Shown here piece after piece: positions 1 to 64,000 of a stretch of DNA of 64,000 nucleotides. Made by a program: the position numbers and the translations under genes. Each line of letters opens with the position of its first letter. Position 1 is the first letter of the stretch. Origin of the DNA: Gulosibacter macacae (lineage in GTDB: Bacteria > Actinomycetota > Actinomycetes > Actinomycetales > Microbacteriaceae); the NCBI RefSeq assembly GCF_003865375.1, contig NZ_RQVS01000007.1, positions 62,001-126,000 of the forward strand, written 5' to 3'. A model generated the notes under the pieces. The model made no database searches. It was given only the letters and a program-made list of their open reading frames with translations, and was not told the origin of the DNA.

Positions 1-2812
1 AGGCGAGTCCACCCGTCGGCAGCGCAAGCAACAGCACGAAACCGAGCAACGCAGTCTGCACGAGCAGCATGAGCCGACCAAACGCATCCTGCCAATTCGT
101 GACGCTGAGCTGAGTCGCGATGTTCGGATCAGTCGGCTGCTCAGCCGCATTGACCACCTGGAAGAGCGAACCGAAACCGCTGATGTCACTCACGGTCTGC
201 ACGGCCTGGTTCGTCGACAGCGCCGTCACCATGCGCTGCTCGAGGGCCGCACCACCGGCCGAGGCCGGCTGCACGAGCACGAAACCAATACCGAGTTCGT
301 GCAACATCGCGGTCGGGTTCGTCGAGCCGCTCGAAAGGAAGCCGACGGCGAGCTGCGCGAGTTGCGCGCTGCGCTCAGTGGCGCCCGGGTTCGTTGAGGC
401 GAGCGTCGAGATCTGGTCGAGCTTCTGGCCCGAACCGCGTTCGAGACGAACCTGCATCGTGTGTCCGTCGAGCGGCGTCACCACGAGCGTGCCGAGCTTC
501 GTCGCGGCGCGACCCTGCGCATCCACGAGTGCCGGCAGGGTACGACCATCGGATGCGGCGACCTGCGCGAGTCCGTTGTATTGCGCCGGCGCGATGGGCA
601 CGATCACGAGCACCGCGGCGATGAGCGCGAGCGCGGTGAGCGGTGCGCGCAGGGGTCCGATGTTGGCGGCACCCGCAACGGCCGCGACGAGGAGACCGAA
701 TAGTGCCAGTGATTGCGCGGGAGCGACATAGAGCGGCACAGCCACGCCGCCGACTGCGGCCACGGCGATGCCACCGGCAACCCCGGCGGTGACGGCGCCG
801 AGGGCGAACATCACGAAGCCGGCAAGCGCGAGCCGCCAGCCACTGCTGAGCAGGCCCACGATCGCAAGCACCACGAGCGGCAGCAACAGGATCGCCAGCA
901 CGAGCCACACATCGACCGAGCCGAGGCCGAGCGTGCGCAAGAACTCCGGCCACCCACCGAGGCGCTCATCGGGCAGACCAAAGACGGTGTGCCAGCCGCG
1001 CGTCGGGGTGACCGCGACCGGCAGGCTCGGGTCGGCGAGCACGGCGAAGGGGCGGCCACGGTTGATCTGCGTGATGATGAGCGGCAGGAACATCGCGGCG
1101 GCCGGCACCGGCAAGAAGATCTGTCGCACCCAGCCGCGGCCCGAGCGAATGAGCGCGAGCACCCAGATCACGAGGAGCGCCGGGAGCAGCATCGGCGAGC
1201 ACGCGGCGATCGCGACACCGAGGAGCGAGGCGGCGGCGGCCGCGGCCCAGCTGCGCGAGGCCATGAATCCGGCGACGACGAGCCAGGGCAACAGGATGTG
1301 CACGAGCACGGCACCGAGGCGGCCGTCGGCGAGGGCGACGAAGAGTGTCGGCGACAGCCCCCACACGAGCGCGGCGAAGGCACGCACCCAGGCGCGGCGG
1401 GTGAAGCGGGCGACCGCGAACCAGGCGCCGACCGTGGCAATCGGCAGCGCCAAGAACCAAATGATCGTGATGATGAGGCTCGGCTGCCAGAAGGTGAGCG
1501 TGCCAAGCACGGCGAGCAAGAACTGGAAGGGGTCGGCCACCCCGATGCCGCCGCCGGTGTCACGCAGGCCGTAGCCCGTGTTCGCCCAGAGTTCGCCAAT
1601 CGAACTCGACAGCGGTAGCAGCGCACCGCCAGCAATGACACCGGTACCAATGAGCGGGAAGAGCAGAATCACTGAAGCGATGAGCGCGATGAGGAGCACC
1701 CAGCCGCCACCGCCGGTAATGAAGTTGTAGCGGTCGCGGCCCTGTTGCAAGAGCGCTCGCTGTTCATCCCGCAGCCCCGCCTGCATCTTGCGCCACTCAG
1801 GTCGCGAGATGCGCAACCGGTCGAGTGCTGAGAGCGGCTGCTTGCGGGTCGCGGCGAATTGGCGGCGGGCACGGGCCGCGCGGGTGCGACCAAACATCAC
1901 GGTGAGTGCGGCGCGCAGGTCGGGCAGGATGCGGCCGGGCTGCTTCCGGAGCAGGTGCATCACCGCGCGGCCAACGACGGCCGGCAGCATGAGTAGCCAC
2001 CGCACGACGAACTCGAATGAGTTTGACCAGGAAAGCTGTCGGTGCAGTTCGGCGGTGCGCGTGAGTCGGTAGCGCTGCAGTGAGCGGGTGCGTCGGCCCC
2101 ATTGCGAGGTGCCGGGGGCGTCGAGACCGAGCGACTCGACTCGAGCATCCGGGGTAAGCAGTACGCGACCATCGCTGAGCCAGGTGCGCACGCTAAAGTC
2201 GAGCGATTCGTCGACGGCGCTCAGGCCCGAGTCGAAGCCGCCGAGCCGGTGCCAGGTTTCGCGGCGTACGAGCATGCCTTCGGGCGCGACAGCGAGCACA
2301 TCGCTGAGTGACTCAAACTGGCCCTGGTCGAGTGCATCCTGGTGCAATTCGACAGCGGTGCCGGTGCGGGTGACCGAGCGGCCATATTCGACGAGCTGGC
2401 TCGGATCGTCAGGGTTGATGAGCTTCGGGCCGGTGACCTCGAGCGAGGGGTTGCGTTCGGCGGTGTCGAGCAGCGCCGCGAGCGCTTCTGGCTCGGCGAC
2501 ATTGTCGGCACCGAGCAGCCAGTACCAATCGTTCGGCGGGTCACCCTCGGTCGCTTCGACCAGCGTCTCGGCGAGTTCGTACTCTTCAATGGCGGCAGTG
2601 ACTGCATCGCCGAAGGAGCTATCGGCATCGACCGTGACGAGGAGGTCAGGTTCGGCGGCCCGCATCACCGCGAGCGTCTCGTCGCGCGACTTGATGTGCA
2701 CCATCACAGTTGCATTGGGGCGCACTGTTTGCGCCCCCAACCCGGCGATGGTGCGCTCGAGCTGGGTGGCGGCATTGTGTGCCACGACAATGGCGGTGAC
2801 TCTAGGACGCAT
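1..2812 (-). CDS. Large membrane glycosyltransferase, GT2 N-terminal domain (3' end outside window)
   Basis: An uninterrupted reading frame runs from the ATG at 2812 off the left edge, more than 930 codons with no stop. The N-terminus (about residues 1-270) is a GT2 GT-A fold: it opens MRPRVTAIVVAHNAATQLER and has a WYWLLGADN acceptor-metal region and a later GGFDSG motif. From about residue 360 it becomes a series of hydrophobic segments, then an extracytoplasmic-looking region (about 730-895) and another hydrophobic segment at the edge. Proteins of this build beside whiB and manA are common in actinobacteria and are thought to act in cell-envelope glycan synthesis. The sugar and acceptor cannot be read from sequence. 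Codon use is GC-rich, unlike the low-GC glycosyltransferases further right. The C-terminus is not seen. Confidence 0.85.
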   Translation of the reverse strand, partial: MRPRVTAIVVAHNAATQLERTIAGLGAQTVRPNATVMVHIKSRDETLAVMRAAEPDLLVTVDADSSFGDAVTAAIEEYELAETLVEATEGDPPNDWYWLLGADNVAEPEALAALLDTAERNPSLEVTGPKLINPDDPSQLVEYGRSVTRTGTAVELHQDALDQGQFESLSDVLAVAPEGMLVRRETWHRLGGFDSGLSAVDESLDFSVRTWLSDGRVLLTPDARVESLGLDAPGTSQWGRRTRSLQRYRLTRTAELHRQLSWSNSFEFVVRWLLMLPAVVGRAVMHLLRKQPGRILPDLRAALTVMFGRTRAARARRQFAATRKQPLSALDRLRISRPEWRKMQAGLRDEQRALLQQGRDRYNFITGGGGWVLLIALIASVILLFPLIGTGVIAGGALLPLSSSIGELWANTGYGLRDTGGGIGVADPFQFLLAVLGTLTFWQPSLIITIIWFLALPIATVGAWFAVARFTRRAWVRAFAALVWGLSPTLFVALADGRLGAVLVHILLPWLVVAGFMASRSWAAAAAASLLGVAIAACSPMLLPALLVIWVLALIRSGRGWVRQIFLPVPAAAMFLPLIITQINRGRPFAVLADPSLPVAVTPTRGWHTVFGLPDERLGGWPEFLRTLGLGSVDVWLVLAILLLPLVVLAIVGLLSSGWRLALAGFVMFALGAVTAGVAGGIAVAAVGGVAVPLYVAPAQSLALFGLLVAAVAGAANIGPLRAPLTALALIAAVLVIVPIAPAQYNGLAQVAASDGRTLPALVDAQGRAATKLGTLVVTPLDGHTMQVRLERGSGQKLDQISTLASTNPGATERSAQLAQLAVGFLSSGSTNPTAMLHELGIGFVLVQPASAGGAALEQRMVTALSTNQAVQTVSDISGFGSLFQVVNAAEQPTDPNIATQLSVTNWQDAFGRLMLLVQTALLGFVLLLALPTGGLA

Positions 2813-2977
2813 CGCCTGAATGGTAGTTCGGGCCGCTAGACGGACCTGGATTCACCCCGGCGCGCCCGCAAGTACGGGCCGGGTGGTCAAAGAACATGTG
2901 ATTCTGCTCAGTTGATCGAGCCCGGCGTCACTTGGAGTGGTGTGGTGCGTGGTGCGCCGAGCTGGATGCAGTTCGGC

Positions 2978-3292
2978 CTAGGCCTGTCGGCGCAGCTTCC
3001 GGCGTTCGCGCTCTGAGAGCCCGCCCCAGATGCCGAAGCGCTCGTCGTTCTCGAGCGCGTACTCGAGGCATTCGGCGCGCACGAGGCACGATTGGCAGAT
3101 CTGCTTGGCGTCGCGGGTCGAGCCGCCCTTTTCGGGGAAGAACGCCTCGGGGTCGGTTTGCGCACACAGCGAATCTGCCTGCCACGCCAGCGGATTGTCA
3201 TCGCCGACATATCCCTGGGTTCCAGGTACGCCAAGTTCAAGCGGATCCACGTACCAGTTCGCTGGTACCGGCCGGTTCAGTCCGTGTGCCAT
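2978..3292 (-). CDS. whiB: WhiB-family iron-sulfur regulator (WhiB2-like)
   Basis: A 104-residue WhiB protein. Four cysteines (DSLC, then QICQSC, then AEC) would bind a 4Fe-4S cluster and are followed by the GIWGG turn and a basic RRKLRR tail, the family's DNA/sigma-contact end. The start at 3292 (MAHGLNRPVP) is preceded by GGGAG at good spacing. A longer frame from 3373 would run across the apparent promoter and is rejected. Position between manA and a large GT2 gene fits the WhiB2/WhmD type, which in relatives is linked to septation; that subfamily call is inference. It is transcribed in the same direction as manA and the GT2 gene but has its own promoter-like sequence. Confidence 0.92.
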   Translation of the reverse strand: MAHGLNRPVPANWYVDPLELGVPGTQGYVGDDNPLAWQADSLCAQTDPEAFFPEKGGSTRDAKQICQSCLVRAECLEYALENDERFGIWGGLSERERRKLRRQA

Positions 3293-3333
3293 ATCACAAC
3301 TCCCACGCTTAACCTCGGACGACTTGCCCGAGC

Positions 3334-3373
3334 CACCGCTGTAATTACATCGGTGTAAGGCGATCCACGTCAA
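3334..3373 (-). promoter_or_regulatory. Candidate whiB promoter with overlapping palindrome
   Basis: On the minus strand TTGACG (3368-3373) and TGTAAT (3344-3349) lie 18 bases apart, a good sigma-70-type pair about 50 bases upstream of the whiB start. A 22-base near-perfect palindrome at 3334-3355 (CACCG, one base, TGTAATTACA, one base, CGGTG) is centred on the -10 box, as expected for a repressor operator. The bound factor is unknown. Confidence 0.5.
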
Positions 3374-3497
3374 GTCATTAGGGCGGAAACCTTAAGGCAA
3401 CCGTTGAGACTTTGCCGGGATTCACAGCTGAGGAAATTCGGCGTGTCGCCCTGAGCTTTCCCACAACACGCCGGCCATCTCAGCGAAGTGACGGCGC

Positions 3498-4799
3498 TCA
3501 GTCGAGCGGAAGCACCGCATCCGCGGATAGCCCCGCCGTCGCGACCACGAGGTCAACGTCAGTGCCGCGCACGCGCAACTCCCCCTCATCCGGGGTGACA
3601 AACATCGCGCCGCCGAGACCGAGCGTGATCTCTTCACCGCTCGGTGCGAGCAACTGCGCGTCGCCACGTAGCGCGAGCACAATCGCCGGGCCCGGGATGC
3701 TCACGGTCACGTCAAGAGCACCCCCCTCGGATGCCCGCACTCGCTGCAACCGGAAGTCCGGCTCCTCGGGTCGATAGTCGAGCACGCCCTGCGCGTCGAC
3801 CACCGGCTCGAGCCGCGGCGGCGCCATCGGCTCACAGGAGAGCACGGAGAGGAGCTCCGGTGCATCTACGTGCTTCGGTGTGAGCCCGCCGCGCAGCACA
3901 TTGTCGCTCGCGGCCATGAGCTCGATGCCGACGCCGTCGAGGTAGGCGTGCAGGATGCCCGCACGCACGTAAAGTGCCTCGCCACGGCGCAACTCGACGT
4001 GATTCATGAGCAGCACCGAGAGCACAGTTGCGTCGTCGGGGTTGGCGATGCGGATGCGGCGCACATTGTCGCGTTCGCAGCGGTACGTCTCGGAGCCGCG
4101 CTCGACCCAGGCATCGATCGCTGGGAGCGCGTCGCGGGCGGCCCGCGGCTGGGTGAGCAACCAGGCGAAGATCGCGCGCAGCTCGTCGACGCTCGTGAGC
4201 GCCTCGATGCGGGCGGCGAACTCGGCAAAACCTTCAGCGCATCCGGCCTCGTCGGCGAGCTGCGCAATGTCGGCCACGAGCGCGCGCACCTCGTCAAAGG
4301 CGCGGAATCCCGCGAGCGCCGACATGGTCTCGCTCAGCGCGATGAGGAGTTCGGGCTTGTGGAACGGATCGCGGTAGTTGCGGTTCGGCGCATCAATCGG
4401 GGTGCCGATTGCGTTTTCGGCAGCGAAGCCGCGCTGGGCTCCGTCAAGTGGTGGATGCACCTGCAGCGAGAGCGGTTGCCCGGCGGCAAGCACCTTAAGC
4501 AGGAATGGCAACCGCGGGCCATCGCCACGACGCAGGCCCTTTGCGTATTCGCCCAGGGCACGTTCAGGTTCGGTGGCGATCCACTCAGCGAGGTCGGTAG
4601 CGCCGTTCGTGCGCGCCGGCTCGAGAATCTGCGAGGGTGAGCCGTGGTGCGCGCCAAGCCACACCTCAGCCTGCACCGGCACCTCGTCGGCACCGAATTC
4701 GGGGTCGCGTACGACACCGGTGGCACCGAGGTACTCACTGAGCTTCCCCCGCGCACCCCACGCATAACGCAGTGGTGTGTTCCCGAGTCGTACAAACAT
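3498..4799 (-). CDS. manA: Mannose-6-phosphate isomerase, class I
   Basis: A 433-residue type I phosphomannose isomerase, interconverting fructose-6-phosphate and mannose-6-phosphate and so feeding GDP-mannose for glycans. Zinc-site signatures are visible: QVHPP near residue 105, HKPELL near 150, and the later GILHAYLDG and LTPKHVD segments. The opening MFVRLGNTPLRYAWG and EVWLGAHHGSPS are typical. Length is normal. It lies upstream of whiB in the same direction, an actinobacterial arrangement, and is divergent from the acyl-CoA dehydrogenase gene. Confidence 0.93.
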   Translation of the reverse strand: MFVRLGNTPLRYAWGARGKLSEYLGATGVVRDPEFGADEVPVQAEVWLGAHHGSPSQILEPARTNGATDLAEWIATEPERALGEYAKGLRRGDGPRLPFLLKVLAAGQPLSLQVHPPLDGAQRGFAAENAIGTPIDAPNRNYRDPFHKPELLIALSETMSALAGFRAFDEVRALVADIAQLADEAGCAEGFAEFAARIEALTSVDELRAIFAWLLTQPRAARDALPAIDAWVERGSETYRCERDNVRRIRIANPDDATVLSVLLMNHVELRRGEALYVRAGILHAYLDGVGIELMAASDNVLRGGLTPKHVDAPELLSVLSCEPMAPPRLEPVVDAQGVLDYRPEEPDFRLQRVRASEGGALDVTVSIPGPAIVLALRGDAQLLAPSGEEITLGLGGAMFVTPDEGELRVRGTDVDLVVATAGLSADAVLPLD

Positions 4800-4930
4800 C
4801 CTTGCGAGCCTAGCGCGTCACGGTTGCGCATCATCGACAACAAACCGGCAATACGGCGGCCTTTCGGCCTACGCTCCGAGACATTGCCGCGGCGCAACGA
4901 TGCTCGCGATGCCACGAAGGAGCCCCCTCT

Positions 4931-6115
4931 ATGACCGACCAGTTCACGCCTCTGGCCGCTGATTTCACCGCCCTCGCCGCCGAGCTTGCCCCGGTTGAGC
5001 AGGAGTTTCTCGCCTCACTGCGCGCGCGACTCGAACGCGATATTGCGCCGATCGTCGATGAGCACTGGGAAGCCGCGTCGTTCCCGAGCGAACTGCCGGG
5101 CATCCTTGCTGAGCAGCGGGCGTGCGGTCTCGGGTTTGCCGAGTCGCGACCGTTTGAGAACTCGGCGGTGTTTCGCGGCTGGGTTGCGTTCGAACTCGCG
5201 CGCGTGGATGCCTCGGTCGCGACCTATGTCGGCGTGCAGAACGGTCTCGCCATGGGCTCGATCGCGCTGTGTGGTTCGGCCAAGCAACGTCAGCGGTGGT
5301 TGCCGGCGATGGCGGCGGGTGACCTGATTGGTTCGTTTGGCCTCACCGAGCCGGAGTCGGGTTCGGATTCGGCGCGCGGCCTGCGCACGACGGCTCGCCG
5401 CGAGGGCGATGAGTGGGTGCTCAACGGCTCGAAGCGGTGGATCGGCAATGCCACCTTCGGCGACCTCACCATCATCTGGGCGGTCGATGAGGCCGATGGC
5501 CAGGTGAAGGGCTTCGTCGTGCCGAATTCGACGCCGGGGTTCGTTGCCGAGAAGATCGAGCGCAAGATGTCACTGCGCATCGTGCAGAACGCGCAGATCA
5601 CGCTGACTGATGTGCGCATCCCGGCCGATCACCACCTCGAGCACGCGACGTCGTTCAAGGATGCGGCGCGCGTGTTGCGCGAGACCCGCGCCGAAGTCGC
5701 GTGGCTGGCGGCGGGGCTTGCGGCCGGTGCGTACGAGGCGGCGCTCAAGTACGCCGTCGAGCGCGAGCAATTTGGTGCGCCGATTGCGCGCCGCCAGCTC
5801 GTGCAGGAGCACCTCGTGATTGCGCTCGGCAATGTGAACGCCGCGATCACGCTCTGCGCTCGGGTGTCGCAATTGCTGGATGCAGGTGAGCAGACTGATG
5901 AGCAGGCGGCACTCGCGAAGGCCACGGCCACGCGCCTCATGCGTGAGGCGGTCGCGCACTGCCGCGAGGCCTGCGGTGGCAATGGCATCGTGCTCGATTA
6001 CGGCGTGGGCCGCTTCTTCGCCGATGCCGAGGCGATCTACTCGTATGAGGGCACGATGGAGATGAATACGCTCATCGTGGGCCGCAAGGTTACTGGTCAG
6101 GCAGCGTTCGTGTAG
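4931..6115 (+). CDS. Acyl-CoA dehydrogenase (glutaryl-CoA dehydrogenase-like)
   Basis: A 394-residue FAD-dependent acyl-CoA dehydrogenase. The FAD/substrate loop reads GSFGLTEPESGSDSARGL near residue 135 and the C-terminal YSYEGTMEMN carries the Glu that serves as catalytic base in the glutaryl-CoA dehydrogenase branch. REACGGNGI is the usual flavin-adenine contact. AAGGAG just before the ATG supports the start. It stands alone, divergent from manA and convergent with a GT2 gene, so context gives no substrate. Glutaryl-CoA is suggested by the YEGT motif, but another short acyl-CoA is possible. Confidence 0.85.
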   Translation: MTDQFTPLAADFTALAAELAPVEQEFLASLRARLERDIAPIVDEHWEAASFPSELPGILAEQRACGLGFAESRPFENSAVFRGWVAFELARVDASVATYVGVQNGLAMGSIALCGSAKQRQRWLPAMAAGDLIGSFGLTEPESGSDSARGLRTTARREGDEWVLNGSKRWIGNATFGDLTIIWAVDEADGQVKGFVVPNSTPGFVAEKIERKMSLRIVQNAQITLTDVRIPADHHLEHATSFKDAARVLRETRAEVAWLAAGLAAGAYEAALKYAVEREQFGAPIARRQLVQEHLVIALGNVNAAITLCARVSQLLDAGEQTDEQAALAKATATRLMREAVAHCREACGGNGIVLDYGVGRFFADAEAIYSYEGTMEMNTLIVGRKVTGQAAFV

Positions 6116-6153
6116 CGCGACTATCGAAGCCGCGATGCGATTGCCCGATATAG

Positions 6154-6993
6154 CTACCGCTTGCGGTCGAACAGGATGCCGTAGGCGCGCTTCAATAGCG
6201 GACGCGGTAGCCGACGGTACCCCTGCCGGAGCGCAAAGTTAAGGACCGCGCGGGGGCGGGAGATCAAGCCGTAGCGAACCAAGTTGGCTTGCATGCGTCG
6301 TTCGCTAGTTCCCATCACAGAACCTGTTCGCCGGTCGAACATCGAGTCTCCCGCGTTAAACAGGACCACAGGCTCCTTGGTGCTTCGCAGGGCATAGCCG
6401 TGCGAAAGCAACCGGGCGAACAAGTCGTAGTCCTCCATATAGGGCAGGTCTTGAACACCACCAACTGCGGCAACTGCGTCCCGATCGAGAATCACTGTTG
6501 GATGGTTCATGGGATTGTTCAGCTTGGCGTACTGCGCAATCTCGCCGGGCTCCGAGGGCAATTCGCGCCGCCTAATGATTACCGATGGGTCCTCATCGAA
6601 CTCGAGCATCGCGCCACCAACCACTGCATACTTGCCCGACTGGACAAGGGGCCACTGGCGCTCAAAACGATCCGGCAATGACAGATCATCGGAATCCTGG
6701 CGAGCAATCCAACGGTGCCTCGCAGCGGCGTAACCAGCACGAAGTGCTGCCGAAAGACCGCGATTCTCTTCGAATCGAATGGTGGTTAGCTGATCGCGCG
6801 GTTGTTCAGCGAGAAATGACTCAATTTCCGGTTGAACAGGACCGTCAAACACCACGATGATTTCTTCTGCCGGCCAGCTTTGCTGCGCAACACTCTCGTA
6901 GGAACGGATGAACTCCTCCGGTCCCACTTTTTCGTACACGGGCAGTACCACCGATAGTGGCAACGGCGTTGAGTCCGGTTTCGAGTCAGTCAT
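6154..6993 (-). CDS. GT2 glycosyltransferase
   Basis: A 279-residue soluble GT2 enzyme. It begins LSVVLPVYEKVGPEEF and has the donor-binding RWIARQDSDD (DxD-like) near residue 98, then NHPTVILDRDA and MEDYDLFARL. A basic C-terminus (RPLLKRAYGILFDRKR) may touch the membrane. It closely resembles the gene at 9305-10183 along its full length (same VVFDGP/VVADGP, MEDYDLFARL and NLVRYGLISRPRA blocks), so the two are paralogues flanking the galE operon. Its GC content is visibly lower than that paralogue's. The sugar is unknown. The ATG follows a run of seven T on its coding strand and no clear Shine-Dalgarno is seen. Confidence 0.85.
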   Translation of the reverse strand: MTDSKPDSTPLPLSVVLPVYEKVGPEEFIRSYESVAQQSWPAEEIIVVFDGPVQPEIESFLAEQPRDQLTTIRFEENRGLSAALRAGYAAARHRWIARQDSDDLSLPDRFERQWPLVQSGKYAVVGGAMLEFDEDPSVIIRRRELPSEPGEIAQYAKLNNPMNHPTVILDRDAVAAVGGVQDLPYMEDYDLFARLLSHGYALRSTKEPVVLFNAGDSMFDRRTGSVMGTSERRMQANLVRYGLISRPRAVLNFALRQGYRRLPRPLLKRAYGILFDRKR

Positions 6994-7023
6994 GAAAAAA
7001 ATTGCCGTCTTTCGAACGATGGC
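6994..7023 (-). terminator. Terminator-like hairpin and T-run after galE
   Basis: On the minus strand an imperfect inverted repeat (7004-7023, 8 of 10 pairs, GCCATCGTTC against GAAAGACGGC) is followed by two A and seven T. It would end transcription coming from galE. It abuts the ATG of the next GT2 gene, so that gene may need its own signal. About 130 further bases up to galE hold no recognisable gene. Confidence 0.4.
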
Positions 7024-7153
7024 GGTCAGCTCAGATTGGGTTCACGTCTGCTCTGCGCACACAGGAACTTTCGTAGCGAAAACGATACCACCGACCTCAA
7101 ACCAGGCTTCTGTCTGAGATTCCTGGCTAACCAGACCCCGCACGCGAACACGG

Positions 7154-8122
7154 CTAATGAGTTGCGAGCCAGCCGCTCCACGAAGACTGGACCATGTCTT
7201 GAAGCCCGAGTCGTGCGTGCCAACCGAGTTCATCCCGAGCTCGGCCGACATCAGCAATCAATATTGCAGGATCCCCCGGTCGCCGAGGACAGATCTCGGC
7301 TTCAATCTCGTTTCCAGATACTTTCGAAACCGCGTCGACAACTTCGCGTACAGATGACCCAGTACCTGTACCAATGTTGTACTCGCTGGAAATGTCACGA
7401 CCGTCAGTTAGCGCATCGAGCGCAACGAGGTGTGCTTCAGCAAGGTCAATGACATGTACATAATCACGAATGCAGGTTCCATCTGCTGTCGGATAGTCAT
7501 CACCGAAAACCTTCGGAGCCTCACCGGCAACGATCTTTTCGATGACCATCGGAATCAAGTTGAGCGCTACTCGGTCACTGAGCATTGCGTTGGCGGCACC
7601 GGCAACGTTGAAATAGCGCAACGACACCCCTCTCAACCATCCGGCCTTCTCCGCTGCTTTGATCAGATGCTCACCGTAGAGCTTTGTTTCACCATAGGGA
7701 TTGATCGGAGACTGCGGCGTCGTTTCGAACACTGGATTGGCGTCTGGTTCGCCGTAGACCGCGGCCGAGGACGAAAATACGATTCGCCCAACGCCAGCGG
7801 ACTCCATCGCCAACAGTAGATTCGACAGGCCGCCCAGATTGTCGCGGTAGTAGCGTGCGGGCTCAGAAACCGACTCACCAACTTGTTTCCGCGCGGCAAA
7901 GTGAATAACTGACGTGACACTGTGCTCACGCATCATGTCAGCGATCGGCTCAATACTGCTGGTGTCGGCAATGTCAAGGTTGAGCAGTGGCAACCCCTCG
8001 ACCCGTTCCGCGATGCCGGTGATCAAGTCGTCAACGACTACGACCGAGTCACCGCGTTCACGCAACAGAGTAACGACGTGTGCACCAATATATCCGGCAC
8101 CCCCAGTTACCAATACGGTCAT
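7154..8122 (-). CDS. galE: UDP-glucose 4-epimerase
   Basis: A 322-residue extended short-chain dehydrogenase that interconverts UDP-glucose and UDP-galactose. It has the NAD-binding VLVTGGAGYIGAHVV at the N-terminus, the catalytic YGETK (Tyr/Lys) near residue 142, SSSAAVYGEP, and the later DGTCIRDYVHV and NIGTGTGSSV segments. The start overlaps the DUF2304 stop by four bases (ATGA), giving translational coupling. Codon use is less GC-rich than in genes upstream in the same operon (one 60-base line has 32 G+C). It supplies UDP-galactose for the polysaccharide genes around it. Confidence 0.95.
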   Translation of the reverse strand: MTVLVTGGAGYIGAHVVTLLRERGDSVVVVDDLITGIAERVEGLPLLNLDIADTSSIEPIADMMREHSVTSVIHFAARKQVGESVSEPARYYRDNLGGLSNLLLAMESAGVGRIVFSSSAAVYGEPDANPVFETTPQSPINPYGETKLYGEHLIKAAEKAGWLRGVSLRYFNVAGAANAMLSDRVALNLIPMVIEKIVAGEAPKVFGDDYPTADGTCIRDYVHVIDLAEAHLVALDALTDGRDISSEYNIGTGTGSSVREVVDAVSKVSGNEIEAEICPRRPGDPAILIADVGRARDELGWHARLGLQDMVQSSWSGWLATH

Positions 8123-8568
8123 TGCCTGTCCTCCACTTGCATTGGCAGTTCGATTGGCCCAGTCGCATCAAACATCGACTCGTTGCCCTTGGTGTGGGTG
8201 GCTTCGAAGCGCAGCGATCCCGTCTTGCGCAGTTCGGCCTCCATGAGCGCGACCTTGCGCGCGAGCACCGTGATGGTGCGGTCGGTCTTGCGGTCGTGGG
8301 CCGAAGTCGTGACGACATAGGCGACGAAGAAAACGATGAGGAGGTAGAGCAAGAGGTCGGTGCCACGACCGACGCCGAGCCAGTTCGCGACCGCCGAGGT
8401 GAGTTGCGGGAAGGCGATGGCGACAATGCCGCCGAGCAGGCCCAGCACCCAGAAGATGCGGCGGATGGCGAGGCCGCGAGCGCCGCGGCCCGGGAAGATG
8501 ATCGCGATGGCCGCGATGGCGAAGGCCGCGATGAGTACGACCTTGATGATGATTTGGCTCGTGTCCAT
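8119..8568 (-). CDS. DUF2304 membrane protein
   Basis: A 149-residue small membrane protein. Three hydrophobic stretches (about residues 5-26, 38-55, 70-90) are followed by a charged, probably coiled region (ITVLARKVALMEAELRKTG) typical of DUF2304. Such proteins often sit next to a soluble polyprenyl-phosphate glycosyltransferase. Here the gene lies 9 bases after one (8578-9312) and overlaps galE by 4 bases. A role as membrane partner or anchor for that transferase is inference. Confidence 0.8.
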   Translation of the reverse strand: MDTSQIIIKVVLIAAFAIAAIAIIFPGRGARGLAIRRIFWVLGLLGGIVAIAFPQLTSAVANWLGVGRGTDLLLYLLIVFFVAYVVTTSAHDRKTDRTITVLARKVALMEAELRKTGSLRFEATHTKGNESMFDATGPIELPMQVEDRQ

Positions 8569-8577
8569 GTCGCCGCC

Positions 8578-9312
8578 TTACTTAAACATGAGGTCGGAGA
8601 GGATGTTCACCGAGTTCCACAGCGACTGCCCCTTGGCGCGGGAGTAGTCGGTGTAGATAATGTGCACCGGCTCTTCAGCGTAGCGCAGCTCGTTGAGTCC
8701 GATTTCGTTGACGATTTCGGAGGCGTGCGCCATGCGGTTCTGGTTGATCGCGATGGATGAGGCCGCGGTGCGGTTGAGTGCGCGCAGGCCGTTGTGGGCG
8801 TCGGTGAGGTCGACGCCGGATGAGAAGCGCTGGAAGATCACCGCGAGCTTGAGCACGATGCGCTTGAGCGCGCCGGGCTTCGTGCGGTTGTCGAGGAAGC
8901 GCGAGCCGATGACGACGTCGAGTGGTTCGGTGGCGAGGCGCACGATCATGCGCTGCGCATCCACGACGCGGTGCTGGCCGTCAGAGTCAAAGGTGACGAA
9001 GTACTTGGCGCCCGGCTGAGCGAGCGCGTAGTCGAGGCCGGTGCGCAGGGCCGCGCCCTGGCCGAGATTGATCGGATGCTCGACGATGTCGACGCCGGCG
9101 GCGAGGGCTTCTTCGACCGAGTTGTCGCCGGAGCCGTCGTTGACGCAGACGATGTTGGGGAAGGTGCGCTTCGCCTCGAGCATCACCTCGCGGATGACCT
9201 GGCCCTCGTTGTAGAGGGGCACGACGAGCCAGGATGCACGGGAAAGTTCGTCGTTCCAGCCTTCGGCAATCTCGTCGCTCGGCGCGGTGGCCGAGGATGC
9301 GTGGTCAGTCAC
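8578..9312 (-). CDS. GT2 glycosyltransferase, polyprenyl-phosphate sugar synthase (DPM1-like)
   Basis: A 244-residue GT2 enzyme of the dolichyl/polyprenyl-phosphate hexose synthase type: ASWLVVPLYNEGQVI, then NDGSGDNS, FVTFDSDGQH (catalytic DxD) and GSRFLDNRTKPG. It has no membrane segment of its own, which fits the DUF2304 partner downstream. The GTG start at 9312 overlaps the end of the upstream GT2 gene by 8 bases. An ATG-started longer frame from 9693 lies wholly inside that gene and is rejected. It probably loads a sugar on a lipid carrier for outside-facing glycosyltransfer; which sugar is not readable. Confidence 0.87.
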   Translation of the reverse strand: MTDHASSATAPSDEIAEGWNDELSRASWLVVPLYNEGQVIREVMLEAKRTFPNIVCVNDGSGDNSVEEALAAGVDIVEHPINLGQGAALRTGLDYALAQPGAKYFVTFDSDGQHRVVDAQRMIVRLATEPLDVVIGSRFLDNRTKPGALKRIVLKLAVIFQRFSSGVDLTDAHNGLRALNRTAASSIAINQNRMAHASEIVNEIGLNELRYAEEPVHIIYTDYSRAKGQSLWNSVNILSDLMFK

Positions 9313-10183
9313 GTTCGGTTCCGTTCTGCGGTTGCGTCGCGGTGTTGGCAAAGGACTCGTGACGCTCGCCACGGTCGAACAGGATGGCGTAGACGCGCTT
9401 GAGGATCGGGTGCGGAAGGGCCCGAAAGGCTTGGCGGCCGACGAAGTTGAAGATGGCTCGCGGGCGGGAGATGAGTCCGTAGCGCACGAGGTTCTCTTGC
9501 ATCTTGCGTTCGGCCTGCGCCATTTCGCGGCCGGTGCGGCGGTCAAACATGCTCTCGCCGGCATTGAAGAGGACGAGCGGATCTTCGAGGTTGCGAAGTG
9601 CGTAGCCGCGGGCGACGAGTCGGGCGAAGAGGTCGTAGTCCTCCATGAGGTGCATATCGCGCACAGCGCCGACTTCTGCGACGGCTTCGGCATCGAAGAT
9701 GACGGTGGGGCTATTCATGGGGCTGTTCGACTTCGTGTACTTCACCACGGCCTCGGGCTCGGCAGGTAGACGCCGCATCCGCACCAGCTGCGTCGGGTCG
9801 CCGTTCGCGAACTCGATCATCGCGCCACCAACGGCCGCGTACTTGCCCGATTCGATGAGCGGCCAGAGCTTTTCGAAGCGCTCCGGCATCGAGACGTCGT
9901 CGGCATCTTGCCGGGCAACCCAGCGGTGACGTGCAATCTTCATGCCCTCGCGCATGGCTTGGGCGACGCCACCGTTGACGGGGTTTCGCAGCACGCGCAA
10001 GGTCGGCTCGTCGGCTTCAGCGGCCTCGAGCGCGGCGTTCAATTCTTCGGGCACTGGGCCGTCAGCAACAACGATGATGTCGTCGACCGGCTTCGTCTGT
10101 TCGAGAACGCTGCGGAGGCTTCGTTCGAAGTCGCTCGCCGGCACCCGGTGGTACACCGGCAAGATCACTGTGATCGGCAGCAT
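9305..10183 (-). CDS. GT2 glycosyltransferase (paralogue of 6154-6993)
   Basis: A 292-residue GT2 transferase. The start MLPITVILPVYHRVP at 10183 matches the family; a frame from 10240 only adds unrelated residues. It has RWVARQDADD (DxD-like), NSPTVIFDAEA, MEDYDLFARL and a basic end (HPILKRVYAILFDRG). The C-terminal tail is about 15 residues longer than in its paralogue and overlaps the next gene. It heads a four-gene minus-strand operon with the DPM1-like GT2, DUF2304 and galE. Substrate unknown. Confidence 0.86.
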   Translation of the reverse strand: MLPITVILPVYHRVPASDFERSLRSVLEQTKPVDDIIVVADGPVPEELNAALEAAEADEPTLRVLRNPVNGGVAQAMREGMKIARHRWVARQDADDVSMPERFEKLWPLIESGKYAAVGGAMIEFANGDPTQLVRMRRLPAEPEAVVKYTKSNSPMNSPTVIFDAEAVAEVGAVRDMHLMEDYDLFARLVARGYALRNLEDPLVLFNAGESMFDRRTGREMAQAERKMQENLVRYGLISRPRAIFNFVGRQAFRALPHPILKRVYAILFDRGERHESFANTATQPQNGTERD

Positions 10184-10242
10184 GCGACTGAGTCTATCGG
10201 TGCAACTCCAGGCTGAGGGCCAAGCGCGGGCGCGGTGCAAGA

Positions 10243-11742
10243 ATGGAGTTCATGTCCGCGCCGCTCCCCTCCCCAGTGTCGAGGACTGGGCCGCGCGCGT
10301 GGTGGGGTGCTTGGATGCGCGGAGAGCTCGCATTCACTCGCACCATGGCGCTCGTTGCGGCAACGCTCGTCGTAGCGTTTGCCGGCGATATGTTGCGCTA
10401 CACGATTGGCTGGCCCGGATATGGCGCAGTGGTGCTTGTGCTAACCGTGCTCCTGGGCGTCGCGTTCGTGCGCCGACGCTCCCCTATGCGTCCGCGCCAC
10501 CTGCCTTTCGCACTCGTTGCCTTTGTGCTGTGGTGTGGGCTCTCGGTGATCTGGTCGCAGTATCGCGGCGAAACACTCGTGGCCTGGGGTCTGCAACTTC
10601 TCACCGCCTTCGCGGGGCTCACAATGGCGGTTTCGCTAACGCGGTTCCAGTTTCTGCGCGCTCTGGGTGTGGGGATGCGCCTGCTCGTCTACGGATCGCT
10701 GGTGTTTGAGGCCTGGGTCGCGGTGTTCTCACCGGGCGGATTGATTCCGCCCAGTTACTTGCGAGATGGCACTCTTTCGCAGTTCTTGGGGCCAGATGCG
10801 CCGACGACTCCTGCTCAGGTGCCTGCCAACTTCTATTGGAGCTATGGCCACCTTCTTGATGGTGGCGATTTGCAGGGCCTGCCTGGAAACCGAAACCTGC
10901 TGGCGATGATTGCACTCATTGCGGTCGTCATCACCGTCGCCGAACTTTGGGATCGTCAGATCGGTGTTACTCGAGCGGTCATTGCCATCGCTGCCGGTGT
11001 CTTCGTCTTGCTTCGAACGCAGTCAGCAACTGTGGTTGTTGCCCTGGCGTTTATCGTGCTTGGCGCCGCACTCGTGCTGGCCGGACGGCACCTCCGCCGC
11101 AGGGGTAGATGGGTCATGTACGCCACGGTAGGTGGGATTCTTGTTGCCGGGGCAACGCTAGTCGTGATCTTCAATAATGAGATCTTTGCGCTGATGAATC
11201 GGTCATCCGATATGTCCGGTCGCGGCGATATCTGGCGTGCAGTGATCAATCTTGGTGACGACAGTCCTTTGGTCGGACTCGGCTGGATCAGCTACTGGGC
11301 ACCCTGGTTGCCTCAGTTCAAGCACCTCGCTGTTGTCGAGGGAACGTCGTATCACCAGGCGCATAATTCATTCCTCGACGTCTGGATGCAAACGGGCTTC
11401 ATCGGGCTGGTGTTCTGCAGCGTGCTCGTTTTCACGGCGCTCATTCGGACCTGGTGGATCGCAATTGACCGCCCTGACACTCCGCTAATTGAGTCAGTTC
11501 GCGAGCACGGGCACCCGCACCTGGCAGGCATGACAGCGGTGCCATTCCTCATCATGGTCGCGTTGGTGGTTCAAGCCATGACTGAATCACGTTTGCTGAT
11601 TGAAGGCGGCTGGTTATTCCTCTGCTACGCGTCAATCTACGCAAAGCTACGAGTGCAGGACCCCTCGCTCCTGCCCCGCAAGACGCTCACGGCCCGAACC
11701 GGTCCAATCAACGTCATCGTGGACCCCGTCCGCGACATCTAG
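10243..11742 (+). CDS. O-antigen ligase/polymerase-like membrane protein
   Basis: A 499-residue polytopic protein with about ten or more hydrophobic segments and a long loop around residues 155-205. Near residue 370 the sequence SYHQAHNSFLDVWMQTGFIG matches the Wzy_C/WaaL hallmark HNSFLxxxxxxG, which faces the outside in this family. Such proteins join or polymerise lipid-linked glycans. In a monoderm the acceptor would be a wall polymer; that is inference. Two ATGs (10243 and 10252) are possible and neither has a convincing ribosome site. It is divergent from the GT2 operon and its stop lies one base from the stop of the DUF2142 gene. Confidence 0.8.
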   Translation: MEFMSAPLPSPVSRTGPRAWWGAWMRGELAFTRTMALVAATLVVAFAGDMLRYTIGWPGYGAVVLVLTVLLGVAFVRRRSPMRPRHLPFALVAFVLWCGLSVIWSQYRGETLVAWGLQLLTAFAGLTMAVSLTRFQFLRALGVGMRLLVYGSLVFEAWVAVFSPGGLIPPSYLRDGTLSQFLGPDAPTTPAQVPANFYWSYGHLLDGGDLQGLPGNRNLLAMIALIAVVITVAELWDRQIGVTRAVIAIAAGVFVLLRTQSATVVVALAFIVLGAALVLAGRHLRRRGRWVMYATVGGILVAGATLVVIFNNEIFALMNRSSDMSGRGDIWRAVINLGDDSPLVGLGWISYWAPWLPQFKHLAVVEGTSYHQAHNSFLDVWMQTGFIGLVFCSVLVFTALIRTWWIAIDRPDTPLIESVREHGHPHLAGMTAVPFLIMVALVVQAMTESRLLIEGGWLFLCYASIYAKLRVQDPSLLPRKTLTARTGPINVIVDPVRDI

Positions 11743-11743
11743 C

Positions 11744-13333
11744 TCAGCCGACGAACGACTTCGATTCCTCGGGCGAGTTCTCAAGGGCTGGGCGTCGAAC
11801 GATTCGCCACGCGAAGTATGCAGTGACCGCACCCAGAACGATCGCAACCAGCAACCATCCCGGAGTGCCAATGACCGGTGCCTGCGAATAGATGCGACCG
11901 TCATCGGCAAAGGAAAGCAACCGCGACAGCGGGTTTCCAAAGCCAATGTATTGCCTGTGCAAATTGGCGACAAGCGACACAATATGCGCGCAGCCGAGCG
12001 TGACGGCAATCGTGATTCCGAGCCGCGCAGCCAGAGGCTCGGTGATGCGATCGAAATTACGAGCGAAGGCAATGGCCGCAACAAACATGAGCACGACCCA
12101 GAGGGGAGAGCCATAGCGCCCCTGCCAGATGAATCCATATTCCATCACAGAAGAAGCCTGCACGAGGGCCGGCATGATCCACAGTGCCGCGAGCGCGGCG
12201 ATTGTGCCCCAGCGGTGGTGACTCCGCACACGCGAGAGAAGTGCCGCAGCGACGAGTACTGCCGAAATGACCAGGAACATCGACACTGCCCACCGTGATT
12301 CGACATCCATCCAGCCAAATAGGGCAAACATCGATCCAAAGAACTCCGGGAACCTCCAGAGCATGAAGAGGAAACCGTTCGGGAACGAGAAGACTCCAGC
12401 ACCCCACATCGGGCTCGCGCCTGTCAGCGAGTCGAGGGAGAGCATCAGCCATAGGTTGCCTGCGATTCCAGCAAGAACTGCGATCACGGCGATCACGACC
12501 GGCGGCTTGCCGATGAAGCGTAGCCAACGGCGCCAACCGGCAAAGATGAAGCCGATCAGCACGATGACCCCAAGCCAAATCCACGCGAGATGTCGCATCT
12601 GCACACCAAGGGTGCCCGCCACGAGCATGATGCTCGAAAGTAGCCACAAGAGCCGCCCTCGAGCCTGGGTTTCGAGCGCAACAAGGTATGCGGCCGTAAA
12701 CGCCGCCAGCGTAGCAATCTCAGCACCCTGCGGGTTGACTCCACCCATATAAAAGAGCGTCGACGGCGTCACTACTGCCATACCGACAAGTACGGGCAGG
12801 CGACGATTCGGCAGGAATGAGAGCGCCCATATCGCAAACGCAAGGAACAGTGAGGAGAATAGGGCGCTGACCAAACGCATGACAGTGACGCTTGCGAGGT
12901 CGTTGGCGATGAGTGACGGCCAACCGACCACTGCGTAGTAGACCGGGTTGTATCCCCATGCACCAGTCGATGCATCGAATACGGAACCCGCTGGTTCGTC
13001 GATGTTAAGTTCACACGTCGAAACTGGCTCGGTACCAATGAATGCGTTGCAGCGGAGGTCGTGTAGCTCTGCGTAGACCTCTGCAACCTTAAACTCCCGG
13101 TCAGCGTGATTAGTCGCGTCGGTGCTGATCGTGCCAAACGGGTCCCCATGAACTACCGCTACTGCCTTGATGACGTGTGCAGGTTCGTCGGGAACGGTTG
13201 CGATGGGATTCGAAATCGCCCATGTGCCCGAGAGCGCGAAGAGGAGGAGGAAGCTCCAAAGCAGAAGCGACACCCGGTTACCGGTGAGAAGTCGATCAAC
13301 TAGACGGAATCGGGGTGAGGACACGTTCTGCAC
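11744..13333 (-). CDS. DUF2142 polytopic membrane protein
   Basis: A 529-residue integral membrane protein starting with GTG. After the first hydrophobic segment comes ATVPDEPAHVIKAVAVVHGD, characteristic of DUF2142 and resembling the first extracytoplasmic loop of GT-C enzymes. About a dozen hydrophobic segments follow. Family members occur in polysaccharide clusters and are suspected to be GT-C-like transferases using lipid-linked sugars; this is not proven. It lies 41 bases downstream of the 184-residue gene in the same direction, so may be the last gene of the 16574-11744 operon. Confidence 0.78.
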   Translation of the reverse strand: MQNVSSPRFRLVDRLLTGNRVSLLLWSFLLLFALSGTWAISNPIATVPDEPAHVIKAVAVVHGDPFGTISTDATNHADREFKVAEVYAELHDLRCNAFIGTEPVSTCELNIDEPAGSVFDASTGAWGYNPVYYAVVGWPSLIANDLASVTVMRLVSALFSSLFLAFAIWALSFLPNRRLPVLVGMAVVTPSTLFYMGGVNPQGAEIATLAAFTAAYLVALETQARGRLLWLLSSIMLVAGTLGVQMRHLAWIWLGVIVLIGFIFAGWRRWLRFIGKPPVVIAVIAVLAGIAGNLWLMLSLDSLTGASPMWGAGVFSFPNGFLFMLWRFPEFFGSMFALFGWMDVESRWAVSMFLVISAVLVAAALLSRVRSHHRWGTIAALAALWIMPALVQASSVMEYGFIWQGRYGSPLWVVLMFVAAIAFARNFDRITEPLAARLGITIAVTLGCAHIVSLVANLHRQYIGFGNPLSRLLSFADDGRIYSQAPVIGTPGWLLVAIVLGAVTAYFAWRIVRRPALENSPEESKSFVG

Positions 13334-13374
13334 GCCGCCAGTCTATGGCAGGTGGTTCGCTACGAGATCCGTCG

Positions 13375-13929
13375 CTAGTCAAGCACCGCTCTCAGTGGCT
13401 CACTCCGCACTTCACCGTCGACATTCGAGTAGACGAGCACGAGGTCCCAGGTGCCGCCGGCAAGGGCAGGATTACTGAGGTTGAGGCGACAGGTGGTTGT
13501 GTTTCCACTCACCATGCCTCCTGCGCCCACTTTGTGCTCAACTTCACCACCCGTGACGCGAAGTGAGCAGGTTCCACCATCTTCGGCAACTCCAAGCACG
13601 AGGCCAGATGCGAAAAGAGTCGACGTTGCTGCGTCCCACTCCCAGTTCTGCAACTGCACTTCAAGCAAGTCTGTTGCGTCAGCCGTTTCGACCTCAGGTG
13701 CATATGCGACTACAGGTGCACCGGCAGGCGGCACCACCGAAAGCACCTGTGCTCCGGGAAGTTGGATTTGCCCGAAGGCGAGGCCGAGCGCAGCAAGCGC
13801 GAGTGCGATGGCAAGTGCGATCGCAACGATGATGACGAGCACGCCGCTCAGCGATGCGGACTTTGCCTCCTGCCGGCCAGGCGCTGTGGCTTCGGGTGTG
13901 CGATTGCGCTCGATTGTTTTCGGTGCCAT
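13375..13929 (-). CDS. Membrane-anchored protein with Cys-pair beta domain
   Basis: A 184-residue protein with one hydrophobic segment (about residues 28-52) after a short basic N-terminus, then an outside domain. Its end (GTCSLRVT ... NTTTCRLN ... GTWDLVLVYSN) resembles the end of the lipoprotein at 16041-16574 (GSCIYRAV ... QTTVCPTR ... GVWDVTVEYAN): the same cysteine pair, the same GxWDxxxxY motif and then a serine-glutamate pair. I know no named family. It is 12 bases downstream of the 700-residue exoprotein gene and likely co-transcribed with it. A surface role is inferred. Confidence 0.75.
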   Translation of the reverse strand: MAPKTIERNRTPEATAPGRQEAKSASLSGVLVIIVAIALAIALALAALGLAFGQIQLPGAQVLSVVPPAGAPVVAYAPEVETADATDLLEVQLQNWEWDAATSTLFASGLVLGVAEDGGTCSLRVTGGEVEHKVGAGGMVSGNTTTCRLNLSNPALAGGTWDLVLVYSNVDGEVRSEPLRAVLD

Positions 13930-13941
13930 TACGTCAGCTCA

Positions 13942-16044
13942 CTACCGGGTCTGGATGGTGAAACAACCAAACCTTGTGTCCTTGCCTGCGCCCTGATTGA
14001 GGGCGTCGATACAAACGGCATGCCAGCCTGGCTTGAGTCCCAATTGAACGGCATAACCGGTGTTGTTCGAGAGCGCCGGGTAATAGCGCTTGACGTCGCT
14101 TCGCGGTCCGTTCGCAACGTAGTTATAGATATTTCCGTCGACTGTGAAGCGCAACGTCACGGGGCTAGTCGGGCGATCAGCATCTGCAGCCCAACCGGTG
14201 ACGAGGAGTCCGCCCGAGACCAAGGAAATCTTGTCAATCGAGCCCATCGGATTTGATCCGAGGACGGTTACCGTCTGACACCCCAGAAAGAGATCTTGCG
14301 TGCCCCCAACATCAACCGCCCATGCGCAGACCCGTTGCGAGCCTTGAGCCGCAGCAATTGAGGTTGAGAAGCCGGAATATCCGGCCTGTGAATTGATCAC
14401 CCGGGCTACATCCGTGCGAGCAATTCCGGTGCGAATGATGGTCGAATTGCCACCCACTTCAATTCGCACCTGATTACTCGACGGGCTATCAACGTCGAAC
14501 GCCCAGCCGTCGACCTTGACCGCGCCTGCGACACCGACTACTGATTCCAGGTTCCCCTTCGGTGGGGTGTTCGTGAGAGTCGTGACCGTGACGGACTTAC
14601 ATCCGAGCGGCTTGCGGCTTCCGCCACCCGTGTTATTAAGGGTGACGCACACTGCATGCGTACCAACAGGCAGAGAAAGGGTGCCCTCGAATCCGGTATT
14701 CGAACCAGCTTCTGGATAACTGGCTGTAACGTCGGGACGCGACTTGTTCGCCCGCAAGAACTGACCCTTACCGTTGGCGGTCACCCAGACATACACCGGG
14801 GTTGAAAGGTTGTCGGGCTCGAAGGCCCATCCCGAGACGTTGACACCACCGGGAATCGCGCTGGCGACATCGAAACTGCCAATTGGGTCAGCGGGAGACA
14901 CTCCAGTAACCGAAACGGTCTTGCAGCCCTTGCTTGTGTGCTGCCCGGCACCAATGTTGCTGTAGGTGACGCAGACTTCATGGTTGCCCGAGGTCGCCGG
15001 TAGCCGCTCCGAGTATCCAAGATTGCCGCTGAACCCGGGCAATGCGGCCGCGACATCGGGACGCGGCTTGTTCGCGTAGATGTGCTGACCCTTTCCGTCG
15101 ATTGTCACCCACACATAGAGCGATTGCTTCACATTGTCGGGATCGACGGCCCAACCAGATAGCTCAATCTCGTTGACACCACCGGCAACGACATCAAGAC
15201 CGCCATAGGGATTCGATTTCGTCGACACGGTTCCACCGCTGGTTGTCGAACCGAACCAGTCGGTGTACATGCGCCAGAAATTGCGATTGCCGTAGGCCGA
15301 GCAACCATCACCTGTGCCGTAGAGGTTGTTCAACGCAGCGCGGTTCGGTACGTACGGCGTGTAGATGTAGAGCGAAGCAGTGGCCTGGTTCTCGATATAC
15401 ACGTTCTGGCCGCCGCAAGAGGCATTGGGGTTGTACTGGATGTAGTTCGTACGCCCAGCTCGGTACCCATAGTCGTTCGGGTTCTGCGCGTACCTCTTGA
15501 GCTGCGCGGATGCGTTATACACCTGGTTGAAGAACCCGCCATAGTCAGGGTGGCACCAGCCTGGACGCGAGGGATCATCCGGGCAGTAGTAGCCCATTGC
15601 CCGCTCATAGCGCCAGTCGCCGGGGCCGTTCATGCTGACAAGCGACGTCTCTTTCTCGAGCAGGACGAGGAGCGCCTTAGGCGAGATGCCACATGCGACA
15701 GCAACATTGACGATGATCTGAGCTGCCGTTTCGCCCGCACGGCCGGTGTACGCGTTACAGCGCGAGGTCGCCGGTTGCGAAATCGTCGTTTGACGAAAGT
15801 CCTTCAGACAGTTGCTCGTGCAGTAGCGGCCCTTGTCATTGAGGAACGCCTGAACCTCTGCAGCCGACATCGACATGCTGTCATAAAACAGCGCGTCGGC
15901 GATGATCATGCCTGGATTGAACTGCGAGGCGTCCGCTGCGCTTGCTTCCGGCGCACGGTCATCGGCGGATTGCGCCACCACGAGGAAGGTTGCGAGGAGG
16001 GCGGCGATCCCCAGCCATGCGAGAACGCGCTTAACGCGGGTCAT
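13942..16044 (-). CDS. Secreted exoprotein: possible lysozyme-like head plus four ~100-residue repeats
   Basis: 700 residues. Signal peptide at 1-37 (hydrophobic core, then ASA|AD). The head (about 40-265) has six or more cysteines and blocks seen in actinobacterial proteins often called hemagglutinin-like: ALLVLLEKETSLV near 124-136, GYYCPD, GFFNQVYNASAQ and RNFWRMYTDWFGS. The Glu at 132 sits where a lytic transglycosylase Glu would; this is inference. Four repeats follow at about 279-380, 387-489, 497-594 and 599-700, each with SGWAxDxD-like, RPDV-like and a cysteine pair (VCV ... GCK). The first two repeats are the closest pair. The start overlaps the lipoprotein stop by four bases. No cell-wall sorting signal is seen at the C-terminus. 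Confidence 0.85.
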   Translation of the reverse strand: MTRVKRVLAWLGIAALLATFLVVAQSADDRAPEASAADASQFNPGMIIADALFYDSMSMSAAEVQAFLNDKGRYCTSNCLKDFRQTTISQPATSRCNAYTGRAGETAAQIIVNVAVACGISPKALLVLLEKETSLVSMNGPGDWRYERAMGYYCPDDPSRPGWCHPDYGGFFNQVYNASAQLKRYAQNPNDYGYRAGRTNYIQYNPNASCGGQNVYIENQATASLYIYTPYVPNRAALNNLYGTGDGCSAYGNRNFWRMYTDWFGSTTSGGTVSTKSNPYGGLDVVAGGVNEIELSGWAVDPDNVKQSLYVWVTIDGKGQHIYANKPRPDVAAALPGFSGNLGYSERLPATSGNHEVCVTYSNIGAGQHTSKGCKTVSVTGVSPADPIGSFDVASAIPGGVNVSGWAFEPDNLSTPVYVWVTANGKGQFLRANKSRPDVTASYPEAGSNTGFEGTLSLPVGTHAVCVTLNNTGGGSRKPLGCKSVTVTTLTNTPPKGNLESVVGVAGAVKVDGWAFDVDSPSSNQVRIEVGGNSTIIRTGIARTDVARVINSQAGYSGFSTSIAAAQGSQRVCAWAVDVGGTQDLFLGCQTVTVLGSNPMGSIDKISLVSGGLLVTGWAADADRPTSPVTLRFTVDGNIYNYVANGPRSDVKRYYPALSNNTGYAVQLGLKPGWHAVCIDALNQGAGKDTRFGCFTIQTR

Positions 16045-16574
16045 GCATGTACCTCGATGGTCGTCACTTCAGAACGTCCAAAGACCTCTTCGTTTGCGTA
16101 CTCGACGGTCACATCCCAGACGCCTGATGTGAGACCGGTGATCACGCGGGTCGGACAGACGGTGGTCTGCGCGTCTGGCAATGCTTCAGCTTCGACGCTG
16201 ACCTCGGTGCCGTCGGCGGCAACTGCGCGATAGATGCAGCTACCCTCGCCGATGTAATCGCTTACGAACGAACGAACTTCGATTCCACCTTCGCCCTCGA
16301 GGTATTCGACCCCGATGATCACCAGGTGCACCTCGCGGCGAGTTTCCACTGGTGCGGTCGGGTCAGCGGTTGGCGCGACAGACTCGGCTTCAGTCTCCGT
16401 CGGCACCGCGTCGGCCGTAGGCGTTTCGGTTTGGATTACCTCGGTGATGGTCGGTTCAGGATCATCACCTACGGGGGTGCAGCCGACAAGCGCACCAGCA
16501 ACCAAGAAAGTTGCTGCGCTTGCCACCAACGTCGAACGAAGGACGCTAGCCCGATTAAGCAATTTCACAGACAT
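16041..16574 (-). CDS. Lipoprotein with Cys-pair beta domain
   Basis: 177 residues from the ATG at 16574 (MSVKLLNR), which has GAGGAG upstream; a start 10 codons earlier lacks this. The signal peptide ends in lipobox LVGC, so the protein is lipid-anchored outside. A Thr/Glu/Pro-rich stalk (about 35-80) leads to a C-terminal beta-like domain with two cysteines related to that of the 184-residue protein two genes downstream. First gene of an operon with the 700-residue exoprotein (ATGA overlap). No known family recognised. Confidence 0.82.
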   Translation of the reverse strand: MSVKLLNRASVLRSTLVASAATFLVAGALVGCTPVGDDPEPTITEVIQTETPTADAVPTETEAESVAPTADPTAPVETRREVHLVIIGVEYLEGEGGIEVRSFVSDYIGEGSCIYRAVAADGTEVSVEAEALPDAQTTVCPTRVITGLTSGVWDVTVEYANEEVFGRSEVTTIEVHA

Positions 16575-16657
16575 GATTTTCCTGCTCCTCGGCGTGTCGG
16601 CCACAGATTCACTTCAGAAACACTAATCACATTCGCAACAAGAGTCACGCGAGCGCA

Positions 16658-16685
16658 AGAATACTGGACTCCGTCAATGTTTGAC
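16658..16685 (-). promoter_or_regulatory. Possible promoter/operator of the lipoprotein operon
   Basis: On the minus strand a TATTCT -10-like box (16658-16663) lies about 85 bases before the lipoprotein start. Upstream of it is a perfect short palindrome, GTCAATGTTTGAC at 16673-16685 (arms GTCAA/TTGAC). No clear -35 box is seen. The rest of the 184-base gap holds the terminator-like hairpin at 16713-16743. Confidence 0.3.
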
Positions 16686-16712
16686 AGGCAAGTTGCAGAA
16701 TCGGGAAAGTGA

Positions 16713-16743
16713 CAAGGGCTCGACACGAGAGGTCGAGCCCTTG
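16713..16743. terminator. Hairpin terminator after the WbsX-type gene
   Basis: A perfect 12-base inverted repeat (CAAGGGCTCGAC / GTCGAGCCCTTG, 7-base loop) begins 15 bases beyond the stop of the 678-residue gene on its coding strand, followed by TCACTTT. It separates that gene from the lipoprotein operon. Confidence 0.6.
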
Positions 16744-16758
16744 ACGTGAACGGCGCTG

Positions 16759-18795
16759 CTAGATCAGTGCCGAACGAAGCGCCTTGAGGTACGTACTCCC
16801 CCAACGCTGGGTCGGTTCGAGGACTGCCCCCTCCGCCCACTCATTCCACGCATTCACGATTACGACGCGATGTTCCTCGTCACGGTTTGCAACCGCCTCA
16901 ACGCAGGCACGCATCCAACGACGGAACGTGTAGGGATTGGCGCCGTACCAAACGTCCGGTTCCCACTGCCGTCGAGCCGTATTGTCGAATCCGGTCATCG
17001 CACCTGGGAAGTCAGTTTCGGGGAGGTCCGTTGCGAGGCGTGCGACACCACCGTCACACATCCCGGCATAGCTGAAGATGTTGCCGTTGAACCGGGCCGA
17101 CACACCTAGGCCAGCGTGGCCAAGCGGCACATACGGGTGGTTGTGCGGAGGGAATGCGAGCGCGCCCTGAATGCCGGCTTCGAGGTATGACTGATTGAGC
17201 CCATCGAAGTTTGCGCCCACGTCAACGGACATGAGGTGGAGTTCTCCGACCCCCTCTTCACGAGCGCGTCGACGCCACGTCTCGATGACCTCGGAATAGT
17301 TCGGAATCTGTGCAATGCGGTAAATCGCGACGACAGCCGCACCGTCCACCCGGAAGTAGCGTGGATCTTTGAGCAAGGGCATCACATCGTCGATGAACTG
17401 GTCAGCCGGCACCTTCTCGTACTCTTGCGCAATGAGCACGTTCTTGGTGTCGCCGTCCCAACGGCGCGTCCAGTTCTCGTTCGCCCACATGATGCAGAAC
17501 GGCTGATCGAGATCCGATTCGACGAGCCGCTCAATTGGCATCTCCATGAGCTTCTTGCCCGAGAACCAGTAGTAGTAATACATGAATGCGTTGATGCCGT
17601 GAGCTCGCGCCATCTCGGTCTGACGTTCACGAATCTCATCGAGGCGCAGGTCATAGAACCCAAGCTCACCCGGCAAAAACGGTTGGTTCTGTCCGCGGTA
17701 GACGGGCTTGGCCTTGGTGAGATTCGTCCACTCAGTGAAGCCCTTGCCCCACCACTGATCGTTCTCGTCAAACGGGTGAAATTGCGGAAGGTAGAACGTC
17801 ACGCAGCGCGCACGCCAGGCGGGCGCTTCGAGTCGACGCCCCAACTCTTCGGCACCGTAGCGGTAACCGACTTCGAGATCTTGTCGCTCGACAATCGAGT
17901 AGCCAGCCTCCTTCGAGAGCATGCCGATCATTCGCTCAACCGCGTGCGCGGTTGTGCCGTCGACTTGCCCTGCTTCTTCCTCGAAATCTTGGCGATCAAG
18001 CATGAGCGAGCGCAACCCCTGAAGCACGAACCCGCGCACCCAGTAAATCGAACCGGAAGGAAACTCGAGGTCCCGGCGGTCATAGCCAAGTTGCAAGCGT
18101 CGCAGCAGCTCAGCGACGATGGCCTCGTCTCCGCCCCACTGATCGGCTCGAGCGATCGAGCCCTGTGAAGTAACGACACCGAGCTGAGGGTTGTCGTGGA
18201 GGGTTGAAATGATGTCGATCACGTTCTCGCTCGAGCCAAGCAAGTCGCGATAGAAGCCCTCCTTCCACTCCGCGCCACTACCGGCAAGCGTTCCGTGGCT
18301 TTCACGCCATTCGCTCTTCTTCGTGTGGATCTTCAACACGATGTCGTAAGGGTCAAGGAATCCAGCGTTGACGACCTGGACGAGCGGCCAGATGTCACGT
18401 CCGTGATTCTCGACCGGAAGCACGCGGAGATTCACGGCCCCCGAGTCCCGAAGCGGGGCTTCGTCGAGTTCTTCTCCAGAAGCATTCGTAACGACGAGAT
18501 CAAACGGCACGGGGATGTTTCGGAGCTGCTCGCAAATCTCAGCGACAAGATCGACGTAGTAGACGTGCAAATGGACACCAACTGGCGCGGGTGCCTCAAA
18601 CGGCTGGTGATCTACGCGCCACTTGGACGGGAACCCGACAAAATGCGCACCGTAGTTTCGTGAGAGGAAGCCATTGAATGAAGCCGCGAGGTCAGTATGT
18701 CCGCTCTCGATTGTTCGACCGGCGATCGCATCACCAATCTTCTTACGACCGCTGGTGATCCGACGCTGAATTCCAGCCTTCGTGATCCGACGCAT
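16759..18795 (-). CDS. Rhamnan-synthesis-F-like / WbsX (GH99-like) glycosyltransferase
   Basis: 678 residues, two parts. About 60-300 resembles rhamnan synthesis F proteins (VHLHVYYVDL, PVENHGRDIWPL, VLKIHTKKSEWR). About 335-678 is the GH99-like WbsX domain: FYLPQFHPFDENDQWWGKGF, TEWTN, MYYYYWFSGK, WANENWTRRWDG, and near the end VNAWNEWAEG. This domain is common in O-antigen and wall-polysaccharide clusters and is regarded as a glycosyltransferase-associated module. No membrane segment. AAGG lies about 8 bases before the ATG. It follows the second rhamnan-F gene by 35 bases in the same direction. Donor and acceptor unknown. Confidence 0.85.
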   Translation of the reverse strand: MRRITKAGIQRRITSGRKKIGDAIAGRTIESGHTDLAASFNGFLSRNYGAHFVGFPSKWRVDHQPFEAPAPVGVHLHVYYVDLVAEICEQLRNIPVPFDLVVTNASGEELDEAPLRDSGAVNLRVLPVENHGRDIWPLVQVVNAGFLDPYDIVLKIHTKKSEWRESHGTLAGSGAEWKEGFYRDLLGSSENVIDIISTLHDNPQLGVVTSQGSIARADQWGGDEAIVAELLRRLQLGYDRRDLEFPSGSIYWVRGFVLQGLRSLMLDRQDFEEEAGQVDGTTAHAVERMIGMLSKEAGYSIVERQDLEVGYRYGAEELGRRLEAPAWRARCVTFYLPQFHPFDENDQWWGKGFTEWTNLTKAKPVYRGQNQPFLPGELGFYDLRLDEIRERQTEMARAHGINAFMYYYYWFSGKKLMEMPIERLVESDLDQPFCIMWANENWTRRWDGDTKNVLIAQEYEKVPADQFIDDVMPLLKDPRYFRVDGAAVVAIYRIAQIPNYSEVIETWRRRAREEGVGELHLMSVDVGANFDGLNQSYLEAGIQGALAFPPHNHPYVPLGHAGLGVSARFNGNIFSYAGMCDGGVARLATDLPETDFPGAMTGFDNTARRQWEPDVWYGANPYTFRRWMRACVEAVANRDEEHRVVIVNAWNEWAEGAVLEPTQRWGSTYLKALRSALI

Positions 18796-18830
18796 CCATC
18801 TACCTTCTTCCTATTTCCGGCGTGCGCCGG

Positions 18831-19640
18831 CTACATCCAAGTCGCAATGTCAATGTCGAACTCGTCGCGGAGCACCTGCGGCACCCGATCTCCAAGCGTC
18901 ACAACTTCAGGTCGGGTCAACAGCTCGCGCTTGATGAATGGCACTCCGACGAGCAGCGTCTCGCGCCAGCCGTCGATCATCGGGTTGAGGCCCGGGTGAA
19001 CGACGCGTGGGGCCTCGAGGAAAGCTGTACTGACGAATCCCTCGTTGTAGAGCCTCGTTGACAGACCGAATTCGTATCGATCGATCACTCGCTGCTTGGT
19101 GGATTCGACTTTCACCGAGGCCCAATAGTCCTGGAAAGTCGTCGAGGTCAGGACCGTCGGAGTGAAGCCAAGAAAGAAGCTCTGCAGGTGCGGTGCCACC
19201 TGGAAACTACGCACCATTCCCCACCAGTCGCCATAGCTTGCCTCAAAGTCAGCCAGCACCGCATCGAGCGACCAGAATGGGCCGACAAGCGAATCATTGA
19301 TTTGTAGCACCCGCTCAGCGGAGAAAATCTGTGGGCAGAGGATGAACGCAGTCGCCCAACTGCCGAAGTCATAGCCAATGTTGGGCTTGCGCAAGACTGC
19401 CACGTTCGCTGGCAATGGCTCAGGCCACTCAAGCTCGCCTGGCTCGGTGCACGCACTCGACACGAGCACGAAGTAGTCGTGTTCCGCGAGTTCGTGCACG
19501 AGCCGCGAAAACGATCGTGTCATCTTTCGCGTAGTCGAGAATTGCGCGACAACAGCGATGCGTTTGACGGCTACGGGTACCCGAACGTCGCCTTCCCATC
19601 GCACCTGCGTGCGAATGCCTTCAACGAATGCGCTCCGCAT
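18831..19640 (-). CDS. Rhamnan synthesis F family protein
   Basis: 269 residues with family blocks VAVVAQFSTTR, VLRKPNIGYDFGSWATA, LQINDSLVGPFWSLD and a late YNEGFVSTAF. RgpF-type proteins add rhamnose during rhamnan polymer assembly in streptococci; the same general task is inferred here and fits the rml genes. It starts 3 bases after the 74-residue gene's stop and precedes the WbsX-type gene, so the three form one minus-strand unit divergent from wzm. Confidence 0.82.
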   Translation of the reverse strand: MRSAFVEGIRTQVRWEGDVRVPVAVKRIAVVAQFSTTRKMTRSFSRLVHELAEHDYFVLVSSACTEPGELEWPEPLPANVAVLRKPNIGYDFGSWATAFILCPQIFSAERVLQINDSLVGPFWSLDAVLADFEASYGDWWGMVRSFQVAPHLQSFFLGFTPTVLTSTTFQDYWASVKVESTKQRVIDRYEFGLSTRLYNEGFVSTAFLEAPRVVHPGLNPMIDGWRETLLVGVPFIKRELLTRPEVVTLGDRVPQVLRDEFDIDIATWM

Positions 19641-19643
19641 GAA

Positions 19644-19868
19644 CTAGCCGCGGGTCCGTCGCATGACGACGCGCAATGGCGTCGTGACCTTCCAAGACCG
19701 AGAATGCCGAAGGTCCTGCAACTGCTGAGCGAACAGCTTCGCAGTCGACTGCTCGGCGTCAACGCGCTTGGCCAGTTCCGCATTGCGCTCACGTAGCTCA
19801 CGGACTGTCAACTGCGCCGCAAGTAGTTCACCACGCAGACGCGCAAGCTCGTCCTCATGCGATGCCAT
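19644..19868 (-). CDS. Small coiled-coil protein heading the rhamnan-F operon
   Basis: 74 residues: an acidic/basic heptad-like helix (DELARLRGELLAAQLTVREL and onward) ending in SRSWKVTTPLRVVMRR. The SRSWKxTxPLR motif is a known short tail found at the end of coiled coils in many wall-polysaccharide glycosyltransferases, where it is part of a larger enzyme. Here it is a free-standing gene with a plausible GCGGGA ribosome site and only a 3-base gap to the next gene. It may be a detached module that assembles with the rhamnan-F protein. Coding status is supported by the motif and the tight spacing. Confidence 0.65.
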   Translation of the reverse strand: MASHEDELARLRGELLAAQLTVRELRERNAELAKRVDAEQSTAKLFAQQLQDLRHSRSWKVTTPLRVVMRRTRG

Positions 19869-19965
19869 TCCCGCATCCCTTTCGTTTGGTCATCTGTCGC
19901 ATCAGTCAAGTCTACGCAGTCTGGGCGCTCCGACCTCGCTAACAGGCCTCCGGGCAGGCGCTCGC

Positions 19966-20018
19966 TAGAATCAAACGATTACGGCCACTTGGCCAAGTGC
20001 ACCCGCGGCAATCGCGGG
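19966..20018 (+). promoter_or_regulatory. Candidate wzm promoter -10 and hairpin leader
   Basis: TAGAAT at 19966-19971 could be the -10 box of the wzm operon; no convincing -35 is seen. The leader then carries a perfect palindrome ACTTGGCCAAGT (19987-19998) and a perfect hairpin CCCGCG/CGCGGG with a 5-base loop (20002-20018) just before a start codon that lacks a good ribosome site. A role in mRNA stability or translation is possible but unproven. Confidence 0.4.
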
Positions 20019-20039
20019 TCCGTCAGACCGAAACGAGAC

Positions 20040-20999
20040 ATGACTCAATCTCAAGACGCCGCCGCTGCGACGATCGAGCGCAACCGTCGCCTCAGCCAGG
20101 AACCCCTGCGCGAGACCGGCATTCGTGGCAACTTCTTTAGCGGGTTCTTCATTGCGCTCGCTGACATTTGGAACCGACGCGAACTGCTTGATCTCCTCAT
20201 CAAGCGCGAGATCAAGGCTCGTTATAAGGACTCCGCACTCGGCTTCCTCTGGGGCCTTGTACGCCCGCTTACCCAGTTGCTGATCTACTACCTCGTGCTC
20301 GGCCACTTCCTCGGCGCAGCTCGCAACATCCCCGAGTTTGCTGTGTTCATCTTCGCCGGCCTCACGCTCTACGGTCTGGCTGCCGAGATCATTGGCTCGA
20401 TGACCGCATCCATCGTGGGCAACGCGGGCCTCGTCAAAAAGGTCTACTTGCCGCGCGAGATCTTCCCCTTCGCCGCAGCCGGATCAACCGCGTTCAACTT
20501 TGGGATGCAGATCCTGGTGCTCCTCGGCGCCGCAATGATCTCGGGCACGCTCGTGCTCGGCTGGCACTTCGTCTATGCGATCGCGGCCATCGTGGTGGTC
20601 ATCGTTTGGTCGCTCGCATTTGGTCTCGCCTTCTCGGCTCTCAATGTGTACCTGCGTGACATGCAGTACCTCGTCGAGGTCGTGGTCATGCTGCTGATGT
20701 GGTTCTCACCGATCGTCTACTTTTGGCAGTTCGTGGGCACCACCGCAAGCGACTTGGGGCTACCGCCGTGGGTCGCCGAGGTCTATCTCAACAACCCGCT
20801 CACCCTTGGCGTATTGGGATTCCAGGCTGCGTTCTGGGCGCCGGGAGCCAACGGCACCCCACAGTTCCCAGACGGTGTTCCATTCCCCGAGCACCTCATG
20901 CTGCGCATGGTTATCGCGACCGTGATCGGCCTTATCGCACTCTTCCTCGCGCAGCGACTGTTTAGTCGTCTGCAGGGCAACTTCGCTCAGGAGCTCTGA
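20040..20999 (+). CDS. wzm: Polysaccharide ABC exporter, permease
   Basis: 319 residues from ATG 20040 (MTQSQDAAAATIERNRR); a longer frame lacks family similarity. ABC-2 permease of the Wzm/TagG type: the interfacial segment RRELLDLLIKREIKARYKDS and LGFLWGLVRPLTQLLIYYL are diagnostic, with six hydrophobic segments and NPLTL near the end. It moves undecaprenyl-linked glycan across the membrane with Wzt, whose gene begins 5 bases later. This is the main export route seen for the cluster's polymer; no Wzx flippase is present in the window. Confidence 0.92.
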   Translation: MTQSQDAAAATIERNRRLSQEPLRETGIRGNFFSGFFIALADIWNRRELLDLLIKREIKARYKDSALGFLWGLVRPLTQLLIYYLVLGHFLGAARNIPEFAVFIFAGLTLYGLAAEIIGSMTASIVGNAGLVKKVYLPREIFPFAAAGSTAFNFGMQILVLLGAAMISGTLVLGWHFVYAIAAIVVVIVWSLAFGLAFSALNVYLRDMQYLVEVVVMLLMWFSPIVYFWQFVGTTASDLGLPPWVAEVYLNNPLTLGVLGFQAAFWAPGANGTPQFPDGVPFPEHLMLRMVIATVIGLIALFLAQRLFSRLQGNFAQEL

Positions 21000-21004
21000 T
21001 TTCT

Positions 21005-22243
21005 GTGACTTCCCCCCTCGTAGCCCCTGCTGCTGAAGAAGCCCCGATCGTCATCGCAGTTGAGAATGTCTCGAAGCGCTTCATCATTCACCAAGACAAG
21101 TCGATCAAGGATCGCCTGCTGCATCCAAACCGCACGCGCAAGCACGCGGAAGACTTCTGGGCGCTACGTGACTTGTCAATCAACATCGATGCCGGCAACA
21201 CCATCGGACTGATCGGCCCGAACGGCTCCGGTAAGTCGACGTTGCTCAAAGTTATCGGCGGCATTCTCGCGCCGACGAGTGGCCGAGTCTTGCACCGTGG
21301 TCGGATCGCAGCTCTGCTTGAGCTCGGCGCCGGTTTTCACCAAGACCTCACCGGCCGTGAAAACGTCTATCTCAATGCCTCCATCCTCGGAGTATCGAAG
21401 GAAGAGACTGACGCTCGGTTCGATGAGATCGTCGAGTTCTCAGGTATCGAGAAGTTCATCGACACACAGGTGAAGTTCTATTCGTCCGGAATGTATGTAC
21501 GGCTTGCCTTCTCCGTTGCTGTTCACTGCAATCCCGATATCTTGCTCGTTGATGAAGTGCTTGCGGTCGGTGACGAACCCTTCCAAAACAAGTGTTTGAA
21601 CAAGATTCGCGAGTTTCAGGAAGAGGGTCGCACCATCATCATGGTGACGCACAACCTCTCTCAGGTCACCGACTTCTGTACGCGCGCGCTCGTGCTCGGA
21701 CAGGGCAATGTGATCTACGACGGCGCACCGGATGACGCGGTCGCGATTCTTCGCGAGGGTTTCCGCACGATTGAAGAAGCAAGCGTGGTTCGCGAGCGTC
21801 TCGAGCGTGAACGCGCCCGTGAAGAAGAGGCAGCCAATCGGCACGCGCTCGGCAAGATCACTGATATTCGAACTATGCCGTCACGCACACCCATGCACCC
21901 TGGTGACGATCTCGAAGTAGAAGTTGACTTGGAGGTTGCACGCGATTTCGAGCGCTGGAACCTTGGCATCTCGCTCACCAACGGCCTCAAGCAGATGGTG
22001 TTGATGACGACAACTTCTCGCGCCAACCCGAATTACGAGCCAATCAACGCTGGCCAGCACACGATCCGCTTTGCACTTCCGGGCCTCATTCTGCCTCGCG
22101 GGGAATACACGGTGAGTGCAGCTTTCTTCGATGAGACGCACTTCGAGGTGCATCGACTCGATGACGCCGGTGCTTTCCTCGCTGAAACAGATGATCGAAG
22201 CGCCGGAATGCAGTACACACCGGCAGCCGTAACCGTGAGCTAG
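21005..22243 (+). CDS. wzt: Polysaccharide ABC exporter, ATPase with C-terminal sugar-binding domain
   Basis: 412 residues, GTG start. Walker A GPNGSGKST near 75, signature YSSGMYVRLAFSVA near 160, Walker B ILLVDEVLAVGDE near 180, and the H-loop VTHNLSQ. After about residue 250 a charged helix (VRERLERERAREEEAANRH) leads to a beta-rich Wzt C-terminal domain (about 290-412) that in relatives recognises the finished glycan's terminal cap before export. Polymer modification by other cluster enzymes could therefore gate export; this is inference. Confidence 0.93.
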   Translation: MTSPLVAPAAEEAPIVIAVENVSKRFIIHQDKSIKDRLLHPNRTRKHAEDFWALRDLSINIDAGNTIGLIGPNGSGKSTLLKVIGGILAPTSGRVLHRGRIAALLELGAGFHQDLTGRENVYLNASILGVSKEETDARFDEIVEFSGIEKFIDTQVKFYSSGMYVRLAFSVAVHCNPDILLVDEVLAVGDEPFQNKCLNKIREFQEEGRTIIMVTHNLSQVTDFCTRALVLGQGNVIYDGAPDDAVAILREGFRTIEEASVVRERLERERAREEEAANRHALGKITDIRTMPSRTPMHPGDDLEVEVDLEVARDFERWNLGISLTNGLKQMVLMTTTSRANPNYEPINAGQHTIRFALPGLILPRGEYTVSAAFFDETHFEVHRLDDAGAFLAETDDRSAGMQYTPAAVTVS

Positions 22244-22274
22244 CTACCTGGCCGATCGCACGAAGGAGCCCAAC

Positions 22275-23573
22275 GTGACTGGACCAAAGCCAATCGTCAT
22301 GACCCTCATGGTGCGCGATGAGGTCGACGTCATAGCGGCAATGATCGAGCACCATCTCGCCCAGGGCATTGACCTCATCATCGCTACTGACAACGGCTCT
22401 GTCGATGGCACGCGTGAGGTGCTCGCCGACTATGCGGCGCTGGGAGTGGTCGAGCTCCACGATGATCCGCGGCACGAAAAGCAACAGGCCGAAGTCGTCA
22501 CACGTATGGCACGACGCGCATACGTGGAACACGGCGCGGAATGGGTCATCAACGCGGATGCTGATGAATTCTGGTTCGCGAGTGCTGGCGGAACGGTGGC
22601 AGCGGCCCTCAGGAATGCACCGACATCGATCGAGAGCTTCGATGTGCCGGTGCACAACCTTTTCGGGCGGCCACTCGAATCCGGCTCGGCCATCAGGTCT
22701 CATGTATGGCGTGACGAACGAACTGAATCAGAACTCAACGCTGTTGGCCTCCACGCCCACCCAACTCAGGACTGCGTACATCGAGGGAATGCCCTCGTCG
22801 AAGTGGTCCAAGGGAATCACGCGACGAGCTTGCCGCTGACTCCTGCCGCCGATGTCCCTGAGTCCGCTCGACTCGAGGTGCTCCACCTCCCCTATCGCAC
22901 TTGGTCGCGCTATCAACACCGCGTCGAAACCACAGCCGCTGCCTATTCGGTCTCTGGCCGTACGCCGTCACCGCGCCATCACGGAATGCGAGATGCGCGC
23001 TGGCACGAGCGCGGTGAACTCGACCACGTGTTCGTTGCCCGCCACCCGGTGATTGATGCGGACGGCACAACGAGCACTCCAGGCTTTGTGCACGATGCAC
23101 GCCTGCGTGAAGAGTTGGAACAGTTGCTCCTAAATGGCGCACGGCTCCCTGAACGGCTTGGCGAATCTTTGGCCGACCCAGTGTGGATGACCGACGAACG
23201 TGAGCTGCGCAAGCGCTTCGAAGCGGTGGGCCCGTGGATGGTCGAGGCTGCCGAATGGCGCGCCAACACTGCCTATCGCGAGGCTGACTTCTACAGCGCG
23301 GTGCTCAAGCGGGAGCAAGCCGATGAACGAATTGAGCAACTTGATGCAGAACTTGCGGCTACTCGTGCGCAGGCAGCTTCTGCATCTGCCACTGTGAACG
23401 ACCTCAACACCTACATTGCGAGACTGCTCGGCAACCCGGCCATTCGATTGACTGCACGCGTGCTCACTCCTCGATACGGCTGGCACGAACGCAAGAATAA
23501 GTTTTTGAAGGTGGCACGGTCAGTCGTCAGCCGACCGCGCGTTCTGATGCAACGACTCCTCAGAAAGGGCTAG
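22275..23573 (+). CDS. Glycosyltransferase (GT2-like, Glyco_tranf_2_4) with coiled-coil tail
   Basis: 432 residues, GTG start preceded by GAAGGAG. The N-terminus VMTLMVRDEVDVIAAMIEHH followed by ATDNGSVDGT and NADADEFW (DxDxE metal site) marks the family of GT2-like proteins that keep an intact catalytic triad. About 345-385 is a coiled coil (IEQLDAELAATRAQ and onward), then a basic tail that may bind the membrane. It lies directly after wzt and before another GT, so probably adds a residue to the exported polymer. Sugar unknown. Confidence 0.83.
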   Translation: MTGPKPIVMTLMVRDEVDVIAAMIEHHLAQGIDLIIATDNGSVDGTREVLADYAALGVVELHDDPRHEKQQAEVVTRMARRAYVEHGAEWVINADADEFWFASAGGTVAAALRNAPTSIESFDVPVHNLFGRPLESGSAIRSHVWRDERTESELNAVGLHAHPTQDCVHRGNALVEVVQGNHATSLPLTPAADVPESARLEVLHLPYRTWSRYQHRVETTAAAYSVSGRTPSPRHHGMRDARWHERGELDHVFVARHPVIDADGTTSTPGFVHDARLREELEQLLLNGARLPERLGESLADPVWMTDERELRKRFEAVGPWMVEAAEWRANTAYREADFYSAVLKREQADERIEQLDAELAATRAQAASASATVNDLNTYIARLLGNPAIRLTARVLTPRYGWHERKNKFLKVARSVVSRPRVLMQRLLRKG

Positions 23574-23577
23574 CGGA

Positions 23578-24549
23578 TTGCTACGACACGATATTCGCCA
23601 GCTCCTGGCCTCAATTGGGCCGCTTCGCCGAGCCGTGCTTCGCTTTCGTGGCGATGGGGCGACCTCAGACGATCACTCAAATGCCAGGTGGAGTGCCGAG
23701 GATCTTGGCGAGAGATCCCGCCTGTTACAGCGCGCCGAAGCCTTCACTAAGTTCCACGAGCTGTGGCCTTCTCCGCCTACTCCAGTTCAACTCTTTGGCA
23801 AGCCTTCAATCGGGTCAATACCACTCATCATCTGCCTCTGGAATCGACCGAAGCAGATTGATGAACTACTTGAGCGTATTGATGCCCAAGTAGGCGTGGG
23901 CGGTGAACCTCGGCCTCGCTTGCGCCTCATCTTCTGGAACAACTGCGCGCCAGATCAAGATTGGTACGAAGAGCGAATCGCGGCCTTCCGCCCGACGGGA
24001 GCAATTGACAGTATCGAGCTCGTTGCGAGTCCGCATAACATTCGCGGCGTCGCTCGTTTCATCGTCGCTCGATGGCTCTACACGGCAGGTGTTCGAGGTA
24101 ACTTCCTCATGCTTGACGACGACGAACTCATCGGTCCTCACGCACTCAGCGAGCTTCTCCTCGCGGGCGGCGAGCGAACTATCGCCAGTTTCTGGTCTTG
24201 GCGGGCGAACCCGGATGACTACTGGCAACGGGAACGCGCTCTCAACGGCGAAGAAGCCGACTATGCCGCGACCTGCGGTTGCGTCTGCGACATCGAACTT
24301 GTCGCCGACGACGAGTTCTTCACCGCGCTTCCTGAGCTTGGCCTATTCATCGAAGACGCGTGGATGAGTCGACTGGCACTCAGTCGTGGCTGGAACCTGC
24401 GGGCCAAAGACATTGAAGTGGAATTTGTGCTTCACGAAACCAATCAATACGGCCCGCTCATTCTCGATAAGGTTGCCTTTTGGTCTTCCCTGAACGAGCA
24501 GTACCCGCTGCCGAAAGCCGAAGAGCGTCGACTGATTCGCAACCAGTAG
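23578..24549 (+). CDS. GT-A-type glycosyltransferase
   Basis: 323 residues, TTG start 4 bases after the preceding stop with AAAGGG upstream. Core about 80-300: SIPLIICLWNRPKQIDELL, then IFWNNCAPDQDWY, NFLMLDDDELIGP (DDD metal motif) and LFIEDAWMSRLALSRGW. It resembles GT2-type enzymes acting in wall-glycan synthesis, though no subfamily is recognised. Last gene of the wzm-wzt-GT-GT operon, convergent with the CWB2-VanY gene 13 bases away. The start is the least certain part. Confidence 0.78.
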   Translation: MLRHDIRQLLASIGPLRRAVLRFRGDGATSDDHSNARWSAEDLGERSRLLQRAEAFTKFHELWPSPPTPVQLFGKPSIGSIPLIICLWNRPKQIDELLERIDAQVGVGGEPRPRLRLIFWNNCAPDQDWYEERIAAFRPTGAIDSIELVASPHNIRGVARFIVARWLYTAGVRGNFLMLDDDELIGPHALSELLLAGGERTIASFWSWRANPDDYWQRERALNGEEADYAATCGCVCDIELVADDEFFTALPELGLFIEDAWMSRLALSRGWNLRAKDIEVEFVLHETNQYGPLILDKVAFWSSLNEQYPLPKAEERRLIRNQ

Positions 24550-24562
24550 CTCTTGCCCTGCG

Positions 24563-26179
24563 CTAGTAGTTGGGTGCCGCGGAAGCCCAAAGGAATCCTT
24601 CATAGGTTTGATATGGAGAATTCCAATATTCCAACGCTGTTTGCAGCCCAACGAATCGGAAGTGCCAGGGCTCGTACATGATCCCAGTGATGTGGGTTTG
24701 CCCTTGCGGATAGCGCAGGATGAACCCGTAGCGCCATGAGTTGGCCGCAAGCCACTGGCCCGCCCGTGTGCCGCCGAAGCACGTGTCGAGAGTGCAACCT
24801 TCAGCGAATGCCCCCAGATCGGCAGCGAGACCAGTTTGGTGCTCGCTGTAGCCGGGTCGCATCGTGTCTTGATCGCGGTTGGGGCCCGCATTTTGATAGA
24901 GCTGGGATTGCAACCCATAGCTACGGAAGCCACTGACCAGGTTGAGATAGATTCCGGCTCCGACAGCATCGGCATACATTCGTTGCAACTGCGTCATCGC
25001 GTCTCGCCGAAGTGCGTGACCATTGATCGATGGCACACCAACTGCGGAGGCGTAAACCAAATCGTGTGGATAGTAGTCCACCGGCTGCAACGGGTTTCGT
25101 TTGTTCACGAGCACGGTCAGGCTCGATGGTGAGGTGGTGTCTTTCGGCACCGCGTTTCCCCACGGAAAGCACACGGTCGTGACCGAGCGGGGTTGAATTC
25201 CTGCACCAACTCGCACGATCGTTGCCGTACCCGAATGGGTAGTGGTGCCGAGCAAGCGATTCGCCGTGTCAACGACTTGTTGAGTGGTGCAGTCACTTCG
25301 CGTGAGCAGGATCGGCGCCCCTCCAGCAGCAAGCGCGGAACCAACTAGAGCATCGGGGAAATTCGAAGCCGTCGCAACGTGGACACGCATCGGTACCGAC
25401 CTCACCAAGCGGTTGAGGACCGCCACATTCGTGGCAAACCTGTCTCCACCGGCAAGTCGTTCCGAGGTCACCCCTGCGAGTCCCGCTGGTTGAGGCCCGG
25501 GATTGAGGATGTTGCTACCACCAACCATGAAATAGTGACGCGGTTTGATTTGAGCGATGGCATCCCACGTCGCCAAGGTGAACTCTGACGATGTTCCAAG
25601 CAACACAGGGATTCCTCTAGCTGCAGCGACTCCAGCCGCCGACAACGCATCAGGGAAGTTCCATCCTGTGGCGACGAACACTTCCCCAACGTTTGGAAAG
25701 TACCGAGTTGCAAGTAGCGCCGCGGTTTCATGCCGGTTACTGCCGGCGATTCGTTCCACTTCGGTGTTTGGCAGGAGTCGCTGGATTTGTTCTACGACCG
25801 ACTCCGGAACAGCTGGAGTCCCGCCGATAACGATCACCTCGGCCGGAGCCTGCCGTTGGAGTGCCGTTACAGTCGCCCCAGGAACGAAATCGCCATGCGT
25901 GAGCAAGATAGGCGCCCCAAGCTTCGCAGCGACCGGCCCGGCAGCAAGCGCATCGGGAAAATTCGCGCCTGTCGCGATTATGACGGTGCCGCCAGTGCCA
26001 GGGTGCACTCGCTGTGCCACCTGCGCGGCAGTTGCGAACCGATCAGCGCCAGCGATCTGGACAGTCTGAATTGTCGCGGCAACTGCCGTCCGAGCGGCCC
26101 CGCCCATGACCAGCAACGGCACCGCAAGCAATAGCACCAGGGCCAACGCTAGAGGCACCCGCGCGCGCCGCTGCAACAT
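24563..26179 (-). CDS. Secreted CWB2-repeat D-alanyl-D-alanine carboxypeptidase (VanY/M15B)
   Basis: 538 residues. Signal peptide 1-35. Three cell-wall-binding type 2 repeats (about 40-330), each with RxAGxDRF/RHET, ATGxNFPDAL and PILLT-like blocks. The C-terminal third is an M15B peptidase: SGFRSYGLQSQLYQN, YSEHQTGLAADLG (zinc His and Asp) and EPWHFRFVG (catalytic Glu and zinc His), so key residues are intact. It trims D-Ala from peptidoglycan stems outside the cell. CWB2 domains bind anionic secondary wall polymers in clostridia, so the polymer made by this cluster is a possible anchor; that is inference. It is 2 bases upstream of the rmlA stop, convergent with the GT gene. Confidence 0.92.
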   Translation of the reverse strand: MLQRRARVPLALALVLLLAVPLLVMGGAARTAVAATIQTVQIAGADRFATAAQVAQRVHPGTGGTVIIATGANFPDALAAGPVAAKLGAPILLTHGDFVPGATVTALQRQAPAEVIVIGGTPAVPESVVEQIQRLLPNTEVERIAGSNRHETAALLATRYFPNVGEVFVATGWNFPDALSAAGVAAARGIPVLLGTSSEFTLATWDAIAQIKPRHYFMVGGSNILNPGPQPAGLAGVTSERLAGGDRFATNVAVLNRLVRSVPMRVHVATASNFPDALVGSALAAGGAPILLTRSDCTTQQVVDTANRLLGTTTHSGTATIVRVGAGIQPRSVTTVCFPWGNAVPKDTTSPSSLTVLVNKRNPLQPVDYYPHDLVYASAVGVPSINGHALRRDAMTQLQRMYADAVGAGIYLNLVSGFRSYGLQSQLYQNAGPNRDQDTMRPGYSEHQTGLAADLGAFAEGCTLDTCFGGTRAGQWLAANSWRYGFILRYPQGQTHITGIMYEPWHFRFVGLQTALEYWNSPYQTYEGFLWASAAPNY

Positions 26180-26181
26180 AA

Positions 26182-27063
26182 TTACTTGCCGTAGGCGTCG
26201 CGCTGTTCGAGCAGGTGGAAGATGTACTCTCCGTAACCCGACTTTCGGAGCGGTGCACCTAGAGCAGCGAATTGCTCATCATCAATCCAGCTGGCACGCC
26301 ACGCGATCTCTTCGATGCATCCGATCTTGCGGCCCTGGCGATCTTCAATGACCTTGACGTACTCGGCCGCCTGCATCATCGACTCGAACGTTCCGGTGTC
26401 GAGCCAGGCGGTGCCGCGGTCAAGCACGTGCACCTGCAACTTTCCCGCGTCGAGATATGCCGAGTTCACCGACGAAATCTCGAGTTCACCACGGTCGGAA
26501 GGCTCGACGGCCTTCGCAATCTCGATGACGTCGTTGTCGTAGAAATAGAGGCCGGGAACCGCGTAGTTCGACTTCGGCTTGGCGGGCTTTTCTTCAATTG
26601 ATAGCGCCTTCATGTCATCGTCAAACTCGACGACGCCGTAGGCCTTCGGGTCAGCAACCTGGTAGGCAAAGATGAGTCCGCCATCGATCTCTCCGTGGGC
26701 ACGCAGCGACGAGCCGAGACCCGTGCCGTGGAAGATGTTGTCACCGAGCACGAGTGCAACACCGTCGTCGCCGATGAACTCTTCGCCGATGATAAACGCT
26801 TGGGCGAGGCCATCGGGCGACGGCTGCACGGCGTATTCAATGCGCATCCCGAGCTGCGAGCCGTCACCGAGGAGCGCCTTGAACTGCGCGTTGTACTCGG
26901 GCGTCGTGATGATCAACACCTCGCGAATATCGGCCATCATCAAGGTCGACAGCGGGTAGTAGATCATCGGCTTGTCGTAGATGGGCATGAGCTGCTTCGA
27001 GATGCCCTTGGTGATCGGCCAAAGGCGTGTGCCGGAGCCGCCGGCGAGGATGATGCCCTTCAT
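26182..27063 (-). CDS. rmlA: Glucose-1-phosphate thymidylyltransferase
   Basis: 293 residues from [20 protein letters not shown] at 27063, the canonical N-terminal nucleotide-binding motif; the longer frame only adds residues from the upstream gene. [26 protein letters not shown] and [13 protein letters not shown] are typical. It makes dTDP-glucose, the first step to dTDP-rhamnose. A GAGGGAG site lies inside the end of rmlC, whose stop is 2 bases upstream, so the pair is coupled. Confidence 0.96.
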
Positions 27064-27065
27064 GG

Positions 27066-27677
27066 CTACTTCGCTCCCTCGTTGAGTTCGGCGTAGAACG
27101 CGAGACATGCCTCGTAGTCGGGCAGGATGCCCTGCTCTTTTGCGGTGTTAAGGCCTGGGGCCTCGGTGTCCTTCGGGGAAAGCAGGAGCTCTTCAACCGG
27201 GAAGGGGAACTCGAGCCCGATGGTCGAGCAAGTCGGCTTGACGCCATGCTCGCGGCCAGGCGCATACGTGGTCGAGCAGAGATAGCTCACCGTGGAGTCA
27301 TCTTCTAGCGCGACGAAGCAGTGGCCCAGACCTTCAGCGATGTAGATCGCCTTGCGGTCGACATCGTCGAGGCGAACCGAGTCCCACTGACCGAACGTTG
27401 GCGAGCCGACACGGATGTCGATGACATAGTCGATGACGGCACCACGGGTGCAGGTGACGTACTTCGCCTGGCTTGGCGGCACATCGGCGAAGTGGATGCC
27501 GCGCACCGTGCCACGCTTCGAGATCGAAGTGTTGGCCTGCTTGAGGTCGAGCGGATGCCCAACTGCCTCGGCGAGCTTGTCGAAGCGGTAGTACTCGAGG
27601 AATACTCCTCGGTCGTCAGGGAACTGCTTCGGCGTGATCTCGAAGCTGCCGGGAATGCTGAGTTCGCGAATCTCCAT
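27066..27677 (-). CDS. rmlC: dTDP-4-dehydrorhamnose 3,5-epimerase
   Basis: 203 residues. Cupin epimerase with [22 protein letters not shown] (catalytic His) and the later [15 protein letters not shown] (catalytic Tyr region). Third step of dTDP-rhamnose synthesis. First gene of the rmlC-rmlA pair, divergent from a GT2 gene 71 bases away. The partners rmlB and rmlD lie 9 kb to the right. Confidence 0.95.
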
Positions 27678-27748
27678 GAATGCAGTCTATGGCGGGCCTA
27701 CCATGGGGAACGATCTGACTCCGGTCTTCCGCCATCTGAATCGACGAT

Positions 27749-28705
27749 ATGCCCGCCACCCCTCACTCGCGCCCCCGCATCCTGGTGCTACTCACGACGC
27801 ACAACGGAGCTGAGTTTCTCGATGAGCAACTCGACTCTGTGCTGGCGCAAGAGGATGTCGACGTGACCATCATCGTGTCGGACGACAATTCGAGCGACTC
27901 CACTCCTGCGTTGTTGGCTGAACGCGCAAGCGAAGATGATCGAGTCCAATTGCTCGAGCAGGGCCACTTTGGTTCCGCGGCTTCAAACTTCTTTCGACTC
28001 ATTCGGGAAACCGACGCAACGGGATATGACGCGATTTCTCTGTGCGACCAGGACGACATTTGGGAGCCTTGGAAGCTCGGCCGCCACTACGAGTTGCTCA
28101 CGCGACCGCAAGGTGTCAATGGTCGAGGTCCACTTAGCGCGGTTTCATCGAACGTGACGGCGTTCGCCGTTGATGGCGGTGAAGTGCTCATTGCAAAGAA
28201 CCAGCCGCAGCAACTCGCCGACTATGCCTTTGAATCTGGTGGCCCGGGTTCAACGTTCCTTCTCACACCTGGCGCTTATGAATTGGTTCGTGCTCGACTG
28301 CTCATACCCAATGGTGCTGCCTCAAAGGTGCGCTCGCACGACTGGATGATCTATGCGCTCGTGCGCGCTAGCGGCGGGCGATGGTTCATCGACGGCGAAC
28401 CATCCGTTCGCTATCGCCAGCATGCAGACAACCTCCTCGGGGCGAACGAGGGATGGCGACAGAACTGGCGCCGTCTTCGTCAGATCGCCGACCGAACGCA
28501 TCGTGACGATGCGCGACTCATCATTGCCGCGGCAAGAGAAGTAGCCCACGGAGCGACCGCTGAACGGCTTGACTGGCTCACACACGCCGTAAGCCGCACT
28601 GACCCGTCAGCCCGTATTCGGCTTGCTCGGCGAGCCCGACAACTCCGGCGACGTCGACGTGACCAATTGGCTCTTGCCGCGACTATCGTTTCTGGTGTCT
28701 GGTGA
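27749..28705 (+). CDS. GT2 glycosyltransferase, rhamnosyltransferase-like
   Basis: 318 residues. RILVLLTTHNGAEFLDEQL, SDDNSSDSTP, and SLCDQDDIW (DQDD metal motif) are typical of the GT2 branch that includes rhamnosyltransferases such as RgpA/RgpB partners and WbbL-like enzymes. A late HDWMIYALVRASGGRW supplies the usual acceptor-side D-W. The C-terminus is strongly basic. Divergent from rmlC, consistent with using dTDP-rhamnose; this is contextual. No strong ribosome site before the ATG. Confidence 0.8.
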   Translation: MPATPHSRPRILVLLTTHNGAEFLDEQLDSVLAQEDVDVTIIVSDDNSSDSTPALLAERASEDDRVQLLEQGHFGSAASNFFRLIRETDATGYDAISLCDQDDIWEPWKLGRHYELLTRPQGVNGRGPLSAVSSNVTAFAVDGGEVLIAKNQPQQLADYAFESGGPGSTFLLTPGAYELVRARLLIPNGAASKVRSHDWMIYALVRASGGRWFIDGEPSVRYRQHADNLLGANEGWRQNWRRLRQIADRTHRDDARLIIAAAREVAHGATAERLDWLTHAVSRTDPSARIRLARRARQLRRRRRDQLALAATIVSGVW

Positions 28706-28716
28706 GTATCGAGTTT

Positions 28717-28747
28717 TAATGCTGGTATCCAGCGACTCCGAGCATTA
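28717..28747. repeat. Inverted repeat after GT2 gene
   Basis: TAATGCT (28717-28723) and AGCATTA (28741-28747) pair perfectly. Inside, GCTGG-tat-CCAGC (28721-28733) forms an alternative hairpin. Lying 11 bases after a stop codon, it may end transcription or choose between two folds; no T-run follows. Confidence 0.35.
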
Positions 28748-28788
28748 GGCTCCGGAAAGTTTGTGTAAGTCGATTCCCAGGAGGTTGT

Positions 28789-30945
28789 GTGGCCATCACT
28801 GCACCGACCAATTCGGCAGCGACGAAAACTCCCGCGGCAGCAGGATTCATTCCCGAGATCCAGGGATTGCGCACAATCGCGCTATTACTCGTCGCAACTT
28901 TTCATATTTGGTTCGACCGCGTTTCAGGCGGCGTCGACATTTTCCTGCTCATCTCGGCTTATCTCATGACCAGGTCATTGACCGCGCGCGCAGAAGCGGG
29001 GCGGTACACCCGACCAATTGGGTTCCTCGCGAAGAAGTTTGCCCGACTCCTGCCCGCTGCAGCGGCAGTCATCCTACTTACCCTCGTCGCCACCGTTGTG
29101 CTTCTGCCCGCGAATACCTGGGAGGGCAACGCAGGAGATGCGGTGGCATCGGCGCTCTACGTCGAGAACTTCCGATTGCAGGCCGCCACGGTCGACTATT
29201 TCGCGGCCAACGATGCCCTTGCTAGCCCATTCCAGCATTTCTGGTCGCTTTCAATTCAGGGACAAGTGTTCGTCGCTTGGGCATTCCTGCACCTGCTTGG
29301 CGAACTGGTCGCGCGGACTACGAAAATTCCTGTGCGGTGGGTGCTTCTCGCCGGATTCCTCATTATCTTTGGCGTTTCGCTCGCGCGCTCGGTGTGGCTC
29401 ACTGAGTTCAACCAGGTCTACGCGTATTTCGACACATGGTCTCGCCTCTGGGAGTTCGCGGCTGGATCTCTACTCGCCCTTGTGCACCCATGGATTCGCA
29501 TCCCCCGCGCGCTCCGAGCAATCATGTCTTGGGTCGGCATCGCAGGCGTGCTCAGTTGTGGATTCCTGTTGCCCGTTGCATCGAGCTTCCCCGGATATGC
29601 CGCGCTGTGGCCCGTCGTGTCAGCTGGTTTGATCATTCTTTCCTCGGGCGGCGAAGCCCCTGCCGGTGTCGGCCGGGTGCTCGCGGCACCTGTCCTCGCT
29701 CGAATCGGCAACTACACGTATGCGCTCTACTTGACACACTGGCCCGTTCTTGTCTTCTTCTTGAACCAGCAGGGCATCAACCACGTGGATGCCTGGCAGG
29801 GCTTGGTCGTGCTTATACTCGCGACAGTCGTCGCTGTCGTGGTCGTGCGCCTTGTTGAGCGCCCGGCCGCAAGCTGGGTCGCCAAGCCTCGAACCGCTGC
29901 CATGGCCTCGCCGGTTACCAAACGAGTGATTAGCTGGATCCGGGACGTTGGCTGGCGAGCCCCCGCCGTGATCGCGACCTCGCTTGCTCTTGTGTTCGGT
30001 GGCTTTGCAGCGATCACCGCTCAACTCGAACGTGTCCGCCTCGAAAACCTGGAGCTAATCCAGAGCGCCGATATCTCGGCACTGGGCGCAAATGCCCCGC
30101 TTGATGCTGAATTCGAAATGCCGTTGCAAGACCCGGCCTATGTCAAGGACGATTGGGTCAACGTTGGCCCCGACTGTGCACCCGACGACCCCTACCGCAG
30201 CGCGCTTTGCTTTGAGATATTGCCCGAAGGCGGGACCACTGAGCGGCTCATTCTCACCATCGGCAACTCGCACTCGACTCAGTTCACAGGCGCGCTACTC
30301 GAGGTTGTCGAACGCCACCCCACCTGGGAATTGCGCACCCGGGTGGCACCCGGATGCAACTTCTCGCTCTACCTGCAAGTCGAAGAACCCGACGACTGCG
30401 CAGTGATGTGGAACAACGCGAGCGCCTTCATCGCAGACAACAACCCCGACATGGTCGTCGTGTACGCAACTTGGTGGGGCCCCGGTTACGGCGACATCCG
30501 AGTTGACGGAATCGAAGAGTGGCTTGTCGCGATGCGTCTGGTAGCGCCAGCAACTGAGTTCGTCGTTGTGCGCGATAACCCGCGACTCGACATCTCCCCC
30601 TTCGACTGTGCGGTCGACTTGGGCTTCGATGATGTGAATTGCTATGGCCAGTTCGAGCAGGCTGACCAAAGCGCGTGGCAGAAGGAACTCGAATCTCTAG
30701 GCAACACCACATGGGTTGATCTCACCGATGCGATTTGTCCAGGTTCGTTTTGCGCACCCATGCGCGGTGGCGTCGTGACTTACCTGGATGACAACCATCT
30801 CACCGAAACCTACGCTCGGACATTGGCACAGCATCTCGCCGACATCCTGAATCCGAGTGTTTCCTGGTGGCCGTCAGACGCATACGCAGGTGAGCTGATT
30901 GACCGTACACCAGGAGGAGGAATTCAAGATCGGCTCAATAAGTAG
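28789..30945 (+). CDS. Membrane acyltransferase with C-terminal SGNH domain (OafA/OatA type)
   Basis: 718 residues, GTG start after AGGAGG. Residues about 20-400 are an Acyl_transf_3 domain: PEIQGLRTIALLLVATFHIW with the conserved catalytic His, FSGGVD-like VSGGVDIFLLISAYLM, and roughly ten hydrophobic segments. About 450-718 is an SGNH esterase-like domain outside the membrane: block I is IGNSHSTQF near 492 and block V is LDDNHL near 667, so Ser, Asp and His are present. Such enzymes take acyl groups across the membrane and put them on sugars (O-acetylation). First of three related genes. Confidence 0.9.
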   Translation: MAITAPTNSAATKTPAAAGFIPEIQGLRTIALLLVATFHIWFDRVSGGVDIFLLISAYLMTRSLTARAEAGRYTRPIGFLAKKFARLLPAAAAVILLTLVATVVLLPANTWEGNAGDAVASALYVENFRLQAATVDYFAANDALASPFQHFWSLSIQGQVFVAWAFLHLLGELVARTTKIPVRWVLLAGFLIIFGVSLARSVWLTEFNQVYAYFDTWSRLWEFAAGSLLALVHPWIRIPRALRAIMSWVGIAGVLSCGFLLPVASSFPGYAALWPVVSAGLIILSSGGEAPAGVGRVLAAPVLARIGNYTYALYLTHWPVLVFFLNQQGINHVDAWQGLVVLILATVVAVVVVRLVERPAASWVAKPRTAAMASPVTKRVISWIRDVGWRAPAVIATSLALVFGGFAAITAQLERVRLENLELIQSADISALGANAPLDAEFEMPLQDPAYVKDDWVNVGPDCAPDDPYRSALCFEILPEGGTTERLILTIGNSHSTQFTGALLEVVERHPTWELRTRVAPGCNFSLYLQVEEPDDCAVMWNNASAFIADNNPDMVVVYATWWGPGYGDIRVDGIEEWLVAMRLVAPATEFVVVRDNPRLDISPFDCAVDLGFDDVNCYGQFEQADQSAWQKELESLGNTTWVDLTDAICPGSFCAPMRGGVVTYLDDNHLTETYARTLAQHLADILNPSVSWWPSDAYAGELIDRTPGGGIQDRLNK

Positions 30946-31009
30946 GGAAACCCCGCTAGTTATGCTGAGCCATCAGTGGCAGGCTTTTGCCTGAGACGGC
31001 AGGAGAACG

Positions 31010-32098
31010 ATGGCAAGGCACGCGCACGAGCAACCGCAAAGGCGGCATGCGCTGGCCAGTATCGAGTTCCGAATCGCGATAGTGCTCGCGGTCGTGTTAG
31101 CGATTGTTGGCGGCTTGTCCTTTCGGCCCACCGCCGCGGACCTCATCCCCTTGGGCCTTGCGCCCGAAGTCATGACTTCACCGCAGCCTGAGCCAGCTGC
31201 CCCGCCGAAAGCTGACGACTCTCTAAAAACCAAGACCGAAGTGAGCCCCTGGTCAATGCTTGGGGCCAACGCAGCGCTCTCACCCAACGGAAGCACCCCC
31301 GCTTCCGGCATTCATGAGCCCGGCTGGGCGGAGGTCGGCCAACACTGCAGCGCCGATGATCCATATCGAACTTCAGTCTGTTTCGTGTTGCCGCCTCAGA
31401 ACGGCGGCGAGCCCGAGCGGATGATCTACACGATCGGCAACTCTCACACGGTCCAATTGACTGCGGGGCTACTCGAAGTCATCGAGCGACACCCGACGTG
31501 GGGAGCGCGCGTCCAAGGAGTTCCGGCTTGCCCGTTTGCTTATCGTGCAAACCCCTCAGACGCATGCGAGGAAATGTGGAAGGTCGGCACCCAGTACATC
31601 CTGGATCGCCAACCGGACCTCGTTGTCGTCATGGCGACACGTTCGAGTTCTGACGGGCCCGAAAACCTTCTCCCCGGCCTCGCCGATTGGGTCCGCATGA
31701 TCACCTCACAGACAACGACCAAGGTGCTCCTTGTTCGAGACAACCCACGGTTTTCAAGTGATATTCATGAATGCGCCAAGCTGCATGGGCCGCATGACCA
31801 GTCCTGCGCCTATCCATACCACTACGAACCCTTGAATGATCAACGGCAACTGCTCGAAGATGCTGGCGGAATCTACGTCGACTTGAACCAGGTGATCTGC
31901 CCAGATGGCGCATGCCGTCCCGTGATCGGCGGCGTTTGGACGTTTCTCGATGAGAACCATCTCGGCGCTGACTACTGGCGCACGCTCATCGGACCACTCT
32001 CACTACGAATGCACACAGCGATTCCTTGGTGGCCAAAACGTCCCTATTTGGGCGAAATGCTCGTTCGCCAGAAGCTTCCAACTGCACCAGTGATCTGA
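31010..32098 (+). CDS. Stand-alone membrane-anchored SGNH domain protein
   Basis: 362 residues. One N-terminal hydrophobic segment (about 20-40), a Pro/Ala-rich linker, then an SGNH domain closely like the C-terminal halves of the two flanking genes: AEVGQHCSADDPYRTSVCF, IGNSHTVQL near 142, and LDENHL near 314. It lacks the ten-segment acyltransferase half altogether, and the N-terminus is a clean start, not a broken remnant. It could be a second acyl-transferring or de-acylating module that depends on a neighbour for acyl supply. It lies 64 bases after the first and 87 bases before the second full-length gene. Confidence 0.8.
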   Translation: MARHAHEQPQRRHALASIEFRIAIVLAVVLAIVGGLSFRPTAADLIPLGLAPEVMTSPQPEPAAPPKADDSLKTKTEVSPWSMLGANAALSPNGSTPASGIHEPGWAEVGQHCSADDPYRTSVCFVLPPQNGGEPERMIYTIGNSHTVQLTAGLLEVIERHPTWGARVQGVPACPFAYRANPSDACEEMWKVGTQYILDRQPDLVVVMATRSSSDGPENLLPGLADWVRMITSQTTTKVLLVRDNPRFSSDIHECAKLHGPHDQSCAYPYHYEPLNDQRQLLEDAGGIYVDLNQVICPDGACRPVIGGVWTFLDENHLGADYWRTLIGPLSLRMHTAIPWWPKRPYLGEMLVRQKLPTAPVI

Positions 32099-32185
32099 CA
32101 AGCACAACGGGTCCCGAATAGAAGTATTGCCATGCGATAGCCTGGCTCAAACCATGCTGAGATTCGTCTCAGCGGGAAGTGAGCC

Positions 32186-34255
32186 ATGACTGACGGAAAA
32201 ACCACTGCCAAGACGCTAGCGGCAGCGGAGGCGACCAAGCCGTCACATGTCCCCGAGATTCAGGGGTTACGCACCATTGCGTTGCTCATGGTGGCGACAT
32301 TTCACATCTGGTTCGACCGGATTTCTGGCGGTGTCGATGTCTTCCTTGTCATTTCGGCTTATCTGCTAACCCGCTCACTCGTTGCGCGCGCCGAGTCTGG
32401 CTACTTGACAAGGCCCGTGCGCTTCATCGTCCGCAAGTTTGCGCGGCTTGTTCCAGCTGCAGCCGCCACCATCGGCTTTACCCTGCTTACCGCCTACGTT
32501 CTCCTTCCGGCTTGGATGTGGCCCGGAATCGCTCGCGACGCGATTCCAGCGGCCCTTTACACAGAAAACTGGCATCTACAGGCACTTCAAGCAGACTATT
32601 TCGCGAATAGTGTTGCCAATGCCAGCCTCTTCCAACAGTTCTGGTCGTTGGCCATTCAGGGGCAGGTATTTATCCTCTGGCCTGTTTTGCATCTGCTAAC
32701 GGAACTGGTTGCAAGGGCTACGAAAACGTCCGTCCGTCGGCTACTCATCGCCGTCTTTGGATTGATTTTCGTCGTGTCAATCAGCTGGTCAGTTTGGCTC
32801 ACTGCCGTCGACCAACAGCACGCCTATTTCGACACGGGCGCACGCTTGTGGGAGTTTGCGGGCGGTTCGCTTCTCGCGCTGCTCCAACCCTGGCTTCGCT
32901 TTGGGATGGGCATCCGCGCCATAATGTCTTGGCTTGGCCTGATCGGTGTACTTTCGTGCGGAATCGTACTTCCGGTGGAGGCGACATTTCCCGGCTTCGC
33001 TGCGCTTTGGCCTCTAATCTCCACAGCGCTTGTCATTGTCGCTGCAGATGGACCCTCGGCAAAGTGGAGCGCCCATTGGCTGTTGTCGAACAAGGGTTTG
33101 GCAGCCCTCGCACGCTACTCATATGCGCTCTACCTCACGCACTGGCCCGTCTTGGTAATGTTTGCGATTCTCACCGGCGTAGGTCAACCGGGTGCCCATG
33201 AAGGTCTTTTCATTCTCCTCATGGCCGGTGCGTTCGCAGTGGCGATCTACAGGTTCGTCGAGAACCCGCTATCGAAGTGGGTCGCCAATGCGGGCCCGCC
33301 GACGCCGCACTCACCCAAGCTCCTGTTCCCGTTACTGCGCCCCGCTGCGGTCATAGCGCTTTGCACCGCAGTTGCGCTTGTCGCAACAACCGGGATTAGG
33401 ACGACATCCGCACGCGGTGACCAGGAGTACCTCGCCTTCATCGCTGAAGTCAATGCGTCACAGTTCGGGCCAAACACTGATCCGAAACTTCCGCCACCGG
33501 TACTACCAACAACGCTCGACGCAGCCGATGACGCTCGCGAGCCAGGCATCCCGTGCGCGCCTGAAGACCCGCATACAACTCAGAACTGCTTCGTTGTCGA
33601 AGCCATCGGCGACGGGTCGTCCGAACGCTCGATATTTGCACTCGGGAATTCACACATCCACGTGTCGTCTGGGATGTATTTGGAATCTGTTTACACGCAC
33701 GAGAACTATGCGGCGCGCACTCAATACGTGTGGAGTTGCACGATCGATCGTGTCGACGAGCTTGGGCACCTCTGCGGCGCCCTATGGGAATCCGGTGCGA
33801 ACTACATCGCCGATGAGAACCCCGATCTCGTCATCGTCTTTGGCACACAATCCACTCCTGAGGGTGAAATACCTCAATGGAATCTCATCGATTGGATTCG
33901 AAGCGCGAAGCTCTCCTCGCCGGAAACACAATTTGTCGTCATACGAGATACCCCGCGATTTGAAACTGCGCCCCTCGAATGCCTGCTCAGAAACGGCATC
34001 GGTGCTGCCGCCTGTGAGACCCCTTTGACTGGCAGCACCGACCCCAAATTCCTCGAAGCACTCAGTGCACTCGAGGTCGTGTGGGTTGACCTGAACGACC
34101 AGATTTGCCCCGACGGAGTCTGTTCTCCGGTCGTGGGCGGTTTAGTGACCTACGCGGACACCAATCACATCACGGATGTGTTCGCACGATCGCTTGCGAC
34201 CAGCTTTGACGCACAGGTCGCAGAAAAGGTCTCTTGGTGGAACGCCGACAGGTAG
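32186..34255 (+). CDS. Membrane acyltransferase with C-terminal SGNH domain (second copy)
   Basis: 689 residues, paralogous to 28789-30945 from end to end: VPEIQGLRTIALLMVATFHI, ISGGVDVFLVISAYLL, LTHWPVLVMF, then the SGNH part with LGNSHIHVSS near 485 and ADTNHITDVF near 656 (Ser, Asp and His kept). Base composition is low for the window (29 G+C in the line from 32581). Likely O-acylates the same or a second position on the polysaccharide. Convergent with the GT2-GT4 gene; the 38-base gap has a small hairpin. Confidence 0.9.
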   Translation: MTDGKTTAKTLAAAEATKPSHVPEIQGLRTIALLMVATFHIWFDRISGGVDVFLVISAYLLTRSLVARAESGYLTRPVRFIVRKFARLVPAAAATIGFTLLTAYVLLPAWMWPGIARDAIPAALYTENWHLQALQADYFANSVANASLFQQFWSLAIQGQVFILWPVLHLLTELVARATKTSVRRLLIAVFGLIFVVSISWSVWLTAVDQQHAYFDTGARLWEFAGGSLLALLQPWLRFGMGIRAIMSWLGLIGVLSCGIVLPVEATFPGFAALWPLISTALVIVAADGPSAKWSAHWLLSNKGLAALARYSYALYLTHWPVLVMFAILTGVGQPGAHEGLFILLMAGAFAVAIYRFVENPLSKWVANAGPPTPHSPKLLFPLLRPAAVIALCTAVALVATTGIRTTSARGDQEYLAFIAEVNASQFGPNTDPKLPPPVLPTTLDAADDAREPGIPCAPEDPHTTQNCFVVEAIGDGSSERSIFALGNSHIHVSSGMYLESVYTHENYAARTQYVWSCTIDRVDELGHLCGALWESGANYIADENPDLVIVFGTQSTPEGEIPQWNLIDWIRSAKLSSPETQFVVIRDTPRFETAPLECLLRNGIGAAACETPLTGSTDPKFLEALSALEVVWVDLNDQICPDGVCSPVVGGLVTYADTNHITDVFARSLATSFDAQVAEKVSWWNADR

Positions 34256-34269
34256 CCCACACGCAGGAT

Positions 34270-34291
34270 CAAGGCAGAATTCCTAGCCTTG
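34270..34291. terminator. Small hairpin between convergent genes
   Basis: CAAGGC and GCCTTG pair around a 10-base loop, between the stop codons of the acyltransferase (34255) and the GT2-GT4 gene (34294). No T-run on either side, so termination is only likely from position. Confidence 0.35.
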
Positions 34292-34293
34292 AG

Positions 34294-36645
34294 TTACCGT
34301 CGAGCCGCAGCCGCCCGCGCGTACGCATCCAGGTGCAATTGAGCGCAGCGCTCCCAGGTGAATTCCGCCGCGCGCGCCAAGCCAGCCGCACGTAGGCGAT
34401 CTCGTTCATCGTCGTTTGTAATGAGTTCTTCAAGTGCGTCCGCGAGCGCCTTCGGGTTCGGCTGGGCATAGACCACCGCATCCCCACCGACTTCGGGAAG
34501 GGCCGTAAAGCGGGTAGTGACCACGGGCGCGCCGCTGGACATTGCCTCGAGTACGGGAAGACCGAACCCCTCGGCAATTGACGGATAACAGAATGCGACC
34601 GCTCCCCCAAGCAACGCCCGCAATTGCTCGAGCGGCAGGTAACCAAGTTCGCGCACACCGCTGAGCGGATCGGCCGCGGCCTTGTCGAGCAACTCCGCAG
34701 CCTCTTCATCCCAACCGCGCTGGCCCGAGAGCAAGAGCAGCGGCGCTTCGTCACCGAGTCGCTCGCGCAAGATGCCGTGTGCGCGAATCAGTTGCGCAAC
34801 CTGTTTGCGCGGCTCGATTGTGCCGAGAAAAGCGATGTAGGGACGATCACCAAGGTCGTGCGCGTCGCGGAACGCGGCGATCTCATCGGCACTTGGTTCA
34901 TGGAAGATTTCGCGGTCGACGCCATGCAGAGCAACCGCGATCGCGCGACGAGGCTTACCGGCATGCGCTTCGATTTCGCTGGCGGTGGCAGCCGATGGGG
35001 CGATGAGCGTGACGTTCGCCCGCACCCCCTCGCGGATCCAGCGACGGAAGAACTCGCGCTTGACCTTGGTGTGCGCATCCGGGTCGCTGAAGAAGGTGGC
35101 GTCGTGCACCGTCACCACACGCGCCAGCGGAGTTGCACGCGGGAAGGTGTAGTGGGGCGAGTGGATGACTTCGGCTTGCAGATCGGATGCGAGGCGGAGT
35201 AGGCCGGTTTGCTCCCAACCGAAGCGCAGACCCTTCTTACCGATGAGGGCGGGTGCTGCGTGGATCTCGGCATTCGGGGCGAGGGCGCGGAAGTGTTCGA
35301 TGTGCTCCGGGCGAGCGACGAGGAGGGGCTTTTCGCCAAGTGCGTGGAGGCCGCTCACGAGGCCTTCGAGGTAGCGTCCGACGCCGCCGAGCTGGGTAGG
35401 GATGGAGGTGAGGTCGATGAGGGTGCGGGGGTTGCGGGTGGGTCGAGGGGTGGTCTCGATACGGCCCTGCGGGCCTACTCCACCAACCAGTGAGCCCTGC
35501 GGGCCTACTCGACCAGCCAGTGGGTCGTTCGGGGCTACTCGACCAGCAACATTTGGCTCCGGCGCGGCTCGACCGGCGGCGGGCGGGAATGGCGTGAGGC
35601 CGGCGAGGGCACCGCGGGCGCGGGCGCGGCCGAGCTGGCGTTCGTCGGCGCTCTTGCGGGGATCAAGTGAAGTGACGGCACCCTTTACGGCACCGACCGC
35701 CGTGCGGACCGTTGCCTCGGCGCGCATCTTGGCGGGGCCATTGCGACGCGCGTTCCAGGCGCGGTTGCGGGCGTTCCACTCGACAAAGCGAGGGCTCGTG
35801 GTGCCAGAGCTCGAGGCATGGGCATGAATCGAGATGGCTTCGGGTACGTATTCGATCGACCAGCCAGCTTGGCGCAGGCGCATCGAGAGGTCGGTGTCTT
35901 CGTAGTACATGAAGTACGACTCATCGAAACCACCAAGCCGTTCAACTGCACTGGCTCGCAGGGCACAGGCACCGCCGTGGAAGCCGTAGACGGCGCGAGG
36001 GAACTCGGTGCCGACCGGAGCGAGCCAACCGCGGTCGAGGCCGTTGCCTGAACGCGTGAGTTGGTTGCCGGTGGAATTGAGGAGTTGTTGGCCTTGTTCG
36101 CCGGGGGTGGTGCGGCGCCAGGTGCTGCCGTCGTGGGCGGTGAAGATGGTTTCGGGGGTGGGGTTGGGGTCTCGATACGCTTCGCTACTCGACCGACCAA
36201 AGGAGGAGTGAGCTTCGCTGCCCTTCGAGTGCCTCAGGGCACCGCTCGACCAACCAACCTTGGTGAACTCGCCTGCGAGTCGAACCTGGGCGGTGACGGC
36301 GCCGAGCGAGTCGTCGCGATCGAGCGCCGAGACCAGCGCGGCGATGAAGCCAGGCTGATAGTCCGCATCCTGATTGAGCACGAGGTATGCGTCGGCGGCG
36401 TACGCGGCCATCGCGCGGTTGGCGGCGGCGCCATAGCCGAGGTTCTCAACTAGCTCGAGCACAGTGACTTCTGGCACCTCGGCGCGAATGAGCGTCACGG
36501 TGTCGTCTGTCGAACCGTTGTCGACAGCCACGATGCGGAGGTCGGCATCGACCTCTTGTGCGGCAAGGGTTCGCAGGGCAGCGACAGCTTCGTCACCGCC
36601 GTTCCACACGACGACGATTGCGGTGACGCTTGTGATGCCGGTCAT
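34294..36645 (-). CDS. GT2-GT4 fusion glycosyltransferase with repeat-derived linker
   Basis: 783 residues from ATG 36645 (MTGITSVTAIVVVWNG). N-terminal GT2 domain about 1-330: VAVDNGSTDDT, ENLGYGAAANRAM, LVLNQDADY, GGFDESYFMYYEDTDLSMRL (rhamnosyltransferase-like). C-terminal GT4 domain about 400-783: TQLGGVGRYLEG, HDATFFSDPD, FLGTIEPRKQ, PSIAEGFGLPVLEAMSSGAP (donor-binding E-E). Between them, residues 356-395 are four decapeptide repeats encoded by the dispersed CGAGTAG element; another insertion of the same kind lies at about 129-159 inside the GT2 domain. Adds two successive sugars, one probably rhamnose; inferred. The frame stays open for 32 codons upstream of the chosen start, through a 23-base repeat array. 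Confidence 0.86.
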   Translation of the reverse strand: MTGITSVTAIVVVWNGGDEAVAALRTLAAQEVDADLRIVAVDNGSTDDTVTLIRAEVPEVTVLELVENLGYGAAANRAMAAYAADAYLVLNQDADYQPGFIAALVSALDRDDSLGAVTAQVRLAGEFTKVGWSSGALRHSKGSEAHSSFGRSSSEAYRDPNPTPETIFTAHDGSTWRRTTPGEQGQQLLNSTGNQLTRSGNGLDRGWLAPVGTEFPRAVYGFHGGACALRASAVERLGGFDESYFMYYEDTDLSMRLRQAGWSIEYVPEAISIHAHASSSGTTSPRFVEWNARNRAWNARRNGPAKMRAEATVRTAVGAVKGAVTSLDPRKSADERQLGRARARGALAGLTPFPPAAGRAAPEPNVAGRVAPNDPLAGRVGPQGSLVGGVGPQGRIETTPRPTRNPRTLIDLTSIPTQLGGVGRYLEGLVSGLHALGEKPLLVARPEHIEHFRALAPNAEIHAAPALIGKKGLRFGWEQTGLLRLASDLQAEVIHSPHYTFPRATPLARVVTVHDATFFSDPDAHTKVKREFFRRWIREGVRANVTLIAPSAATASEIEAHAGKPRRAIAVALHGVDREIFHEPSADEIAAFRDAHDLGDRPYIAFLGTIEPRKQVAQLIRAHGILRERLGDEAPLLLLSGQRGWDEEAAELLDKAAADPLSGVRELGYLPLEQLRALLGGAVAFCYPSIAEGFGLPVLEAMSSGAPVVTTRFTALPEVGGDAVVYAQPNPKALADALEELITNDDERDRLRAAGLARAAEFTWERCAQLHLDAYARAAAARR
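35452..35580 (-). repeat. Dispersed CGAGTAG repeat inside the GT2-GT4 gene (linker copy)
   Basis: Plus-strand GGTCTCGATACGG followed by CTACTCCACCAACCAG at 35452-35490 is a nearly full repeat unit. Units of exactly 30 bases follow (35491-35520, 35521-35550, 35551-35580), each ending in CTCGACC plus A/G and GC. Because 30 is a multiple of three they encode decapeptides (LVGGVGPQGR, LAGRVGPQGS, VAGRVAPNDP, AAGRAAPEPN). Confidence 0.85.
36168..36260 (-). repeat. Dispersed repeats inside the GT2 domain coding region
   Basis: Contains a CGAGTAG-family half unit (36168-36199, GGTCTCGATACGCTTCGCTA then CTCGACCGACC), a small hairpin of a second family (36219-36241, arms TGCCCT/AGGGCA) and a further CTCGACCAACCAACC end. 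All are read in frame as residues about 129-159 of the GT2-GT4 protein. Confidence 0.8.
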
Positions 36646-36673
36646 GGGGTCAACGGTAGCGGGGTGGGCTGGT

Positions 36674-36784
36674 TGTGCTTCGAGAGCCTCAGCACACGAT
36701 AGGGCCGAGCCACAGCACACGATAGGGCCGAGCCTCAGCACACGATAGGGCCGAGCCTCAGCACACGATGGGGCCGAGCCTCAG
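36674..36784. repeat. Hairpin element followed by four 23-base tandem repeats
   Basis: 36674-36696 is a hairpin (arms TGTGCT/AGCACA, loop TCGAGAGCCTC). From 36693 a 23-base unit beginning CACACGATAGGGCCGAGCC is repeated four times to 36784, with single-base differences. The unit looks like the hairpin's right half plus ACGATAGGGC. No spacers, so not CRISPR. The array fills the gap between the divergent GT2-GT4 and rmlB genes. Confidence 0.85.
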
Positions 36785-36790
36785 CGCAAG

Positions 36791-36823
36791 ACCGGGACCG
36801 TCCCGGTAGGCTAGAGGGATAAT
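36791..36823 (+). promoter_or_regulatory. Candidate rmlB promoter region
   Basis: A palindrome ACCGGGACCGTCCCGGT (36791-36807) is followed by AGGCTAGAGG and GATAAT (36818-36823), a -10-like box 46 bases before the rmlB start. The GTAGGC portion is shared with the region upstream of accA (58750-58770). GGAGG lies just before the rmlB ATG. Confidence 0.4.
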
Positions 36824-36868
36824 TCGTGTGCCCAGATTCGCCGGGCGCACCGACCCTGGAGGAACTCC

Positions 36869-37855
36869 ATGAAACTGCTCGTAACCGGTGCGGCCGGCTT
36901 CATCGGCTCGAACTTCGTTCGTCGCGCACTCGCAGATGAGCTTCCCGGTGTCGAAGGCGCCGAGATCATCGTGCTCGACTCGCTCACCTACTCGGGCAAC
37001 GAAGAGAACCTCGCCCCGATCGCCGACTCCCCCCGGTACGAGTTCGTCCACGGCGACATCCGCGACGCTGAACTCCTCGACGAGCTCATGCCGCGCGTCG
37101 ACGGCGTCATCCACTTTGCCGCAGAATCGCACGTCGACCGCTCGGTGCTCGACGCATCCATCTTCGTTGAAACCAACGTGCTCGGCACCCAGCGCCTCCT
37201 CGACGCCGCACTCAAGCACGGCATCGGCCGCTTCGTACACGTGTCGACCGACGAGGTCTACGGCTCCATCGAAGAGGGCGAATGGACCGAAGAATTCCCG
37301 CTCGAGCCGAACTCCCCCTACGCCGCATCCAAGGCCGGCAGTGACCTCATCGCCCGCAGCTACCACCGCACCCACGGCCTCGACGTCGTGATCACGCGCT
37401 GCTCGAACAACTACGGGCCCTACCACTTCCCCGAAAAGCTCATCCCGCTGTTCGTCACCAACCTCATGGACGACAAGCACGTGCCGCTCTACGGCACCGG
37501 CGAGAACGTGCGCGACTGGCTGCACGTCGACGACCACTGCCGCGGCATCGCCCTCGTGTTCGCGAAGGGCCGCTCGGGCGAGGTCTACAACATCGGTGGC
37601 GGCACCCAGCTCACCAACGTCGAGATCACCGAGAAGATCCTCGAACTCATGGGCAAGGACTGGTCGTACGTCGACCACGTCGAAGACCGCAAGGGCCACG
37701 ACCTGCGCTACTGCGTCGACATCACCAAGATCGAAACCGAGCTCGGCTACACCCCGCAGGTGCCGTTCGAGCAGGGCCTCGCCGAGGTCGTGCAGTGGTA
37801 CCGCGACAACCGCGCCTGGTGGGAGCCGCTCAAGGAGCGGGCCGCGCTCGCATGA
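36869..37855 (+). CDS. rmlB: dTDP-glucose 4,6-dehydratase
   Basis: 328 residues, NAD-dependent SDR enzyme for step two of dTDP-rhamnose synthesis. KLLVTGAAGFIGSNFVRRAL (NAD site), HFAAESHVDRS, STDEVYGS (catalytic Asp/Glu) and YAASKAGSD (Tyr/Lys) are complete, with RCSNNYGPYHFPEKLIPL near 180. Good GGAGG ribosome site. First gene of rmlB-rmlD-GT4, coupled to rmlD by ATGA overlap. GC-rich, unlike the acyltransferase genes to its left. Confidence 0.97.
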   Translation: MKLLVTGAAGFIGSNFVRRALADELPGVEGAEIIVLDSLTYSGNEENLAPIADSPRYEFVHGDIRDAELLDELMPRVDGVIHFAAESHVDRSVLDASIFVETNVLGTQRLLDAALKHGIGRFVHVSTDEVYGSIEEGEWTEEFPLEPNSPYAASKAGSDLIARSYHRTHGLDVVITRCSNNYGPYHFPEKLIPLFVTNLMDDKHVPLYGTGENVRDWLHVDDHCRGIALVFAKGRSGEVYNIGGGTQLTNVEITEKILELMGKDWSYVDHVEDRKGHDLRYCVDITKIETELGYTPQVPFEQGLAEVVQWYRDNRAWWEPLKERAALA

Positions 37856-38709
37856 CCCGCTATCTCATCACCGGGGCCGCCGGCATGCTCGGCCAAGACC
37901 TCCAGCGCGCCCTCGCAGGCCGCGACGTCACCGCGCTCACTCGCGCTGATCTCGACATCACCGACCAGGATGCAGTGACTCGCGCCGTCGAGGGATACGA
38001 CGTCGTGCTCAACGCCGCCGCGTACACCGCCGTCGACAACGCCGAAACTGACGAGGACGCCGCCTACGCCATCAACGCGACCGGCACCGCCAACCTCGCC
38101 CGCGCGGCAGCCGCCGCCGGCGCGAAGTTCGTGCAGTACTCGACCGACTACGTGTTCCAGGGCAATGCCTCCGAGCCCTACGACGAGGACGCCCCACGCG
38201 ACCCGCTCAACGCCTACGGCCGCACCAAGGCCGCCGGTGAAGAGCAGGCGCTTGAGGTGCATCCTGATGGCACGTATGTGTTGCGCACCGCGTGGCTCTA
38301 CGGCGCAGGTGGCCCGAACTTCGCGAAAACCATGGTGAAGCTCGCCGGTTCGCACCCCGAGATCACCGTGGTTGACGACCAGCTCGGACAGCCGACCTAC
38401 ACGCGCGATCTCGCCGAGCAGACCGTGCGTCTACTCGACGCGGAGGCTCCGGCCGGCATCTATCACGCCACGAACTCGGGCGAATGCACCTGGTTTGATT
38501 TCGCCCGCGAGATCTTCCGCCTCTCGGGCAACGACCCGGAGCGCGTGAAGCCGACCGACTCGGCCTCGTTCGTGCGCCCGGCCGCCCGGCCCGCCTACTC
38601 GGTACTCGGCCATCGTCGCTGGGCCGAGGCTGGCGTGCCCGAGATGCGTCCGTGGCTCGAAGCGCTGGAAACCGCCGCTGAAGACGGAGTGCTAACCGAA
38701 ACATGGTGA
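37852..38709 (+). CDS. rmlD: dTDP-4-dehydrorhamnose reductase
   Basis: 285 residues starting at the ATGA overlap with rmlB (37852). RYLITGAAGMLGQDLQRAL (NADPH site), STDYVFQGNA, YGRTKAAGEEQ (catalytic Tyr/Lys), and VVDDQLGQPTYTRDLAEQ are typical. Last step to dTDP-rhamnose. It overlaps the following GT4 gene by 7 bases. Confidence 0.95.
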   Translation: MTRYLITGAAGMLGQDLQRALAGRDVTALTRADLDITDQDAVTRAVEGYDVVLNAAAYTAVDNAETDEDAAYAINATGTANLARAAAAAGAKFVQYSTDYVFQGNASEPYDEDAPRDPLNAYGRTKAAGEEQALEVHPDGTYVLRTAWLYGAGGPNFAKTMVKLAGSHPEITVVDDQLGQPTYTRDLAEQTVRLLDAEAPAGIYHATNSGECTWFDFAREIFRLSGNDPERVKPTDSASFVRPAARPAYSVLGHRRWAEAGVPEMRPWLEALETAAEDGVLTETW

Positions 38710-39848
38710 CGCTGAGCTTTATCCTCGACCAGCTCCTCGGAGATGTGCCCGGCGGCATTGGCCGCTATACCGAAAACCTCGCCCGCGAGGTCATTCGGCG
38801 TGCGCCAGATGGGTGCGAGGTCGAGGGGCTCACGTCGCTCATCACCACCGAGCAAGAGCAGGCGCTGCTCGACCGCTTCCCCGGCATTGCTCGCGTGCGC
38901 TCGTCGAAGCTCTCGCGCAAGGCGCTGTCGAAGTCATGGCAGCACGGGATGCTCACGAACGCGTTCGGTGGCGGGCTCATCCACGCACCGAGCCTGCATG
39001 CGCCGCTGCGCGACCACGCCTCGGGCGACCTCGCCCAGGTGGTCGTGACGGTGCACGACACCGTCCCGTGGACGCATCCTGACACCCTGACGCGCAACGG
39101 CGTGCGCTGGCACAAGGCGATGCTCAAGCGCGCCTGGCAGTACGCCTCAGCGGTCGTCACACCGACGCATGCGGTGGCGGAGCAGCTCGCTGAGATCTAC
39201 GACTTCGGCGACCGCCTGCGGGTGATTTCGGGTGCGGCCTCGCCGGATGTGGCGCTGCCAAGCGACGAGGAAGAACTCGCGCGCATTGCCGAGACGCTCT
39301 CGCTGCCGAGCGACTACATTCTCGCGATCGGCACGCTCGAGCCGCGCAAGGGCCTCGATCGGCTCGTGAAGGCGCTTGCGCTACCGCAGCTCGAGGATGC
39401 GGTGCTCGTGCACGTCGGCCCGTCGGGCTGGGGCGAAGTGAACTTCGACCAGCTCTGCGCAGAGGCGGGCGTTGATCGCGCGCGGGTGCGCGATTTGGGA
39501 TTTGTCACGGATGCGGAACTCGCAGTCGCACTCGATCGCGCGACGGTGTTATGCATGCCCTCGCTCGATGAGGGATTCGGTCTGCCGCTACTCGAGGCGT
39601 TCAAGGCGGGCACGGCGACGGTGCACACTGATGTACCGGCGCTCATGGAGGTCTCGCAAGGCTCGGGGCTCAGTGTGAAGCTCGAGGATGCGTCGACGTT
39701 TGAGCAGCGGCTCGCGGTGGCGCTGTCGAATGTGCTGCGGGATGAGGAGCTGCGGCAGCAGCTTGTGACCGCGGGGCTCGACCGGGCGCCGTTCTACTCG
39801 TGGGCGTACTCGGCCGACCTCGTCTGGCGGTTGCACGCGGAGATTTAG
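38703..39848 (+). CDS. GT4 glycosyltransferase, mannosyl/rhamnosyl-type
   Basis: 381 residues, GT-B fold. LLGDVPGGIGRYTENLAREV near 10, VHDTVPWTHPDT near 117, AIGTLEPRKGLDRLVKAL near 208 and PSLDEGFGLPLLEAF (donor-binding ExxxxxxxE) near 285. Similar in build to the C-terminal half of the GT2-GT4 fusion. Translationally linked to rmlD, so dTDP-rhamnose is a plausible donor; not provable from sequence. Confidence 0.86.
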   Translation: MVTLSFILDQLLGDVPGGIGRYTENLAREVIRRAPDGCEVEGLTSLITTEQEQALLDRFPGIARVRSSKLSRKALSKSWQHGMLTNAFGGGLIHAPSLHAPLRDHASGDLAQVVVTVHDTVPWTHPDTLTRNGVRWHKAMLKRAWQYASAVVTPTHAVAEQLAEIYDFGDRLRVISGAASPDVALPSDEEELARIAETLSLPSDYILAIGTLEPRKGLDRLVKALALPQLEDAVLVHVGPSGWGEVNFDQLCAEAGVDRARVRDLGFVTDAELAVALDRATVLCMPSLDEGFGLPLLEAFKAGTATVHTDVPALMEVSQGSGLSVKLEDASTFEQRLAVALSNVLRDEELRQQLVTAGLDRAPFYSWAYSADLVWRLHAEI

Positions 39849-39867
39849 GCGGGCGGGGCGGGGCGGG

Positions 39868-40009
39868 GGTCTCGATACGCCTCCGCTGCGCTGCGGCTAC
39901 TCGACCACCCAGTGTTGTTTGGTTGGTCGAGTAGGCCGAAGGCCGTATCGAGACCCCGCCTGCAAGTCTTCCCTGGTTGGTCGAGTAGGCCGAAGGCCGT
40001 ATCGAGACC
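39868..40009. repeat. Three CGAGTAG-family repeats between GT4 and LCP genes
   Basis: 39868-39912 is an inverted-orientation unit (GGTCTCGATACG ... GGCTACTCGACCACCCAG). 39921-39955 and 39975-40009 are identical 35-base direct units, GGTTGGTCGAGTAGG then CCGAAGGCCGTATCGAGACC. They sit in a head-to-head layout, so the first can pair with either of the others. The third ends 8 bases from the LCP stop, suggesting a role as a two-way terminator. Confidence 0.88.
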
Positions 40010-40016
40010 CCGCCGC

Positions 40017-41387
40017 CTACTCCGCAGGCGGCACGTACTCGCCCTTGAGTGCCTGGCCGATGAGGTCGCGCGCATGCCCATAGTCAATGGGTCCCGCATC
40101 CACATCGAACTCCGGCGGCGCGATATTCAACCGCACATTGTCGTCGCGGCTCCGAGACTTCAGCGCGAGATCAGCAAACACACCAACCTCACCCTCGGGC
40201 AGATCAGTCTCGACGACCTCATCCAGTGCATCCAAAATCGCCTGCGTGTGCGTGAGCAGCTTGCCGGGCAATTGCGCGATCACCGCATCCTGCAATTCGC
40301 GCTGTCGTTCCATGCGCGCGTAATCGGTCGTCTCGTAGCGCGAGCGCGCGTACCAGAGCGCATGGTCACCGTTGAGCACCTGCACACCCGGCTCAATCCA
40401 GTGCTCCGGCGGCGTCCAGCCCGGGTTTGTGCCATCGTCATTGATGCCCATCGCGACGCGTTCCTTGACGTCGATCGTCACCCCGCCCATCGCGTCGATG
40501 AGCGTCGCGAAGCCCTGCATGTCGACGAGCGCGTAGTAGTGAATGTCGAGGCCGGTGATCCACTCGACGGCGTCGCGCGTTGCCTCAATGCCCTTCTCAG
40601 AGCCCTGGCTGGCCGCATCCGGGTAGATGTCGTAGTCGTAGACCGTGACCTCGGTGTAGACCGAGTTGAGATAGCAGACATCGACTTCGCACGAGGTGTA
40701 GTCCTCGGGATACCTGTCGTTCATGGGCCCGCTCGAGAAGCCGAAGCCCTGCAGCGTGCGCGGGAGGCCGATCGTGACGAGGTTGCCGGTGACGACGTCG
40801 AAGCTCATCACGCTGATTGAGTCGGGCCGCAGGCCCTCGCGATCGGCACCACGGTCGCCGCCGAGCAGCATGATGTTGAGGCGACCATCGCTCGGCATCT
40901 TAAAGCCGGCGTTCGGGCCGCCAAAGAGCGCCGCGACCGCACCCTGCGCCTGCTGAATCTTCGCGGCACCGAAGCCGCCAACGAATACCGGGATGACCGC
41001 GAGCACCACCGCGATGACCGCGATGAGACCGCGCGCGAACGCGTCGACGCGCACGAGGTTCGTCTGCCGCAGCGTCTCGAACATCGTCACGAGCATCCAA
41101 ATGCCGTAGGCGAGCACGAGCGCCGCGAGGATGCCGAGCCCGAGTGAAGTCGTGAAGACGAACAGCAGCGGGCCGCGCAGGAAGAACCACATGAGCGCCA
41201 TGATGATGAGCGCGAAGATCACGCCGAACCAGATGCGCAGCCCCAGACGGCCAAAGCGGCGGTTGCCTGCGAGCAGCGGGCCGAGCCCCGGGATAAGCAC
41301 GTTCGACGCGACGAGCCACCACGCCCGGCGCGTCATCAGCTCGGGCTGTGACTTATCAGGGTGGCGCAACGGCAGAGAATTGGTCAT
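40017..41387 (-). CDS. LytR-CpsA-Psr (LCP) family wall-polymer ligase
   Basis: 456 residues from ATG 41387 (MTNSLPLRHPDKS); a GTG at 41450 is an alternative. Four hydrophobic segments fill about 20-165, more than the single one in many LCP proteins. The LCP domain runs about 180-430: LNIMLLGGDRGADREGLRPD, SFDVVTGNLVTIGLPR (catalytic Arg), DAMGGVTIDV, LNGDHALWYARSRYETTDYARMERQ. LCP enzymes move undecaprenyl-linked glycans onto peptidoglycan MurNAc. At the end of the polysaccharide block it is the likely final ligase. Confidence 0.92.
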   Translation of the reverse strand: MTNSLPLRHPDKSQPELMTRRAWWLVASNVLIPGLGPLLAGNRRFGRLGLRIWFGVIFALIIMALMWFFLRGPLLFVFTTSLGLGILAALVLAYGIWMLVTMFETLRQTNLVRVDAFARGLIAVIAVVLAVIPVFVGGFGAAKIQQAQGAVAALFGGPNAGFKMPSDGRLNIMLLGGDRGADREGLRPDSISVMSFDVVTGNLVTIGLPRTLQGFGFSSGPMNDRYPEDYTSCEVDVCYLNSVYTEVTVYDYDIYPDAASQGSEKGIEATRDAVEWITGLDIHYYALVDMQGFATLIDAMGGVTIDVKERVAMGINDDGTNPGWTPPEHWIEPGVQVLNGDHALWYARSRYETTDYARMERQRELQDAVIAQLPGKLLTHTQAILDALDEVVETDLPEGEVGVFADLALKSRSRDDNVRLNIAPPEFDVDAGPIDYGHARDLIGQALKGEYVPPAE

Positions 41388-41555
41388 CTTGCCATCCAGG
41401 CTAGGCGACGCGGCCTGTGGTGCCGGTAGGGCGGGTCGAGTTTCACTCACGTAGAGGTGACGCCGAGGGAATATTCCCTCGGCACCCAGCGGAGGTGAGT
41501 AAGAATTCTTTGGCCGTGCCGCATTCGGCGCGGTGACTGCGATCAAGGAGGATCC

Positions 41556-41984
41556 ATGACCATTCAGGCGGTTCCCTACTTCAGCCTCCCCGGCACGGCG
41601 CGCGAGGCGATGGAGTTCTATCACTCGATCTTCGGCGGTGAGCTCACCGCCCACACCTTTGGCGAGTTTCACGCGGTCGAAGAGGGCGACCCGGCGACCG
41701 ACTACATCATGCACACGTCGATCGTTGGCGGCGTGGTCACGCTCGGCGCGAGCGATTACGACCCGCGGTTTGGTGGCGGTAAGCCGCACGAGTTCGGCAA
41801 CGCCCTGAGCGTGTCGCTCTGGGGCAACGACGTGGATGAAGGACGTCGCTACTTCGAGGCGCTCGCCGAGGGCGGCACGATTGCGACGGCCTTTGAGCCG
41901 CAGGTGTGGGGCGCGAGCTACGGCGAGCTCACCGACAAGTTTGGTGTGACCTGGAGCGTGAACGTGGCGCCGCAGATGGGCTAG
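41556..41984 (+). CDS. VOC-superfamily protein (PhnB-like)
   Basis: 142 residues, two beta-alpha-beta units of the glyoxalase/PhnB fold: PYFSLPGTAREAMEFYHSIF, TDYIMHTSIVGG, ALSVSLWGNDVDEGRRYFEAL and EPQVWGASYGELTDKFGVTW. AAGGAGG before the ATG is strong. Function in the cell is unknown; PhnB-type proteins have no settled reaction. A stand-alone gene between the LCP gene (divergent) and purE (convergent). Confidence 0.85.
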   Translation: MTIQAVPYFSLPGTAREAMEFYHSIFGGELTAHTFGEFHAVEEGDPATDYIMHTSIVGGVVTLGASDYDPRFGGGKPHEFGNALSVSLWGNDVDEGRRYFEALAEGGTIATAFEPQVWGASYGELTDKFGVTWSVNVAPQMG

Positions 41985-41987
41985 GCG

Positions 41988-42094
41988 GGTCTCGATACGC
42001 TTCGCTACTCGACCGACCAGGGAAAACCTGGTTGGTCGAGTAGATGGAGCCGCCGGGTCTCGATCTGTCGCTTCGCTCCTACTCGACCAACCAG
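41988..42094. repeat. CGAGTAG-family repeats between VOC and purE genes
   Basis: A half unit (41988-42019), a direct-strand half unit GGTTGGTCGAGTAG (42030-42043) and a longer unit (42056-42094, ending TACTCGACCAACCAG). CTGGTTGG and CCAACCAG ends allow hairpins. Starts 3 bases after the VOC stop and ends 13 bases before the purE stop. Confidence 0.85.
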
Positions 42095-42107
42095 TAGAAC
42101 GCCAGCC

Positions 42108-42605
42108 CTAGAGCTGGGCTTTGAGCGCGGCGTTCTTGTCGGCGACCATCGCGGTGAGGCCGTCGGCGTACGCCTGCAGGCGATCGGCGACCGCCGCATC
42201 CGAGGCACCAATGATGCGCGCGGCGAGAATGCCGGCGTTCTTCGCGCCACCAATCGATACCGTCGCGACCGGAATACCAGCCGGCATCTGCACGATCGAC
42301 AGCAGCGAATCCATCCCATCGAGGTACTTGAGCGGCACCGGCACCCCAACGACCGGTAGCGTCGTCATCGATGCAACCATGCCCGGCAGATGCGCCGCAC
42401 CACCGGCACCCGCGATGATGACCTCGAGGCCGCGACCCCGCGCATCCCGCGCATACGACACGAGCTTGTCGGGCGTGCGGTGCGCCGACACCACCTCGAC
42501 CTCACTCGCGATGCCAAACTCCTCGAGCACCTCGCGGGCCTCGTACATGACTCGCCAATCCGAGTCAGATCCCATGATGATGCCCACGCGCGGCTGATCA
42601 GCCAT
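42108..42605 (-). CDS. purE: 5-(carboxyamino)imidazole ribonucleotide mutase
   Basis: 165 residues starting at 42605, one base overlapping the purK stop (TAATG), with GAGGAG upstream. [24 protein letters not shown] (catalytic His region), [13 protein letters not shown] and [20 protein letters not shown] are the class I PurE signature. Converts N5-CAIR to CAIR in purine synthesis with PurK. Confidence 0.96.
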
Positions 42606-43744
42606 TACTGCTCCTCGTCGTCGAAGCACGCGGCGGCTGCGCGCGCCTGATAGGTGACCTCAGTGAGGTCGTAGCCACTTACAGTGACGTGTCCGACCTT
42701 GCGGCCGGGACGCGCCGACTTGCCATAGGTGTGCAACTTCGCCGCCGGATGGTGCTGCCACGCGCGAGCGAACCGGTCAGTAATCGCCTCGTGCTGCGGG
42801 CCGCCAAGAATGTTGATCATCACGGCGTGCCGGTTCGTCGGCGACGCATCGCCAAGCGGCAGATCGAGCACCGCACGAAGATGCTGCTCGAACTGGCTCG
42901 TGGTGGCGCCGTCAATGGTCCAGTGGCCCGAGTTATGCGGCCGCATCGCGAGCTCATTCACGAGCAGGCGCTGGTCGGTCGTCTCGAACATTTCGACCGC
43001 AAGCACGCCGGTCACACCAAGGCCAGTTGCGATGCGCTCGGCAATATCGTGCGCCACTTCAGCAAGACGATCGGATGCACTGGCGACACCCGGAGCGGGC
43101 GCGAAGACTTCCTTACACACGCCGTCGCGCTGCACGGTCTCGACGACCGGCCAGGCGACGAGTTCACCGCTCGGGCGGCGGGCGACGAGCTGCGCGAGTT
43201 CGCGACGGAAGTCGACGAGTTCTTCAACGAGCAACGCATCGAATTGCTCAAACCAATCGGCGCCCTCCTGTCCGCCGCGCACCACGCGCACACCCTTGCC
43301 GTCGTAGCCACCGCGCGGCGTCTTGAGGATCGCTGCGCCGCCGTGGGCGTCGATGAACGCTTGGAGCTCATCCGCGCTGTGCACTGCTGCCCACTCGGGC
43401 AGAGGCGCGCCGATCTCGGCGAGCATCTCGCGCATCGTGATCTTGTCTTGCGCGGCGATGAGCGCATCCGGCCCCGGCTGCACCGAGACACCCGCGTCGA
43501 CGAGCGCGCGGAGCACCGCTTGCGGCACGTGCTCGTGGTCGAAGGTGATGACGTCGACACCCTTGGCGAATTCGAGCACGGTGTCGACATCGCGGTAGTC
43601 ACCGACGGCGGTCGCGGCGATCGCGGAAGGTGAGCCCTCGGTCTCGGCGAGCACGCGGATCTCAATGCCGAGCGCAATCGCCGCGGGCACCATCATCCGC
43701 GCGAGCTGGCCGCCACCGACGACACCAACAATCGGAACTGCCAT
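42605..43744 (-). CDS. purK: 5-(carboxyamino)imidazole ribonucleotide synthase
   Basis: 379 residues, ATP-grasp enzyme. [20 protein letters not shown] at the N-terminus, [25 protein letters not shown] (ATP-grasp loop), and [29 protein letters not shown] near 275-300. Makes N5-CAIR from AIR, bicarbonate and ATP. Coupled to purE. The 198 bases to the divergent GtrA gene must hold both promoters; none was assigned. Confidence 0.96.
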
Positions 43745-43942
43745 AGCTGGAACCTGCCTTCTGTGCTCGCGCGTGCGTGGTTTGGGAGTCGCGGCACGCT
43801 AGCGACCATTCTGTCACTTGGCGATAGGGGGCGTGGCGCGGTCTCGAGCCACCAGGGTTGGCGACGTACCGCATCCGGATGATCTTTCGCATCTGCGTCG
43901 AAAACGCGACATAGACTGCGGCTCATCTTCCGCATCCGATAG

Positions 43943-44560
43943 TTGAGAGCCGTCTTGCCAAATCGTCACGCTGATCGCGCCCCCGCACCCCGCGAGGATG
44001 CGCACGATTGGCATGACTCGAAAGCTCCGACCACCGGCGGCATCGCGCTCATCGCGGCGGCCGCGGCTGATTCGGATGCGCATCCCGGTGACGGACCACG
44101 CACGTGGACCGGGCCGTGGTTTCGCAGCCTGTTTGCGCAACTACTGAAGTTTGGCGTGGTTGGCGGGTCGGGCATCCTCGTGGATCTTGGCGTATTCAAC
44201 CTGCTGCGCGCGACGGTGCTCGGGCCGGACCAGGTCGTCTGGGGGCCGATGGCGGCGACGGTGATCGCGACCTGCGTGGCGATCGCATGGAACTGGGTCG
44301 GCAACCGGCTCTGGACCTTCCGCGAACACCGGCGCAGCGACGCCGCCACGCGCGAAGGGCTCGAGTTTCTCGCGGTGAGCCTCGCGGGCATGGTGATTGG
44401 CTTACTGCCCCTGTGGCTCACGCACTACGGGCTCGGGATGACGAGTGCTTGGGCCGACAACATCTCGAAGATGGTCGGAATTGGGCTCGGGTCGGTGTTC
44501 CGCTTCGCGCTGTATCGCTGGTGGGTGTACGCGCCGCATCGGGCGGCGGCGAAGGCCTAG
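43943..44560 (+). CDS. GtrA-family membrane protein
   Basis: About 205 residues. Four hydrophobic helices with the GtrA pattern: LLKFGVVGGSGILVDLGVFN, then AWNWVGNRLWTF near 113, LLPLWLTHYGLG and FALYRWWVY at the end. GtrA proteins are thought to help flip polyprenyl-linked sugars or assist glycosyl transfer. The N-terminal 50 residues are hydrophilic and the start is unsure: TTG at 43943 or TTG at 43955 (GAGAG upstream) both fit. Confidence 0.8.
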   Translation: MRAVLPNRHADRAPAPREDAHDWHDSKAPTTGGIALIAAAAADSDAHPGDGPRTWTGPWFRSLFAQLLKFGVVGGSGILVDLGVFNLLRATVLGPDQVVWGPMAATVIATCVAIAWNWVGNRLWTFREHRRSDAATREGLEFLAVSLAGMVIGLLPLWLTHYGLGMTSAWADNISKMVGIGLGSVFRFALYRWWVYAPHRAAAKA

Positions 44561-44569
44561 GTGGGGCGG

Positions 44570-44695
44570 GGTCTCGATACGCTGCGCTACTCGACCAGCC
44601 AGAAAAACTGGGTGGTCGAGTAGGAGCGGAACGACAGATCGAGACCACAGGGCTGCGCGAGGGGTCTCGATACGCTGCGCTACTCGACCAGCCAG
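44570..44695. repeat. Three CGAGTAG-family repeats between GtrA and PH-domain genes
   Basis: Inverted unit 44570-44602 (GGTCTCGATACGCTGCG then CTACTCGACCAGCCAG), direct unit 44610-44646 (GGGTGGTCGAGTAGGAGCGG ... GATCGAGACCAC), and a second inverted unit 44663-44695 identical to the first over 33 bases. Lies between two convergent genes, as in most other copies. Confidence 0.87.
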
Positions 44696-44704
44696 GGGGC
44701 CGCG

Positions 44705-45280
44705 CTAGTGCGCAGGCAGGCCGGCGAGCTCGCGCAGGGCGCCGGCGACGGTGACGACGTTCGGCACATCGCGCAGTTCGACCCGGCGACCATCGCGGGC
44801 GATGAGCCAGACATTGCCCGATCCGAATAGCGCCTGCCAGCCATTGCGGCGCATCTGCACTTCAACGACATCGAAATGCGCCATCACCTGGCGGCGCGAA
44901 TTGAACAGCCCCGTAAACCGGGTCGTCGCGATATTCGTGATGACCACGCGATTACGCAGCCACGCCAGGATCGGCAGCAGCCCGAGCACCACGGCCGCGA
45001 TGCCCACGACAATCGCCCAGGCAATCCACGAACCGCCCTCGCGCAAGCCGCGCATGGCGTAGCCAATAAACGCCCCGGATGCGATGAGCACGAGACAGGG
45101 CAACACCAGCCCGCGCGCATGCTGATGCAACTTCGCGAGCTGAAACTCGAGCTGCTGCACTGGCGGCCGCGGCGCGCCCACCGGCATCCCCATCGGTGCG
45201 CCGGTCGGATGCCAACCCTGTCCCCGAGCCACACCTGACGGCGACGACTGCGGCATGCCCGGCCCGTGCGGCGCGCTCAC
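44705..45280 (-). CDS. PH-domain (bPH2/YdbS-like) membrane protein
   Basis: 191 residues from GTG 45280, which overlaps the birA stop (GTGA). A Pro/Gly/Met-rich N-terminus leads to two hydrophobic helices (about 57-78 and 84-110), then a bacterial PH domain (NRVVITNIATTRFTGLFNSR, MAHFDVVEVQMRRNGWQALF, GNVWLIARDGRRVELRDVP). Function of this family is unknown. Coupling to birA is common in actinobacteria and gives no clear clue. Confidence 0.85.
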   Translation of the reverse strand: MSAPHGPGMPQSSPSGVARGQGWHPTGAPMGMPVGAPRPPVQQLEFQLAKLHQHARGLVLPCLVLIASGAFIGYAMRGLREGGSWIAWAIVVGIAAVVLGLLPILAWLRNRVVITNIATTRFTGLFNSRRQVMAHFDVVEVQMRRNGWQALFGSGNVWLIARDGRRVELRDVPNVVTVAGALRELAGLPAH

Positions 45281-46107
45281 TGCGTCCACCCGCCCTCGAG
45301 CGGTCGCACATGTTCGACATCGCCAACGTTGACGAGACGCGTGCCGTCCGCATCCTCGATCTCAAGCTCGCCGCCAGCGCCAATGCCAACAGCACGCCCT
45401 TCAAGCAGGTCATTGCCCGGCAGCGTGATGCGCACCCGCGCGCCCACGGTCGAACTCACTTCGGTGAGTTCCGCACGCAGACCCGCGGCATCCGCATCCC
45501 CGCCCGCGGCGGCGAGCGCCACCATGCGCGTGGCGAGCGCGCGCACGATCGCGGCCGCGAGCGCATCCGGCTCGACCGACGCACCCGAAAGCAGCAGCGA
45601 CGTCGAGGTCGGCGTGGGCAGTGCATCCTGCTCGAGCGCCACATTGACGCCAATGCCGAGCACGCAGGCGAACGCGCGGCCGCCGTCAACGACGCCGAGT
45701 AACTCGCCGAGGATGCCGCAGACTTTGAGTCCGTCAATCAGCACATCGTTCGGCCACTTCACCCGCACGCGATCGGCGAGCTGCGGTGCGAGCGTGCGCA
45801 CGGCCTCGACGACGGCAAGCCCGCCGGCGAGCGACACCCAGCCGATCGAGTCACGGGCGGCGGCCGCATCGAACTCGAGATAGACCGACATCGCGAGGGA
45901 TGCACCGGGCGGCGCCGACCACTCGCGGTCAAGTCGGCCGCGCCCCGCGGTCTGCGAGGTCGTCGCGATCGTGTGGAAGGGCGAGAACCGCTCCCCGTGG
46001 TCGGTGAAGCGCTCGCGCATCCGGCTATTGGTCGAGTCGAGCTCGTCGAAAAGTTCGATCGTGGCGGCCGGGGCATTGGTGAGTTCGACACGTGTGATCT
46101 GCGCCAT
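45277..46107 (-). CDS. birA: Biotin-[acetyl-CoA-carboxylase] ligase
   Basis: 276 residues, catalytic and C-terminal domains only; no N-terminal helix-turn-helix, so a ligase without the E. coli repressor function. TTSQTAGRGRLDREWSAPPG (biotinyl-AMP loop), VRVKWPNDVLIDGLKVCGIL and LGIGVNVA are intact. It biotinylates the BCCP lysine of AccA (58775-60556). Divergent from accD. Confidence 0.95.
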   Translation of the reverse strand: MAQITRVELTNAPAATIELFDELDSTNSRMRERFTDHGERFSPFHTIATTSQTAGRGRLDREWSAPPGASLAMSVYLEFDAAAARDSIGWVSLAGGLAVVEAVRTLAPQLADRVRVKWPNDVLIDGLKVCGILGELLGVVDGGRAFACVLGIGVNVALEQDALPTPTSTSLLLSGASVEPDALAAAIVRALATRMVALAAAGGDADAAGLRAELTEVSSTVGARVRITLPGNDLLEGRAVGIGAGGELEIEDADGTRLVNVGDVEHVRPLEGGWTQ

Positions 46108-46323
46108 GACTCCCCCTCTGCTTCTTCGGTGCTCATTCGGTGCTCATCCGGTGCTCGCACCAGGGTAGAGCCCGAACGTTGACCCCGAGCGACTCCCTCG
46201 CCGTGGGCGGCTGGGCGCGCGAAACCGCTGCGGCAACTTTTGGAGGTTTCCACGACAAAACTAGCCTCGGAACGCAAGGATGCATCCACCGCTGAACGGC
46301 TCGCGCTGTGTATCGTGGTGAGG

Positions 46324-47928
46324 ATGAACGAGCAGCACCCCGACGCACCCGCGGTTGACCTCACCACCGCCGGCCGGATCAACGACCTCAAGCGCCGACA
46401 CGCCGAAGCGGTGACTGACGCCGAGGCTCGCGCTGCCGACAAGCAGCACGCCAAGGGCAAGAACACGGCCCGCGAGCGCATCCTGGGGCTACTCGACCCC
46501 GGCTCGTTCGTCGAACTCGACGAGTACGTGCGCCACCGCACCACCGCCTTCGGCATGGACAAGAACCGGCCCTACGGCGACTCCGTCGTCATCGGCACCG
46601 GCACCATCCACGGCCGCAATGTCGCGGTGTACTCCCAGAACTTCACCGTCTTCGGCGGCTCGCTCGGCGAGGTCGCGGGCGACAAGATCATCAAGATCAT
46701 GAACCACGCCCTCAAAACCGGCGTGCCGATCATCGGCATTCTCGACTCGGGTGGGGCGCGCATCCAAGAAGGTGTTGTCGCGCTCGGCAAGTACGGCGAG
46801 ATCTTCCGCCTCAACACCGCTGCCTCGGGCGTGATCCCGCAGATTTCGATCATCATGGGCCCGGCTGCTGGTGGCGCCGTCTACTCGCCCGCGCTCACCG
46901 ACTTCGTCATCATGGTCGACAAGACCTCGCACATGTTCGTCACCGGCCCGGATGTGATCAAGACCGTCACCGGCGAAGACGTCGGCATGGAGGAGCTCGG
47001 TGGCGCGCTCGCGCACAACCGCACCTCGGGTGTCTCGCACTACCTCGCGGCCGATGAAGAGGATGCGCTCGACTACGCGCGCAACGTCATCTCGTATCTG
47101 CCTGACAACAACCTCGCCGAGCTGCCGACCTACGACGCGGAGTCGGAGCTTGAGATCACCGACCACGACCGTGGCCTGAACACAGTGATCCCCGACTCGC
47201 CGACGCAGCCCTACGACGTGCTCAAGGTGATCGAGTCGATCGTTGACGACGGCGAGTTCCTTGAAGTGCAGGCGCTCTACGCGCCGAACGTGGTGATTGG
47301 CCTTGCCCGCATTGAGGGATCGCCCGTCGGCATAATCGCCAACCAGCCGAACCAGATGGCCGGCACGCTGAACATCGCCGCCGGTGAGAAGGCCGCGCGC
47401 TTCCTACGGATGTGTGACTCGTTCTCGATTCCGATCGTCACGCTGGTCGACGTGCCCGGCTACCTGCCCGGCACCGACCAGGAGTGGTCGGGCGTCATTC
47501 GCCGCGGCGCGAAGCTGCTCTACGCCTACGCCGAGGCGACGGTGCCGCTCGTGACGGTGATTCTGCGCAAGGCCTATGGCGGCGCGTACATCGTGATGGG
47601 GTCGAAGCAGATCGGTGCCGACCTCAACTTTGCGTGGCCGACGGCCGAGATCGCCGTGATGGGCGGCTCGGGGGCGGTGAACATCCTGTACCGTCGCGAT
47701 ATTGCCGCGGCCGCCGAGAAGGGCGAGGATGCGGTGGCGCTCGGCAAGAAGCTCGCCGACGAATACACGTACAACGTTGCCTCGCCGTATCTGGCGGCGG
47801 AGCGCGGCGAGATCGACTCAATCATTGAGCCGGCCGGAACCCGCGTGACGATCACCAAGGCGCTGCGGTCGCTGCGCTCGAAGCGCGCGTCGATGCCGCC
47901 GAAGAAGCACGGGAACATCCCGCTGTGA
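46324..47928 (+). CDS. accD: Acyl-CoA carboxylase beta subunit (carboxyltransferase)
   Basis: 534 residues from ATG 46324 ([15 protein letters not shown]). Crotonase-fold carboxyltransferase: [52 protein letters not shown], then [16 protein letters not shown] and [14 protein letters not shown] in the second half. PccB/AccD5-type, acting on acetyl- or propionyl-CoA. GTGAGG directly abuts the ATG, too close for a normal ribosome site, so a leaderless message is possible. Coupled to accE. Confidence 0.95.
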
Positions 47929-48197
47929 TCAGGCCAAAGCAGCCGCGCGTTGCGGTACCCGACCTTGACATCACCGACTCGCTCGAGCCGGGCGATGCGC
48001 GTTTGCTTGCGGGCAAGCCCACCGAGGATGAGCTCGCGGCAGTGACTGCGGTGCTCGCGGTGTTGTTTGAGGCTGGTGTGGGGCTTGACCGTCCGCGTGA
48101 CGAGGTTGTGCGGCTGTCGCCGTGGGAGCGTTCGCAGCGCCACCTGCAGGGTGGCGGCGGCGCCGGCGACCCGTTCGGCGGGCGCTTCCGCCGGTAG
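47925..48197 (+). CDS. accE: Acyl-CoA carboxylase epsilon subunit
   Basis: 90 residues, GTG start overlapping the accD stop (GTGA). The core [20 protein letters not shown] and a late [10 protein letters not shown] match the small epsilon subunit that stabilises actinobacterial acyl-CoA carboxylase holoenzymes. The Gly/Arg-rich end is variable in the family. Confidence 0.88.
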
Positions 48198-48239
48198 CTG
48201 GCTGTGCGTGCCGCCGTGGTGCCGTGCGCCACACCACCT

Positions 48240-48277
48240 GGGTGGTCGAGTAGGAGCGAAGCGACGGATCGAGGCCA
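48240..48277. repeat. CGAGTAG-family repeat after accE
   Basis: GGGTGGTCGAGTAGGAGCGA then AGCGACGGATCGAGGCCAC, a full unit with one change in the GAGACC end. A related half unit in the other orientation lies at 48394-48424 (GGTCGATTCGC then TTCGCTACTCGACCAACCAG). Confidence 0.82.
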
Positions 48278-48297
48278 CGTGCCGGCACCGTGCGCCG

Positions 48298-48365
48298 CTA
48301 ATCCGCGCGCTCCCGCCTAAACCGCGCGTTGCAGCGCGCGGATTAGTCGGGAGCGGGCGGATTAG
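48298..48365. repeat. 68-base nested hairpin element, copy 1
   Basis: A 31-base left arm starting CTAATCCGCGCGCTCCCG pairs with the right arm ending CGGGCGGATTAG at 28 of 31 positions, around loop TTGCAG. Each arm holds CTAATCCGC-like sequence twice, so smaller hairpins are also possible. A second 68-base copy is at 58362-58429. Together with the flanking repeats it fills the 283-base gap between accE and the methyltransferase gene. Confidence 0.85.
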
Positions 48366-48436
48366 CGATCGCGCTGGTGTCGATTCGGCGGGAGGTCGAT
48401 TCGCTTCGCTACTCGACCAACCAGGGAGCGTCCCCA

Positions 48437-48455
48437 CCCTTTGCGAACCTCAGGG
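48437..48455. repeat. Degenerate small hairpin (TCGAG-loop family)
   Basis: CCCT, loop TTGCGAACCTC, AGGG. Same layout as the hairpins at 36219, 36674, 51958, 52058 and 58607 but with a changed loop start. Confidence 0.45.
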
Positions 48456-48480
48456 CACTGCCGGCCCCACCAGATGATGC

Positions 48481-49752
48481 CTACGCCCGCACGAATGCCG
48501 CGACGGCCTCAACGTGGTGCGTGTTCGGGAAGAGATCAAACGCCTCAATGCCGCGCAGTTCGTAACCGCGCTCCCGCAACATCCCGGTATCGCGCGCCAG
48601 CGCCACCGGATCGCACGCCACGTACACGAGCTGCGCCGGCGCAAGCTCACCCAGTGCATCCACGACCTCGGCGCCCGCGCCCGAGCGCGGCGGATCAAGC
48701 ACGACCGTGCCCGCGTGCACGGCATCGCGAGTCACCGCATCCGAGTCAAGCAACCCACGCAAGTAGCGATCAACGCGCGCGGTCACCGCGCCGCTATCGC
48801 GCCACTCGGCGAGGTTCTCTCGAGCGAACTCCGTCGCGGCCGCCGCCGACTCCACCGACACGACGCGTGCATGATCGCCGACCACCTCGGCGAGTGCTGC
48901 GCCGAGCAAGCCAACGCCACCGTAGAGATCAAGATGCAGCGCGTTGTCGTCAATGAGCGCACGGTCGATCGCCCGCTGCGTCGCCGCGTAGAGCGTGGTC
49001 GCAGCGTGCCGGTGCACCTGCCAAAATCCGTCCTCGCGCACGAGAAACTCGCGCTTGGCCACCCGCTCCCGCAGCACCTCGGGATCACGCGCGCGACGCC
49101 CGTCGAGGCGACGACGCATCCGCACTTCAAAATCGGCGGGCGCCACAAAGTCGAGCCGGCCAGGGCCCCGCGACCCCTCGCGGATTACCCCGAGCGCGAG
49201 CTCTTCGATGTCGTTGAACGCAAGCGGGAGCGACTCAACCGGGATGATGTGATGCGAGCGGGCAGCGTACGGACCGACCTGGCCATCAGCGTCGATGTGG
49301 AGCGTCACGCGGGTGCGCCAGTGGCGGCCGCGGTTGTCGTCGTCGCCGGGGAGGGCTGCGACCTCGACCTCGGAGTCAATGCCGCCGAAGCGATTGAGGG
49401 CGTCGGTGAGCACGCGTCGCTTGAGTTCGCGGCCAAAAGCCGGTGAGGTGTGGCCGAGCTCGGCGCCTCCGACGCGGTCGTCGGGATCGCGGTCGATGCT
49501 TGCCTCGGCCCAGACATGCTCGAGCCGTTCGGGGGATGCTTCGAGCACCTCGACTGCCTCGGCGCGCGCGAAGCGCTTCTTGAGTTCGGTGACGCGGGCG
49601 CGCACTCGCTCGCCCGGCAGCGCATCCGCGACGAAGACGACGCGCCCCGAGGGGTGGCGCGCGACGAACACGCCACCGTGCGCGACGTCGCCGACCTCGA
49701 GCTCGACGGTGTCGCCGAGGGCGAGATCTGAGGATGCGGCAGGCTGAGTCAC
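48481..49752 (-). CDS. SAM-dependent RNA methyltransferase, TrmA/RlmD-like with TRAM domain
   Basis: 423 residues. N-terminal TRAM RNA-binding domain (LGDTVELEVGDVAHGGVFVA to about 60), then a class I methyltransferase: LDLYGGVGLLGAALAE (SAM site) near 273, VVLDPPRSGAG near 350 and YVACDPVALARD (catalytic Cys) near 377. It methylates C5 of a uridine in rRNA or tRNA; which one is not readable. The iron-sulfur cysteine set of RlmD is not evident at the N-terminus. Its start faces the 413-base hairpin-rich gap before maf. Confidence 0.92.
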   Translation of the reverse strand: MTQPAASSDLALGDTVELEVGDVAHGGVFVARHPSGRVVFVADALPGERVRARVTELKKRFARAEAVEVLEASPERLEHVWAEASIDRDPDDRVGGAELGHTSPAFGRELKRRVLTDALNRFGGIDSEVEVAALPGDDDNRGRHWRTRVTLHIDADGQVGPYAARSHHIIPVESLPLAFNDIEELALGVIREGSRGPGRLDFVAPADFEVRMRRRLDGRRARDPEVLRERVAKREFLVREDGFWQVHRHAATTLYAATQRAIDRALIDDNALHLDLYGGVGLLGAALAEVVGDHARVVSVESAAAATEFARENLAEWRDSGAVTARVDRYLRGLLDSDAVTRDAVHAGTVVLDPPRSGAGAEVVDALGELAPAQLVYVACDPVALARDTGMLRERGYELRGIEAFDLFPNTHHVEAVAAFVRA

Positions 49753-49792
49753 GCTGACAAGCCTAGTTGTGTTGGTGGTGCGTCAACGGATG

Positions 49793-50057
49793 GGCGGAAT
49801 TCGGGTTGATGAGACTGCTGGGGAGGTCATCGGGCTGGAATCCGCCCCTCGCTTGACGGGCATCCTGGGGATGCCGCCGATGTCGGTGGTGGTGTGTCTC
49901 GGAATCTGCGTTTTTCGGGTCGATGGCCGCTGTGGAGACGTCATCGACGCGGAAAATGCAGATCGCGCAACACGCCTCCGTGTGCGCGCCTGCACGGAAG
50001 TGCCGAATCGACGTCGATGATGCTTGTGGCGGCAACATGCACCCTGATTTGGCACTT
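49793..50057. repeat. Chain of three long imperfect hairpins before maf
   Basis: The 413-base gap 49753-50165 holds no convincing gene but three inverted repeats: 49793-49846 (ends GGCGGA/TCCGCC), 49904-49963 (ATCTGCGTTTTTCGGGTCGA against a right arm ending GGAAAATGCAGAT, 19 of 22 pairs) and 49998-50057 (AAGTGCCGAATC/GATTTGGCACTT). The first two are related: both left arms carry TTCGGGT-GATG and both right arms GTCATCG. A smaller GGCATCC/GGATGCC hairpin lies between the first two. Confidence 0.65.
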
Positions 50058-50165
50058 CGCCGCAGATGCTCATCCGCGCCGAGGCGGCTGAAACCCCAAC
50101 GGCAACTCCGCGCATCCTGCATCCAGCCAGCGAATCGACGCAGCGGCGACGCTACGCTGGCGCTC

Positions 50166-50798
50166 ATGCGTCTGGTCCTCGCTTCCACCTCCCCCGCCCG
50201 TCTCGCGGTGCTTCGCGCCGCTGGCATCGAGCCGCTCGTGCGTCCGAGCGATGTCGATGAGGATGCGGTGCTCGCCGCAGCCGGGCCGCTCTCGCCTGCC
50301 GAGACGGTACTCACGCTCGCAAAAGCGAAAGCGCTCGCCGTGGCGGATGCGGGCGAAGCGCTTGATGGCCTGGTGCTCGGCGGCGACTCCATGTTCGAAG
50401 TGGATGGGGTCATCTATGGCAAACCCGGAACCCCCGAGATTGCCCGCGAGCGTTGGGAACGCCAGCGCGGTCGCACCGGCACACTGTGGTCGGGCCACTG
50501 GCTGGTTGACCGCCGCGAGGGTGCGAGCGGTGAAGGCATTGGCGCCGTGAAGTCGGCCGAGGTGACGTTTGTCGACGACCTCGACGATGCCGAGATCGAG
50601 GCCTACATCGCCTCGGGCGAGCCGCTCTTCGTCGCCGGCGCCTTCACGATCGACTCGCTTGGCGGTGCGTTCATCGAGCGCATCGATGGTGACCCGTCGA
50701 CGGTAATCGGTATCTCACTGCCGGTGATCCGCCGCCTCACGCGCGAGCTCGGGGCCCAGTGGACCGACCTGTGGAACCGGCCGAGAGCCGCGTCGTAA
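50166..50798 (+). CDS. maf: Maf-family nucleotide pyrophosphatase
   Basis: 210 residues from MRLVLASTSPARLAVLRAAG at 50166. Maf fold: ASTSPAR (phosphate contact), VLGGDSMFEVDG near 75, GKPGTPEIARE, and AGAFTIDSLGGAFIERIDGD near 165. Hydrolyses non-canonical or modified nucleoside triphosphates such as dTTP/UTP and methylated forms. Its neighbour accA is also near maf in relatives, but here several genes separate them. Confidence 0.93.
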   Translation: MRLVLASTSPARLAVLRAAGIEPLVRPSDVDEDAVLAAAGPLSPAETVLTLAKAKALAVADAGEALDGLVLGGDSMFEVDGVIYGKPGTPEIARERWERQRGRTGTLWSGHWLVDRREGASGEGIGAVKSAEVTFVDDLDDAEIEAYIASGEPLFVAGAFTIDSLGGAFIERIDGDPSTVIGISLPVIRRLTRELGAQWTDLWNRPRAAS

Positions 50799-50892
50799 CG
50801 ATCTGGGTGAGAACCCTCGTTCAGGATGCTTTCGACACAGCGTTGCCCATAGCCTGACCATGACGTCCCGCCGCCACAGACAAGGGGTCAAC

Positions 50893-51945
50893 GTGTCTCG
50901 TCAGCTTCCCTCGACTCGCAACTCGCGACTGACCGACCTCCTTGCCTTGGGCACGAGCGCCATGTTGCTCGCGACACTGACGGCATGCGCCCCTGACGCA
51001 TCCCCCGCCCCGACCGAATCCATCGCGACGCCCGCCACAACTTCGCCTGCGACGGTTGAACCGTCACCAACTCCCACCGACACGGCCGACGCATTAGAGA
51101 TGAACTGTTCCAGTGTTGTTGTCGATAACCGGTTCACGGCTACCGACGACGCACCCGCGTGGGGACTTAAGGAACAGGTCGCTATGGACGGAGGCATGGT
51201 GACCCCGATCGTTAGAACCGCTGACCACGGCGACATTTCGATAACCATCGACCGCGGCGTCTCGTGCCTAGCCTCTGGTATGGGTCAAGAGGCGTTCGAG
51301 TCGTGGACGTATGTGGAGTTCGACTCCAGCCAAAACGCTGCCCTCGAAGCTTGGACCGAGACGTTCAGTCAGACATGGCAGACCGTGACTCCCGACATCA
51401 AAGGGTTTCTCGGAGACCCCGACCCGCGAGCGACCTATTCGCGACCGTTTATCGTGATCGGCGACGGCTGGCTGGCTCAGGGCGCGGGCAGCAGATGGGA
51501 GACCGCACTCACTGCCTTCTCGGGCGAGCTCAGATCTGTCGACTCGAATGATGCCGTGTCGGAAACGGCGATGACGCTCTCGTGCAGCATGTTCTTCGCG
51601 CCGTATGTGGATGGTTCGGGGAAACCGCCAACCCCGATCTACTCGCCTGGATTCCAACACCTGGCACCTACGTCGGGCGACGACTTCCGATTTGTCACGC
51701 TTCCGGATGTGTCGAACATGCCGGAAAGCTACGCCAATGTGTATTGCGACGGCATCCTCTGGTTCGAAGGCGATCCGGAGACTCAGGTGCCCGACGAACC
51801 GACCTCACGCAATGACGAGTGCGTCCTCTATGAGCGCGGCCCAGATTCATTCACCGCGATCTGCGGAGCTGGCTGGGCCGAGATTACGGCGCCGCTCGAG
51901 TTTGCGGCGCAGGTGTTGTCGCCGAAGTTCCGTGGTGTGACGTAA
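50893..51945 (+). CDS. Lipoprotein of unknown function
   Basis: 350 residues from GTG 50893, which has AAGGGG upstream; an ATG at 50860 lacks one. Signal peptide ends in lipobox LTAC near residue 32, then a Thr/Pro/Ser-rich stalk to about 70. The outside domain (about 75-350) has six cysteines spread through it (NCSS, VSCLA, LSCSM, VYCDG, NDECV, AICGA), probably disulfide-paired, and WGLKEQVAMDGG and FIVIGDGWLAQG segments. No family recognised. Seems to be a single-gene unit. Confidence 0.8.
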   Translation: MSRQLPSTRNSRLTDLLALGTSAMLLATLTACAPDASPAPTESIATPATTSPATVEPSPTPTDTADALEMNCSSVVVDNRFTATDDAPAWGLKEQVAMDGGMVTPIVRTADHGDISITIDRGVSCLASGMGQEAFESWTYVEFDSSQNAALEAWTETFSQTWQTVTPDIKGFLGDPDPRATYSRPFIVIGDGWLAQGAGSRWETALTAFSGELRSVDSNDAVSETAMTLSCSMFFAPYVDGSGKPPTPIYSPGFQHLAPTSGDDFRFVTLPDVSNMPESYANVYCDGILWFEGDPETQVPDEPTSRNDECVLYERGPDSFTAICGAGWAEITAPLEFAAQVLSPKFRGVT

Positions 51946-51957
51946 CGAGCTGCGTCG

Positions 51958-51978
51958 GTGCTCCGAGCCCCTCAGCAC
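51958..51978. repeat. Small TCGAG-loop-family hairpin
   Basis: GTGCT, loop CCGAGCCCCTC, AGCAC: perfect 5-base arms 12 bases after a lipoprotein stop. Member of the same family as 36674-36696 and 58607-58629. Confidence 0.55.
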
Positions 51979-52003
51979 TCGGGCGGGCGCAAAGGTGGGC
52001 GGA

Positions 52004-52043
52004 AAGGCGAAGTACCCCACCCATGGGTGGGGTACTTCGCCTT
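52004..52043. terminator. 40-base perfect palindrome, likely two-way terminator
   Basis: AAGGCGAAGTACCCCACCCA at 52004-52023 is followed by its exact reverse complement to 52043; every base pairs. It lies between the convergent lipoprotein and ABC exporter genes. No T-run follows on either strand, only CTTGAG, so it may act as a strong RNA hairpin rather than a classical terminator. A TCGAG-loop hairpin follows at 52058-52076 (CGCT/AGCG). Confidence 0.7.
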
Positions 52044-52090
52044 GAGAGGGGTAGTTACGCTTCGAGTGCCTCAGCGCGCGCATCCACCAG

Positions 52091-54103
52091 CTAGGTGGTC
52101 TGCGACTCCGCGTCGTCGACCGCATCCACGGCACCCGCGAACTGCGAGTCGTAGAGGCGGCGGTAGGAACCGTGCGCCGCGAGCAGCGACTCGTGGTCGC
52201 CCTGCTCCACAATCCGACCCTGCTCCATCACCAGGATGAGGTCAGCGTCGCGAATCGTCGACAGGCGGTGGGCGATCACGAAGCTCGTACGGCCCTCGCG
52301 CAGCGCCGCCATGGCCTGCTGCAACAGCACCTCGGTGCGGGTGTCGACCGAGCTTGTGGCCTCATCCAGGATGAGCACCGCCGGGTCAGCGACGAACGCG
52401 CGCGCAATCGTGATGAGCTGCTTCTCACCGGCCGACACGTTTGACGCATCCTCGTCGAGCACCGTGTCGTAGCCCTCGGGCAGCGAGTGCACGAAGCGAT
52501 CGACGTAGGTCGCCTTCGCGGCCTCGAGAATCTCCTCGTCGGTCGCCGACTCGCGGCCGTAGCGGATGTTCTCGCGAATCGAACCCTGGAAGAGCCACGG
52601 ATCCTGCAGCACCATGCCCGTGCGCGCACGCACATCGTGGCGACGCAGCTCCCCAGTCGCCTGGCCGTCGAGCAGAATGGCACCCGCATCCACGTCGTAG
52701 AACCGCATGATGAGGTTCACGAGTGTCGTCTTGCCAGCACCGGTCGGCCCCACAATCGCGACCGTCTGCCCCGGCTCCACTGAGAACGAAAGATCGCGGA
52801 TGAGCTCGCGCTCGGTCGAGTACGAGAAGTCGACATCGGCGAACTCGATGCGGCCGGGGCCGGGGATGAGCTCGGGCGCGTCGACCGCATCCGGCACCTC
52901 GTCTTCGGCGTCGAGCAACTCAAACACGCGCTCGGCCGAGGCGGTCGCCGATTGCACGGTCGCCGCCATGCTGCCGAGCTGCGCGATCGGCTGCGTGAAC
53001 TGCTGCGAATACTGGATGAACGCCTGCACATCGCCGATACGTAGCTGTCCGCTCGCCACCTGCAAGCCGCCGAGCACCGCAATGCCGACGTACGAGAGGT
53101 TGCCGGCGAACTGCATGAGCGGCATCATCGAGCCCGAGAAGAACTGCGCCTTGAATGCGGCCCGGTAGAGCTCTTCGTTCTCGCCGTCGAACGCCTCACG
53201 CATATCGGCTTCGCGACCGTACACACGCATGAGCGCGTGGCCTGAGAATGACTCCTCGACGCGCGAGTTGAGGCGGCCCGTCTTCTTCCACTGCTCCTTG
53301 AACGCGGCCTGCGACTTCGGACCGATGATCGCGAAGATGACGCCCGTGATCGGCAACACCACGAGTGCGACAAGTGCCAGCTGCCACGAGATCGAGAACA
53401 TCATCACGAGCACACCGATCACGGTGAGCAGCGACGTCACCGCGTAGATAAGCGATTGCTGCAGCGAGTTGGTGATGTTGTCGACGTCGTTCGTAACGCG
53501 ACTGAGCAGCTCACCGCGCTTCGTGCGGTCGAAGTAGCTCAGCGGCAGGCGGTGAATCTTGTCTTCGATCGAGGCGCGCAGGCGGTACATCGCCTGCACA
53601 ACGATGCGGTTGAGCGTGTAGCCACTGAGGTAATCGAGGATGTTCGCCGCGAAGTACATGAGGATCACGATGAGCAGCAGCTGCCCGAGCCGCACGAAGT
53701 CGACGCCGGCGCCGGGCACGAAGTGCTCCATCGCGGCGATCATGTTCGCAAAGTCGGTCTGCCCCTGCGCCTCGAGTCCGGCGACGATCTGTTCCTTCGT
53801 CGCATCCGCGGGCATCTGCGCCGAGATCACGCCCTCGAAGATGACGTTCGTCGCTTCGCCGAGCACCTTGGGCGCGGCCACGGTGAGCGCCACCCAGCCC
53901 ACACCGAGCGCGGTCGCGAGCCAGAACAGTCCCGCCCACGGCGAGAGCAGCCCGAGCAGTCGCTTGAAGCTCGGCCAGAAATTCTTCGCCGGGCGGGTGT
54001 CGCCGGCGCCGCCCCACTCGCCCGAGGATGCGGCGACGGCGGCCTCGTCGAACTCTTCCTCGACCGCATCCACGGTCACGTCAGGCTTGGTCTTCTTACT
54101 CAT
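52091..54103 (-). CDS. ABC exporter half-transporter (second subunit of a heterodimer)
   Basis: 670 residues. N-terminal charged region, six membrane segments in about 60-390 with an unusually long first outside loop (about 95-150), then an ATPase: GPTGAGKTTLVN (Walker A), signature NVSAGEKQLITIARA (degenerate SAGEK) and LILDEATSSVD (Walker B with catalytic Glu), HRLSTIRDAD. Pairs with the 577-residue protein upstream, whose Walker B is FDDS; a degenerate ATP site would form from these two defects, as in heterodimeric multidrug exporters. ATGA overlap couples them. Substrate unknown. Confidence 0.92.
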   Translation of the reverse strand: MSKKTKPDVTVDAVEEEFDEAAVAASSGEWGGAGDTRPAKNFWPSFKRLLGLLSPWAGLFWLATALGVGWVALTVAAPKVLGEATNVIFEGVISAQMPADATKEQIVAGLEAQGQTDFANMIAAMEHFVPGAGVDFVRLGQLLLIVILMYFAANILDYLSGYTLNRIVVQAMYRLRASIEDKIHRLPLSYFDRTKRGELLSRVTNDVDNITNSLQQSLIYAVTSLLTVIGVLVMMFSISWQLALVALVVLPITGVIFAIIGPKSQAAFKEQWKKTGRLNSRVEESFSGHALMRVYGREADMREAFDGENEELYRAAFKAQFFSGSMMPLMQFAGNLSYVGIAVLGGLQVASGQLRIGDVQAFIQYSQQFTQPIAQLGSMAATVQSATASAERVFELLDAEDEVPDAVDAPELIPGPGRIEFADVDFSYSTERELIRDLSFSVEPGQTVAIVGPTGAGKTTLVNLIMRFYDVDAGAILLDGQATGELRRHDVRARTGMVLQDPWLFQGSIRENIRYGRESATDEEILEAAKATYVDRFVHSLPEGYDTVLDEDASNVSAGEKQLITIARAFVADPAVLILDEATSSVDTRTEVLLQQAMAALREGRTSFVIAHRLSTIRDADLILVMEQGRIVEQGDHESLLAAHGSYRRLYDSQFAGAVDAVDDAESQTT

Positions 54104-55833
54104 GACTGTGCCTCCGCGCCGAGCTGCGACTCGACGATCTCCCGATAGGTCGGGTTCGATTCGAGCAATTCTTCGTGCGTACCGTCACCGACAATGCGGC
54201 CGTCTTCAAGCACGAGGATGCGGTCAGCCTCGGTAATCGTCGACACGCGCTGGGCGACAACAAGCTTCGTCACCTCGGGCAGCGCCTGCCACAGGGCGTG
54301 GCGCAGACGCGCGTCGGTCGCGAGGTCGAGCGCCGAGAACGAGTCGTCGAACACGAGGAGCGACGGCTGGTGGATGATCGCGCGGGCAATCGAAAGCCGC
54401 TGGCGCTGGCCACCCGACACGTTCGTGCCGCCCTGCGCAATCTCCGAGTCGAGCCCATCCGGCATTTCGCGCACGAACCCCGCGGCCTGCGCGAGTTCGA
54501 GCGCAGCCCACATCTCTGCATCCGTGGCACCCTCGCGCCCAAACTCGAGGTTCGAGCGCACCGTGCCCGAGAACAAATAGGGACGCTGCGGCACGAGACC
54601 GATACCCGACCAGAGGGCTTCGGGAGCTGCATCCCGCACATCGATGCCACCAAGACGCACGACACCCGAGGTGACGTCGAACAGGCGAGGCACGAGGTTG
54701 ACGAGCGTCGTCTTACCGGCGCCGGTCGAACCGATCACGGCGACGGTTTGGCCGGGCTCGGCACGGAAGGTGATGTTGTCGAGCACCGGATGCTCGGCGC
54801 CCGGGTAGGCGAAGCCGACGCCCTCGAACTCGAGTTCGCCCGGGCGTGGCAATTCGGCGACGCCGTTCGGCTTGATCGTGAGCGAGGTGTCGGTGTCGAG
54901 CACCTCGCCTATGCGGTCGGCACACACGGCCGCGCGCGGGATCATCGTGGTCATGAAGCTCACCATGATCACGCCCATGAGGATCTGCATCACATAGGCC
55001 ATGTAGGCGAAGAGCGTGCCGATCTGCACGCTGCCGTTGTCGACCTCGAAACCACCAAACCAGATCACCGCGGCGATGGTGAGGTTCATCACCATGGATG
55101 CGGCAGGGAACACGAGTACGAAGAGGTTACCGATGCGCATGCCGAGATCGGCCATGTCGCGGTTCGCGACCTCGAAGCGCTTACGTTCGATGTCTTCGCG
55201 CACGAAGGCGCGCACGACGCGGATGCCGGTGAGCTGCTCGCGCAGCACGCGGTTGATCGCGTCGAGCTTGTCTTGGTAGGTGCGGAAGAGCGGAATCATG
55301 CGGCTGACGACGGCACCGACAATGATGAGGAGCACCGGCACGGCAACGGCGATGATCCAGCTCAGGCCGACATCCTGGCGCAGTGCCATGATGATGCCGC
55401 CGATTGCGAGCATCGGCGCTGAGACGAGCATGATCATGCCCATCTGCGCGAGCATCTGCACCTGCTGCACATCGTTGGTGTTGCGGGTGATGAGCGAGCC
55501 GGCACCGAAGCGGCTCACTTCGCGTTCTGAGAACGCTGAGACGCGCTCGAACACATCGCGGCGCAGCAGCTTTCCGAGGCCCATGGCAGCCTTCGCGGCG
55601 CAGAAGATCGCGATGATGTTCGCGGCGATCTGCAGGAACGACACGAGCAGCATGAAGCCACCGGTGCTCCAGATGTAGCCGATGTCACCCTTGGCGACAC
55701 CGTTATCGATGATGTCGGCGTTGAGGGTGGGCAGATAGAGCGCGGCGAGCGCCTGCGCGAGTTGGAATACCAGAACACCGACGACGTATGGCCAGAACGG
55801 TTTGAGGTATTTGATCAGGAGTTTCCCGAGCAT
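54100..55833 (-). CDS. ABC exporter half-transporter (first subunit of a heterodimer)
   Basis: 577 residues from ATG 55833 (MLGKLLIKYLKPFWPYVVGV) with AAAAGGA upstream; the 28-codon longer frame lacks family similarity. Six membrane segments in about 15-320, then GSTGAGKTTLVN, NVSGGQRQRLSIARA (intact signature) and LLVFDDSFSALD, where Asp replaces the usual catalytic Glu. Typical of LmrC/BmrC-type subunits. Likely exports drugs or lipids together with the 670-residue partner. Confidence 0.92.
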   Translation of the reverse strand: MLGKLLIKYLKPFWPYVVGVLVFQLAQALAALYLPTLNADIIDNGVAKGDIGYIWSTGGFMLLVSFLQIAANIIAIFCAAKAAMGLGKLLRRDVFERVSAFSEREVSRFGAGSLITRNTNDVQQVQMLAQMGMIMLVSAPMLAIGGIIMALRQDVGLSWIIAVAVPVLLIIVGAVVSRMIPLFRTYQDKLDAINRVLREQLTGIRVVRAFVREDIERKRFEVANRDMADLGMRIGNLFVLVFPAASMVMNLTIAAVIWFGGFEVDNGSVQIGTLFAYMAYVMQILMGVIMVSFMTTMIPRAAVCADRIGEVLDTDTSLTIKPNGVAELPRPGELEFEGVGFAYPGAEHPVLDNITFRAEPGQTVAVIGSTGAGKTTLVNLVPRLFDVTSGVVRLGGIDVRDAAPEALWSGIGLVPQRPYLFSGTVRSNLEFGREGATDAEMWAALELAQAAGFVREMPDGLDSEIAQGGTNVSGGQRQRLSIARAIIHQPSLLVFDDSFSALDLATDARLRHALWQALPEVTKLVVAQRVSTITEADRILVLEDGRIVGDGTHEELLESNPTYREIVESQLGAEAQS

Positions 55834-55956
55834 TGATACGTCCTTTTGGGATGCACGAGCGGGCGTGCGGTGATGCCGGCCGCAGGTTGTGCGACAGATC
55901 ATCCTGCCACGAAGCAACGCCGAGGGAAACGTCCAGATGGTACGGGAATTCGCTGA

Positions 55957-56916
55957 TCAGCCCTCGTGTCGCAGGCGCAGTAGCCAAGATGCGGCTTCGC
56001 CGGTGTCGCGCTGCCAGAGTGAAGTGCGCTCAACGCCGTCGATGCGGGAGCGCACGATGGCAGTGGCGGGCGAGGTAAGGATGACGCGTAGTTCGGTGAG
56101 TTCACCGGTGATCGGGCGGCCCACCTGTTCGAAGTCGGGGTGACGGCGATCGGATGCGTCGGCTCGCTCGAGCGCGGCAATTTCGCTGAGCGCGTGGGAT
56201 TCGGGGGTGAGGTTGGCTGTGGCGGCGTCGGCTTCGATGTCACCGTCGGCGTCGAGGTTGTCGAAGAGGGCATCGTCGAAGAGCGCGTCGTCGAAGAGGG
56301 CGTTGAGGTCGGTGGCGGTGGATGCGGTGTCGTCGCGAGTCGTAGGCGCGGCGGTCGGTGCCGGGGCGGTCGGCGTCGCGGCCATGGGTGCGGCGGCAGC
56401 TGGCTTGCCGGACTCAGCCGATGCATCCGGGCCGGCGCTGGGAGCCGCAGCCGCGGCACCCAACCCTGGCCCTGCATCCGGTTCGCGGCCCTTCGAGTAC
56501 GCCTCGGCAGCTGCCCGGGCGCGCGAGTCAGCGGCCTCGTTGAGGTCGTGGCCAGCGTGACCCTTCACCCACTCGAACGCCACGTCGCGCCCTGCGAGCG
56601 CGGCGTCGATGCGCTCGAGCAGCTCGCGGTTCTGCACCGGCTTGCCGTCGGCTTTCTTCCAGCCCTTGCGCTTCCAGCCGGGCATCCACTTGGTGACCGA
56701 GTTGATCACGTACTGCGAGTCGCAGAGGATGCGCAGGCTCGCGCCGGTGTCGGCGGTGTGCTCGAGCAGATCGAGCACGGCCATGAGCTCGCCCATATTG
56801 TTCGTGCCGCGCGGCCAGCCGCCCGAGCGCCAGGCGCCGTCACTCGTCACCCACGCCCAGCCCGCCGGACCGGGGTTGCCGAGAGATGAGCCGTCTGCCG
56901 CCGCGAGAATCTGCAT
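55957..56916 (-). CDS. rnhA: Ribonuclease HI with C-terminal DUF4440-like domain
   Basis: 319 residues from ATG 56916 (MQILAAADGSSLGNPGPAGW). RNase HI about 1-145 with Asp of AADGSS, Glu of NMGELMAVL, Asp of LCDSQYV and Asp of NEAADSRAR, all four acidic residues kept. A low-complexity Ala/Pro linker (150-215) and LFDDALFDDALFD repeats follow. The last 80 residues (RRHPDFEQVGR ... RTSLWQRDTGEAASWLLRLR) resemble the NTF2-like DUF4440 fold. Cuts RNA in RNA-DNA hybrids; the extra domain's role is unknown. Divergent from the MFS gene. Confidence 0.87.
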   Translation of the reverse strand: MQILAAADGSSLGNPGPAGWAWVTSDGAWRSGGWPRGTNNMGELMAVLDLLEHTADTGASLRILCDSQYVINSVTKWMPGWKRKGWKKADGKPVQNRELLERIDAALAGRDVAFEWVKGHAGHDLNEAADSRARAAAEAYSKGREPDAGPGLGAAAAAPSAGPDASAESGKPAAAAPMAATPTAPAPTAAPTTRDDTASTATDLNALFDDALFDDALFDNLDADGDIEADAATANLTPESHALSEIAALERADASDRRHPDFEQVGRPITGELTELRVILTSPATAIVRSRIDGVERTSLWQRDTGEAASWLLRLRHEG

Positions 56917-57029
56917 CCCGCTATCGTGCCAGGTCGGGATGCGCAGGGAATGACCCGGGGCCAGGCGCGTTGGCCTAGGTGACCCCTTCGGGGAATCTGA
57001 GCGTCTCGCTCGATAACGCAAGGAGTTCT

Positions 57030-58298
57030 GTGACCACCCGCACGCAGGCCGCCCCGGCTGGCTCAGCCACCAAGATCGGTGGCATCACGCTCAGTGGCGC
57101 GTTGATCGCGCCACTCGTCATCGTTTCGGCGATGCCGCCGCTTGGCACCGCGGCCTACCTACCGGCGCTGCCCCAGGCCGAGGCTGAAGTCGGCACTTAT
57201 ATCGGGTCGATTCAGCTCACGCTCACCGCCTTCATCATTGGCATGGCGCTCGGCCAGCTCGCACTCGGGCCGCTGTCTGACCGACTCGGTCGACGGCCGT
57301 TGCTGCTTGCGGGCATCATCGCGTTCGTTGCCGCGAGCGCCGGACTCGCGTTCGCGCCGACACTCGAAGTGATGATCGCACTGCGGGTCGTGCAGGGATT
57401 CGCCGCGGCCTCGGGCATGGTGCTCGGCCGGGCGATCGTGAGCGATGTGGCCTCGGGCGAGCAGGCAGCGAAGACCATGAGCATCATCATGGCGGCGGGC
57501 GTGGTGGTGCCGGCATTGGCTCCGCTACTCGGTGCCGGTGTGCTCGCGTTCGCGCAATGGCGCACCATCTTCCTCGTGCTTGCCGGACTCGGGGCGCTCG
57601 TGGGCGTGTGGGTGTTGCTGCGTGTGCCCGAGACCCTGCCACGTGAGGCTCGCGGTGCCGGACGCCCGGCGCGACCCGCTGGAAACGGTGCCGTTCAGTC
57701 GAGCTTGCCCCGGTTCATCCTGTTCGTGCTGATTGTGGCGCTTTCGTTCTTGTCGATGTACGCGTATGTGTCGGCGGCGCCGCTAGTGTTCCAGCAGGTG
57801 CACGGCTTCTCGCCGACGGGCTATGCGGTGGCTGGCGCGGTGCTCTCGTTCGTGATGGGTGGCGTTGGTTTCTTGGGGACGCGCATCCTGGGCCGCTCGA
57901 CGCGCTTCGGTGTGATCACACCCATGCGCGCGGTGACGCTTGGCGCCGGGATGCTGTTTGTTGGCGCGGCACTCGTGGCGCTTGCGGTCATGCTTGGCGC
58001 GGCGGCTGGCTGGTTGATCGCGGCACTTGCCGTGGCGGTCGCGCCGATCCCGATTCTGCAGGGCAGCGCCAGTGCGCTCGCGATGGATGTGAGTCCGTTC
58101 AAGGCTGGCGCATCCTCGGCCATCATCGGCGCCACCATGTCGGCATTCGGCGCGGCGGCACCGCCGATCGTCGGGATGCTCGGGGCCGATGCCCGGCCGA
58201 TGGCTGCGGTGATGGGTGGTGCGGCGGTGCTGGCACTGGTGGCTGCGCTCGTGGCAGGGCGCCGCGCATCCGCGCCAGTGGACGCAGCCGCGCGCTGA
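57030..58298 (+). CDS. MFS transporter, DHA1 (Bcr/CflA-like) family
   Basis: 422 residues from GTG 57030, with AAGGAG upstream. Twelve hydrophobic segments. YLPALPQAEAEVGTYIGSIQ and the loop GPLSDRLGRRPLLLAG are the DHA1 signature, followed by RVVQGFAAASGMVLGRAIVSD typical of Bcr/CflA proton-driven drug exporters. Substrate unknown. A hairpin-rich 476-base gap follows. Confidence 0.88.
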   Translation: MTTRTQAAPAGSATKIGGITLSGALIAPLVIVSAMPPLGTAAYLPALPQAEAEVGTYIGSIQLTLTAFIIGMALGQLALGPLSDRLGRRPLLLAGIIAFVAASAGLAFAPTLEVMIALRVVQGFAAASGMVLGRAIVSDVASGEQAAKTMSIIMAAGVVVPALAPLLGAGVLAFAQWRTIFLVLAGLGALVGVWVLLRVPETLPREARGAGRPARPAGNGAVQSSLPRFILFVLIVALSFLSMYAYVSAAPLVFQQVHGFSPTGYAVAGAVLSFVMGGVGFLGTRILGRSTRFGVITPMRAVTLGAGMLFVGAALVALAVMLGAAAGWLIAALAVAVAPIPILQGSASALAMDVSPFKAGASSAIIGATMSAFGAAAPPIVGMLGADARPMAAVMGGAAVLALVAALVAGRRASAPVDAAAR

Positions 58299-58361
58299 GT
58301 AGTACGCGCGCCGAGGATGCTCCACGGCCGACTTCCGGCCCACCGCACCTCCGGAGCTGCC

Positions 58362-58429
58362 CTAATCCGCTTGCTTCTGCCTAATCCGCGCGTTGCAGCG
58401 CGCGGATCAGGCGGGAGCGCGCGGATTAG
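58362..58429. repeat. 68-base nested hairpin element, copy 2
   Basis: Same length, same loop (TTGCAG) and same ends (CTAATCCGC ... GCGGATTAG) as 48298-48365, with differences mainly in the left outer arm (TTGCTTCTG for CGCTCCCG). The gap 58299-58774 has no gene; it holds this element, the inverted repeat at 58492-58568 and the hairpin at 58607-58629. Confidence 0.85.
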
Positions 58430-58491
58430 CGGGCGAAGGGTGCCCGGCTGCGGCGGCCGCCCGCATCCCGCGCCCTCGCCGCATCCTTGGC

Positions 58492-58568
58492 CGTACCGGA
58501 TTGTCACGAGTGAGGCCCCATATTGGCGATGCGGCACTATCTCGGCTCAGGCGTGACAATTCGGTACG
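58492..58568. repeat. Long inverted repeat, 17-base arms
   Basis: CGTACCGGATTGTCACG (58492-58508) pairs with CGTGACAATTCGGTACG (58552-58568) at 16 of 17 positions around a 43-base loop. Could be a hairpin, a binding site or a small mobile remnant; no flanking direct repeat was seen. Confidence 0.7.
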
Positions 58569-58606
58569 CCTCTGTCGCTAGCGCGTCCTTCCCGGGCGGG
58601 ATGCTC

Positions 58607-58629
58607 TGTGCTTCGAGAGCCTCAGCACA
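58607..58629. repeat. TCGAG-loop-family hairpin, exact copy of the rmlB-upstream element
   Basis: Arms TGTGCT/AGCACA, loop TCGAGAGCCTC, identical over 23 bases to 36674-36696. A partial ACCTCAGCGCGCGG follows 20 bases later. Confidence 0.8.
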
Positions 58630-58760
58630 CGGGATTGGACACCTCAGCGCGCGGTGCGGGGTAGGCCTGAGTGCGCCGACACCGCCCGGCCCGGAGGAAT
58701 CCGCAACGGCACGCGCGAAACATTGTTGCCACCCGCCAACCGGACCCACCCGGTAGGCCA

Positions 58761-58766
58761 TAGGGT
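58761..58766 (+). promoter_or_regulatory. Candidate accA -10 box, possibly leaderless
   Basis: TAGGGT lies 8 bases before the accA ATG, preceded by CCCGGTAGGCCA. With usual spacing transcription would begin at or next to the start codon. No ribosome site is otherwise clear. The CCCGGTAGGC block recurs upstream of rmlB. Confidence 0.35.
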
Positions 58767-58774
58767 AGAGAGTT

Positions 58775-60556
58775 ATGGCCCGCATCAAGAAGCTCCTCAT
58801 CGCCAACCGCGGTGAGATCGCAGTCCGCATCATCCGCGCCGCGCGCGACGCCGGAATCTCCTCCGTCGCCGTCTACAGCGACCAGGACCGCGACGCACCC
58901 CACGCCCGTCTCGCCGACGAGGCCTACGCACTGCGCGGCACCACTAGCGCCGACACCTACCTCGTCGCCGAAAAGCTCCTCTCAGTTGCCCGCCGCTCGG
59001 GCGCCGACGCGGTGCACCCGGGCTACGGCTTCCTCAGCGAGAACCCCGACTTTGCCCGCGCAGTCATCTCGGCCGGCCTCACCTGGATCGGCCCCTCCCC
59101 CGAAGCGATCGAGGCACTCGGTGACAAGGTCACCGCCCGCCACGTCGCCGAACGCGTCGGCGCGCCCCTCGCCCCCGGCACCCTCGAACCGGTGCAGGGC
59201 GCGGATGAGGTCATCGCCTTCGCCCGCGAGGTCGGCTTCCCCGTTGCCATCAAGGCGGCCTACGGCGGTGGCGGCCGCGGCCTCAAGGTCGTGCGCGAAG
59301 AGTCCGAAATCGCGGATGCATTTGACTCGGCCACCCGTGAAGCCGTCGCTGCCTTCGGTCGCGGCGAATGCTTCGTCGAGAAGTTCCTCGACAAGCCGCG
59401 TCACCTCGAAACCCAGTGCCTCGCGGATGCGCACGGCAACGTCGTGGTCGTCTCCACCCGCGACTGCTCGCTGCAGCGCCGCAACCAGAAGCTCGTCGAA
59501 GAAGCGCCCGCGCCGTTCCTCACCGACGAGCAGGTTGCATCCATGTACGACGCGTCGAAGGCGATCCTGCGCGAAGTTGGCTACCAGGGCGCCGGCACCT
59601 GCGAGTTCCTCCTCGCCGCCGACGGCACCATCGCCTTCCTTGAGGTGAACACGCGCCTGCAGGTGGAGCATCCGGTCACCGAAGAGGTCACCGGCATCGA
59701 CCTCGTCCGCGAACAGTTCCGCATCGCCGAGGGTGAAGAACTCGGCTATGACGACCCCGAGATCGTCGGCCACTCCTTCGAGTTCCGCATCAACGGTGAA
59801 GACCCGGGCCGCAACTTCATGCCCGCGCCCGGCAAGATCACCACGTTCAACGTGCCCTCGGGCCCGGGTGTGCGCATCGACTCGGGTGTACGCCAGGGCG
59901 ACGTGGTCTCGGGCGCCTTCGACTCGATGCTCGCGAAGCTCATCGTCACCGGCGCCACCCGCGACGATGCGCTTGCCCGCGCCCGCCGCGCGCTCGACGA
60001 GTTCGAGGTCGCGGGCCTGCCGACCGTACTCCCCTTCCACCGCGATGTCGTGCGCCAGCCGGCGTTCATCGCTGAGGACGGCAACTTCGGCGTCTTCACG
60101 CGCTGGATCGAAACCGATTACGACAACCAGCTCGACGAATGGTCGGGCGAGTTCGATGAGATTCCCGAGCCCGGTTCGCGCCGCGATGTCGTCGTCGAGG
60201 TGAACGACAAGCGCATCGAGGTGTCACTGCCCGAGCGCCTGGTCATTTCGGCCGGCATTCAGCACGGTGGCGTTGGCCGCAATATGGCCGGTCACGCGCC
60301 GCGCCGCCGTTCGAAGGGCGCGGATGTGTCGGAGTCAGGCAACGCCGTCACGGCACCGATGCAGGCCACGATCGTGAAATTCGCTGTCGAAGAGGGCCAG
60401 TCGGTCGTCAAGGGCGACCTCGTGGTCGTGCTCGAGGCGATGAAGATGGAGCAGCCGTTGCAGGCACCGCGTGATGGCATTGTGCGCTCGCTCACTGGCA
60501 ACCCGGGCGACACGATCGGCGCGGGCACCCTGCTGCTCGAAATCGCTGACGAATAG
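58775..60556 (+). CDS. accA: Acyl-CoA carboxylase alpha subunit: biotin carboxylase-BCCP
   Basis: 593 residues. Biotin carboxylase: [48 protein letters not shown] (ATP-grasp loop), [20 protein letters not shown]. The C-terminal BCCP ends with [14 protein letters not shown], where the Lys of AMKM is the biotin site. This AccA3-type fusion serves the AccD/AccE carboxyltransferase and is biotinylated by BirA. Runs to a hairpin terminator at 60575. Confidence 0.97.
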
Positions 60557-60574
60557 TCGCACATCACAGGCGAG

Positions 60575-60608
60575 GTGGGCCGGTACTTCTGCGGAAGTAA
60601 CGGCCCAC
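60575..60608 (+). terminator. accA terminator
   Basis: GTGGGCCG and CGGCCCAC pair, continuing TACTTC/GAAGTA with one mismatch, loop TGCG, followed by GGTGTTTTCC. A good intrinsic terminator 18 bases after the accA stop. Confidence 0.75.
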
Positions 60609-60685
60609 GGTGTTTTCCACGCAGTGATCTCCACGCAGTGTTTTCCAGGATGCGATGACACCGAACCCTTGCGCACCACCACCAC

Positions 60686-60715
60686 TTGCACTACTGTACT
60701 AAGTAACTAATACAG
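60686..60715 (+). promoter_or_regulatory. Promoter and palindromic operator of the GntR-ABC operon
   Basis: TTGCAC (60686-60691) and TAATAC (60708-60713) lie 16 bases apart. A palindrome, CTGTACTAAGTA then ACTAATACAG (60694-60715, 8 of 11 base pairs per half), covers the -10. GntR/YtrA regulators bind this sort of TGTACTAA-type site, so self-repression is likely. Confidence 0.6.
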
Positions 60716-60740
60716 CAACACACACCGACCAGGAGGCCCC

Positions 60741-61133
60741 ATGGAGTTCAATCCCGGCACTCCGATTTGGGCGCAACTCGTCACCGAATTCTCGCGACGC
60801 ATCGCCACCGGCGAGTGGCCGGCAGGCTCCCGCATCCTCGCAGTGCGCGAGCTCGCCAGCGAAGTCGGAGTGAACCCGAACACCGCCCAGCGCGCCCTCG
60901 CCGAACTTGAGCGGCTCGAACTGTGCCGCACTGAACGCACGGCCGGCCGTTTCGTCACCGACGACGCCGACCGCATCGACGTCGTGCGCGCCGAGCTCGC
61001 CACCGAAGCGGCACGCGCCTATGTCCGCACAGCTCGCGGCCTGCAGATGCCGCTACCCCACGCCCAAGCTCTGATCGAAAAGGAATGGCATGACCATGAC
61101 CACGACGACAATGAGGAGCCCCGAAATGCCTAA
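60741..61133 (+). CDS. GntR-family regulator, YtrA subfamily
   Basis: 130 residues with AGGAGG before the ATG. Winged helix about 10-75: PIWAQLVTEFSRRIATGEWP, SRILAVRELASEVGVNPNTA, QRALAELERLELCRTE. The short C-terminus (two helices) with no large effector domain defines the YtrA branch, which controls ABC transporters encoded in the same operon and responds to wall-active antibiotics in Bacillus; the signal here is unknown. The ABC gene starts before its stop (8-base overlap). Confidence 0.92.
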   Translation: MEFNPGTPIWAQLVTEFSRRIATGEWPAGSRILAVRELASEVGVNPNTAQRALAELERLELCRTERTAGRFVTDDADRIDVVRAELATEAARAYVRTARGLQMPLPHAQALIEKEWHDHDHDDNEEPRNA

Positions 61134-61857
61134 CGCGGCCCCCGAATTCCAGCACACCGAGGCCACGCCGACCATCCGCATCCGCGGCCTCCACAAGCAC
61201 TTCCGCACCACCGCAGCGCTCGATGGCGTCGACCTTGAGCTCGGCAGCGGCCGCATCGTCGGCCTCCTCGGCGAAAACGGATGCGGCAAGACAACCCTGA
61301 TGAAGGTGCTCGCCGGCGTCCTCGCCGAGTACACCGGCGAGGTCGAGATTCTCGGCCACACCCCCGGCGCCTAATCGAAGGCTGTCACCGCATTTCTGCC
61401 CGACGCCGCCTTCCTCTCCGACAGCTGGCGAGTAACCTACTGCCTCGACTACTTCAACGACTTCTTCCCCGACTTCGACCGCCAAAAGGCACTCGATCTC
61501 ATCGGCTTCTTCGGCCTCGACCCGAACCTTCGCCTCAAGGAAATGTCGAAGGGAATGCGCGAGAAAGTGCAGATCGCGCTCATCATGTCGCGACGCGCGA
61601 AGCTCTATCTGCTCGATGAACCGATCAGCGGCGTCGACCCGGCTGCCCGCCAGATCATTCTCGACGGCATCCTGCGCAATCTCGAGGAGGATTCGCTCCT
61701 CATCATCTCGACCCACCTCATCCACGATCTCGAGCCGATTCTCGACTCAGTCGTGATGATGCGGCACGGACGGGTCGTACTCACCGGCGATGCCGACGAT
61801 CTTCGTGCCGAACACGGCGTCAGCATCGACCAGCTCTTTAGGGAGGTCTACCAATGA
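61126..61857 (+). pseudogene. ABC transporter ATPase interrupted by an in-frame TAA
   Basis: From ATG 61126 (GAGGAG upstream) the frame reads Walker A GLLGENGCGKTTLMKVLAG, Q-loop region and EILGHTPGA, then TAA at 61372-61374. The same frame goes on at once with SKAVTAFLPDAAFLSDSWRV, the signature MSKGMREKVQIALIMSR, Walker B LYLLDEPISGVD and STHLIHDLEP, ending with a TGA overlapping the permease start. No frameshift and no lost residues: a single base change from TAC/TAT to TAA would explain it. Natural pseudogene, read-through or sequencing error cannot be told apart here. Intact length would be 243 residues. Confidence 0.85.
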
Positions 61858-62666
61858 TTACCAAGCTGCTCAAGCACGAGGCAATCCGCACCCGCGGCCT
61901 CGTCCTCGCACTCGTCGGCGGCGCGCTCGCCATCGTTGCGGTCTCGGCACTCCTCATCATCACGAAGTGGCCGGTGCTCAGCCAACTCGGCATCTTCATC
62001 GGCGCGGCTGTGACCCTGATGCTCATCCCGGTCGCACAGTTCGCGCTCGCTGTTGACTATTGGCGCTCGAGCTATCGAGCCAATGGCTACCTCACGCACT
62101 CGCTACCAGCGCGCGGCAGCACGGTGTTCGCCGCGAAGCTGATCTGGGCGAGCATCATCACGATCGTGGCGATCATCGTCACCCTTGCGCTCATCCTGAT
62201 GCTCTACCCGGCGATCATGCTGAACCAGGGCGGCGACCCGAATCCGTTCACCGCGCTCGGCCAACTCGGCGAGGCACTCAGCACCTTCGCGCCCGCTTGG
62301 CTCATCGTGCTCATGGCGCTTGGCATCGTGGTGTTCTACCTGAGCTGGCCGGTGCAGCTGTTCTACACCGCCTCGCGCGGTAGCGAAGAGCCAATCAACC
62401 GCCGCGGCGCGGCCGGCCCGATCATCGTCTACGCGATTCTCTACACGGTTACGCAGGTGCTCAGCGCCGCGGCGATCTTCGCCCTACCGTTCGGCCTTGG
62501 GATGGATGGAGACAAGCTCGGCATCATCGGCTTCGACCCGCTCGTGACCCTGACGAATGATGCGGCGATCATGCCGATCGGCTTCTTGCCGGTGATCTTC
62601 GTGATCACGCTCTACTGCCTCTGGCGCACCGTGCGCTCGTGGAACCGGCGCGTGAGCCTCGTCTAA
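61854..62666 (+). CDS. ABC transporter permease of the GntR operon
   Basis: 270 residues, ATGA overlap with the ATPase. Six hydrophobic segments (about 15-38, 42-65, 100-125, 150-175, 195-215, 240-260) and the RSSYRANGYLTHSLPARGST loop seen in YtrC/ABC-2-like permeases. It has no stop or frameshift, which suggests that either the ATPase is still made somehow or the stop is recent. Substrate unknown. Confidence 0.83.
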   Translation: MITKLLKHEAIRTRGLVLALVGGALAIVAVSALLIITKWPVLSQLGIFIGAAVTLMLIPVAQFALAVDYWRSSYRANGYLTHSLPARGSTVFAAKLIWASIITIVAIIVTLALILMLYPAIMLNQGGDPNPFTALGQLGEALSTFAPAWLIVLMALGIVVFYLSWPVQLFYTASRGSEEPINRRGAAGPIIVYAILYTVTQVLSAAAIFALPFGLGMDGDKLGIIGFDPLVTLTNDAAIMPIGFLPVIFVITLYCLWRTVRSWNRRVSLV

Positions 62667-62685
62667 TCGCATCCCTGGCCCTTCC

Positions 62686-62771
62686 CGACAAACCTGACTC
62701 TTGTTCTGAGCCTTCCCGCCATACCTGGGCCGTAAACCGGTCAGGTATGGCGGGAAGGGTCAGGTTTGTCG
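62686..62771. repeat. Double nested inverted repeat
   Basis: Outer arms CGACAAACCTGAC (62686-62698) and GTCAGGTTTGTCG (62759-62771) are perfect 13-mers. Inner arms CCTTCCCGCCATACCTG (62711-62727) and its exact complement (62742-62758) are perfect 17-mers. Outer and inner arms resemble each other (CTTCCCG, then CAAACCTG or CATACCTG), so alternative folds exist. Lies in the gap after the permease gene. Confidence 0.85.
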
Positions 62772-62809
62772 AGGGCGGCGCACGCTTCGAGGGCCTCCGC
62801 GAGCAAACA

Positions 62810-62846
62810 AAAGCGGGGCGACACCTGAAAGGTGCCGCCCCGCTTT
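62810..62846. terminator. Two-way terminator between permease and aminotransferase genes
   Basis: AAAGCGGGGCGACACCT and AGGTGCCGCCCCGCTTT pair at 16 of 17 positions around GAA. On the minus strand it is 11 bases after the aminotransferase stop and is followed by TGTTTGC. On the plus strand it closes the GntR-ABC operon. Confidence 0.8.
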
Positions 62847-62857
62847 GTTGCGTGAGA

Positions 62858-64000
62858 CTACGCGCGCAGCGCCGCTGCGAGCTCGTCGAACGCCGAGACG
62901 TAGGCGTCGATCGCCGCGTCGTCGTGGGTGACCGAGAGGGTCCACTCTTCTTCACGACCCGGGGTCATGAAGATGCCGCGGTTCATGTTGAACAGCCACG
63001 CGAGGTCGGCGAGGGGGCCACCGGTGCGGGCGTTTGCCATGTACGACTCGTAGTCGACGACCTTGTTCTCGCTGAACACGACGCAGCCCTTCGAACCGAT
63101 ACCGACCGTGTAGGCGGTGAGGTCGTAGCGCTTGATGACGTCGTCGCAACCAGCGAGGATGCGGTCGTTGAGGTACGCGAGGTGCGCGTAGGCGTCGTCG
63201 GTCATGACTTCCTGCAGCGACGCGCGAGCGGCCGCGAGGGTGAACGGGTTGCCGTTGTAGGTACCGACCTGGTAAACCGTGCCGTCCTCAACGATCTTCG
63301 AGAGCTCTTCGGTCATACCGATGGCACCGGCCGGGAGGCCGCCACCGAGCGCCTTGGCGAGGGTGACCATGTCAGGCTTCACGCCGAACTTCTCAGTCGC
63401 GCCGCCGGGAGCGATGCAGATACCGGTCTTGACCTCATCGAAGATGAGCACGATGCCGTACTTCTTGGTGATCTCGCGAACAGCCTCGAGGTAGCCGGGC
63501 TCGGGGAGCACGACGCCGAGGTTCATCATCGCGGCTTCCATGATGACGACTGCGGGCAGGCGACCCTCGGCCTCGAGGGCCTGGATGCGCTTCTCCATCG
63601 TCTCAGCGTCGTTGAACGGCACGGCGACGGTCATGTCAACGGTGGCCTGCGGCACGCCGGCGCCGTAGGCGATCGAGGCGTAGTTGTCGCGCGGGCCGAT
63701 TTCCTGCTCGTCGATCCAGCCGATGTCGACCATGACGGTGTCGTGGTGACCGTGGTACGAACCGAAGATCTTCATCACGGTGTCGCGGCCGGTGTAGGCA
63801 CGGGCGATGCGGATCGCATCCATCGTGGCTTCCGAACCCGAGTTGGTGTAGCGCCACTTCGGCAGGCCGAAGCGCTTGGCTAGCTCGTCACCGACGACGA
63901 TGGCGTCTTCGGTCGGAGCGGCGAAGTGCGTACCCATCGGGTAGCGCGCCTCGAGTGCCTTGCCGATGGCGGGGTGTGCGTGACCCTGCACCATCGAGCC
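62858..64000 (-). CDS. Class III aminotransferase, glutamate-1-semialdehyde aminomutase-like (5' end outside window)
   Basis: 381 codons are visible; the frame is open to the right edge, reading GSMVQGHAHPAIGKALE, so the start is outside. PLP enzyme: YTNSGSEATMDAIRIARAYT, GSYHGHHDTV, IFDEVKTGI (Asp at pyridine N) and TLAKALGGGLPAGAIG with the PLP Lys. Resembles glutamate-1-semialdehyde 2,1-aminomutase and related aminotransferases. With no hem genes in view, true HemL identity is unsure; another amino-group transfer is as likely. Confidence 0.87.
   Translation of the reverse strand, partial: GSMVQGHAHPAIGKALEARYPMGTHFAAPTEDAIVVGDELAKRFGLPKWRYTNSGSEATMDAIRIARAYTGRDTVMKIFGSYHGHHDTVMVDIGWIDEQEIGPRDNYASIAYGAGVPQATVDMTVAVPFNDAETMEKRIQALEAEGRLPAVVIMEAAMMNLGVVLPEPGYLEAVREITKKYGIVLIFDEVKTGICIAPGGATEKFGVKPDMVTLAKALGGGLPAGAIGMTEELSKIVEDGTVYQVGTYNGNPFTLAAARASLQEVMTDDAYAHLAYLNDRILAGCDDVIKRYDLTAYTVGIGSKGCVVFSENKVVDYESYMANARTGGPLADLAWLFNMNRGIFMTPGREEEWTLSVTHDDAAIDAYVSAFDELAAALRA

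Follow-up and report, generated by a model that had tools for sequence, protein, structure and literature searches.

Gulosibacter macacae encodes a 783-residue protein in which a GT2 and a GT4 glycosyltransferase are joined through a linker that is partly written by a dispersed palindromic repeat, here called R1. We consider it very probable that the fusion is ancestral, that R1 multiplied later and that its in-frame copies were tolerated, probably as a passive spacer. The gene lies in a 64,000-nucleotide stretch of the genome (the window), to which the positions in Table 1 refer. Some features of the linker had been noticed by a model working from the letters alone (the sequence-only reading), which proposed that an intergenic copy of the repeat was the route by which two neighboring glycosyltransferase genes fused, and that it was later expanded in tandem into a linker. 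The fusion of neighbors is supported by our comparisons; the role given to the repeat is not.

Table 1. Positions in the window of the fused gene, its domains and the repeats discussed in the text
Feature	Positions	Strand	Evidence
GT2-GT4 fused glycosyltransferase gene, 783 aa	34294..36645	-	translation; Pfam; fused orthologues in eight congeners
GT4 domain, residues 408-783	34297..35424	-	Pfam PF13439, PF00534; alignment A2
Composite repeat, linker residues 356-398: one complete hairpin unit, then tandem half-units	35452..35580	+	TRF, covariance model, codon map
Complete repeat unit GGTCTCGATACG-GCCCTGCGGGC-CTACTCCACCAACCA	35452..35489	+	covariance model R1, 54 bits, E 3.8e-12 (unit itself among the 22 sequences that built the model)
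Two further 30-bp half-units, coding LAGRVGPQGS and VAGRVAPNDP	35491..35550	+	TRF; codon map
Degenerate fourth unit, coding AAGRAAPEPN	35551..35580	+	codon map; weak similarity, outside TRF array
GT2 domain, approximately residues 1-300	35746..36645	-	Pfam PF00535/PF13641; alignment A2
Second intragenic insertion, GT2 half, approximately residues 130-159	36168..36259	+	R1 covariance match and second dispersed repeat
Intergenic R1 copies, three units	39868..40009	+, -, -	covariance model
Intergenic R1 copies, two units	41988..42093	+	covariance model
Intergenic R1 copies, three units	44570..44694	+, -, +	covariance model
Intergenic R1 copy	48239..48276	-	covariance model
Intergenic R1 copy, absent from the earlier list	48394..48423	+	covariance model, 32.3 bits

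Pfam matches on the protein fall at residues 9-136 for GT2 and from 420 to 755 for GT4/GT1 models. An AlphaFold model, built on seven sequences and having a mean pLDDT of 71.7, places a helix at residues 333-350 and the first GT4 strand at residue 408; a low-confidence stretch (residues 353-401, pLDDT <50) coincides with the repeat-encoded linker residues 356-398. The interdomain linker is thus predicted to be probably disordered, although with only seven sequences in the model low pLDDT suggests disorder and may have other causes. Confidence is also low at residues 126-224, a segment that includes the second insertion. Between the start of the gene and a divergent gene at 36869 there is a 23-bp tandem array of GAGCCTCAGCACACGATAGGGCC (36684-36785; 4.4 copies and 96% matches by TRF), for which the rest of the genome has just two weak matches.

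The observations of the sequence-only reading on the linker itself stand. Pfam and the codon map confirm that the stretch is in frame and lies between the catalytic domains, where residues 356-398 read AAGRAAPEPN / VAGRVAPNDP / LAGRVGPQGS / LVGGVGPQGR / IET, giving the four 30-base units and decapeptides that had been described. The TAG of the repeat is avoided, as had been claimed, the frame used being GGA/CGA-GTA. The array detected by TRF has a 30-bp period and spans 35464-35547 (2.8 copies, 87% matches); the fourth unit is weak, with approximately 16 of its 30 bases matching the neighboring unit and only the GGTCGA core clearly kept. Likewise borne out is the reading of the linker DNA as one copy of a dispersed, mostly intergenic repeat, since the R1 covariance model recovers all of the intergenic copies previously listed. 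Linkers of the GT2-GT4 gene are GC-rich and fast evolving, and might come to resemble a repeat merely by chance low complexity; the probability of that explanation here is negligible. The complete unit scores 54 bits (E 3.8e-12) under R1, a model that it helped to build as one of 22 sequences; BLAST matches of the linker stretch elsewhere in the genome are other copies of the repeat; and a reversed control had no matches to the repeat pattern.

R1 has the layout GGTCTCGATACG, a variable stem-loop, then CTACTCGACCAACCA. As a gapped pattern it has 62 exact matches genome-wide, against none in the reversed control, and the covariance model finds at least 150 copies in the G. macacae genome. The 22 variants align as a single bulged hairpin with 96.1% of cells paired. 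Two-sided changes occur at six of the 12 stem pairs; the covariation score was not reached in any of 500 shuffles, and covariation was lost when the pairing partner was slid. R1 thereby fits the description of a short (20-40 bp) dispersed, high-copy palindrome with a covarying stem; its units are 32-44 nt long and often compounded. On the reverse strand it reads GGTCGAGTAG, most of whose bases are paired inside the covarying stem, so that GTAG is internal to the unit; an unpaired GTAG (or near variant) at the hairpin end was not found. Searches for a RAYT (Y1_Tnp, PF01797) gave nothing in this genome or in the relatives that carry R1 by the strict pattern, while the same search had matches in five of 14 control genomes. 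Because it lacks both the unpaired tag and a PF01797 match, we call R1 REP-like. No target-site duplication or transposase was identified for it, and a search of papers for its letters matched solely unrelated ones. In another genus of the family, a single 4.6-Mb genome (G054) has 627 strict R1 copies.

Gene calls around 96 R1 sites were made with a simple codon-usage score. A classification was possible for 86 sites: 49 are flanked by convergent, 32 by tandem and five by divergent gene pairs, and the median distances to the ends of convergent genes are 16-17 bases. Many of the copies, though not all, form inverted doublets separated by a short spacer (e.g. L010, L013 and L030). Tandem half-units are present at 24 of the 96 sites (the linker and 23 others), with periods from 23 to 44 bases, and three units at six sites, five of them outside the GT2-GT4 linker. 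The tandem expansion that had been proposed as part of making the linker is therefore not peculiar to it: such an array is normal for R1 and may have arrived ready-made. In the linker the period is exactly 30, which fits the reading frame.

Comparison within the genus used one genome per species. The same GT2-GT4 fusion is present in eight congeneric genomes, among them Gulosibacter hominis, Gulosibacter sp. 10, [Zimmermannella] faecalis, [Z.] bifida, G. sediminis and a MAG, and none of the eight has an R1 copy by the strict pattern or by the covariance model at the thresholds used. Alignment with these homologues, which the sequence-only reading had suggested as a check, shows the fusion kept with other linkers: the compared span is 44 to 108 residues in the congeners versus 116 here, and the sequences differ. 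In G. sediminis the fused gene (L063/L100) appears frame-shifted near the GT4 C-terminus, beside an undetermined base; a flaw in the assembly is the probable cause.

In three other genera of the family the GT2 and GT4 relatives are separate neighboring genes on one strand, which indicates that the two did fuse. The sequence-only reading had looked to related genomes for split halves with the repeat between them; the split genes exist, and the covariance model finds no R1-type repeat between them. A 22-bit covariance match inside a GT4 gene of another genus (L055) was rejected, as it reads like ordinary coding sequence. Three loci with long open frames (L049, L056 and L059) were also rejected as fusions, the GT2 similarity being in another frame or absent.

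Fusion without R1 in eight congeners, together with split genes lacking R1, argues that fusion came first and the repeat later. The simplest order that these genomes suggest would be neighboring genes, then fusion, then repeat. Two genomes of the same genus (G003 and G004), in which no fused GT2-GT4 gene was detected, contain R1-like repeats of a divergent family (115 and 63 matches, respectively). Given that family, some form of R1 may predate the genus and have been lost from eight species.

The sequence-only reading overlooked a second in-frame insertion, which lies within the GT2 half of the G. macacae fused gene. It combines an R1 unit (36168-36199, 47.4 bits) with a copy of another dispersed repeat, CTTCGAGNGCCTCAGGGCACCGCTCGA (36223-36249). 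The latter occurs 19 times in this genome and is absent from ten congeners; it forms mosaics with R1 and resembles the CCCTTCGAC repeat of the closest congener (G002). By the codon map the frame of the insertion differs from that of the linker copy. The segment between AQV.L and HDG has 55 residues here versus 22-30 in the eight fused congeners, and alignment A2 has a 24-column gap opposite the insertion, which is absent from all eight. For this GT2 loop the empty site in the congeners is clean.

Altogether four of the 96 sites, spread over three genes, are in-frame R1 copies in conserved genes. The other two genes are those for the 2-oxoacid dehydrogenase E2 component (dihydrolipoyl acyltransferase; L030, G000:C5:64536-64623), where R1 lies between the lipoyl and E3-binding domains, and TsaE (L080, G000:C32:180295-180378), where it is in a loop near the C-terminal end. 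Each of the two insertions is an inverted doublet, its halves separated by a short spacer. E2 and TsaE are present without R1 in congeners, where the linkers vary too, so that the empty site is less exact. The same element is thus found both between genes and in frame in conserved genes whose orthologues are without it. Eight further candidate intragenic copies (L185, L197, L023, L028, L081, L189, L029 and L012) lay in frames without a Pfam match; these frames are probably spurious or antisense, and the copies were discarded.

R1 is not alone in the interdomain linker. The closest congener has a different dispersed repeat, CCCTTCGACRGGCTCAGGG, with 45 core matches in its genome versus none here, and its linker holds CCCTTCGACGGGCTCGGGGCCC, one mismatch from the CCCTTCGACRGGCTCAGGG consensus, where 0.01 chance matches would be expected in the locus. 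The linker of G. sediminis holds CCCTTCGACAAGCTCAGGAA (the repeat is also given as CCCTTCGACAAGCTCAGG), one of three core matches in that genome; it is a relative of the G002 repeat and not of R1. Dispersed repeats from at least two different families thus occupy the GT2-GT4 linker in three of the nine fused species. Tolerance of a permissive segment would explain these repeats, and selection for them is possible.

The history that we favor would run as follows. In an ancestral Gulosibacter, neighboring GT2 and then GT4 genes would have been joined into one gene. Later, in this lineage, REP-like bulged hairpins would have grown in number to at least 150, most of them directly 3′ of genes. In-frame copies would have been tolerated in loops and linkers, namely the GT2-GT4 linker, the GT2 loop (as a two-family mosaic), the E2 linker and the TsaE loop; R1 can be read through in coding sequence because most of its frames have no stop. 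The inserted peptide would probably be a passive spacer, neither the creator of the fusion nor required for it. Event order, tolerance as the reason for the copies and neutrality of the insertions are what we infer from the genomes compared.

The original proposal, that separate genes fused via an intergenic copy of the repeat which then expanded in tandem into a linker, draws on the separate neighboring genes of other genera and on R1 indeed sitting at the domain junction. We judge it highly unlikely: eight congeners are fused with no R1 copy anywhere in their genomes, no R1-type repeat lies between the split genes, tandem half-units are common across the genome, and the second insertion, far from the junction, is evidence that R1 does insert into an existing gene. 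Another explanation makes the linker a favored site, where repeats were gained several times and kept by selection for a longer or more flexible linker. It would account for three of the nine fused species having linker repeats that differ in frame and come from more than one family, and for a linker span ranging from 44 to 116 residues. We consider it quite improbable, as the fused gene persists in species whose spans are 44-60 residues, so that linker length is not essential; other insertions are in loops without a linker role (TsaE and the GT2 loop), and a merely permissive target would give the same pattern. Also improbable, in our estimation, is that the linker is a recurrent landing site filled by each species' own palindrome, through which selection tunes linker length. 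We retain an ancestral fusion with later, tolerated insertions as the preferred account.

R1 is apparently a REP-like family in Microbacteriaceae that had not been described before; it writes itself into proteins, and no RAYT was found. The case cautions against taking a repeat found at a domain junction as evidence that it brought about the fusion. The question it bears on is whether mobile repeats in disordered protein segments are mere passengers or a source of usable linkers, for which it offers a well-resolved case, with the fusion apparently preceding the repeat and with dispersed repeats found in this linker in three species.

In-frame palindromic repeats in bacterial genes are already known, from Rickettsia (PMC2229807) and from REP-rich genomes (PMC3733652). 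Rickettsia palindromic elements (RPE; Ogata et al. 2000, reviewed in PMC2229807) are 105-146 bp long and are found between genes as well as in frame in conserved genes, where they are tolerated. R1 is like them in behavior, but its units are 32-44 bp, often compounded, and its host is of another phylum. REPINs are REP doublets that form hairpins and are tied to a RAYT gene (PMC3116915); R1 shares with them its many inverted doublets with a short spacer, while no RAYT was found in its genome.

A further close parallel is with intragenic REPs, the GTAG- and CGTC-tagged palindromes of Di Nocera et al. 2013 (PMC3733652). According to that study, REPs are dispersed short hairpins whose stems show compensatory changes, and most lie near the 3′ ends of convergent or tandem genes; some are in frame within genes, coding 20-30 or more residues, with double insertions in one gene; flexible linkers and loops were suggested as neutral sites for them; and different REPs occupy approximately the same recB site in two Xanthomonas species. 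Its main text makes no mention of Actinobacteria, Clavibacter, Leifsonia or Arthrobacter. R1 resembles these REPs in its hairpins, stem covariation, placement at gene ends, in-frame copies and double insertion in one gene. It differs in that the GTAG-tagged REPs have an unpaired terminal tag, whereas R1 has GTAG inside the stem, no RAYT was found and the host belongs to Microbacteriaceae. The new elements here are R1 itself, the host group in which it is found and an order of events that could be resolved.
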